Source: Aliicoccus persicus
GTDB taxonomy: Bacteria; Bacillota; Bacilli; Staphylococcales; Salinicoccaceae
NCBI RefSeq assembly: GCF_900110815.1
Contig: NZ_FOIT01000001.1
Coordinates: 18,216-55,187 of the forward strand
Length of the DNA: 36,972 nucleotides
Reading direction: 5' to 3'
Part shown: positions 1-36,972 of the stretch, one piece after another
Numbering within the stretch: position 1 is the stretch's first letter
How the letters are laid out: each line of letters begins with the position of its first letter
Translations under genes and position numbers: made by a program
The notes under the pieces: model-generated
Told to the model about the DNA's origin: nothing
The model's database searches: none
The model's input: only the letters and a program-made list of their open reading frames with translations

Positions 1-297
1 AAAGTAGGAGAATATTTAAAATATGATACTTTCGTAATGGGTGCTACTATTATGAGTCCAGCAGATACTATGAAACATATTAAATTTTCAGACTTACCTA
101 AAGCTGTGGATACTAATTACCTGCGTCGTGTAGTGGCAAGTGGTGGAGAAATTTATGTAGGTCATCCATATGAGATGTGTGTTTATCGTTCTGGAGATAC
201 AAGTCATCACACTTGGAATGTAAATGACCTATCAATGTTAAGAAATGCTGAAATAGTTGGATTTGGTACTCCGGAGTCTACGGTACACATTTCATAA
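1..297 (+). CDS. C-terminal part of a probable glycosyltransferase (cut by window edge)
   Basis: The frame is open from base 1, so only about the last 98 residues of a longer protein are present; the internal ATG at 37 is not a credible start. The tail contains the run VYRSGDTSHHTWN followed by a short hydrophobic end. A His-Thr-Trp motif after a tyrosine-rich strand resembles the C-terminal end of GT-A (family 2) glycosyltransferases in capsule and teichoic-acid loci; this is recalled family knowledge, not proven here. It is followed after 22 bp by the alpha/beta-hydrolase gene in the same direction, which suggests one operon. The likely role is sugar addition to a surface polysaccharide, but donor and acceptor cannot be deduced. 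Confidence 0.5.
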   Translation, partial: KVGEYLKYDTFVMGATIMSPADTMKHIKFSDLPKAVDTNYLRRVVASGGEIYVGHPYEMCVYRSGDTSHHTWNVNDLSMLRNAEIVGFGTPESTVHIS

Positions 298-319
298 AAA
301 TAAAGGTGTTGGAGAAAAT

Positions 320-1126
320 ATGAAGAAAATTTTATTTGAAGATTTATCTGTAGAATTTTTTTACTCATTAGAGTATGATGAGACATTTCAGATTATTTAT
401 AATGAATTAAATTTCTATTTCAAAAGTTTTTTAAAAGAAGATAATGATAATCTTATATTTTTCTCAAATGGTGCTGTTGACAGAAAGAAGAAGACACCAC
501 CAGTATTTATGAGATCATCATGGTCTGAAGATATAAAAGCCAACTGTATTTTCATAGATGATCGGACAATTCACGATACAATTTTGAGAATTGGTTGGGG
601 TGTTGGGGTTAAATCTAGACATTACTTAAATGACTATTCAATGATAGCTAAAAAAATAACTACTATATTGAATATAAAGGAACAAAACGTATTCTATTGT
701 GGTTCTTCTGCTGGTGGTTTTATGTCAATGCTTTTAGCATCAATGCATAAGGATACAACTGCGATTGTCAATAATCCTCAAACTGCTGTACTAGAGTTTA
801 ATAAATCTCATGTGAAGGAACTTTGTGAAACAATTTTTCCAAATATGAGTAAAGAGGAAATTCTTATTGAATATGCTGCGAGACTAAATGTAGTAGATGC
901 ATTTGATCAGTCTGATTATTTACCATCACTATACTATTTGCAAAATAGAAAATGTGATAGAGATATGGAAACCCAGTATAAGCCCTTTATACAAGGATTA
1001 AAGAGAAAGAATGTTTCTGAGAGCAAATTTACATATATTTTATACAATGATTATGAGAAAGGACATGAACCATTATTGAAAAATGATTTTATAAAAGAAG
1101 TACATAAGATAATACTCAATTGTTAA
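320..1126 (+). CDS. alpha/beta-hydrolase-fold protein of a polysaccharide locus
   Basis: 268 residues. ATG at 320 is preceded by GGAG at 311-314; an upstream in-frame start near 257 would overlap the preceding gene and lacks such a site. The nucleophile elbow is GSSAGG at residues 128-133 (Ser130), and a C-terminal GHEPL gives His249 as the likely catalytic histidine, so a serine-hydrolase triad is plausible. No signal peptide or membrane segment is visible, so it probably acts in the cytoplasm. The paralogue at 18311-19114 keeps the GSSAGG elbow and a GH-x-PL motif. Location beside a glycosyltransferase tail and a nucleotide-sugar dehydrogenase suggests acyl-ester or amide chemistry on a capsule precursor. 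The XcbB/CpsF capsule family is an alternative assignment. Function is inferred from fold and context only. Confidence 0.65.
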   Translation: MKKILFEDLSVEFFYSLEYDETFQIIYNELNFYFKSFLKEDNDNLIFFSNGAVDRKKKTPPVFMRSSWSEDIKANCIFIDDRTIHDTILRIGWGVGVKSRHYLNDYSMIAKKITTILNIKEQNVFYCGSSAGGFMSMLLASMHKDTTAIVNNPQTAVLEFNKSHVKELCETIFPNMSKEEILIEYAARLNVVDAFDQSDYLPSLYYLQNRKCDRDMETQYKPFIQGLKRKNVSESKFTYILYNDYEKGHEPLLKNDFIKEVHKIILNC

Positions 1127-1315
1127 CATTGTACTAAAAGTATAAATTATTTTACACTATTATTTTTCAATCGATCTCATGATAATATAGTATAGTTTGA
1201 AAAGACAATATTCATTGAACTGTACCAATGAAAACATTAATACTTTTAAGCACTGTTTGTATCAATACTAATTTAAGCATTTTATCATTACAGTAAAATT
1301 AAAGGGGTGTAAAGA

Positions 1316-2638
1316 TTGAATTTAAAGGAAAAACTACTAAATAATAAAGCGAAGGTTTCAATAATTGGATTAGGATATGTAGGTATGCCTCTTTCAGTCG
1401 AGTTTGCTAAATATACAAACGTTATTGGTTTCGATATTAATGAAGAAAAGATTAACTTATATAAAAGTGGTATAGATCCAACTAAAGAGGTCGGCAACGA
1501 CATAATAAAAAATACAACAGTTAACTTTACGAATAAAGAAGAGGATTTAAAAGAAGTTGACTTTCATATGGTAGCTGTTCCTACTCCAATAAAAATCGAT
1601 AAGACACCAGATTTAACTCCAGTCGAAGGTGCTTCTAAAGTTGTGGGTAGAAACTTGAAAAAAGGTGCATATGTAGTATTTGAATCAACAGTTTATCCAG
1701 GAGTTACAGAAGATGTTTGTATTCCTATTCTAGAAAAAGAATCTGGTCTCAAATGTGGTGATGATTTTAAAGTGGGATATTCACCTGAGAGAATTAACCC
1801 CGGTGATAAAATAAATACATTAGACAAGATTATTAAAATTGTTTCTGGTGTCGATGAGGAAGCATTGGATGTTATTTCAGATGTTTATGAAATTGTTATC
1901 AAAGCAGGAGTACATAAAGCAAGTAGTATTAAAGTAGCTGAGGCTGCAAAGGTTGTAGAAAATAGTCAAAGAGATATTAATATAGCGTTCATGAATGAGC
2001 TTGCTAAAGTATTTAATAAAATGGGGATTAATACAAATGAGGTCGTAGAAGCAATGAGGACCAAGTGGAACTCATTACCTTTTACTCCAGGACTTGTTGG
2101 TGGACATTGTATAGGCGTAGATCCTTATTATTTTCTTTATCAAGCAGAAAAATTAGGTTATCATAGTCAAATAATTCAATCTGGTAGAAGAATTAATGAT
2201 TCGATGGGAGATTTTGTTGCTCATGCAGTAATAAAAAAACTTATTGAAGCTAATAAGAAAGTTAAAGAATCAAAAGTTGTAATCTGTGGAGTTACTTTTA
2301 AAGAAGATTGTCCAGATACAAGAAATTCAAAAGTATTTGACATAGTCAAGGGTTTAAATGAATATGGAATTGAAGTAACATTTGTAGATGAACAAGCAGA
2401 TAGACAAGAAGCAAAAGAATTTTACGGGATTGACATATTAAATATTGATGAAGTAAAAAATGCTGATTGTTTAGTTTTCGCTGTTGCGCACAAAGAGTTT
2501 AAAGAACTTGGGAAAGAAAGATTAGCTGAAATGTATAATCAGAATTTAAAAGAAAAAGAAAGAGTTTTAATAGATGTAAAGGGTATATTTACATCAGAAT
2601 TATTCCAAAAATCTGATATGAAGTACTGGAGCTTATAA
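1316..2638 (+). CDS. nucleotide-sugar 6-dehydrogenase (UDP-N-acetyl-hexosaminuronate forming)
   Basis: 440 residues from a TTG start at 1316 with the strong site AAAGGGGTG at 1301-1309. It belongs to the UDP-glucose/GDP-mannose dehydrogenase superfamily: N-terminal Rossmann motif GLGYVG at residues 18-23, a central helical domain with Lys207 and Asn216, and GGHCIGVDPYY with catalytic Cys265. The FTPGLVGGHC context is typical of the WbpA/TviB/CapL group, which oxidises UDP-GlcNAc or UDP-GalNAc (or UDP-ManNAc in relatives) to the uronate with two NAD. The exact sugar cannot be read from sequence. The enzyme would supply the carboxylated sugar that neighbouring ligase- and lyase-like proteins act on. 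A diverged second copy starts at 5568 but is cut after 46 codons. The gene ends just before a bidirectional hairpin. Confidence 0.93.
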   Translation: MNLKEKLLNNKAKVSIIGLGYVGMPLSVEFAKYTNVIGFDINEEKINLYKSGIDPTKEVGNDIIKNTTVNFTNKEEDLKEVDFHMVAVPTPIKIDKTPDLTPVEGASKVVGRNLKKGAYVVFESTVYPGVTEDVCIPILEKESGLKCGDDFKVGYSPERINPGDKINTLDKIIKIVSGVDEEALDVISDVYEIVIKAGVHKASSIKVAEAAKVVENSQRDINIAFMNELAKVFNKMGINTNEVVEAMRTKWNSLPFTPGLVGGHCIGVDPYYFLYQAEKLGYHSQIIQSGRRINDSMGDFVAHAVIKKLIEANKKVKESKVVICGVTFKEDCPDTRNSKVFDIVKGLNEYGIEVTFVDEQADRQEAKEFYGIDILNIDEVKNADCLVFAVAHKEFKELGKERLAEMYNQNLKEKERVLIDVKGIFTSELFQKSDMKYWSL

Positions 2639-2652
2639 TTAATTTTTGCAAT

Positions 2653-2692
2653 AAATATCCATCAAATTAGTTAAATTATTTGATGGATATTT
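2653..2692. terminator. bidirectional rho-independent terminator
   Basis: A perfect 15-bp stem (AAATATCCATCAAAT, 2653-2667, paired with 2678-2692) with a 10-base loop lies between convergent genes, the dehydrogenase (+) and the asparagine-synthetase-like gene (-). T-rich sequence follows the stem on both strands. Confidence 0.85.
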
Positions 2693-2712
2693 CTATTTTG
2701 TAATGTAATTTC

Positions 2713-4665
2713 TTATTTTAAATTTTTTCTCGAATAAGGACTACTATGGTGAATAAGATTTCTATCTGACATTTTTGATGTTATTTCTCTATATTCTAAT
2801 ATTTGAAGGCGTGAATTAGATTCCCAATTTTCTTTCTGAAGTAAATCTTTATTAATTTGTAGTCTAATTTTGATAATGTCATTTTTAATTAAGCCAGGGA
2901 TACTAATGTGATTAGGACGTGCCCAGTTAGCAATATCTTCCTTAAGTAGTAATTCATCATTCTTGTAAATTTCATAGTAAATATATTCTTTATATTCTCT
3001 TGAAGAATATGGTGATGTAATTACAAGCTGTGCAATACCATTTTCACGTTCAAAAGTTATGCTGGCTTCTACATAGGAACCTTTTTTATTAAGTTTTCTA
3101 GGTAGAAATAAATTATTCTGGGTAACACTTTTTGTAACAGTAGATTGATCGTTAGATTTCACTAAAAACTCATTGAAGATGGTTTTAATAGAATTTTTAT
3201 TTACAGTTTTTGATACCACTGAATTTTTCTTTTTAGATTGTTCGTAAAGGTTATTATAATCATTCACACCATAGAAGTTTAGAATTGGGAAATTCCTGTT
3301 TATAATTTCTTTAAACAAATAACAATCTCGTCTTTGTTCATAAGAAAACGATAATGAGATGTTATTCATTGCTCTATGACTAAATGGATTTATAGTTCTG
3401 AATACCGAATCGTGGTTATTCAAAACCTCGCTTATCCAACGTCCTACTCTAAGCTCCCAATGAATTAAATCAAGTACATGATAATCATAAATATTAGATA
3501 GATAATTAATATTAGAAACAAAATCATTGTATGACTTCTCTAAAAGTTTTGATTCAATAGTATCCCCTTTATACATTTTCATTACCGATTCTTTGGCATT
3601 GGGAATTGAACTTATTATTTTTTCCTTTCTATGTAAACGAGCTTGTCCAATTTCAAGAGTATTACTTCTTAGATGCAATAAGTTTTCCCCAAAGGCATTA
3701 TAAACATACTTATTTAGTATTGGTAAGTGGCGGTGAATTGAATTTTTTTGTTGTATTTCTGATTCTTTGTCTGTTAATGACAATGGATCATCATGGAAAA
3801 AGAAAAACTTATGATTCAAATGTATGTCATTTAGGATATTCTTTACAATTGTATAGTCTAATGAGAGCTTACTAGATTCAGATGTGGAGTTATCTATTTT
3901 ATCATTATAGGCGTATGTGAAGAAGTTAAATCGATCAATGTAATTTTTGGACAAAGCTAAGGCAAATCGACTGTCTAAACCGCCTGTTATAGAGAAAACT
4001 ATTTTATTATAATATTGGCAATATTCTTCAATTTGAGTTTTCCAGAATTTCTCAACAAGAGCAAATCTTTTTTCTTCACTCATTTGAGTATATGGATTAT
4101 TTCGTCTTGGAAAGAATCTAGTTACATTGTTACTTGGTAATTCAACATAATGATTAGGTATTGTAGATTTAACATTATCATAAGGTGAATTCAAAAATGT
4201 TTTTTCTACAATTTTAACTTCCCCTTCTGGAATTTTATAGTTCAAAATTTCACCTAGAAGATTAGCATGTGACGACACAAGTACTTGATCCATACAGTAA
4301 TAATTAGAACGTCCATTTGTTGCATCTGGATAGATTTTAATCTTATTACTATCTTTTATAATAATAGAATAACGTCCAGCTAAATAATCTAATGTATTCA
4401 AAAACTCTTCATGGTTGTGAAGATAGAGTGATAATAATGTTTCAGCAATTAAATTGTTCGGAATATTGTTATATATACCTATATGCATGTAGTCACCATG
4501 TATAATTAAAAAGCTATCTTTATTTTTGGATATAGAGTATTGAGTACCTGAATCAGTATAGTAATAGTATTCGTCAATAACTTCTTTATTAACATAATTA
4601 GGAGGTAAAGAATCTAATTTCTTATCTGATAATATATAGCCAAATGGATACAATCTTAAGTTCAT
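2713..4665 (-). CDS. asparagine-synthetase-like amide ligase with inactive glutaminase domain (copy 1)
   Basis: 650 residues. The N-terminal part (about 1-145) has class II glutamine-amidotransferase-like features such as LAGRYSIIIKD near 95-105 and VLVSSHANLLGE near 128-139. However, residue 2 is Asn, not the catalytic Cys2 of AsnB. The ATP-pyrophosphatase loop SITGGLDSR (225-233) is intact, so AMP-forming activation of a carboxylate remains plausible. Loss of Cys2 with a kept PP-loop is also seen in beta-lactam synthetase and lasso-peptide cyclases, which use a supplied amine instead of glutamine. After the synthetase domain comes a beta-rich C-terminal extension (about 520-640) not found in AsnB. 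The closest relative here is the truncated copy at 19613-21064; the copies at 7312 and 9419 form a second pair. Context suggests amidation or aminoacylation of a uronic-acid polymer (inference). Confidence 0.75.
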   Translation of the reverse strand: MNLRLYPFGYILSDKKLDSLPPNYVNKEVIDEYYYYTDSGTQYSISKNKDSFLIIHGDYMHIGIYNNIPNNLIAETLLSLYLHNHEEFLNTLDYLAGRYSIIIKDSNKIKIYPDATNGRSNYYCMDQVLVSSHANLLGEILNYKIPEGEVKIVEKTFLNSPYDNVKSTIPNHYVELPSNNVTRFFPRRNNPYTQMSEEKRFALVEKFWKTQIEEYCQYYNKIVFSITGGLDSRFALALSKNYIDRFNFFTYAYNDKIDNSTSESSKLSLDYTIVKNILNDIHLNHKFFFFHDDPLSLTDKESEIQQKNSIHRHLPILNKYVYNAFGENLLHLRSNTLEIGQARLHRKEKIISSIPNAKESVMKMYKGDTIESKLLEKSYNDFVSNINYLSNIYDYHVLDLIHWELRVGRWISEVLNNHDSVFRTINPFSHRAMNNISLSFSYEQRRDCYLFKEIINRNFPILNFYGVNDYNNLYEQSKKKNSVVSKTVNKNSIKTIFNEFLVKSNDQSTVTKSVTQNNLFLPRKLNKKGSYVEASITFERENGIAQLVITSPYSSREYKEYIYYEIYKNDELLLKEDIANWARPNHISIPGLIKNDIIKIRLQINKDLLQKENWESNSRLQILEYREITSKMSDRNLIHHSSPYSRKNLK

Positions 4666-4750
4666 AAATATTCCCTTTCTACATTAATTATTCTATCTAT
4701 TATATAATAGATAAAGTGTTTATGGCAAACTAATAATGTAGGTATTGGCA

Positions 4751-4790
4751 TTTAATTTATGTATGTCCTATAGGGCATACATAAATTAAA
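4751..4790. promoter_or_regulatory. 40-bp near-perfect palindrome
   Basis: Bases 4751-4770 and 4771-4790 are inverted copies with one mismatching pair and no loop. It lies about 85 bp upstream of the minus-strand ligase gene and about 85 bp before the IS21 istA fragment. No T-run follows, so it is a poor terminator. It could be an operator, the outer end of the old IS21 element, or an insertion target. The palindrome is directly visible; its role is unknown. Confidence 0.5.
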
Positions 4791-4877
4791 TGAACCACTT
4801 GCCAACTCTCCATAATAACTTTAAACTTCTCGTTGGACCAACAACGTTCGACAGGCGGAAATTAGGAGATGTTAGCA

Positions 4878-5392
4878 GTGGCTCAAATTGATTATATCAG
4901 ATACGAAGTCAATCACACAGGTGAAACATATGCCAGTGTGGCGAGAAAGATGGGTGTTGATTCACGGACGGTGAGTAAGTATGCGAATCAAGAAACGTTT
5001 GAAAAGAGAGAGAAACAAAAACGGAAAGCCCGTGTGATGGATCCAGTCAAACCAATTATTGATCAATGGATTACAGAAGATTTAAAAAAGAAAAAGAAGT
5101 ACCAAAGAACTGCTAAAAAAATATATGAACAATTAAGGGATTTCCATGGCTTCACAGGTTCAGATCGGACTGTGAGACAATATGTGTCTCAAAGAAAGAA
5201 AGAATTAAAGGATTCCTTAACAGATGCAGCCCTTCCACTAGAATCTGTCGCGGGAACAGCACAGGTTGACTTTGGGACTGCACCATTTAAATATGAGTCT
5301 GAGGTCATTGATTTACCTTTCTTGGTCATGTCTTTTCCGTATAGTAATAGCTTTTACTTTCAAGTGTTTCCTTCGGAAAACACAGAATGTTT
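4878..5392 (+). pseudogene. truncated IS21-family transposase (istA 5' fragment)
   Basis: About 171 residues of an IstA-type transposase: an N-terminal helix-turn-helix region (YASVARKMGVDSRTVSKYA) and the start of the DDE domain at AQVDFGTAPF, which supplies the first catalytic Asp. The frame is cut at 5393, where a solo IS3 end begins; the remaining two thirds of the transposase and any istB partner are absent. The GTG at 4878 is the better start, because TAGGAG at 4863-4868 directly abuts the in-frame ATG at 4869. The sequence is unlike the complete IS21 element at 14466-17030, so this is a different IS21-type element. It is non-functional. Confidence 0.8.
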
Positions 5393-5498
5393 TGGTATGT
5401 CAACAGTATTCTAGACAGTTTTTATAGAGTGCTTTCTTATACTCCTTCGGCGTCATATAACCTAGGGCACCATGTGGTCTAATATTGTTATACCAATT
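5393..5498 (-). mobile_element. solo right-end remnant of the IS3 element (106 bp)
   Basis: Bases 5393-5498 repeat the end of the intact IS3 copy starting at 5706 (TGGTATGTCAACAG and onward, through the 3' end of orfB) with no difference that I can see. The homology stops at 5498, and the two copies are direct repeats 207 bp apart. The remnant joins an IS21 fragment on its left to the promoter region of a broken dehydrogenase on its right, marking an IS-mediated deletion or recombination junction. Confidence 0.85.
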
Positions 5499-5567
5499 TT
5501 TATAAATTACATTAATCAGTAGGATCATCTATGATAGTATTAAGTAAAATAAAATGAGGTGTAAATA

Positions 5568-5705
5568 TTGAATTTAAAAGAAAAGTTGCTAAATCATGAT
5601 GCTAAAGTCTCTGTAATTGGACTTGGATATGTAGGAATGCCTTTATCAGTAGAGTTTGCTAAGTATACTAATGTAATAGGTTTTGATATAAACAAAGATA
5701 AGATC
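5568..5705 (+). pseudogene. 5' stub of a second nucleotide-sugar dehydrogenase, cut by IS3
   Basis: TTG start at 5568 behind GAGGTG. It encodes 46 residues (NLKEKLLNHDAKVSVIGLGY at the start, then VGMPLSVEFAKYTNVIGFD) that match the N-terminus of the complete dehydrogenase at 1316, including the GLGYVG cofactor loop. The match ends exactly at 5705, where the IS3 terminal TGG begins. No dehydrogenase sequence resumes at the far side of the IS (6924 onward), so the insertion was accompanied or followed by a deletion. The nucleotide sequence is clearly diverged from the copy at 1316, so this was a distinct paralogue, perhaps from a second capsule gene set. Confidence 0.9.
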
Positions 5706-5712
5706 TGGTATG

Positions 5713-6525
5713 TCAACAGTATTCTAGACAGTTTTTATAGAGTGCTTTCTTATACTCCTTCGGCGTCATATAACCTAGGGCACCATGTGGTCTAATATTG
5801 TTATACCAATTCACATAATCAAATAGTTCAATTTTCAACTGTTGTAGAGATATAAAATGATACTGTCTAATGAACTCGGTTTTCAGTGCCTTAAATGTCG
5901 TTTCAGCAACCGCATTGTCATAGGGACAACCTTTCATGCTCAGTGATCTTTGGATACCAAATGTATCAAGCACGTCATCAATCAAATGATTATCAAACGC
6001 TTTCCCACGGTCTGTATGGAACATTTGAACCTTTCTTAAATCATGCTTAATGGTACTCAACGTTGCTGACACAAGATGGCTATCTTTATTTGGACCTGCA
6101 CTATGTCCAACAATCTCACGATTAAACAAGTCAATAAATACACATATGTAATGCCACTTTCCAGCCACTTTTACATAGGTTAAATCACTGACGAGTACCT
6201 CCATAGGTGCCTGTCTAATGAAATTTCTACCGAGTCTATTTATGATATTCCGTTCATTTGATTGTGAGGGATGCGGTCTATATTTCAATGAAGTATACGA
6301 CGATACTAACCTTTTTGCTTTCATAATCCGACCGATGCGTCTCCGAGAGATTTTGAATCCAAGTCTATTTAACTCATGTTTAATTCTACGTGTCCCAAAA
6401 CACTGACGATTCGCATTAAATATCTCAACGACTTTATGACTGATGACATCTTCTGAATCATCAACAGTCTGTTTATTCAATTCATAATAATAGGTACTTC
6501 TTGGGATTTGTAGGACTTTACACAT
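5713..6525 (-). CDS. IS3-family transposase orfB (DDE integrase domain)
   Basis: 270 residues from the internal Met. It contains the HTH_21-like region (RQCFGTRRIKHELNRLGFKI) and a DDE rve domain: VSDLTYVKV, FHTDRGKAFD and the distal GCPYDNAVAETTFKALKTE with the catalytic Glu. The coding frame extends upstream of the Met as TKIDVIRENADKYSVSA and is in -1 phase to orfA. The element therefore probably makes an OrfAB fusion by -1 slippage at the A-rich CGAAAATAG that contains the orfA stop. The orfB stop codon lies inside the terminal inverted repeat. No damage is seen, so it is probably active. Confidence 0.92.
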   Translation of the reverse strand: MCKVLQIPRSTYYYELNKQTVDDSEDVISHKVVEIFNANRQCFGTRRIKHELNRLGFKISRRRIGRIMKAKRLVSSYTSLKYRPHPSQSNERNIINRLGRNFIRQAPMEVLVSDLTYVKVAGKWHYICVFIDLFNREIVGHSAGPNKDSHLVSATLSTIKHDLRKVQMFHTDRGKAFDNHLIDDVLDTFGIQRSLSMKGCPYDNAVAETTFKALKTEFIRQYHFISLQQLKIELFDYVNWYNNIRPHGALGYMTPKEYKKALYKNCLEYC

Positions 6526-6566
6526 TGCTGATACTGAATATTTATCGGCATTCTCACGAATGACAT

Positions 6567-6848
6567 CTATTTTCGTCCCATGATCAGCGCTGCTTGCTTT
6601 AAAATGTTATTTTCCATCTTAAGTTGCTGGTTTTCTTTTCTGAGTTGTCTCATTTCTCTTTCTTCATCTGTTAAGTTATCTAAATGATTGAAAGAACCTG
6701 TCGCCTGATGATTTTTGACCCACTTATCCAATGATGAAGGAGTTAAATCATACTCACGTACAATTTCAGATTTGGGTTTACCATTTTCAAATAATCGCAC
6801 CATCTGCAGTTTAAACTCTGGGGTAAAGGTTCTTCTTGTTCTTGTCAT
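6567..6848 (-). CDS. IS3-family transposase orfA (HTH and leucine zipper)
   Basis: 93 residues starting MTRTRRTFTPEFKLQMVRLF, a classic HTH_Tnp_1 domain that binds the IS ends. A leucine-zipper-like coiled coil follows (REMRQLRKENQQLKMENNIL). It ends ALIMGRK at a TAG that overlaps the presumed frameshift site into orfB. The copy at 14323 has lost 29 residues between FTP and LDKWV, so this is the only full orfA in the window. Confidence 0.92.
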   Translation of the reverse strand: MTRTRRTFTPEFKLQMVRLFENGKPKSEIVREYDLTPSSLDKWVKNHQATGSFNHLDNLTDEEREMRQLRKENQQLKMENNILKQAALIMGRK

Positions 6849-6923
6849 AAAAAAACGCCTACTTTCTTTGATTTAACAATAACCTCCCTCATAGGAGTTG
6901 TCCAATCAAGTGTAGACGATTCA

Positions 6924-7311
6924 CTTCTTGCTTTGTATGATTAGATCAATGTAACCTTATTTATCATCTAAATATTAAACAGCCCTTTTCAACGTTATAA
7001 AATTTGTCTATTATATATTTAAACGCTTTCATTAGATTGAGTATTTGAAAATTAATATTAGTTAGTTCGTGAAAGTATTAATTTCTAATTATTCTAGTAC
7101 CTCTGATTATTATATGTAGATCAAATAAATAATTTTAAGGAACAAATTAATATCTGATCTAAAATAAGCTTGTACAAAGTGATTATCTTCTGAATGATAC
7201 TTAAACAATTGATAAAAGAGCCCATGATTAGGCTATATTACAATTTAAATATGAGTTGATTATTACTATTATTACTTAATCATCTTTAAGGAAAGGGAAG
7301 TTGACCAATTT
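6924..7311 (+). other. AT-rich intergenic leader upstream of ligase copy 2
   Basis: 388 bp without a credible gene. It begins at the IS3 right end and carries no recognisable remnant of the interrupted dehydrogenase. A weak promoter-like pair (TTGATA near 7210 and CTATAT/TATATT about 18-19 bp later) precedes the next gene. GGAAAGGGAAG at 7290-7300 serves as the ribosome binding site of the ATG at 7312. Nothing else is supported. Confidence 0.4.
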
Positions 7312-9114
7312 ATGAACTATAAAAACATTTCGTATCCTCATAGTTATTTAATATATAAGGATAATATCAATACCAGCAAATTAAAAGATTACAATACTGT
7401 ATCGTTATTTGAGTTTAATGTTTGCTATTCTGACACTTACTCTGTTACCTTCTTAGATAAAGGGAATATAAAGTATTTGATGCTAGGATACTCTCTTGAT
7501 ATTAGAGATGGTACCAAATCTGATTTAGACATATTGGAAATGCTACATCAATCAGATACAGTGGTTGAAGATTTGGAATATATTGCAGGGCGATATATTT
7601 ATATTAAAGCTGTAAGAAATGAAATGTTTATTTATTCTGATGCAAATCAGTTACTTCCACTTGTATTTAATAAAGAAGCAGAAGCTCTTTCTTCACATGA
7701 TAATTTACTTGCAGAAGTATTGATTGAAAATGATATTAAGCTTACTAGAAGACCACTCGAAGTTCATAATGAACTTGATTTTACTAGATATATAGAAATT
7801 CAGAAATTCAATCCCAGTATGAGACTTAGAACAAAAGACTTTAGTTATCGTAGAATATATCCACGAGAAGAATTATCAATAGAAAGTATCGATTCAATTT
7901 TTAATCAGATAAAACCATATCTAGAAGAAATGAAAAAATGGTTGAAATTAAATAATCAAGAAAAGTTTGTTACTATAACTGGTGGGATTGATTCACGAGT
8001 ATCTGCCTCGTTGACTAGAGATATTGAAGGTATAGAATACTTAACTTATTTTATGCCTGACAAATATATCAGGACTCCTTTGGCAAAGTCTATATATGCA
8101 GTTGATCGAACAATAACAAGGCAGATGAAAGACAATCTAAAATGGAAGCATGAAATAGTTGATTTATCAAAAATACCATTGTCAAAAGAAGAGTTGGAAT
8201 TCTATAAAGAGTATTATAACTCTAAGCATGGTTACAGAATTGATAAATATTATAGGGAATATAAAAAACACAAGAATGTATTACACATTAAATCCAATGT
8301 GTTTGGTATGGGAAAAGCAGATTTCTCACCATCATTTGACAAGATTTCAAATACTATGGATTATTTAAAAAAATCCGTAAGGGGTTTCGGAAAAGGATTT
8401 GAAAAGTTCTATGACAAAGATAAAGAAATCATGAGTTATTTTAATCGCAATCTGGTTGACACGTCTATATCTAAAGGTAGACATTATTTCGATATATTCT
8501 ATTTGGAATCAAGAATGGGTAACTGGTTAAGTGCACTCACATTGGAGACAGATCCTGAAGTAGAAGAATTTATTTTTATAAATTCTAGAAAACTTATAGA
8601 TTTAATTCAATCGGTTTCCTTATCGGATAGAAGAAACTTTTCACTTTATAAAAAAATTATTGAAGATAATTGGCCTATACTATTGTACTTTGGCATTAAT
8701 AAAGAAGAAAGTCTTTTCCAACAAACAAATAGTCTGCAAGAAACTATTGCTAGTAACATGACAATTTATTCAGCATACAGTTTAACAGTTAAAAAACTTA
8801 GAGAAACAATTTCTATATCTCCTGCCTCTCAACATATAAGATTGAGTGAAAATTATTACTTTATAATTAAGAATGAAAAGAATGATTTAGAGGATGTTGT
8901 TATAAGTAGTGACTATAGTAACGAATCAGCACGTGGATCAATTCGAATTTTAATAAGAAGTGAAGGGAACGTTGAAGAATTTGATATTCTTGATTTAAAT
9001 AATGGGCTCAATTTAAACAGGTATGGTAGTTTGGTGCACATTAATATTATTTTTAATAAAGAATATGATGCAGATTCGTGGAGAAAATCAGCAACATTGA
9101 ATATAAAGTATTAA
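7312..9114 (+). CDS. asparagine-synthetase-like amide ligase (copy 2)
   Basis: 600 residues. The N-terminal glutaminase-like region (about 1-145: IAGRYIYIKAV, ALSSHDNLLAEV) lacks the Cys2 nucleophile, since the protein starts MNYKN. The PP-loop TITGGIDSR (221-229) is intact, implying ATP-dependent adenylation of a carboxylate without glutamine hydrolysis. The C-terminal 100 residues look beta-rich (VVISSDYSNESARGSIRIL), as in the other full-length copies. It is most similar to the gene that follows (9419-11230), sharing KADFS, RHYFD-type and LTLE-DPE motifs, so these two are a tandem duplication distinct from the 2713/19613 pair. Separated from the next gene by a terminator hairpin, so it may be transcribed separately. 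Substrate unknown; a uronic-acid polymer is suggested by context. Confidence 0.75.
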   Translation: MNYKNISYPHSYLIYKDNINTSKLKDYNTVSLFEFNVCYSDTYSVTFLDKGNIKYLMLGYSLDIRDGTKSDLDILEMLHQSDTVVEDLEYIAGRYIYIKAVRNEMFIYSDANQLLPLVFNKEAEALSSHDNLLAEVLIENDIKLTRRPLEVHNELDFTRYIEIQKFNPSMRLRTKDFSYRRIYPREELSIESIDSIFNQIKPYLEEMKKWLKLNNQEKFVTITGGIDSRVSASLTRDIEGIEYLTYFMPDKYIRTPLAKSIYAVDRTITRQMKDNLKWKHEIVDLSKIPLSKEELEFYKEYYNSKHGYRIDKYYREYKKHKNVLHIKSNVFGMGKADFSPSFDKISNTMDYLKKSVRGFGKGFEKFYDKDKEIMSYFNRNLVDTSISKGRHYFDIFYLESRMGNWLSALTLETDPEVEEFIFINSRKLIDLIQSVSLSDRRNFSLYKKIIEDNWPILLYFGINKEESLFQQTNSLQETIASNMTIYSAYSLTVKKLRETISISPASQHIRLSENYYFIIKNEKNDLEDVVISSDYSNESARGSIRILIRSEGNVEEFDILDLNNGLNLNRYGSLVHINIIFNKEYDADSWRKSATLNIKY

Positions 9115-9418
9115 TTATTTTCTAATATGAATTTTCAACTTAATTTGATTTTGCAAAATACTGTTTATCAAACTTACCAAAAGCTGTTGGTTGTATATTT
9201 ATGGAGTAGCGCATTCTGAATAAATCTAAAAAATCACACTGTCTCAGAAGTGTGATTTTTTTAGACAAGCAAAATATATAAAAATTTAAGTAAATATAGT
9301 TCAAGTTATTAACTATTCTAAACAATATAGAAGTCATAAAAACTAAACAATTTGATTCACTTTTTGTATAGGGTTATATTTACTCGTATATAATTACATA
9401 TGATTGAGAGGTCACGAA
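9115..9418 (+). other. intergenic spacer with terminator and possible gene remnant
   Basis: 304 bp between two tandem ligase genes. It holds a strong hairpin (9228-9261). On the minus strand, 9140-9215 reads MRYSINIQPTAFGKFDKQYF, which looks protein-like but has no ribosome binding site and no context, so it may be a decayed gene end. GAGAGG at 9406-9411 belongs to the next gene. Confidence 0.35.
9228..9261. terminator. rho-independent terminator
   Basis: A 13-bp stem (AAAAAATCACACT, 9228-9240, with 9249-9261) and an 8-base loop. It has U-runs on both strands, about 110 bp after the ligase gene ending at 9114. Confidence 0.8.
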
Positions 9419-11230
9419 ATGGAAGTAGCAGGATTAAACTACAAATCTGCATATGTCATTACAAAACTGAATTTAGATAACAATATTACTAACTATCAGA
9501 AAATAGAAATTGGTGAAATGAATCTTTATTATGATGACCATTTAGATATAACATCTTACACTGGCGAAAACGCTAAAATATACCTATTAGGTTTTTGTTA
9601 TGATATTAGAGACGGTTTAAGAAATGAAGAATCTATACTAAAAGAATTACTTGAATCATCAGATATTCATCAAGACCTTGAATTTATAGGTGGTCGATAT
9701 ATATTAATATTTGACATTGGAAGTAACCAATTTGTTTATTCTGATGCACTGCAAGTTCGGCCATTAGTCTACCATACAGAATCAAGCAGTCTTTCATCAC
9801 ATGACACTTTGCTAGCAAACCTTTTATCTAGCAAAGGATTTGTAATCAATGGACCATCTAAATTCAAGAATAATTCCCTAGATTTTACTCAATATGATCA
9901 AATAAAAAAGTATAATCCAAGCCTTTACACGGACTTCAAAAATTTTAAGTTTATACGTTTTTACCCAAGGGTTCAACTCGAGACAAAAAGTGTTGAAGAA
10001 GTATTTGTGGAAATTAAACCATTTCTAGATGAAAATATAAAATACTTAGAGAACCATAAGCGAGAAGTATACGTTACAGTTACCGGTGGGATAGACTCAC
10101 GTGTGTCTACATCACTCACCCGTGATTTTAGCAATAAGATTGAATACCTTACATATACTAGACCAAGGGATACATTAAAGACTCCATTACAAAAATTAAT
10201 TTATAAGAATGATGCAGCTATAACATTACAGATGAAAAAATATATGGGTTGGAATCATACAATAATTGATTTAGAAGAATATAAACCTAACAAATCAGAA
10301 TACGAAACATTCTTGAAAATGTTTAATTCTAGGCATTCGTACTCTTTAATTAAGTACTATAGAGAAAAAAAGAAATATTATAAGGCACTTCATTTTAAAT
10401 CTGCAGCTTTTGGCTTAGGTAAAGCAGATTTTTCACGAAAATTAGACAATCAAGAAGATTCTTATGAATTTTATGAAAAATGTATGCATGGTATGTCGAG
10501 TGAGTTTAAAGAAAGAGCAGATTACCAGCAACAAATTAGAGAATATTTTGATAGAAACAAAATTACGGAAGGGCTTACATTAGGTAGACATTTTTATGAC
10601 TTATTCTATCTTGAGTCTCGAATAGGAAACTGGCATAGTAACTTAACCCTTGAATCAGACCCTGAGACTGATGAATTTATACTTATTAATGCAAGAAGAA
10701 TTATAGATCTTATCATGTCACCATCTAAAGAAGATAGAAGACAATATAAGTTGTATAAAAAAATCATTAACAATTATTGGCCGGTATTATTAAAATTTGA
10801 TGTAAATAAATTTCCAAGTAATAGTAAGTATGAACTTGATTATAACAATAGACATACTTTAAAAAATATTTCAATTATTTCTTTAAACCAAATTTTAATT
10901 GAAGATCATTCGAACGGAGTAATAGTAAAACCGAGAACAGATCAAATACAGGACTTTGAATTTTACACATTTTCTGTACTGAATAATTCCAATGTAAATA
11001 AAAAAATAAAAATCTATAGTTATTATAGAAAAACTAAGGCAAGAAATAATATCAAGGTTTTGATTAAGCAGAATATGGAAGTGAAAACTTTTGATATATT
11101 ATATTTAAACGAAGGACATGAATTGGAAATTGAAGGTAAGAGTAACTTAACAATTTCTATTTTTTATAGCCGTAGTTTTTCTAAAAGCTCATGGATAACT
11201 GCTGGAAGACTTAGAATTGAAGAGTCGTAA
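9419..11230 (+). CDS. asparagine-synthetase-like amide ligase (copy 3)
   Basis: 603 residues from ATG 9419, chosen over an upstream TTG at 9404 because GAGAGG (9406-9411) lies at correct spacing. It has a glutaminase-like N-terminus without Cys2 (starts MEVAG; FIGGRYILIFD and SLSSHDTLLANL are recognisable), an intact PP-loop TVTGGIDSR (220-228), and a beta-rich C-terminal extension. Tandem paralogue of the gene at 7312. The heparinase/ATP-grasp fusion gene follows 164 bp later in the same direction. Retaining two closely similar full-length copies suggests either dosage or different amine or sugar specificities. The proposed chemistry is ATP + carboxylate + amine to amide + AMP + PPi, by family analogy only. 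Confidence 0.75.
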   Translation: MEVAGLNYKSAYVITKLNLDNNITNYQKIEIGEMNLYYDDHLDITSYTGENAKIYLLGFCYDIRDGLRNEESILKELLESSDIHQDLEFIGGRYILIFDIGSNQFVYSDALQVRPLVYHTESSSLSSHDTLLANLLSSKGFVINGPSKFKNNSLDFTQYDQIKKYNPSLYTDFKNFKFIRFYPRVQLETKSVEEVFVEIKPFLDENIKYLENHKREVYVTVTGGIDSRVSTSLTRDFSNKIEYLTYTRPRDTLKTPLQKLIYKNDAAITLQMKKYMGWNHTIIDLEEYKPNKSEYETFLKMFNSRHSYSLIKYYREKKKYYKALHFKSAAFGLGKADFSRKLDNQEDSYEFYEKCMHGMSSEFKERADYQQQIREYFDRNKITEGLTLGRHFYDLFYLESRIGNWHSNLTLESDPETDEFILINARRIIDLIMSPSKEDRRQYKLYKKIINNYWPVLLKFDVNKFPSNSKYELDYNNRHTLKNISIISLNQILIEDHSNGVIVKPRTDQIQDFEFYTFSVLNNSNVNKKIKIYSYYRKTKARNNIKVLIKQNMEVKTFDILYLNEGHELEIEGKSNLTISIFYSRSFSKSSWITAGRLRIEES

Positions 11231-11394
11231 TGTAATTGATTAATTGCTAAATCTTATGGATGCTTTATAAATAATGATAATTTAAAAAGATTTCTTTATA
11301 ATAAGTAACAGTTTTATAAACATTGATATTCTGTCTTTAATATCTACATTATCATTGAAAATGAAAATTACTGGATTGAATGAAAGGAATTAAT

Positions 11395-14133
11395 ATGAAT
11401 CAAATTATTGAAAAACAAATGAGTAATCATTTATTAAAATTCGAAAGAATGACCCCTAATCTTTATGAAAGAAATCAATCAATATTACTATTGGAGCAAG
11501 CAGCAGAGAACTATGACTGTACTATAGAAAAGCAAAAAATATCAAAAAGTATTTATAGATCTTATATCAAATATCAAGACAATATTATTGGTTTCTTAAA
11601 TGGGGTAAGACCTGGAACTACTCATGAAGTTGCATATAAAATTAGTAAAAACTTCGGCTATGTAAAAGAATATTTGAGACATCAAGAGTTGAATGTGGAC
11701 AAAGAATTAAACTCATATTTTAAGATAAGAGTGGTTTTTATCGAAGGAAGATACATTTCCTCTACTCTCCTTCTCCCATCGTATGTGGTAGGTAATGGTG
11801 TAGACAGAATTGAAAAATTATTAGATAGAAAGAATGAGTTTAGGCGCTCAAATAATTATCTAAAACGACATTCAGTAAAAAAGGATAACGATTTACAACA
11901 ACATTTGAAAACAAACCAAAAGTCATTATTAACAGTTTTAGAAAATGATGAGATTTTATTACTTAATGATAGTTATGAATTAACAAAAGGTGCAGAAACA
12001 ATAGATATAACTGATGATATTTCGTCAGATATTATTGAAAAATCAAGACAAATAATCGCCTCAATTCCAGGTTTATACTCTGCAGGTTTAGATTTAATTA
12101 CGGATGATTACAATTCGCCTAAAGATATAACACTAGAGTCTTTAATCACTAGTCCTGGTTCTCTAGTTACATATCTTCCATTTAAGGGCGAATCTATCAA
12201 TATTTATGATGCATATATCGAATCATTAATGATTCGATATAAAAAATTAAATAATCTTCCGCTTGAAGAAAAAGAATCAGATATTTTGAAAGAGTTTGAA
12301 GAATATGAAGATTTAAAAAAACAGTATTATGAGTATGCCAAAAAAAATATTATTAATAATGATCGAGTATCAGGTAAACTATGCTTAATTTTAAGAGGTT
12401 TTAATAATGAAACTTTATCAAATGAAAGTAAAAATAGAAGAGATTCTGCTAAAAAGAATTTAATTGTGGATCATGTATTATTTAAACCAGAGGAAAATAA
12501 ACCATTTAATATTAATTCATATAATGTTCTAAGATTGATAAGAGCTAGAAAAGATAATTCAGAAATAGCAATAAAAGCGATGAATAATGAAATTGTACCA
12601 TTCCCGAAATTTGACAGTGTTTTCTTTGATAAATACTACTATCTTACAGATAAAACAAAAAAATATGGGGCAAGTTATCAGCTCTATATACAATCACTAA
12701 GAGTAGTGGGAGTATTACTTACAGAATATGAAAAAAACAAGGACTTGGGTCTTCTGTATAAAGCGGAAGAGCTAATCTATGAATGGATTTCTTTTGTTAG
12801 TAATGGTACGAATGAACCTATGGTTTGGTATGATCACCCAACAGCGAATCGTACTCAAGTTCTAATTCAATTTATATACTTGGCTGAAGAAGCCGGATTT
12901 GATATAGATTATGGCTTGTTTCGATCAGTTCTAAAAAAGCATTCTGAAATTCTTAGAAGTGATGAAAAATATAATAATAACAACCATGGATTAATGATGG
13001 ACAAGGCTCTTATGGCATTAGGACTTATATTAGATGATGATAAAATTTTCATGAAAGGTTATTATCGTTCAATTGATACTTTCTGGTATAGCTATAGTAG
13101 CCAGGGAACACACTTAGAAAATTCACCTGATTATCATAGCATGGTATTACGAATGTATACTGAACTTCAAAAGTATTTAATGGATAATAATCATACTTAT
13201 AATGATAATATTCTAAAAGTTTTAGAACTAGCAAAAGGCTACCATTCTGTAATAATGAAACCCAATCTATTATTACCACCTGTAGGAGATTCAGGAAACT
13301 CTAGAAATTATAGTAAAAAGAAATATGAGAATTTCTACGATTTAGAGTCTGGAATGGCTGTTTTACAATATGAATCTGAAAAGCCCTTCTATGTTAATTT
13401 TATTTGTGGTTATTCTTCTAAAACTCATAAGCATAAAGATGACTTGAGCATAAACTTGAATTATAATGGTGACGATTTCTTTTTAGATCCAGGTAAGTTT
13501 AATTACAACAATAGAAGTCCAATTAGAAAATATGTCACGTCAAAAAATGCTCATAGTTCCTTCCAACTAAGTAAATATCCATATTCATTAAACAAAACCA
13601 ATAGATTCGATCGTTTGATTAAGCTTGATGGATATAATTTTAGTGAGGGTATTAATATGGTAAAAGGTGTACATGGAGCGTATTCTGGCACAGATATTAA
13701 ACTCCATAGAGCTGTGTTTCAAATAAACAATAAACCTATAGTAATTATTTATGATTATAATACTAATAATGATAATAAGAGCTATGAATTCATACAGAAC
13801 TTTAATTTAGGTGAACATATTGTTATTGAGGAGATAGTAGATGTAATAAAAATGCATGGTAGGAAAGCAAATATGGTTATTCATCAATTGTTAAGCCCAG
13901 ACAAACCAAGTATTATCGAGGGTGACTTGAATGTTCCAATCGCTGTTAATACAGTAGGTTTTGGTAAAGCAACTGAAACAAAACAAGTTAGATACACAAG
14001 AAACACATCAGAAAAAGATGTATTCATAACTGCAATTTATGATGATCTAGTAATTAAAAATATTGAATTAGTGAATGTTGATACTTCAATAAATATTCGA
14101 ATAGATGGTAAAGATTATCATTTGAATATTTAG
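11395..14133 (+). CDS. degenerate ATP-grasp / heparinase II/III-like fusion protein
   Basis: 912 residues from ATG 11395 (GAAAGGA at 11382-11388). Residues about 30-275 align with the stand-alone ATP-grasp ligase at 21301: a pre-ATP-grasp region (about 30-100), then FKIRVVFIEGRYISSTLLLP and PGLYSAGLDLI, matching its catalytic lobe. The nucleotide-binding lobe of about 65 residues (with the VVKP Lys and the GRG loop) is missing. The terminal Glu-x-Asn motif reads TLESLITSP instead of ILEINSRP, so ATP use is unlikely. After a helical linker (290-400), residues about 405-730 resemble the alpha-toroid and beta-sandwich of heparinase II/III lyases: NNNNHG (His531), NSPDYH (Tyr580) and KTHKHKDD (His678/680) are candidate catalytic residues. 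No signal peptide is seen. Likely a lyase for a uronate polymer, carrying a pseudo-ligase module, possibly for substrate binding. Confidence 0.75.
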   Translation: MNQIIEKQMSNHLLKFERMTPNLYERNQSILLLEQAAENYDCTIEKQKISKSIYRSYIKYQDNIIGFLNGVRPGTTHEVAYKISKNFGYVKEYLRHQELNVDKELNSYFKIRVVFIEGRYISSTLLLPSYVVGNGVDRIEKLLDRKNEFRRSNNYLKRHSVKKDNDLQQHLKTNQKSLLTVLENDEILLLNDSYELTKGAETIDITDDISSDIIEKSRQIIASIPGLYSAGLDLITDDYNSPKDITLESLITSPGSLVTYLPFKGESINIYDAYIESLMIRYKKLNNLPLEEKESDILKEFEEYEDLKKQYYEYAKKNIINNDRVSGKLCLILRGFNNETLSNESKNRRDSAKKNLIVDHVLFKPEENKPFNINSYNVLRLIRARKDNSEIAIKAMNNEIVPFPKFDSVFFDKYYYLTDKTKKYGASYQLYIQSLRVVGVLLTEYEKNKDLGLLYKAEELIYEWISFVSNGTNEPMVWYDHPTANRTQVLIQFIYLAEEAGFDIDYGLFRSVLKKHSEILRSDEKYNNNNHGLMMDKALMALGLILDDDKIFMKGYYRSIDTFWYSYSSQGTHLENSPDYHSMVLRMYTELQKYLMDNNHTYNDNILKVLELAKGYHSVIMKPNLLLPPVGDSGNSRNYSKKKYENFYDLESGMAVLQYESEKPFYVNFICGYSSKTHKHKDDLSINLNYNGDDFFLDPGKFNYNNRSPIRKYVTSKNAHSSFQLSKYPYSLNKTNRFDRLIKLDGYNFSEGINMVKGVHGAYSGTDIKLHRAVFQINNKPIVIIYDYNTNNDNKSYEFIQNFNLGEHIVIEEIVDVIKMHGRKANMVIHQLLSPDKPSIIEGDLNVPIAVNTVGFGKATETKQVRYTRNTSEKDVFITAIYDDLVIKNIELVNVDTSINIRIDGKDYHLNI

Positions 14134-14483
14134 ATTAAACCTACATGAATGTGGCTACTTTTGATCACATTCTTATTCGTAATTATATGAAATATAAATT
14201 TAGGATGTACAATAAATTTCAATATCTAACTAAGAGATTATATATATTGAATCGTCTACACTTGATTGAACAACTCCTATGAGCGAGGTTATTGTTAAAT
14301 CAAAGAAAGTAGGCGATTTTATATGACAAGAACAAGAAGAACTTTTACTCCATTAGATAAGTGGGTCAAGAATCATCAAGCGAAATGTTCTTTCAATCAT
14401 TTAGATAACTTAACAGATGAAGAAATAGAAATGAGACAACTCAGAAAAGAAAACCAACAACTTAATGCTTACGGCGCTGCTAA

Positions 14484-14537
14484 ATTACCATAAAAACGCG
14501 ATTTACGATACCATGTAAATCGCGTTTGTTGTTACCA
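14484..14537 (+). repeat. IS21 left-end internal repeats (transposase sites)
   Basis: Three RTTACCA-like motifs occur: ATTACCA (14484), GATACCA (14508) and GTTACCA (14531). They mirror TGGTAAC/TGGTATC motifs at the opposite end (16957, 16981, 17004). IS21 ends are known to carry multiple such terminal repeats. Confidence 0.6.
14494..14527. terminator. hairpin after istB
   Basis: An inverted repeat of about 13 bp (AAACGCGATTTAC … GTAAATCGCGTTT) lies within the IS21 left end, immediately downstream of istB. It is A/T-flanked on both sides and probably ends istAB transcription. Confidence 0.65.
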
Positions 14538-14538
14538 C

Positions 14539-15300
14539 TTAAAACGGCGTGTCGATACCACCCTCTTTACGTAAAGAATCACCACTTAAAATGAGTTGAT
14601 ATGATTTTGAGCACGCCCGGTCTAAAATGGCGTCCGCAATCGCACCGCCACCTAGTTTTTTATGCCACTCAGCGGAAGACATCTGAGAACATAGAATTAA
14701 AGATTTTTCTCTGCTGCGCAATTCAAAGACTTCCATCAAATGTTTCTGTTCTTGTTCCTTAGTGGATGTTAAGAGAAAATCATCAATCACAAGAACATCC
14801 ACTTTCATCAGTTTCTTTAACAGTTTGTCCAAAGTTCCATGAAATTCAGCCAGATCGATATCATTCAGAAGTTCAGTCATTCGATAATATTTACCCGTAA
14901 ATCCGGATTCAATCGCATGGTTGACCAATGCATTCGCCAGATAACTCTTCCCGGTGCCGGTGGCCCCTTGAACGATGACATTGCGGTGATGTTGAATATA
15001 ATTGTTGGTCGATAGTTGTTCGATGCTTTCTTTGCGTAAACCTCTGCTGGCTGCATAACGAATTTCTGAAATCTGCGCCTCTTTGTGCGACAGGTTGGCT
15101 TGCTTCTTATACCGTTCAATGCGATTATCTTGACGGATTTGATACTCTTCATTGACGATGATTTCCAAACAATCCAGTGGCGTCATGGCATGGTTCTGCT
15201 CTGAAAGAAAGAGACTGTGCAGTTCTGAAGCCATTGTGGTCAAGCGCATTTCACGCAACTGGCTCAGAATCGTTTGTAAGCGTACTTGGTTATTGCTCAT
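14539..15300 (-). CDS. istB: IS21 helper ATPase IstB
   Basis: 253 residues, DnaC-like AAA+ ATPase that stimulates IstA transposition. Walker A is GATGTGKS (residues 112-119) and Walker B is VLVIDD (about 169-174). An N-terminal helical region (QLREMRLTTMASELHSL) is typical of IstB. Length is normal for the family. Its 5' end overlaps the istA 3' end by 11 bp, indicating translational coupling. No disruptions are seen. Confidence 0.95.
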   Translation of the reverse strand: MSNNQVRLQTILSQLREMRLTTMASELHSLFLSEQNHAMTPLDCLEIIVNEEYQIRQDNRIERYKKQANLSHKEAQISEIRYAASRGLRKESIEQLSTNNYIQHHRNVIVQGATGTGKSYLANALVNHAIESGFTGKYYRMTELLNDIDLAEFHGTLDKLLKKLMKVDVLVIDDFLLTSTKEQEQKHLMEVFELRSREKSLILCSQMSSAEWHKKLGGGAIADAILDRACSKSYQLILSGDSLRKEGGIDTPF

Positions 15301-16819
15301 AATAGTCCGCCCCTCTCAAAAAGGATTGTTCCGGACTTTCCGAGGTGCTAGACTTTAAGTGGGACGTGCCGACATTCAATAGTTGTTTGATCAATCGATA
15401 GCCTGGAGTGGCCGACCGTTCCAATGCATGTTGGCAGTCCTCATTCAGGGCGGAATCTGAATGGGTGTCTGCCAATTTTAATAATGCATGGACGCGTTTG
15501 TAGTGTCGCTGTTCCGGACCGTCTGAAAACATTGTTTCGACGACTAAATGAACATTCGGACCGATGTGCCGCGCCCATTTCAAATAGCGCTGGCTGTTCC
15601 ACTGACCGTGTGTCGCACTATTTTCAGGTAAATGCTCGGCTACTGTGGTGTAGCCACCCGGCATTTTACTCAACGTACCATGTTCACATAACATCCGGTC
15701 CTGATCCCAAACCTGAATTTTTCTCGCATAAATTTTCAGTTTGAGACTTTGACCGATATATTGATACGGCACAGAATAATGATGTTTTTGATAACTGATG
15801 TGGGAATTATTATAAACTTTGACCGTTTTATATTCACAGTACTCAAAAGGCATCGTCGGCAGGGGTTGTAGCGCACCACGCTCCATATCATTAAACATGG
15901 AGAACCGTGAGCCCGGCTTCTTTTGAAATGGCTTCTGATTGAAACGGTCCAACTCTTTTCTCAAATGCTCATTATAGTCATCCAGCCCGAAACATTGATA
16001 ATTCCGCATGCGTGCAATAATGTGCGTCGTCAACGATTTCACAGTGTTTTCAACGGATGGTTTGTCTTTCGGTTTACGGACCCGGGTGGGTAAAATGATG
16101 GTGTGATAATGGTTCGCCATCGATTCATAGGTTTCGTTGATTTTGAGCATCGTCCGGGTATGCTTCGTAATCCCGGTCTTCAAATTGTCGGGCACAGTAA
16201 CGATCGGCACCCCCTGGAAGTATTCGAACATCTGAATATGTGCATTAATCCAGCTGGGCTGCTTCATGTCATAACAACCTAGAGCGAACCCGTAGCCGCT
16301 GAATGGGAGCACAGCGACAAACAGGTAACCATCAATGATTTCTCCAGTATCTGGATCGATCCAACGTATTTTTGAGCCGGCCCAATCCACTTCTACACGT
16401 TCGCCTGCTTTGTGTTTCATGACATGCGTAAACGACTGCTTGTTTAAATAATCATTAAAGTACTTTTTGAACTGTGTCAGACGATAGTAGGGCTGATGAT
16501 TATTCCGACAGACATCCACATATTCTTCCCATAGTAACTGCATCGTCACCCCAGGTTGAGCGAGCGACTTAGATAAAGCCGCATAATCCGGCATGGTGTA
16601 ATGCATCTCCCGTTGACTGGATGTCGACGGCTTGGGTCCGAAAAATGTATCAATCCGGTCGGCCTCCCAACCACTCAATTCCTTATAAGTGAGTTTGTGC
16701 TGCTTCGCAGTATCGATGGTGCGTTTAATGACCGGCCGACCGGAACCGACCATGTCACTGATTTTTCTTTGACTGAACGATAATTCGTTCAATCTGACTA
16801 TTTCTAAATAATTGGGCAT
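15290..16819 (-). CDS. istA: IS21 transposase IstA
   Basis: 509 residues from the ATG at 16819, preceded on the minus strand by GGAGGTGG. The upstream ATG at 16864 would add 15 residues without a ribosome site. It has an N-terminal helix-turn-helix (LSFSQRKISDMVGSGRPVIK) and a DDE catalytic core: VEVDWAGSK (Asp145), VPDNLKTG (Asp211), KPSVENTVK (Glu257). A Mu-C-like C-terminal region follows. Intact, and coupled to istB by an overlap. Confidence 0.95.
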   Translation of the reverse strand: MPNYLEIVRLNELSFSQRKISDMVGSGRPVIKRTIDTAKQHKLTYKELSGWEADRIDTFFGPKPSTSSQREMHYTMPDYAALSKSLAQPGVTMQLLWEEYVDVCRNNHQPYYRLTQFKKYFNDYLNKQSFTHVMKHKAGERVEVDWAGSKIRWIDPDTGEIIDGYLFVAVLPFSGYGFALGCYDMKQPSWINAHIQMFEYFQGVPIVTVPDNLKTGITKHTRTMLKINETYESMANHYHTIILPTRVRKPKDKPSVENTVKSLTTHIIARMRNYQCFGLDDYNEHLRKELDRFNQKPFQKKPGSRFSMFNDMERGALQPLPTMPFEYCEYKTVKVYNNSHISYQKHHYSVPYQYIGQSLKLKIYARKIQVWDQDRMLCEHGTLSKMPGGYTTVAEHLPENSATHGQWNSQRYLKWARHIGPNVHLVVETMFSDGPEQRHYKRVHALLKLADTHSDSALNEDCQHALERSATPGYRLIKQLLNVGTSHLKSSTSESPEQSFLRGADYYEQ

Positions 16820-16956
16820 TGACTGCCACCTCCATAAATATTTTGTGCCGCTTTGATGCGACATAAAATATTTATAACACTAATAAGATTGAAAAAGTTA
16901 AACATAAAAAACAATCCTCTAAAAGAGGATTGAGTGAGTACATCTAGTCCGATTCA

Positions 16957-17013
16957 GGTGGTAACATGGTGTGCGATTTGGGTGGTATCAAAACCTCCGA
17001 CGCAGTGGTAACA
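16957..17013 (-). repeat. IS21 right-end internal repeats (transposase sites)
   Basis: Three copies of a GGTGGTAWCA-type motif occur at 16957-16966, 16981-16990 and 17004-17013 (the last as AGTGGTAACA). They lie between the istA start and the IS terminus and are inverted relative to the left-end set. They probably act as IstA binding sites. A small hairpin (AATCCTCT/AGAGGATT, near 16912-16931) lies just inside them. Confidence 0.6.
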
Positions 17014-17128
17014 TTAGAGCGCCGTAAGCACTTAAGATGGAAAATGACATTTTAAAGCAAGCAGCACTGATCATGGGACGAAAATAGATGTCAATCTTGA
17101 GAATGCCGATAAATATTCAGTAACAGCA

Positions 17129-17942
17129 ATGTGTAAAGTCCTACCAATCCCAAGAAGCACCTATTATTATGAACTGAATAAACAGACTGTTGATGATTCA
17201 GAAGATGTCATCAGCCATAAAATCGTTGAGATATTTAATGTGAATCGCCAGTGTTTTGGAACACATAGAATTAAGCATGAGTTAAATAAAATTGGTCTCA
17301 AAGTCTCTCGAAGACGCATCGGTCGAATTATGAAAGCAGAAAGATTGGTATCGTCGTATACTTCATTGAAATATAGACCGCATACCTCACAGTCCAATGA
17401 ACGGAATATCAAAAATAGACTCAGTAGAAATTTCATTAGACAGGCACCGATGGAGGTGTTCGTCCAGTGATTTAACCTATGTAAAAGTGTCAGGAAAGTG
17501 GCATTACATATGTGTATTTATTGACCTGTTTAATCGTGAGATTGTTGGACATAGTGCAGGCCCAAATAAAAATAGCCATTTTGTGTCAGCAGCGTTGAGC
17601 ACCATAAAGCATGATTTAAGACAGGTTCAAATGTTTCATACAGACCGCGAGAAAGCGTTTGATAATCATTTGATTGATGACGTGCTTGATACATTTGGTA
17701 TTCAAAGATCACTGAGCATGAAAGGTTGTCCCTATGACAATGCGCTTGCTGAAATGACATTTAAGGCACTGAAAACTGAATTCAATAGACAATATTATTT
17801 TATATCTTTACAACAGTTGAAAATTGAACAATTTGACTATACGAATTGGTATAGCAATATTAGACCACATAGTGCATTTGGTTATATGACACCGAAGGAG
17901 TATAAGCGAGAACTCTATAAAAATTGTCTAAAATACTGTTGA
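17129..17942 (+). pseudogene. IS3 orfB with a single-base frameshift
   Basis: Two overlapping frames (17129-17470 and 17397-17942) together reproduce orfB. At about 17456-17470 the intact reading GAGGTACTCGTCAGTGATTT has become GAGGTGTTCGTCCAGTGATT, with one extra C that shifts the frame just before the first DDE Asp. The distal acidic region also has substitutions (GCPYDNALAEMTFKALKTE). The protein is non-functional. Confidence 0.9.
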
Positions 17943-17949
17943 CATATCA

Positions 17950-18310
17950 TAGTCATTAATTAGTGAAGTTTAGACGATTTTCTCGTAAGTATTACATTGA
18001 TCTTAGATTTGTTCGATAAGAAAAGAATACATGAAATTTGGAGTATAAATAATACTCTATATAAAATAGTTTTCATTGGTTAACATTGTGAACAGGATAC
18101 ATTGAAACAGTAGATATTATCGTTCAATTTTAATTATCGAAAGTATCATGAATTTAATATTCATGCACAAAAAATTTATGAACTGACCAGTAAACTTCAC
18201 AGGATCAGTTCATTTTCTTCTGGTGTTTTATTGTAGAATTCACATTGATTACTAATTACAACTTTAGAAAAGTTTTATAAAATATTGACTTATTAATTTT
18301 GTAATATTAA
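17950..18310. other. intergenic region with one terminator
   Basis: 361 bp of AT-rich sequence between the IS3 right end and the convergent hydrolase gene. Apart from the hairpin at 18178-18213 I see no gene, remnant or repeat. Confidence 0.4.
18178..18213 (-). terminator. rho-independent terminator of the hydrolase paralogue
   Basis: Stem ATGAACTGA (18178-18186) paired with TCAGTTCAT (18205-18213). On the minus strand it is followed by AAATTTTTTG. It lies about 100 bp beyond the hydrolase stop codon. Confidence 0.65.
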
Positions 18311-19114
18311 TCAATCAAACTCTATTAAACTATTTATATAATTTAAACTCTGTTCCTTGGGAAGGGGATTATGACCAAGCTTGACACTATTATAAAATAT
18401 GTAAGTAATGTTTTCTGTGTTGAAACCACTTTTTTTCAATTCATCCATAAAAGGATTTACATGATTTTCCATATCAAAATCACTTAGCATATTTTGAAGA
18501 TAATAGATTTTAGGTAAGTTCTTCTTTTTTTCAATTGCTTTTATTAATGAAATCCTTAATCCAAAATTATTCATAATTTCATGTTCGGTCAAACCTTTAA
18601 AGATATTAGAAAAAAGAGACTTTTTAGGTCCTTCTTTGTATCTCAGTACAGATGTCTGTGGATTATTAACAATAGCAACAGTATTCTTATGATGTACAGC
18701 AAGCATAATTGACATAAATCCACCAGCTGATGATCCATAATAGAATATATTTTCATTTCTTATATTAATCAACTGTGCTATTTTTTTAACTACTTCTAAA
18801 TAATCTAGGATATAATATCGGTCTTCTCTTCCTATTCCCCATCCTAACGAAACTTTTATATTATGTATTGTTTTATCATCAATAAAAATGCAATTGGCAT
18901 TTATATCTTCATGCCATGTAGATCTCATAAAAAGTGGGGGAGTCTTTTTCTTACGGTCTACTGCTCCATTTGAAAATACTACTAATTTTTCATTATTTTC
19001 TTTGAGACTGATAAAAAAATAAAATTTCTCATTATTAAAAATAATCTCGATTTTTTTGTTGTTATTATCTATTAAAAATTTGTGATTTAAATTGTTTAAA
19101 TGTATTCTCATCAT
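18311..19114 (-). CDS. alpha/beta-hydrolase-fold protein, paralogue of 320-1126
   Basis: 267 residues from the ATG at 19114 (GAAGAAG seven bases upstream on the minus strand; a GTG at 19120 is less likely). It shares long blocks with the protein at 320-1126: VFSNGAVDRKKKTPPLFMRS, the nucleophile elbow GSSAGGFMS, AIVNNPQT, YYLQN, and the C-terminal LGHNPLP with the probable catalytic His. Both look complete with the presumed catalytic residues kept, so two active enzymes probably serve the island. It lies in the same direction as the truncated ligase at 19613 but is separated from it by about 500 bp of gene-free DNA. Confidence 0.65.
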   Translation of the reverse strand: MMRIHLNNLNHKFLIDNNNKKIEIIFNNEKFYFFISLKENNEKLVVFSNGAVDRKKKTPPLFMRSTWHEDINANCIFIDDKTIHNIKVSLGWGIGREDRYYILDYLEVVKKIAQLINIRNENIFYYGSSAGGFMSIMLAVHHKNTVAIVNNPQTSVLRYKEGPKKSLFSNIFKGLTEHEIMNNFGLRISLIKAIEKKKNLPKIYYLQNMLSDFDMENHVNPFMDELKKSGFNTENITYIFYNSVKLGHNPLPKEQSLNYINSLIEFD

Positions 19115-19612
19115 ATTCACACTTCTTCTTTTTGGTTAAATTACACACACTTTTTAAACAATAAACAAGTGAAATTGAACGTTTTCAATATATCATTTTA
19201 TTCGTAAACTATTACAATGTGTTTGAGTGAGAATCATATAAGTATTTAATTTATAATTGGGCAGCTAAGATGAAGCTTTTATATTTAAAAATTACGTATT
19301 TAGCTTGTTCTCTCTCAGGATCTTTACATATATCTTTGTTTACTATCTGTCTAATCTTTTTAGATTATTCTTAACTTATAACTTATAACTTATAACTTAT
19401 ACTAAGTCAACTAATTTTATTACGGGTTGACCTAGTAGAAATATCTTATGTTAATAATAATTGATTTCCTTTGTGAATCTTACAGGAAGTGAAACCTCCA
19501 AACTCTTTTAATGAAAGATTAGACCAGATTATAATTAAGGCATTAATCTGTTTATGATAAAACGTAACTTTATTTACTGTAAAAAACACCTTCTTCAGAA
19601 TAATTTCAAAAT
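19115..19612. other. gene-free spacer between hydrolase and truncated ligase
   Basis: About 500 bp. A 7-bp tandem repeat (19373-19400) and a small AGATTA-type hairpin near 19351-19366 are the only structures I see. I looked for the missing C-terminal 160 residues of the adjacent ligase in all frames of the minus strand and found no convincing match, so that domain seems deleted rather than frameshifted. Confidence 0.4.
19373..19400. repeat. 7-bp tandem repeat, four copies
   Basis: Four perfect head-to-tail AACTTAT units followed by a partial unit, in intergenic DNA. A simple repeat with no evident function. Confidence 0.8.
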
Positions 19613-21064
19613 TTATAAGTTTCTCTTTTCTTTAGACTGCTCATAAAGATTTTTAAGATTATTAAATCCATAAAAATTTAAAATTGGATAGTTCCTATTA
19701 ATAATCTCTTTGAACATGTACAGGTCACGTCTTTGTTCATAAGGGAAGGCTAATGATAAACATATTAATGCCCGGTGATTAAATGGATTTATAGTTCTAA
19801 GAATAGAATCATGATTGTTATACACTTCACACAGCCAGCGGCCCATTCTAAGTTCCCAGTACACTAGATCAACTGTATGGTAATCATAAGTATTAGAAAG
19901 GTAATCCGTATTAGATACAAATTCATCATATAACTGTTCAAGAAAAGACGTATTAGTAGTTTGTCTTTTATACATTCTCATTACAGAATCTTTTGCTTCT
20001 TTACTTGAACTCTCTACTTCTCTTCTCCTATATAAATGAGCTTGTCCAATTTCTAGAAGGTTGCTTCTTAGGTGTATTGAATTATCCCCGAAGGCGTCTT
20101 CTACATATTTATTTAAAATAGGTAAATGACTATGAGTAGTATTTTTATTAAGAATTTTTGATTCTTCGTCAGTTAAGGTCTTAGGATTATCATGTAAATA
20201 GAAAAACTTATGATTTAATGGTATATCCTTTAGAATATCAGTAACAATTGCATAATCAAGTGAAAGTAATCTAGATACGTTATTTGAGTTATCTATTTTT
20301 TCTTTTAATGCATAAGTAAAGAAACTTAGATTATTGATGTGCTCTTTTGACAAAGAAAGAGCAAAACGACTGTTTAACCCACCTGTAATAGAGAAGATTA
20401 ATTTATTATCATATTTACTAAATTCATCTATTTGTGTTTTCCAGAATTTTTCAATGAGTTGAAATTTCCTTTCTTCATCCATATTAGAAAAAGGATTATT
20501 TTCTCTTGGAAAGAATCTTGTTACCTTGTTACTCATTAATTCAGTATAATGGTTGGAGATGGTAGATTTAACATTGTCGTAAAGTGTATTTAAAAAAATT
20601 TTATGTTCGTGTTTTATTTTCCCTTTTGGAATATTATAGTCCAAAACATCTGCCAGTAAAAAAGCATGTGACGAAACAAGAATCCGATCTGTACAATAAT
20701 AGTTTGAACGTGCATTAGTTGCATCTGGAAAGATTTTAATACTACTGACTTCTTTGACAATAATGGTAAAGCGTCCCGCTATATAGTCTAAGAGATTTAA
20801 AAATTCATCAAAATTGTTAGAATAAAGAAATAATAATTTTTCAGCCAATTTATGGTTAGGAATATTATTATTAATTCCAATATGCATATATTCACCATGT
20901 ATAATCAAGAAATTATCTTCGCTTTCATAAATTGAGTACGGAGTTCCTTTGTCAATATAGTAAAAATAATTATGACTGAGTTCTTGACTCACATAGTTAG
21001 AGGGTAATTTTTTTACTATTTCATCAGATAGAATATAACCAAGAGGGTATAACCTTATACTCAT
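19613..21064 (-). CDS. truncated, motif-altered asparagine-synthetase-like protein (copy 4)
   Basis: 483 residues; closely parallels copy 1 (2713-4665) from residue 1 (MSIRLYPLGYILSDE) to about 480, then stops. It lacks the roughly 160-residue C-terminal part with the beta-rich domain. The PP-loop reads SITGGLNSR (225-233): the conserved Asp231 of SGGxDS has become Asn. Like its paralogues it has no Cys2. Together these changes suggest a decaying gene or a non-catalytic subunit; the frame is otherwise open with no internal stop. An IS3 end remnant lies about 64 bp upstream of its start. Confidence 0.7.
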   Translation of the reverse strand: MSIRLYPLGYILSDEIVKKLPSNYVSQELSHNYFYYIDKGTPYSIYESEDNFLIIHGEYMHIGINNNIPNHKLAEKLLFLYSNNFDEFLNLLDYIAGRFTIIVKEVSSIKIFPDATNARSNYYCTDRILVSSHAFLLADVLDYNIPKGKIKHEHKIFLNTLYDNVKSTISNHYTELMSNKVTRFFPRENNPFSNMDEERKFQLIEKFWKTQIDEFSKYDNKLIFSITGGLNSRFALSLSKEHINNLSFFTYALKEKIDNSNNVSRLLSLDYAIVTDILKDIPLNHKFFYLHDNPKTLTDEESKILNKNTTHSHLPILNKYVEDAFGDNSIHLRSNLLEIGQAHLYRRREVESSSKEAKDSVMRMYKRQTTNTSFLEQLYDEFVSNTDYLSNTYDYHTVDLVYWELRMGRWLCEVYNNHDSILRTINPFNHRALICLSLAFPYEQRRDLYMFKEIINRNYPILNFYGFNNLKNLYEQSKEKRNL

Positions 21065-21127
21065 AAATTTTCTCCTTAAAGTTTATAGAGTTACAACAAT
21101 TATATCTTAGAACGACCTTTCATGATA

Positions 21128-21159
21128 GAAAAACTGTCTAGAATACTGTTGACATACCA
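21128..21159 (+). mobile_element. solo IS3 end remnant (32 bp)
   Basis: The sequence AAAAACTGTCTAGAATACTG, continuing TTGACATACCA, is identical to the terminal bases of the IS3 element at 5706 (reverse orientation). No transposase sequence is attached. It marks the scar of an IS-mediated deletion and coincides with the boundary between the polysaccharide island and the following gene block. Confidence 0.8.
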
Positions 21160-21300
21160 ATGTTTATAACTTAACTTTTAACATAAATAAATTTACAGAG
21201 AGAAAAGTTACAAGTATAACTTGTTTGAAGTTAGATTAGCATTGAAAGTTGAGTTATACAATGAACAATCAAAAAACATTTGTGAAAGCAGGAACAAGAC

Positions 21301-22485
21301 TTGGGAAACACGAAATTATTAGAAGACATATTAGAACGCGTAAAAGACAAAGAACGTAACGATTATAGTTTAGATATATCACAGACATCCACAGCATTAT
21401 TAAAGCGGGAATTAGATACACTGGGTATAAAATACGAACCCACTGTTGTCAGAGGTATTAGGCGCACGAAAATTTTTGATGGGGACCTTGAAATAAGAAA
21501 ACACCGACGCAGTTATTATCATAATAACAGTATGTATGGAATGGCGATCACAACTGATAAATTTATAACAGAAAAATTTTTGAAGCTCTCAAACATTCCA
21601 ACATCGAATTCAATTTTACTTCGTGAAGGTGATATTGATCAAGCGCTCAAACATATCGTGGATGGTAGGAATAGGTATGTTGTTAAACCATTAGATTTAA
21701 TGCAAGGGCGTGGTGTACATACAGACGTTACACCAGAAAATCTAGATGAAGTATGGAAGCGATGCTTTGCGCTCCAAAAGCGACTTAAAGTAAAAACACC
21801 TCGAGTACTCGTACAGGATTATATTGAAGGTTTCGAAGTCAGAGTCGTTGTCGCAGAAGGGAAAGCGATGTCTGCAACGATTCGAACGCCAGCATATGTC
21901 ATAGGTAACGGACAAGATACAATTGAACATCTTATTAATCAAAAGAATGAAGTCCGTAGTAAAAACGGATTTTTTGCAAATAAGCTCATTAAAGTGAACC
22001 GAAGAATGACCAATCATCTTAAGCGCCAAAATCTCAATATGAAATCTGTGATAGAAGACGGTAAACTTATTGTTTTAAATCCAGTTTCAAACTTAGTTAA
22101 CGGTGGTGAGAACATCGTTATCACAGATTTGATTAAGAAAGAAATACTTGAGCTTGCAGAAGCGGGTGTTACTGCTATACCAGGCTGTCAAACAGCAGGT
22201 GTAGATATCATACTGAACGATTTGAATGATACTGAGGCAGTAATTTTAGAGATCAACAGTCGACCAGCGTTTCAGTTAAACTATTTTCCATATATTGGTG
22301 AACCTCAAAACCCTTTTAATTATATATTTAGATCTTTAATTCTTGAGAAAAGGGTGTTAGAAGATAGACTAGATATTGATCAAATGAGTCGGGAAGATAT
22401 TCAATTAATGGCCGAGAGATACAAAGCTCTTCATAAAAAGCAGAAGGCATTAGAAAATGTAATTAAAAATTTAACGAATAAGTAG
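21301..22485 (+). CDS. ATP-grasp carboxylate-amine ligase (substrate unknown)
   Basis: 394 residues from a probable TTG start at 21301 (AGGA at 21290-21293). It has a complete ATP-grasp fold like the glutathione/cyanophycin-synthetase group: an N-terminal pre-grasp region (about 25-115), VVKPLDLMQGRGVH (Lys129 and glycine loop), the DYIEGFEVRVVVAEG hinge (Glu176, Arg181), TAGVDIIL (Asp302) and ILEINSRP (Glu317, Asn319). It would form an acyl-phosphate on a carboxylate and couple it to an amine. An in-frame pre-ATG is absent; a short reading frame from ATG 21261 overlaps in another phase and may be a leader or a frameshift. It is the intact relative of the degenerate module at 11395. Confidence 0.75.
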   Translation: MGNTKLLEDILERVKDKERNDYSLDISQTSTALLKRELDTLGIKYEPTVVRGIRRTKIFDGDLEIRKHRRSYYHNNSMYGMAITTDKFITEKFLKLSNIPTSNSILLREGDIDQALKHIVDGRNRYVVKPLDLMQGRGVHTDVTPENLDEVWKRCFALQKRLKVKTPRVLVQDYIEGFEVRVVVAEGKAMSATIRTPAYVIGNGQDTIEHLINQKNEVRSKNGFFANKLIKVNRRMTNHLKRQNLNMKSVIEDGKLIVLNPVSNLVNGGENIVITDLIKKEILELAEAGVTAIPGCQTAGVDIILNDLNDTEAVILEINSRPAFQLNYFPYIGEPQNPFNYIFRSLILEKRVLEDRLDIDQMSREDIQLMAERYKALHKKQKALENVIKNLTNK

Positions 22486-22646
22486 GATTTGTGTGTGTTT
22501 GAAGAAAAGAACGTAAATGGTAAATTACAATAAGATGAGTCGTGATGAGAGTGGGCAATGACCAAGGGATAGTCGGGTCTTTATCGGCCTTAGATAACAC
22601 GAGAGAATCATAAAAAAATCTGTCTGAATAGAGGAAGGAATTTTTA

Positions 22647-23120
22647 ATGATTAAAATCATAGTACTATTGTTACTTGCCACAGGTGTTTACGGAAACGAC
22701 ACGGATGAGGGTGGGGAAGTGAATATCGAAGATGATGTTGTTGAGGATATTGACGTTGATAATGAGTATATTGAAGTTGAACTTGAAGAATCGGTCGTTG
22801 GAACGGATGCGGAAGGTATCACTTTTACAGTAATCAATAATCACGAAAGTTCGAATCTACAAGGTGGGGCACCATATACGTTAGAGTATTACGATGGTGA
22901 ACAATGGGAAGACATTACACCGTTCGATGTGTTTGTTATGATTGCATATATTATCGAACCTGGCGGATCACATGAATTCACACATATCATACGTGGTGAA
23001 GGTGAAGCATCACTAGCACCTGGAGACTATCGGATTATTAAAATATTTTCTATCGCAGACGAAAATGGTGAATCTGAATCTGTTGAGGTGATTGTTCCAT
23101 TTGAAGTTGTGACGGAATAA
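22647..23120 (+). CDS. secreted Ig-like (Big_14-type) protein
   Basis: 157 residues with an N-terminal hydrophobic signal (IKIIVLLLLATGVYG) then a very acidic linker (about 20-45). A C-terminal beta-sandwich follows: FTVINNHESSNLQGG, YTLEYYDGEQWEDI, IEPGGSHEF and LAPGDYRIIK are characteristic of small Ig-like domains in Bacillota lipoproteins. The start resembles a lipoprotein signal (compare GNDTDEG after the cleavage site), but Tyr stands where the lipid-accepting Cys would be expected. It may therefore be released by signal peptidase I. GGAAGG precedes the ATG. It converges on the DUF4352 gene, with a shared terminator. Confidence 0.65.
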   Translation: MIKIIVLLLLATGVYGNDTDEGGEVNIEDDVVEDIDVDNEYIEVELEESVVGTDAEGITFTVINNHESSNLQGGAPYTLEYYDGEQWEDITPFDVFVMIAYIIEPGGSHEFTHIIRGEGEASLAPGDYRIIKIFSIADENGESESVEVIVPFEVVTE

Positions 23121-23126
23121 AAAATT

Positions 23127-23166
23127 ATAGTCGGCATGTACGAGAATATTCGTACATACCGACTAT
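23127..23166. terminator. strong bidirectional terminator
   Basis: A 17-bp stem with one mismatch (ATAGTCGGCATGTACGA, 23127-23143, with 23150-23166). It has A-rich sequence before and T-rich sequence after, between convergent genes. Confidence 0.88.
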
Positions 23167-23176
23167 TTTTATGTGC

Positions 23177-23806
23177 TTATTCAGGTGTCACATCGACAAT
23201 GATACTTTCAGAGTCTGAAAATAGATCGAGTAACTGAGAATATTCTAGCTCGATTGTCTCAGGCTCACCCATAATTTCAAAAGCTAAAGTACCAGATGAA
23301 TTCCTTCCATCAGAAACATTATCTAGAATAATGTCTCCAACTGGGTGTGTATCTGCTAATGTACCATCATAATAGACATTAAAGTCAAACGCAGGTGAAT
23401 AGTCTTCACCACTATTATTCTCATAGAATATTTCAATCATCAACACTTGATCCGGAGAAATATCAACAAATTCATTTCTCTGGTCTGTGTAGTAGGCATC
23501 TTCTACTCGAAGTGTCACACCATTGACTTCAAATTCATCACCAATACCATATCTGTCACTTTCATCTGCATCATTATCTGCTTCAACCGCTTCTTCATCT
23601 TCTGTAAGAGATTCAATCATCGCTTCAAGCTCAGCAATCTGTTCTTCAAGATTCACAATTGTTTCGTTCAGTTCTTCAATCTCATCCATCAATTCTTGAT
23701 TTTCTTCCATCAGTTCATCGACATCCTGCGCGAAAGCATTTTGCGACAATGTAAAAGTAAATACACCCAAAACAAAAACACTCATGTAACGTTGAACTAA
23801 GCTCAT
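23177..23806 (-). CDS. secreted coiled-coil protein with DUF4352-type domain (A)
   Basis: 209 residues from ATG 23806, six bases after GGAGG on the minus strand. Order of parts: signal peptide ending AFA/QD, an acidic coiled coil (about 28-65, with heptads such as ENQELMDEIEELNETIVNLE), an acidic linker, and a beta-sandwich (VNGVTLRVEDAYYTD, VLMIEIFYENNSGEDY, NSSGTLAFEIMGEPE, ending VDVTPE). The latter matches the DUF4352 (MPT63-like immunoglobulin fold) pattern. It is exported to the wall or medium; function unknown. First of three tandem paralogues on this strand. Confidence 0.75.
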   Translation of the reverse strand: MSLVQRYMSVFVLGVFTFTLSQNAFAQDVDELMEENQELMDEIEELNETIVNLEEQIAELEAMIESLTEDEEAVEADNDADESDRYGIGDEFEVNGVTLRVEDAYYTDQRNEFVDISPDQVLMIEIFYENNSGEDYSPAFDFNVYYDGTLADTHPVGDIILDNVSDGRNSSGTLAFEIMGEPETIELEYSQLLDLFSDSESIIVDVTPE

Positions 23807-23879
23807 GTTAACCTCCATATTTTTATATAATAATTCAAGTATAGCAATCCACTAAATATTGTAAATAGTTGAATGAAAA

Positions 23880-23906
23880 AGAGATGCATCATTGAGATGC
23901 ATCTCT
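23880..23906 (-). terminator. rho-independent terminator
   Basis: Stem AGAGATGCATC (23880-23890) with GATGCATCTCT (23896-23906). On the minus strand it is followed by TTTTTC, ending the paralogue B transcript. Confidence 0.82.
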
Positions 23907-23928
23907 AACAATCATAACTATCGAATTT

Positions 23929-24606
23929 TTATTTATCTTCCTCAACTTCTTCATCATTTTCATCTTCTTCATCTTCTTCCGGTGTGACATCCACAATGAC
24001 TGGATCAGCGTGCGTAAATAGATTTACCATTTGCTTATATTCTAGTTCAATCACTTCGGGACTGCCCATAATTTCATAAGCCAAAGTACCTGTTGAATTT
24101 CTTCCATCTGAAATCGTCTCTAAAATGCCATCGCCAATCGGATGTTCTTTTGCTATCGTTTCATCGTAATAAAGTTCGAAGTCAAACACAGGCGTGTAAT
24201 CAGCACCGCTCTCATTTTCATAATAAATCTCAATCATCAGCACGTGATCAGGTGAACCACCAGCCAGTTGATTTCTTTCGTCTGTGTAATACGCATCTTC
24301 AACACGAATTGTCACACCGTTTACTTCGAATGCTTTGCCGATTTGATAAACTTCGTCCTCTTCTTCATCATCAATTTCTAATTCAATTTCCTCTTCATTT
24401 TCTCTATAAGTCGCAACCAATTCTTCAAGTTCGTCAATACGTTTTTCTTGCTGCTCTATCGTTTCATTCAGTTGTTCTATTTCATCAAGCAATTTCTGAT
24501 TTTCTTCAACAAGTTCAGTATCATCTTTTGCAAGAGAAATATGAGGCATTGTAAACAAAAAAGTACTCACTGCTAATACACCGATGTAACGCTTTACATC
24601 ATTCAT
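23929..24606 (-). CDS. secreted coiled-coil protein with DUF4352-type domain (B)
   Basis: 225 residues from ATG 24606 behind GGAGG. Same architecture as its neighbour: signal peptide (ending about SLA/KD), coiled coil (ENQKLLDEIEQLNETIEQQE), acidic linker, and DUF4352-type sandwich (VNGVTIRVEDAYYTDERNQ, MIEIYYENESGADY, NSTGTLAYEIMGSPE, VDVTPE). It differs by an extra acidic tail after VDVTPE (about 16 residues, mostly Glu and Asp). It is flanked by its own terminator and probably monocistronic. The acidic tail could bind cations or basic wall components, but that is speculation. Confidence 0.75.
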   Translation of the reverse strand: MNDVKRYIGVLAVSTFLFTMPHISLAKDDTELVEENQKLLDEIEQLNETIEQQEKRIDELEELVATYRENEEEIELEIDDEEEDEVYQIGKAFEVNGVTIRVEDAYYTDERNQLAGGSPDHVLMIEIYYENESGADYTPVFDFELYYDETIAKEHPIGDGILETISDGRNSTGTLAYEIMGSPEVIELEYKQMVNLFTHADPVIVDVTPEEDEEDENDEEVEEDK

Positions 24607-24685
24607 TCTATTAACCTCCATATTTTTAGTTTACTTAAATCTATGTAAAGCAATTGATGAAACACAATAAATTGTCAGATAAAAA

Positions 24686-24714
24686 AGAGAGACATCATTT
24701 TGATGTATCTCTCT
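24686..24714 (-). terminator. rho-independent terminator
   Basis: Stem AGAGAGACATCA with TGATGTATCTCTCT, followed on the minus strand by TTTTTT. It lies 29 bp after the small charged gene. Confidence 0.82.
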
Positions 24715-24742
24715 ATGATGTCAATTCAAATCTATACATTTA

Positions 24743-24886
24743 TTATTGTTCAAACGAATCTTGTATATTTTCTTTCGTCTTTTCTTCACCAGATTTATCG
24801 TCATTCTCTTGTTCTCGTTTTTCTCTTTCCGTTTCTTTTAAGTTTTCTGCCGCTTCTTTTAATTCTTCTTTTTTATCTTTAAACAT
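24743..24886 (-). CDS. small highly charged protein (47 aa), probable stress protein
   Basis: Starts MFKDKKEELKEAAENLKETE and ends QDSFEQ. It is almost entirely Lys, Glu, Asp, Gln and Asn with a predicted amphipathic helix in the first half, and no signal peptide or membrane segment. GGAGG at the right distance upstream (minus strand), a terminator just downstream, and a SigB-like promoter all support it as a real gene despite its size. Composition recalls small general-stress proteins such as the CsbD type, but no family motif is clear. Confidence 0.7.
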   Translation of the reverse strand: MFKDKKEELKEAAENLKETEREKREQENDDKSGEEKTKENIQDSFEQ

Positions 24887-24921
24887 TTTGAAAACCTCCA
24901 GTATCTTTTCTTAACTAGAAA

Positions 24922-24946
24922 ATACCCATCATCCGATAAAACAAAC
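24922..24946 (-). promoter_or_regulatory. candidate SigB promoter of the 47-aa gene
   Basis: On the minus strand: GTTTGT, 13 bases, GGGTAT. This fits the staphylococcal/Bacillus SigB pattern GTTTAA-N12-15-GGGTAT well and lies about 36 bp upstream of the start codon at 24886. Confidence 0.6.
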
Positions 24947-24983
24947 ATGAATGAAGTTTTTTATAGTGTTAGATTTTAATGGA

Positions 24984-25628
24984 TTATTCTGGCGTCACAT
25001 CAAATTTAACTATATTTTCAGGTTGTGGCATGCCCAGTAAACCTGGCGCAAATTCTAATTCAATCGTACTTGGATTTTCATAAATTCCATATGCAAAACT
25101 TCTTGTGATACTTTCACCATCTGCGACTTCAATGTCCTCATAATCCATTCCAACAATTGGATACGTCACTAAATATTCTTCACCATTCATAAGAGACATG
25201 TCTTGTACTAAAGGTGCTTGATAGAGTTCCCCAGAGTTATTCTCGAAATAAATATCGACGACTAATACTTCGTTCACACCCTCAGCCATAAATTCATTGC
25301 GTTCATCGGTATAATAAGCGTCTTCAACTCTGATTGTTATACCATCGACTTCTGATTCATCACCGACACTTAATACTTAATCATAGTCGATGTCTGATTC
25401 ATCGTTATCTTTATCTTCATCTTCATTTAAAGTTGAGAGTTGTGCTTCAAGTTCGGCAATTTGTTCTTCAAGCGATGCGATTGTTTCTTTTAAAGTTTCA
25501 TTTTCTTCAATGAGTTCTTGATTCTTTTCTTCTAAATCTTCGTCAGATTGCGCATGGACGTCTTGAGATACTGTAATCACACAAACACTTAGTATAAAAA
25601 CAGCGAAGTATCGTACTAAACTTCTCAT
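24984..25628 (-). pseudogene. third DUF4352-type secreted protein gene, broken by one stop codon
   Basis: It would encode about 214 residues from ATG 25628 (GGAGG upstream). The signal peptide ends VHA/QS and is followed by a coiled coil (ENQELIEENETLKETIASLE) and then DESDIDYD. An in-frame TAA at 25377-25379 comes next, after which the same frame continues with VLSVGDESEVDGITIRVEDA, the DUF4352-type sandwich, and ends KFDVTPE. No frameshift is needed, so one point mutation explains it. The first part alone would give an exported coiled coil of 83 residues. The sandwich is the most diverged of the three. Confidence 0.82.
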
Positions 25629-25661
25629 ATGAATAACCTCCGTCATTTTAATTTTCCCCTC

Positions 25662-25808
25662 CTATATACCCATGTATTATCGACAATATATAAAACGTTC
25701 GGTAATTTATAAAAATTTCACAAACTTTTTAAAAATGATGTGTATTTTTAATCTTTGTGGGTATATAGCAAAGTAACCGTGGTTACAAGTTGTTACACAT
25801 AAACTTGT
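25662..25808. promoter_or_regulatory. divergent control region with nested inverted repeats
   Basis: Between the broken DUF4352 gene (-) and the lipoprotein gene (+). An 11-bp perfect inverted pair lies at CTATATACCCA (25662-25672) and TGGGTATATAG (25758-25768). It is followed by GTAACC-GT-GGTTAC (25773-25786) and ACAAGTT-N10-AACTTGT (25785-25808). The GGGTAT at 25759 preceded 13 bp upstream by GTGTAT is also a weak SigB-type match for the lipoprotein gene. Operators or promoters are plausible; the regulators are unknown. Confidence 0.45.
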
Positions 25809-25919
25809 AGCTATTGTTATCAGTTTAAATACAATTGTACTCACTAAAAATATAGAACGAATTCAATTTATTTAACTGAGATATGTGATTCAAACTTTTT
25901 ATAAGGGAGAGTATTAGAC

Positions 25920-27158
25920 ATGAAGTTAAGAAAATTTGGGTTAGTCCTAGGGACAAGTTTATTACTTGCAGCATGTAATGGTGATGACGCTGATAACGAT
26001 GCAGAAGATAACGCAGAAGAGGCAGATGATACCTCTTTACTAACAACTGAAGAATATGTCTTACAAGATACAACTGAAGATGATGAAGATGATCCAGAAG
26101 CTGACGCCGATGCAGATGCTGACGCCGACGCAGACGCTGATGCTGACGCGGATGCTGATGCTGACGCAGATGCAGACGCTGATGCTGATGCCGACGCTGA
26201 CGCGGATGCAGACGGTGTAGAACAGTTCCAATACACTGGTGAGTATGGTGACTATTCAATTACAGACTACTACTTACAAGACTTCGTACCTTCTGACTTA
26301 GAGCCAGAAGAAGCTGAAGTTGAAGAAGAAGTAGCTGAAGATGATGTAGAAGCAGATGCAGATGCTGATGCAGATGCTGATGCCGACGCTGATGCAGACG
26401 CTGATGCAGACGCTGACGCTGATGCTGACGCAGATGCAGACGCTGATGCAGACGCTGATGCAGACGCTGACGCTGATGCTGACGCAGATGCTGATGCAGA
26501 TGCTGATGCTGTTGAAGAAGAAGCACCTTCAACATTAGTATTCATCGAATTCGAATTCACAAACCTTTCTGACGTACCAACAACTCCGGTTGAAGGTTTC
26601 GGTTTAGACTTAGCGGTTCGTGAAGTAGATGAAGCAGCAGATTCTGAGAGAACGCTTGAAAACTATACAACATTAGTTCCTGAAACACATGAGGACTATG
26701 ACAAGTTAGAAGCAGCAACTGAGCTTGTTTCTCCAGGTGAAACTGTAGAAGTATTAATTGCATATGGTGATGTAAACCCTGAATTAGATGTTAGATTACA
26801 AAGCCGTGACGTTGAAGAGGGCGTTGAAGACGACGCTGTAGATGAAGATCTTGACGTAGAAGCAGATGCCGACGCAGATGCAGATGCTGATGCAGATGCC
26901 GACGCTGATGCTGACGCCGACGCAGACGCTGATGCCGACGCAGACGCAGATGCTGATGCAGATGCTGATGCTGACGCAGATGCAGATGCTGACGCTGATG
27001 CCGACGCAGATGCTGACGCAGATGCTGATGCCGACGCAGATGCAGATGCAGATGCTGACGCTGATGCCGACGCTGATGCTGATGCAGACGCTGATGTAGA
27101 AGGTGACACGTACGAATTTGACGAGTTACTTGAATTCATCGAACACAGAACGCTTTAA
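25920..27158 (+). CDS. hyperacidic lipoprotein with three (Ala-Asp)n tracts and a split DUF5067-like domain
   Basis: 412 residues. Lipobox LLAAC with Cys19 predicts lipid anchoring. An acidic region is followed by tract 1 (19 Ala-Asp pairs), a short strand-rich piece ([19 protein letters not shown]) and tract 2 (26 pairs). Next come a beta-sandwich body ([45 protein letters not shown]), tract 3 (39 pairs), and a short tail ending IEHRTL. The pieces before and after tract 2 together look like one DUF5067-type domain whose first loop has received the repeat. The tracts resemble the Ser-Asp stalks of staphylococcal adhesins in being long, acidic and low-complexity, but there is no LPXTG. A terminator follows. 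Confidence 0.8.
26100..26213 (+). repeat. (Ala-Asp) coding tract 1: 19 hexanucleotide units
   Basis: Nineteen GCN-GAY units in frame, with all four Ala codons and both Asp codons mixed, so the array is imperfect at DNA level. Confidence 0.93.
26352..26507 (+). repeat. (Ala-Asp) coding tract 2: 26 units
   Basis: Twenty-six GCN-GAY units followed by one extra Ala codon. It contains a 54-bp higher-order duplication (the pattern starting at 26406 recurs at 26460), indicating growth by blocks of nine units. It interrupts the putative DUF5067-like domain. Confidence 0.93.
26862..27095 (+). repeat. (Ala-Asp) coding tract 3: 39 units
   Basis: Thirty-nine GCN-GAY units, the longest of the three tracts, located between the folded body and the short C-terminal tail. 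Confidence 0.93.
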
Positions 27159-27176
27159 TTTGAATATTTGATTCAC

Positions 27177-27204
27177 GACCCCACATTCGTGGGGTCTTTT
27201 TTTT
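27177..27204 (+). terminator. rho-independent terminator of the lipoprotein gene
   Basis: Stem GACCCCAC/GTGGGGTC with a 4-base loop, followed by eight T residues. Confidence 0.92.
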
Positions 27205-27226
27205 GTTGTAAGGAGTTTTAATCAAT

Positions 27227-27680
27227 CTGCGTGCCTATGAGCTCATCTCATAGTCAGTCAAATCCATTTGCATACCCGTGAGCTGATCTCATAGTCAGTC
27301 AAACGGATTAGCGTGCCTGTGAGCTTCGCTCATAGTCAGTCAAACGGATTAGCGTGCCTGTGAGCTTCGCTCATAGTCAGTCAAACGGATTAGCGTGCCA
27401 ATGAACTTTGCTCATAGTCAGTCAAATGAATTTGCGTGCCAATGAACTTTTCTCATAGTCAGTCAAATGAATTTGCGTGCCAATGAACTTTGCTCATAGT
27501 CAGTCAAACAGATTTACGTGCCAATGAGCTTTGCTCACTGTCAGTCAAATGAATTTGCGTTCCAATGAGACTCGCTCATAGTCAGTCAAACGAATTTGCG
27601 TTCCAATGAACTTTGCTCACTGTCAGTCCACTTGAATCTACACGCCCGTGAGCAGATCTTATAGTCAGTCAAAATCTGTT
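27227..27680. repeat. intergenic array of a 41-bp palindrome-bearing repeat (about 11 units)
   Basis: The unit runs roughly TTTGCGTGCCNNTGAGC, 3-4 variable bases, then CTCATAGTCAGTCAAANNN, with a period of 41 bp. Each unit contains a short inverted repeat (TGAGC … GCTCA or TGAGC … TCTCA). Unit sequence drifts along the array. No coding frame, promoter or terminator is evident in the rest of the 27205-27740 spacer. It is not a CRISPR, because there are no unique spacers. Confidence 0.9.
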
Positions 27681-27740
27681 CAGTCCAACTAATTGCTAAT
27701 TTTGAATCAATCAGAATCAGAGAAATTAATTATTCAAAAA

Positions 27741-28727
27741 TTATCGTACTAACTCTAGTCGACTATAATCAAAATATCTCGATTTTTTATCTGTGCTGGT
27801 CAGAGCCTCTTCAAAATCATGATAGTTAAATGTATAAGTAGATCCTCGACCTAGATCTGTTTTAGTACAGTACTTACTTAAAACACGTATCAAACTTCTC
27901 TTACTCACAGAGCCATCAATAAATTCATATAAGCGAGATAAAGTAATTGGTTCCTTATAAAAAAGTGCATTGTAATCTGACAATGTTCTTAAAATATGTG
28001 TTTGAATGGTATCCATACATTGGCAGTCCTGGCATTTAAAATGAAACTGCAATTTTTTCATATTAAAACTATTACATTTGAAACAATATACACCTTTTTT
28101 AACGTCGGTTATATTAACTTTTCTATTAAAGAATGGGTTCTCGATTATATTTTCTGCAATATAATTAACATAGAAATTAGCTTTTTCTGTAGAAGTAAAC
28201 CCCTTTAATTCATGGAAATATCTTCTTAACTGACTACGAATTATAATCTGTTCTAAAATCTCTTTATCATGTGATTCAATATTAAATTCGATATTAGGGA
28301 AGACAAGTTTTCCTAATATTGACATGTTTTCTTGAAGTGTATAATTGAGAGAATGAAGTTTGTTCGTCGTTCGCTTAAGTTGAATAATGGGATCGTTTGA
28401 GAGAGGGGATTGGCGAATCGTCCATTTGTTGTTAATGATTTCGTATAGACCTTGGAAGTTTTTGATTTCATGAACAATAAGTCCATAATCTGTAACAATT
28501 AGTGAATCAATCTGAAGTGTTGTGTCCTCTATTTTCAGATAAATATTTCTAAAAGTGTAGAGATGATTAATTACCTGATCGTAGATTTTGTCATAAATGA
28601 GTTCACCTGTATAACCTTTCTCTAGACGATTGAGTTTAGCTTCATCTTTTGTGCTGAGTGTCGAGCGATGGTTGAATGCGCGGAAGAACAAAAGTTCAAT
28701 ATCTGGTTTGCGTTGATGTAAAATCAT
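27741..28727 (-). CDS. NERD-domain nuclease-like protein with zinc ribbon
   Basis: 328 residues, start at 28727 after GGAGG. The N-terminal nuclease-related domain shows GYTGELIYD (Glu42), LQIDSLIVTDYGLIVHEIKN (Asp74, Glu87, Lys89: a PD-(D/E)xK-like arrangement) and FQGLY. A four-cysteine zinc ribbon (Cys215, 218, 232, 235) and a C-terminal winged-helix-like region (ITLSRLYEFIDGSVSKRSLI) follow. NERD proteins are presumed DNA-processing enzymes, and the zinc ribbon suggests nucleic-acid binding. The gene is flanked on both sides by arrays of the same 41-bp repeat. Whether it acts on them is unknown. Confidence 0.82.
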   Translation of the reverse strand: MILHQRKPDIELLFFRAFNHRSTLSTKDEAKLNRLEKGYTGELIYDKIYDQVINHLYTFRNIYLKIEDTTLQIDSLIVTDYGLIVHEIKNFQGLYEIINNKWTIRQSPLSNDPIIQLKRTTNKLHSLNYTLQENMSILGKLVFPNIEFNIESHDKEILEQIIIRSQLRRYFHELKGFTSTEKANFYVNYIAENIIENPFFNRKVNITDVKKGVYCFKCNSFNMKKLQFHFKCQDCQCMDTIQTHILRTLSDYNALFYKEPITLSRLYEFIDGSVSKRSLIRVLSKYCTKTDLGRGSTYTFNYHDFEEALTSTDKKSRYFDYSRLELVR

Positions 28728-28894
28728 ATAATCCTCCTATCAAAATTTAAAAACCCTCTCATACTATATAAGCCTTTTTTTCTTGAGTAATTTTTTTTAC
28801 TTGTAAAAAAAGTGAGAAAAACTTTAAATTTCTTTATTTGGTACAGATAAAAATGCATGCAGAACTTGATAAATGTATTCCTAAGATGTTTGTG

Positions 28895-29166
28895 TGGCGA
28901 TGAGCGTATCTCACAGTCAGTCAAATGAGTTTACGTGCCAGTGAGCAGATCTCATAGTCAGTCAAATGAGTTTGCGTGCCAGTGAGCAAATCTCACAGTC
29001 AGTCAAATGAGTTTGCGTGCCAGTGAGCAGATCTCATAGTCAGTCAAATGAGTTTGCGTGCCAGTGAGCAAATCTCACAGTCAGTCAAATGAGTTTGCGT
29101 GCCCGTGAGCAGATCTCATAGTCAGTCAAATGAGTTTGCGTGCCAGTGAGCTCATCTCATAGTCCA
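28895..29166. repeat. second array of the 41-bp repeat (7 units) with alternating subtypes
   Basis: Seven units in the same orientation as the first array. Units 2-6 alternate strictly between GTGAGCAGATCTCATAG and GTGAGCAAATCTCACAG, giving an 82-bp higher-order period. The alternation keeps each inverted repeat intact (GAGCAGATCTC, GAGCAAATCTC). The rest of the 28728-29326 spacer holds only an A/C-rich tract. Confidence 0.92.
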
Positions 29167-29168
29167 GC

Positions 29169-29250
29169 AAACCACCCAAACCACCCAAACCACCCAAACC
29201 ACCCAAAACCACCAAAACCACCCAACCACACCCAAATCACCAACAACCGC
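29169..29250. repeat. A/C-only 9-bp microsatellite
   Basis: Four perfect AAACCACCC units (29169-29204) followed by degenerate copies to about 29250. The strand is almost purely A and C. It lies between the repeat array and the promoter of the membrane-protein gene. Confidence 0.85.
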
Positions 29251-29326
29251 ACTCCACACCAATAGGTTTCTTAATGAAAAGAATGAAAATTTCATCTATA
29301 ATGTAAAAATGAGGTGAAAGAAGCTT

Positions 29327-30580
29327 ATGTTGAGATGGATACAGCGCAGTGAAGTCTATATCAGTATGACCATTGGATTTTTCTTCATACTATTAGGCGT
29401 ATTTATTTTATTTAATATCGACTTACTCCATGACGATTCTTTCGAGTCGGTGGGAGACTTAGAAATCGAATCTGTACTTGATTTATTAAACACATTTTTT
29501 CTAGAAGTTTTATTTGTTATATCTAATTTATTTGGACCCGCACCATTTCCATTAATCGGTGCAATTGTGCTGATCTTATTCGGACTCGTCATGATGAAAG
29601 TTGCACAACTCGTTCTACATACGACAAAACACGACAGATTACTCAGCATATTTTTTATAGTATTAGCATCCTTGCTATTTATCGCAACGACAATTCTGAT
29701 GTACCAAGTATACGGCTGGACGGCATTTTTCTTTACGCTCGCATTTTTATTGCACATGCTGTACTACATTTACCAGCATTATTTTGATCCGCGACACCGT
29801 AAAGAGCAATATATGATTTTATTATTCTTCTACGGACTCGCGTACTTTTTAACACAGATCAGCGTCTACAGCAGTTTAGACAACGGATTAACGCCGATCG
29901 ACGTGTTAAGCTTTAACATTTTCTTTGGTACATTCTGGTTGTTCGCATTCGGCGCACTTTGGGTCGGCGTATTTTTACGTTCGAGCGTAAATGAGTCTGT
30001 GCCAGAATACGAGACGCAAGAAATAAAAATCTCGAGACGCTCTAAACATGAACGTCGCATTAACCCGAACCAATACTTTAAATTCTCAAGTCAGCTTTCT
30101 GATTTTAGAAATACGGTATTGAATGGTGTACTCAATTTTTTCGAAGTCGGTATTCCGAAATGGTTACGCGCAAATCACATCGAGATTGCGCTTGGTTTGA
30201 TGGCATTTTTAATTATTTTGATTGAGTTCAGCAACCGCCACGGTGTAATTACTGAAGGTTATTTCAGACTCGATAACATGAACTATATGTATCAATGGGT
30301 GAACTTAGCTTTTATTTTGTTAATATCATTACTTTATCTTTTAGTGACGGTATTAAATTTATTCCAAAATCGTTATTACGTTAGGCAGATGGTACTGATT
30401 ACGATTCTTTGGCTCGTTGTGACGGTCAACTTATTTGTGACACTGATGATGGATGTCGAGCTCAGCTTATTCATACTACCGTTTAATGTGCTGCTTGTCG
30501 TACTGACGACACCGCTGCTTTTGTTTAGCATATTTAAAGACTTTAATACGGAAGGGGATACACAAGATGAAAGAGATTAA
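29327..30580 (+). CDS. polytopic membrane protein of unknown function
   Basis: 417 residues from ATG 29327 (GAGGTG upstream). About ten hydrophobic segments are evident, e.g. SMTIGFFFILLGVFILFNI, FPLIGAIVLILFGLVMM, FFIVLASLLFIATTILMY, IALGLMAFLIILIEF and LFILPFNVLLVVLTTPLLLF. A charged cytoplasmic loop (SRRSKHERRINPNQ, about 233-250) divides the protein into two halves. I recognise no transporter or enzyme motif. Its 3' end overlaps the hutG-like start by 14 bp, so the two are probably co-transcribed. Confidence 0.7.
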   Translation: MLRWIQRSEVYISMTIGFFFILLGVFILFNIDLLHDDSFESVGDLEIESVLDLLNTFFLEVLFVISNLFGPAPFPLIGAIVLILFGLVMMKVAQLVLHTTKHDRLLSIFFIVLASLLFIATTILMYQVYGWTAFFFTLAFLLHMLYYIYQHYFDPRHRKEQYMILLFFYGLAYFLTQISVYSSLDNGLTPIDVLSFNIFFGTFWLFAFGALWVGVFLRSSVNESVPEYETQEIKISRRSKHERRINPNQYFKFSSQLSDFRNTVLNGVLNFFEVGIPKWLRANHIEIALGLMAFLIILIEFSNRHGVITEGYFRLDNMNYMYQWVNLAFILLISLLYLLVTVLNLFQNRYYVRQMVLITILWLVVTVNLFVTLMMDVELSLFILPFNVLLVVLTTPLLLFSIFKDFNTEGDTQDERD

Positions 30581-31487
30581 GTTTCATGAATATACTGGTC
30601 GCACGGATGATCCGAATGTCAAGGAACGCATTCACCAAGTGATTGAACCTTGGAAAAAGTATGTGCCAGGTGGTATTTCATTGATAGGGTTTTGCTCTGA
30701 CGAAGGTGTCAAGCGCAACAAAGGGAGAACTGGGCAGCACCTCGGTCCAGTGCACGTTAAGAATAAACTCGCACCACTTGCATATACAGGTAAGCTGTAT
30801 GAATATGGCAACATTTTAGCAGATGAAGATTTAGAGGGTTCTCAAATATGTCTCGGTGAACATGTCACGCGCGTGCTTGAATCAAAGCAGTTTCCGATCA
30901 TTATCGGTGGGGGACACGAAACGCTTTACGGACATTATTTAGGTGTGAGACAGTATTTTAAAGATACGAAGATTGCTGTCGTTAATTTTGATGCCCATTT
31001 TGACATTCGTAAGGAATCGCCATCTTCTGGGACGATGTTTTATCAGATATTAAAAGACGATAAAAACATCGATTATTACGTGTATGGTATAGAACCAGCA
31101 AGCAACACAAAAACGCTGTTTGATACGGCGAATTCATTTGGTGTGACGTATGTGACAATGGATGATTTGCGCAAAAGCAATTTTGAGCAGTTTAACGAAG
31201 GGCTATCAAAACTTGCGGATTATGATGTCGTCTTCGGCACGCTTTGTATGGATGCTGTGCAGCAAGCGGTTGCACCGGGTACGAGTGCGCCAAGTCCGAA
31301 CGGATTCTCAAGTCAAGAGGTTCATCATATGGTTGAAGCAATGGCACAGTTAGACAATTTAGTGAGTTTTGACGTCAGTGAAGTCAATCCAGAACTGGAC
31401 GTTGATGAGCGAACTTCAAGGCTTGCAGCGAGTATTATATATCGAGTGATTCAAGAAAGAGGTGCGCATGGAACGCGTTCAGATTAA
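30567..31487 (+). CDS. hutG: formimidoylglutamase-like protein (arginase/ureohydrolase family)
   Basis: 306 residues, ATG 30567 behind GAAGGGG. Ureohydrolase metal motifs are GGGHET (His117) and NFDAHFD (Asp142, His144, Asp146). The third motif reads TLCMDAVQQAVAPG, where Cys227 replaces the first Asp of the usual S-x-D-x-D and Asp229 is kept. The APGTSAPSPNGF segment favours formimidoylglutamase (histidine degradation: N-formimino-L-glutamate to glutamate and formamide) over arginase or agmatinase. No other hut genes are nearby, which is usual for some staphylococci. Overlaps both neighbours, so it is translationally coupled. Confidence 0.8.
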   Translation: MKEIKFHEYTGRTDDPNVKERIHQVIEPWKKYVPGGISLIGFCSDEGVKRNKGRTGQHLGPVHVKNKLAPLAYTGKLYEYGNILADEDLEGSQICLGEHVTRVLESKQFPIIIGGGHETLYGHYLGVRQYFKDTKIAVVNFDAHFDIRKESPSSGTMFYQILKDDKNIDYYVYGIEPASNTKTLFDTANSFGVTYVTMDDLRKSNFEQFNEGLSKLADYDVVFGTLCMDAVQQAVAPGTSAPSPNGFSSQEVHHMVEAMAQLDNLVSFDVSEVNPELDVDERTSRLAASIIYRVIQERGAHGTRSD

Positions 31488-32646
31488 AAAAGGACAAGAG
31501 AACAAATACTTTAAAGGTCAAGTCAATATTGAATATGGAGACCTATCGGATGATGTATTTTTAAACAATGGTCAACTGATTTCACTGGAAAGCCATTACG
31601 GTGAATACATCGGCACAGCAATTTTAACGATGGAAGCCAAAGCGCAAGGTTGGGTTATTACGCGTGACGCGAATGTTGTGATTGATGATTATTATGTCGC
31701 TGATTTAATTCAAACAGCCATCGATAAACGAACGGCGCTATTTAATGAAACGGGTACGAATGTGTTTCGTTTATTTAATGAAATCGGAGATGGTCTTGGT
31801 GGATTGATGATTGATTACTATGATCATCATTTATTCGTCGTCTACAATACGAATGGCGTTTATCAGTATCGTGATGCAATTATGCGGGCATTAATCGTCG
31901 CGCTCAAGCCGAGTTCAATTACGGAACAGACACGCGTCATGTCAGACGGCAAACTCCAGACTGAAAACAATCATGTATATGGTAATGTGACATTCCCGAT
32001 TGTCGTCAAAGAAACAGGCATTGACTACTACGCACATTTAAATGATGGTCCGATGACACGTCTGTTTATTGATCAGCGAGAAACACGCAAGGCGCTCAGT
32101 CGAATGAACAAGCCTGGTGCATCGATGCTGAACTTGTTTGCGTACAGCGGAACCTTTTCAATTGCAGCAGCACGTGCAGGCATGACGACGACAAGCGTTG
32201 ATTTAGCGAAACGTTCAATTGAGCTCATCGATGATAATTTTAAATTGAACGATATGGATACGGAACGACACAGTACACATATTATGGATACATTTGAATT
32301 TTTAAAGTATGCGGCTAGAAACAATATGAAATATGATGTGATTTTGATCGATCCACCGTCATTTGCGAGAAACAAGAGCAAAGTGTTTAAAGTCGAGCGA
32401 GACTATCCGAAACTAATCGCTGAAAGTGTTAAAGTTTTAAAGAAGAACGGACAGCTCATACTCAGTCAAAATCTTGAAACGTTTACTTTGAACCAATTTA
32501 AATCTCAGATTACTTCGACCTTAGAAAAGCTTGGCTACGAAAGTAAGATTGAAGATGTGAAAGGATTACCTAAAGACTTTCCGGTATCAAAAGGGTACAA
32601 AAATGGGAAGTATTTAAAGGTCGTCACAGTCTCTCTGAATGGTTAG
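31468..32646 (+). CDS. rlmI: RlmI-like 23S rRNA (cytosine) methyltransferase
   Basis: 392 residues from ATG 31468 (AAGAGG upstream; GTG 31462 is possible but overlaps that site). An N-terminal PUA-like domain (about 1-75) is followed by an RlmI-type linker and a Rossmann SAM-methyltransferase domain. That domain has LNLFAYSGTFSIAAA (motif I, 221-235), TSVDLAKRSIELIDDN (motif II) and LIDPPSFARNKSKVF (motif IV, 294-308). This matches the class I RlmI/YwbD family, which methylates C1962 of 23S rRNA in E. coli. It overlaps the previous gene by 20 bp. Confidence 0.85.
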   Translation: MERVQIKKGQENKYFKGQVNIEYGDLSDDVFLNNGQLISLESHYGEYIGTAILTMEAKAQGWVITRDANVVIDDYYVADLIQTAIDKRTALFNETGTNVFRLFNEIGDGLGGLMIDYYDHHLFVVYNTNGVYQYRDAIMRALIVALKPSSITEQTRVMSDGKLQTENNHVYGNVTFPIVVKETGIDYYAHLNDGPMTRLFIDQRETRKALSRMNKPGASMLNLFAYSGTFSIAAARAGMTTTSVDLAKRSIELIDDNFKLNDMDTERHSTHIMDTFEFLKYAARNNMKYDVILIDPPSFARNKSKVFKVERDYPKLIAESVKVLKKNGQLILSQNLETFTLNQFKSQITSTLEKLGYESKIEDVKGLPKDFPVSKGYKNGKYLKVVTVSLNG

Positions 32647-32705
32647 ACATGCGTGTGACAGGGTATTTGATAATGTAGAATTTAGGAAATAAGAGGAGAA
32701 TTATA

Positions 32706-33146
32706 ATGGAATATCAACTAACAGTGCATCAAATAGAAGCGAAAGAGAGAGAAGCACGTGAACTTGTGCGTAAAAAGTCATTATATTCATCTATCGCTGC
32801 CATCGTACCGATTCCATTTTTAGATATTGGTACGGATATGAAACTCATGCGTGACATGTCTCAAAATATTGAAGACATTTTCGGCATTGAACATGAAGAA
32901 GTAAACAGTGCATTTGATGATCAAAAAGAAAAAGCACTCGTACTTGGGACATCTTTTATTAGTGAGTTTGTCGGTAACCGTCTCGTTCGATTTATGATTC
33001 GTCGTTCTGTAAAGCGTGGGTTCTTATTTAGATTCATACCACTCGTCGGTAATATGGTCAGCGGTTTAATCAGTTACTACATGATGAAACGTTTGGGTAA
33101 CAGTCACGTTGAAAGATGTGTCAAAATAGTAAAAGGTGAAGTATAG
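32706..33146 (+). CDS. small membrane-associated protein, DUF697-like
   Basis: 146 residues. Two hydrophobic stretches, SSIAAIVPIPFLDIGTDM (about 28-45) and FIPLVGNMVSGLISYYMM (about 112-130), flank an amphipathic middle. The pattern 'pro-x-pro hydrophobic, DIG-D, then a second helix with PLVGN-SG' recalls the DUF697 domain found at the end of GTPases and in stand-alone membrane proteins. GAGGAG precedes the ATG. It sits between the methyltransferase and ptsH genes with its own short spacers. Role unknown. Confidence 0.6.
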   Translation: MEYQLTVHQIEAKEREARELVRKKSLYSSIAAIVPIPFLDIGTDMKLMRDMSQNIEDIFGIEHEEVNSAFDDQKEKALVLGTSFISEFVGNRLVRFMIRRSVKRGFLFRFIPLVGNMVSGLISYYMMKRLGNSHVERCVKIVKGEV

Positions 33147-33191
33147 CGGCACAAAGCATTGAATAAGTAACTGAAGTGGGGAGTGAAGTGG

Positions 33192-33455
33192 ATGGAAAAG
33201 GCATTTTTTATAACAGATGAAACAGGCATTCATGCGCGTCCAGCGACCTTGCTTGTACAGTCAGCATCTAAATACGATTCAGATATTCAACTTGAATTTA
33301 ATGGCAAACGCGTGAACTTAAAGTCAATCATGGGCGTGATGTCTCTAGGCGTTGGGCAAAATTCTGAAGTCGTTGTCATTGCAGACGGTAAAGATGCAAA
33401 AGAAGCGATTGATGGCATAGAGAAAACGCTAGCGGAGGAAGGGTTAATCGGATGA
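33192..33455 (+). CDS. ptsH: PTS phosphocarrier HPr
   Basis: 87 residues from ATG 33192, nine bases after GGGGAG; the GTG at 33183 is less likely, since HPr proteins begin just before the [11 protein letters not shown] strand. GIHARPAT carries the phosphorylated His14 (His15 of the family). [12 protein letters not shown] carries Ser45, the HPr-kinase site (Ser46). Very similar in wording to staphylococcal HPr. It overlaps ptsI by 4 bp. It transfers phosphate from enzyme I to sugar-specific IIA proteins and mediates CcpA-type catabolite control. Confidence 0.95.
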
Positions 33456-35173
33456 GTAAAACGACGATTGATGGTCGCGAACTGGTGCGTGGTATCGCAA
33501 TTTCTAAAGCTTGGGTATTAGAAGAAAATCAATCGGTGTTTGAAACACGGTTAAATTTAGAAGCGGTCGATACACGTATCGAGCGCTTTCAATTTGCCTT
33601 GCATGAAACACAAATTGAATTGATGAAAATCAGGAACTACACAGAGGATAGAATCGGTAAGCAGCAAGCTGCTATTTTTGATGCACATATGATGGTGATT
33701 GATGATCCGGTATTTGTTCAAGCGATTGAGTCTCGAATTCAATCTGGCATAGATCCTGTTGAAGCGTTGGACGATTGGCGCAAGTCATCTCAAACGAAGC
33801 TGAGCCACATGAATGATTACTTAAAAGTGCGCAGTGCCGATGTTGATGATATTACTATCCGGATTGCACGACATCTCGTTGGTACACGAACGTTTGATGC
33901 GACACAAGTCGACGAAGAAATTATCTTCGTTGCCGAAAAGTTAACCCCATCATTTATTGCATCTTTGAATCCCGAGTTTGTGAAAGGCATCATCGTCGCC
34001 GAAGCAAGTCCGTTCTCACACGCAACGATGCTAGCACAAGCGATGGGCATTCCATTGATGCAAGTGGATCGACCGGGATTTTCACGGATTAAGCATGGTG
34101 CGTCAGTCATTATTGATACTGAAGCATCACTCGTCATTGTAAACCCTGATGCTGATAATATCCGCGCGTTTGAAATAAGAAGAGATGCGTATTTAAAATC
34201 GTTAGAAACACTGCAATCATTAAAAGATAAAGATACACGCACCCAAGATAATGTGGCTATCAATTTGATGATGAATGTGAACGAACTGAGTGCGTTAAAG
34301 CACTACGAGGAAGTCGGTGCAGAAGGTATCGGACTCGTTCGGAGTGAGTTTTTATTTAATGGTGATAAAGATCTTTCGAAGGAGGAGACACAAGTGGACC
34401 TCTATCGATCGATTTTAAAATCTGTACCTGAGAATGATAGCGTCACGATACGCATGCTGGACTATGGTGGCGACAAGCAAATGATGCTTGACGATGAAGT
34501 CGAAAACAATCCATTTTTAGGTACACGCGGTATGCGCTACCTATTTAAACATATCGATCTATTATTGACACAGTTACGTGCATTATTCCGTGCGAGTATG
34601 CAGGGTAATTTACAAATCTTGTTTCCGTTTGTGACGACAGTGGATGAGCTTAAAGATATTCTACGAATTGTCGATCAAGTGAAAACAGAATTAAAAGAAG
34701 AAGCCCATCCATTTGATGACGATGTGAAGATTGGCGTCATGATAGAAACGCCTGGCGCTGCATTGATGGCTGGAGAGTTCTCTGATATGTGTGATTTTTT
34801 ATCGGTTGGAACTAATGACTTGGCACAATACATGTTTGCAGCAGATCGTACGAATGCAAATGTCGCAAAATATAATGATGCAGCAAACCCGGCGATGTTA
34901 AAAATAATAAAACATGTTGTCGAGCAAGGAAAGAATGCCGATACACCAGTTTGTGTCTGTGGCGATATCGCACGCGACGCGTTGATGATTCCGTTACTCA
35001 TCGGTCTTGGTGTACGAAATTTATCGATGGATCACACACATATTTTAAAATCGCGACAACAGATTTCACGATTGTCCGTGACATCTGTTGAAAAGCTTGC
35101 TCAGCATGCGGTTGAATGTACAGGTGGAGAACAGGTAAGATTGTTAGTGAAGGATTTTATCAACCATCTTTAA
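33452..35173 (+). CDS. ptsI: PTS enzyme I, divergent at the phospho-histidine loop
   Basis: 573 residues, coupled to ptsH by ATGA. It has full enzyme I length and domain order: N-terminal HPr-binding/phosphohistidine domain, then the PEP-binding TIM barrel. The active-site loop is [14 protein letters not shown] (His190) instead of the standard GGRTSH(S/T)AIMAR. VRSEF (Arg298) replaces [15 protein letters not shown] replaces NPFLGYRAIR, and [10 protein letters not shown] (Cys503) replaces GMCGEMAGD. Metal and acid/base residues Glu432 (MIETP), Asp456 (GTNDLAQY) and Cys503 remain. Phosphotransfer from PEP to HPr is therefore plausible but the enzyme belongs to an unusual branch. Confidence 0.88.
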
Positions 35174-35212
35174 TGTTTGTGAATGATATAAGCGAAGCTT
35201 TCGGAGGTAAAT

Positions 35213-36829
35213 ATGGAAAATCAAGTGAGTGAAGTACTAACACGTATAAAAAAATTAGGACATGAACCAGATGAATTAGTATTGAGTCTCGGTGAACCAA
35301 AAATAAAAGCGATGACATTTTTACTGAAAAAACCGAGATACTTTAAAGAAGATATTTTAAAACAAGTATTGAAATTCAAATCCGATACTGGACATATGCC
35401 AGAGTGGGTCCGTATCGATGCGATTACAAGTCGTGAAGAATTACAGTATGAAGACTTGATTGCGGAAATGACATCCATTCGAAGAAACTACATTCCGTTT
35501 GGAATTCGACTAGATAAAACAGCAATGATGACATTCTTACCAGAAGAAATAAACGCGAATGCTTTTATGAAGCCGACGGGAGAAGGCAGCAACATTGAGC
35601 TGTCTGAAAACAACGTCAACGCTTATTTAAAACGTCATAAAAAGGCAAAGCGACCATTTTTACATCGAAATTATGTTGGTAAAACAGTAGAGAAATTCCA
35701 TACACAAGGCTTTTTAATCGACGGCGATGAAGTAGTAGAACTCGTTGGAGAAGGCATGGACCGCGGTTTGCGTAAAGTACAAAACCTAAACAAAGAACTC
35801 GACAAGCTCATCACGACGAGCACGGAATTTTTAGCCTCAGAAATTAAAGATAACGGGAAGTTTATCTATGGATACTTTTCGCACTTTGACCGTGAGATAA
35901 ACTTCTATAATAACTTGCGTCACGCTTCATCAACGTATGCGATGATAGAAGGATTGAAGTATTTGAATCGTTCGGTGACAGTGGCGAGAAAGCCAATTAA
36001 CTATTTGATTCAAAATAAATTGATCAAGCGCAATGACGAGACTTACTTCGTGTATGATGACACGAATGATATGAACGAAATTAAGTTAGGTCAGAATGCG
36101 GCATTTATTTTGGCACTGACAGAGTACTTGACGATGGAAGACGCGCCGACATATTTACGCGTCGCACAGCGTTTGGCGAATGGTATTTTGGACATGATCG
36201 ATTTTGAAAAGGGTGAGACAACACACGTGTTGCACTACCCAAGTTTGAATGTAAAACAGCGCTACCGCATCATTTATTATGATGGAGAAGCGGCGCTTGC
36301 TTTGCTTCGCCTGTATCAAATTGATGGAGATGAAAAATGGTTAGACGCAGTGAAGAAACTATTTGAGATTTTTATCGAGAAAGATTATTGGAAGCACCAT
36401 GACCATTGGCTTGGGTATTGTACAAACGAACTGGTAAAAGTAGCACCAGAGCAGAAGTACATTGAGTTCGGACTGAAAAATACGAGCGGACACTTGGATT
36501 TTATCCATAACCGTGAGACGACATTCCCGACATTTTTAGAATTGTTGATGTCGACTTATTATTTAGTGAACACCGCACGAGAGCACGGATTTGACGAAGT
36601 GGTGAAAGAGAATATTGATGAAGAGAAGCTGATGAACGCGATTCATCGACGCGCCGACTACGAGCGCATCGGATACTTCTACCCAGAGTTGGCAATGTTC
36701 TTTAAGAATCCAGAGCGTATTCTAGGTTCGTTCTTTATCAAGCACCACGGCTTTAGGGTGCGAATCGATGATATTGAGCACTACCTGTCAGGTTTGGTGC
36801 ACTATCAGTATGTATTTAAGAAGAAGTAG
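35213..36829 (+). CDS. unrecognised 538-residue protein with helical-repeat (alpha/alpha-barrel-like) C-terminus
   Basis: ATG 35213 follows GGAGG. Residues 1-190 form an alpha/beta region of unknown type (LVLSLGEPKIKAMTFLLKKP, IRRNYIPFGIRLDKTAMM). Residues about 215-530 have repeated aromatic helix pairs (FYNNLRHASSTYAMIEGLKY, GQNAAFILALTEYL, YDGEAALALLRLYQIDGDE) like (alpha/alpha)6 toroids of glycoside hydrolases, glucuronyl C5-epimerases and lyases. YYDGEA and HHDHWLGYC are candidate active-site patches. No signal peptide is seen. It lies 39 bp after ptsI, so it may be part of that transcript. I do not recognise the family; a carbohydrate-acting enzyme is only a fold-level guess. Confidence 0.65.
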   Translation: MENQVSEVLTRIKKLGHEPDELVLSLGEPKIKAMTFLLKKPRYFKEDILKQVLKFKSDTGHMPEWVRIDAITSREELQYEDLIAEMTSIRRNYIPFGIRLDKTAMMTFLPEEINANAFMKPTGEGSNIELSENNVNAYLKRHKKAKRPFLHRNYVGKTVEKFHTQGFLIDGDEVVELVGEGMDRGLRKVQNLNKELDKLITTSTEFLASEIKDNGKFIYGYFSHFDREINFYNNLRHASSTYAMIEGLKYLNRSVTVARKPINYLIQNKLIKRNDETYFVYDDTNDMNEIKLGQNAAFILALTEYLTMEDAPTYLRVAQRLANGILDMIDFEKGETTHVLHYPSLNVKQRYRIIYYDGEAALALLRLYQIDGDEKWLDAVKKLFEIFIEKDYWKHHDHWLGYCTNELVKVAPEQKYIEFGLKNTSGHLDFIHNRETTFPTFLELLMSTYYLVNTAREHGFDEVVKENIDEEKLMNAIHRRADYERIGYFYPELAMFFKNPERILGSFFIKHHGFRVRIDDIEHYLSGLVHYQYVFKKK

Positions 36830-36860
36830 GGATTGATTGAGATTTAGATTTTTGATTGAG

Positions 36861-36891
36861 AGCCTCCTGTGTAGGTTGCAGGAGGCTTTTT
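36861..36891 (+). terminator. rho-independent terminator
   Basis: Stem AGCCTCCTG/CAGGAGGCT with a 9-base loop and TTTTT, about 32 bp after the last complete gene. Confidence 0.9.
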
Positions 36892-36923
36892 GTGTGAATT
36901 TTTGGGTTTGGATTTTGGGTTTT

Positions 36924-36972
36924 GCGTTTCAATGAGCGTTGCTCACTGGCACGCAGATTGATTTGCGTTCCA
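36924..36972. repeat. 41-bp repeat family member at the window edge
   Basis: GCGTTTCAATGAGCGTTGCTCACTGGCACGC-like sequence, then GATTTGCGTTCCA at the edge. It shows the same TGAGC…GCTCA core and TTTGCGTTCCA leader as the arrays at 27227 and 28895, so another array probably begins here and continues outside the window. Confidence 0.75.

Follow-up and report, generated by a model that had tools for sequence, protein, structure and literature searches.

Introduction

Dipeptide-repeat spacers are usually met in sortase-anchored adhesins of pathogens. In the Sdr/Clf proteins, a long alternating X-Asp dipeptide repeat is displayed on the surface between the ligand domain and the wall, and the protein is held by an LPXTG sortase anchor. 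In the available part of the source on SdrI, both Ser-Asp and Ala-Asp dipeptides are described (PMC4850167). Cloned Ser-Asp repeats of clfA were rearranged in frame in plasmids, according to the portion of the report at hand (PMC3324548).

BapA of Paracoccus denitrificans is an envelope protein with a tract made purely of Asp-Ala dipeptides. The excerpts of that paper give 891 Asp-Ala repeats, a requirement of BapA for biofilm and a stimulation of the biofilm by calcium; BapA is a Gram-negative, type I-secreted protein of 2,211 residues, and a lipid anchor is not mentioned in these excerpts (PMC5588039).

The lipoproteins with a DUF5067 domain (PF16729) form a third group of comparison. They have a lipobox, a linker and one beta-sandwich, and structures of like fold come from Staphylococcus aureus (3qfg) and Enterococcus faecalis (2llg). 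For an S. aureus lipoprotein, DUF5067 is given as 'unknown function' in the part of the source seen (PMC5020093).

Here, we describe a lipoprotein gene of Aliicoccus persicus, a salt-tolerant bacterium related to the staphylococci, in a stretch of 36,972 nucleotides, called the window. With the DUF5067 lipoproteins, the window protein shares the lipobox, the linker and, as far as its model shows, the sandwich; those relatives differ in having short linkers. With the Sdr/Clf proteins, it shares the alternating X-Asp repeat (here 84 Ala-Asp pairs), and the likeness to Ser-Asp repeats drawn in an initial annotation of this DNA is supported. It differs from them in its lipobox, which stands in place of LPXTG, in the type of its domain and in the placement of repeats on three sides. 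The NCBIfam Sdr/Clf models scored 81.9 bits, below their cut-offs of 1700 (SdrC) and 2500 (SdrD), and the best stretch was tract 3.

Results

The gene and its anchor

The positions of all features are given in Table 1. The signal peptide of bacterial lipoproteins closes with the lipobox motif [LVI][ASTVI][GAS]C. The window protein has LLLAAC at residues 14-19 (LLAAC at residues 15-19), and the lipobox Cys is identical in all 27 aligned sequences (window protein and 26 relatives). The protein is thus read as a bacterial lipoprotein with putative lipidation at Cys19. No LPXTG sorting signal was found at its C-terminus. The mature chain of 394 residues has 164 Asp+Glu and only 6 Lys+Arg. The lipoprotein signal and the hyperacidic composition noted in the initial annotation were both confirmed.

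Table 1. Features of the Ala-Asp lipoprotein gene (window coordinates)
Feature	Position	Strand	Basis
Lipoprotein ORF (412 aa)	25920..27158	+	ORF translation
Lipoprotein signal peptide and lipobox LLAA-C (Cys19)	25920..25976	+	Translation; Cys column invariant against 26 relatives
Tract 1, (Ala-Asp)19, residues 61-98, lipid anchor to domain	26100..26213	+	Repeat count
First DUF5067-like domain strands (predicted, 103-106 and 110-122)	26214..26285	+	Alignment, AlphaFold model
Tract 2, (Ala-Asp)26 and one trailing Ala, residues 145-197, hairpin tip within domain	26352..26510	+	Repeat count, alignment, model, structure comparison
Tandem 54-bp duplication within tract 2 (exact over 53 bases, copies at 26385 and 26439)	26385..26491	+	Exact repeat search
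Remainder of DUF5067-like domain (residues about 204-312)	26529..26855	+	Sibling comparison, AlphaFold model, structure comparison
Tract 3, (Ala-Asp)39, residues 315-392, C-terminal to domain	26862..27095	+	Repeat count
20-residue C-terminal end behind tract 3; short helix predicted at 401-408 with low confidence	27096..27155	+	Alignment, AlphaFold model
Intrinsic-terminator-like hairpin, then T run	27177..27196	+	2 overlapping sites found vs 0.9 expected in shuffles

In a promoter scan of the + strand (25640-27240), no sigma-70-like site was found. Upstream lie three tandem genes for secreted coiled-coil proteins with DUF4352-like domains, two of them at 23177-23818 and 23929-24621 (below the Pfam cut-off) and the third at 24987-25631. 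The third (- strand) has one in-frame TAA and, given this stop, is probably a broken copy. Downstream, two arrays of a 41-bp tandem repeat (27228-27688 and 28901-29164) flank a NERD-domain gene (27741-28727, - strand). The first array used as a query gave 75 matches across the genome on both strands, and the arrays are a dispersed minisatellite family; by eye, the units contain a small TGAGC..GCTCA inverted repeat. Judged from their translations, the ORFs at 14539-16864 resemble an IS21-type istA/istB pair and those at 17129-17942 a split IS3-type transposase.

Structure and codon usage of the tracts

The count in the initial annotation was correct: 84 Ala-Asp pairs lie in three tracts of 19, 26 and 39, lengths that come from a draft assembly of 8 contigs and may be wrong. 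The 20-residue peptide behind tract 3 had no counterpart among the 19 other rows of the alignment.

A 54-bp block duplication had also been claimed, and it is present in tract 2 with 53 identical bases at an offset of 54. The longest exact unit repeat in this tract was 8 units, a length matched in 0.002 of 2000 unit shuffles. By this test, tracts 1 and 3 had no block duplication (0.956 and 0.222 of shuffles, respectively). The long Ala-Asp tract of the second A. persicus copy (the sibling, described below) had a longest exact block of 7 units (0.083 of shuffles), which is a weak signal. A test of the best lag over all lags was weaker (shuffles out of 2000: tract 1, 392; tract 2, 69; tract 3, 287; sibling tract, 301). 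Tract DNA copied between tracts or from the sibling was considered and rejected: in five of six comparisons, the longest unit blocks in common were no longer than expected by chance, and the 5 units shared by tracts 1 and 2 (0.037 of 300 shuffles) were not relied on.

The longest runs of identical 6-mers in tracts 1, 2 and 3 were 2, 2 and 3. Five to seven codon pairs were in use per tract, and eight in the sibling tract. The initial annotation had taken the duplication as a sign of active growth. A sign of this kind is seen in tract 2 only, as one sound block duplication; tracts 1 and 3 have no block signal, and the arrays are codon-scrambled with identical 6-mer runs of ≤3, unlike a fast-slipping 6-bp satellite.

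The 84 units of the window protein contained 79 non-majority bases at third codon positions and 0 at 6-mer positions 1, 2, 4 and 5, and the 179 sibling units contained 158 and 0, although block duplication means that these third-position differences did not arise independently. If only 10 independent substitutions are assumed, the chance that all are synonymous is ~3e-7 under uniform mutation. The G+C content of the tracts was 57-63% compared to 34% in the window. As the variation in the tracts is confined to third codon positions, selection appears to act on their peptide and not on their DNA.

The folded domain and the position of tract 2

AlphaFold, run with 27 sequences, gave a model of the window protein with a mean pLDDT of 61.8 and a pTM of 0.48. 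Strands were predicted at 103-106, 110-122, 204-215 and onward to 308-311. The pLDDT was 89-90 at residues 101-120 and 85-98 at 201-290, falling to 75 by 310; the tracts mostly had ~40-52 compared to ~75-98 in the domain.

Tract 2 had been placed within a single DUF5067-like sandwich, and the model agrees with this. Residues 101-317, with both halves around the tract, are predicted to form one domain that fits 3qfg_B with a Z of 14.0 (rmsd 3.5 over 133 residues of the 143-residue chain). The Z to 2llg was 12.1; 3qfg and 2llg are putative members of PF16729. The model of a tract-free relative (L077) matched 3qfg_B with a Z of 13.7. Because its strands 56-71 and 77-91 are read as a hairpin, tract 2 is assigned to the hairpin tip.

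On the sequence level, PF16729 gave no match to the window protein at E≤1. Only one of five family proteins scanned reached the gathering score of 27 bits (L036, 27.7 bits). The others fell short: L021 had 26.0, the sibling domain (L009) 19.6, L028 18.5 and L047 14.7 bits. By sequence, the window domain is therefore classed as DUF5067-like via its relatives and not via its own Pfam scan. A profile built from the 26 relatives had no match at E≤1 among PDB sequences, so that the link to 3qfg is made solely through the structure comparison.

Three further matches were set aside. The Pfam match to TrAA12 (E 6.6e-07, 28.4 bits with a cut-off of 30.9) and the MSCRAMM model matches lay on the repeats and were taken as composition matches. 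A functional clue from YxkC-DacA (9a4z, Z 8.4) was dropped, as YxkC was not mentioned in the papers listed (8 of 59).

The sibling copy and the tract-free relatives

The domain was found in all 33 genomes of the family, a set with one genome of the genus itself. It was single in 32 genomes and double in A. persicus. The sibling (L009, 1418-3202) lies on the same contig (C8, about 724-725.7 kb) and is a lipoprotein with 179 uninterrupted Ala-Asp pairs and a second tract of 4. The 179-pair tract is its N-linker, and there is no Ala-Asp in its loop. The domains of the two copies were 47% identical over 112 residues.

The relatives come from Salinicoccus, Lacicoccus, Jeotgalicoccus, Phocicoccus and Nosocomiicoccus. 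In the first contig scan, the tract-free window sequence identified none of the named relatives, and an alignment of relatives identified 26. The longest Ala-Asp run in this gene was 1 in all 32 other family genomes and in all 26 named loci.

All 26 named relatives have a menA-like motif upstream, at a distance of 76-706 nt from the match, in some with a small ORF in between (e.g. L056). The sibling is also preceded by menA; no menA-like motif was found in the window. For this reason, we regard the sibling as the conserved family copy and the window copy as the extra one. In a tree of 20 domains, both A. persicus copies were placed together (89/81 support, below the starred level), on long branches of 0.66 and 0.44. 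A duplication within the A. persicus lineage is likely, though not proved.

The tracts occupy the same three places in which the relatives have short low-complexity, mostly acidic segments. With boundaries set by alignment columns (strand ends included), the N-linker had 23-78, the hairpin loop 20-32 and the tail 13-47 residues in the 26 relatives; the corresponding segments of the window protein had 85, 85 and 116 residues. Glu, Ser, Thr and Asp are the main residues of these segments in the relatives, and some of the loops are poly-Glu. Loops in Jeotgalicoccus are weakly acidic (e.g. 4 acidic of 20 residues in L077), so that the term 'acidic loop' is true for most genera, not all. The site of tract 2 had been called an unusual place for a repeat. 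It is indeed intradomain, but all 26 named relatives vary there too (20-32 residues, often acidic).

Other Ala-Asp proteins

Four A. persicus proteins with export signals bear Ala-Asp tracts. Apart from the window protein and its sibling, these are a third lipoprotein (L010), whose runs of 5, 5, 6, 15 and 25 are interspersed with Ser-Asp, and L011, a protein with LPATG and a CAP domain (54 bits) that has runs of 18 and 32. Relatives of the latter at E≤1e-20 were found in 1 of the 33 family genomes, namely its own. Looser Glu-Asp-Ala repeats occurred in further A. persicus proteins (L012, L014 and L015).

Four relatives within the family (G002, G005, G023 and G026) encode large Ala-Asp/Ser-Asp proteins (L049-L053). 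L049, L050, L051 and L053 have an LPXTG-type end, and L052 runs off its contig; in one of the five, an xD stretch extends over 351 pairs. Of the 157 genomes of the order, 72 matched the window protein at E≤1e-10: the 33 of the family and 39 outside it. Among the matches listed, those outside the family were mostly via tract 3. Twenty loci of one neighbouring family were taken from high-scoring matches, which is no unbiased census; 17 of them had a filtered ORF with (Ala-Asp)5 or more. An LPXTG-type motif was present in sixteen of these ORFs, and the remaining one is cut by the end of its contig. No lipobox pattern was found in the 17 ORFs, several of which have an open 5' end or masked sequence. 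The LPXTG proteins (L049-L051 and L053, L011 and the 16 neighbouring-family loci) thus have the same dipeptide as the window protein and differ from it by the LPXTG-type end, the absence of a lipobox and a mostly much larger size.

Discussion

We consider the window protein to be an extra copy, probably lineage-specific, of the family-wide DUF5067-type lipoprotein. Its three linkers would have been expanded to (Ala-Asp)n, giving a lipid-anchored domain in a disordered polyanionic brush in which charge and disorder are selected. Our rough probability for this reading is 0.55. It draws on sequence, homology, synteny, codon-level constraint and the one-domain fold of the model; lipidation, extension and the spacer and brush functions are presumed.

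After export, the lipid on Cys19 would tether the chain to the outer face of the membrane, as the lipobox suggests. The Ala-Asp tracts are expected to be disordered and, as polyanions, probably extended and hydrated. As a spacer, tract 1 would position the beta-sandwich in the wall or across it. Tract 2 would project from the hairpin tip and tract 3 from the C-terminal end, so that a polyanionic brush would surround the small domain. Most likely, the selected property is charge and disorder (spacing, solubility in salt, cation binding and protease resistance) over exact length. It may be speculated that tract 3 presents the 20-residue end peptide, with its predicted short helix, to a partner.

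The tracts had been described as stalks. This suits only tract 1, between the lipid and the domain; of the other two, tract 2 belongs to a loop and tract 3 to the tail at the C-terminus. Moreover, the linker with tract 1 (85 residues) hardly exceeds that of the longest relative (78 residues), so that a need for a longer stalk in the window copy is not obvious. An extended chain spans ~0.35 nm per residue. The linker would reach at most about 30 nm, close to the thickness of a Gram-positive wall. The 'stalk' idea suits the sibling better, whose linker, about 430 residues long, could extend far outside.

The Ala-Asp tracts in unrelated exported proteins lead to a broader reading that we regard as unlikely. 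The lineage would have turned the linkers of several such proteins, lipid-anchored and sortase-anchored alike, independently into a near-perfect Ala-Asp polymer, a shared polyanionic envelope material. This material would have been admitted even into the domain hairpin of the window protein, where charge or ion loading could modulate the domain.

Binding of cations or minerals is similarly doubtful as the main role. The polyanionic tracts would gather Ca2+/Mg2+ at the envelope, and length would mean only the number of sites. The 164 acidic versus 6 basic residues fit this idea; alternating Asp is not known as a high-affinity Ca motif, which weakens it. In the excerpts on BapA, calcium binding or mineral nucleation is proposed by the authors (PMC5588039), although BapA is a type I-secreted protein of the RTX family and not a lipoprotein.

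Nearly neutral drift is improbable. Here, acidic linkers would accept any acidic filler, and Ala-Asp would have spread by expansion without benefit. The tracts do lie only at segments that are already variable in the relatives, with poly-Glu in some. However, drift agrees poorly with the absence of non-majority bases at first and second positions (0 versus 79 at third positions; 0 versus 158 in the sibling), with a tract G+C far from the window value and with the presence of Ala-Asp tracts in four export-signal proteins of one genome.

Least probable is a tunable stalk or antigenic-variation device, the view of the initial annotation, in which in-frame gain or loss of 6-bp units makes stalk lengths differ within a clone: the units are in frame, tract 2 has its 54-bp duplication and clfA repeats rearrange in frame on plasmids, as far as the source seen reports (PMC3324548), but synonymous codons scramble the arrays (longest identical 6-mer runs of 2, 2 and 3), tracts 1 and 3 are without block signal, that of the sibling is weak (7 units, 0.083 of shuffles) and the anchor is separated from the domain by a single tract.

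SdrI and BapA are earlier examples of Ala-Asp tracts, which recur in the LPXTG proteins of the neighbouring family; the novelty lies in the lipoprotein as carrier and in the hairpin position. Among the open-access papers listed, we found none on Ala-Asp tracts in lipoproteins, which is a weak sign of absence. A known dipeptide polymer and a known lipoprotein fold are combined and placed in a new way, and this is not a new kind of system. The case bears on the tolerance of a beta-sandwich for a 53-residue charged insertion at a hairpin tip. Together, the tract-free relatives (32 of 32 genomes), the sibling with one 179-pair tract and the window copy with three tracts form a natural series for alternating Asp polymers.
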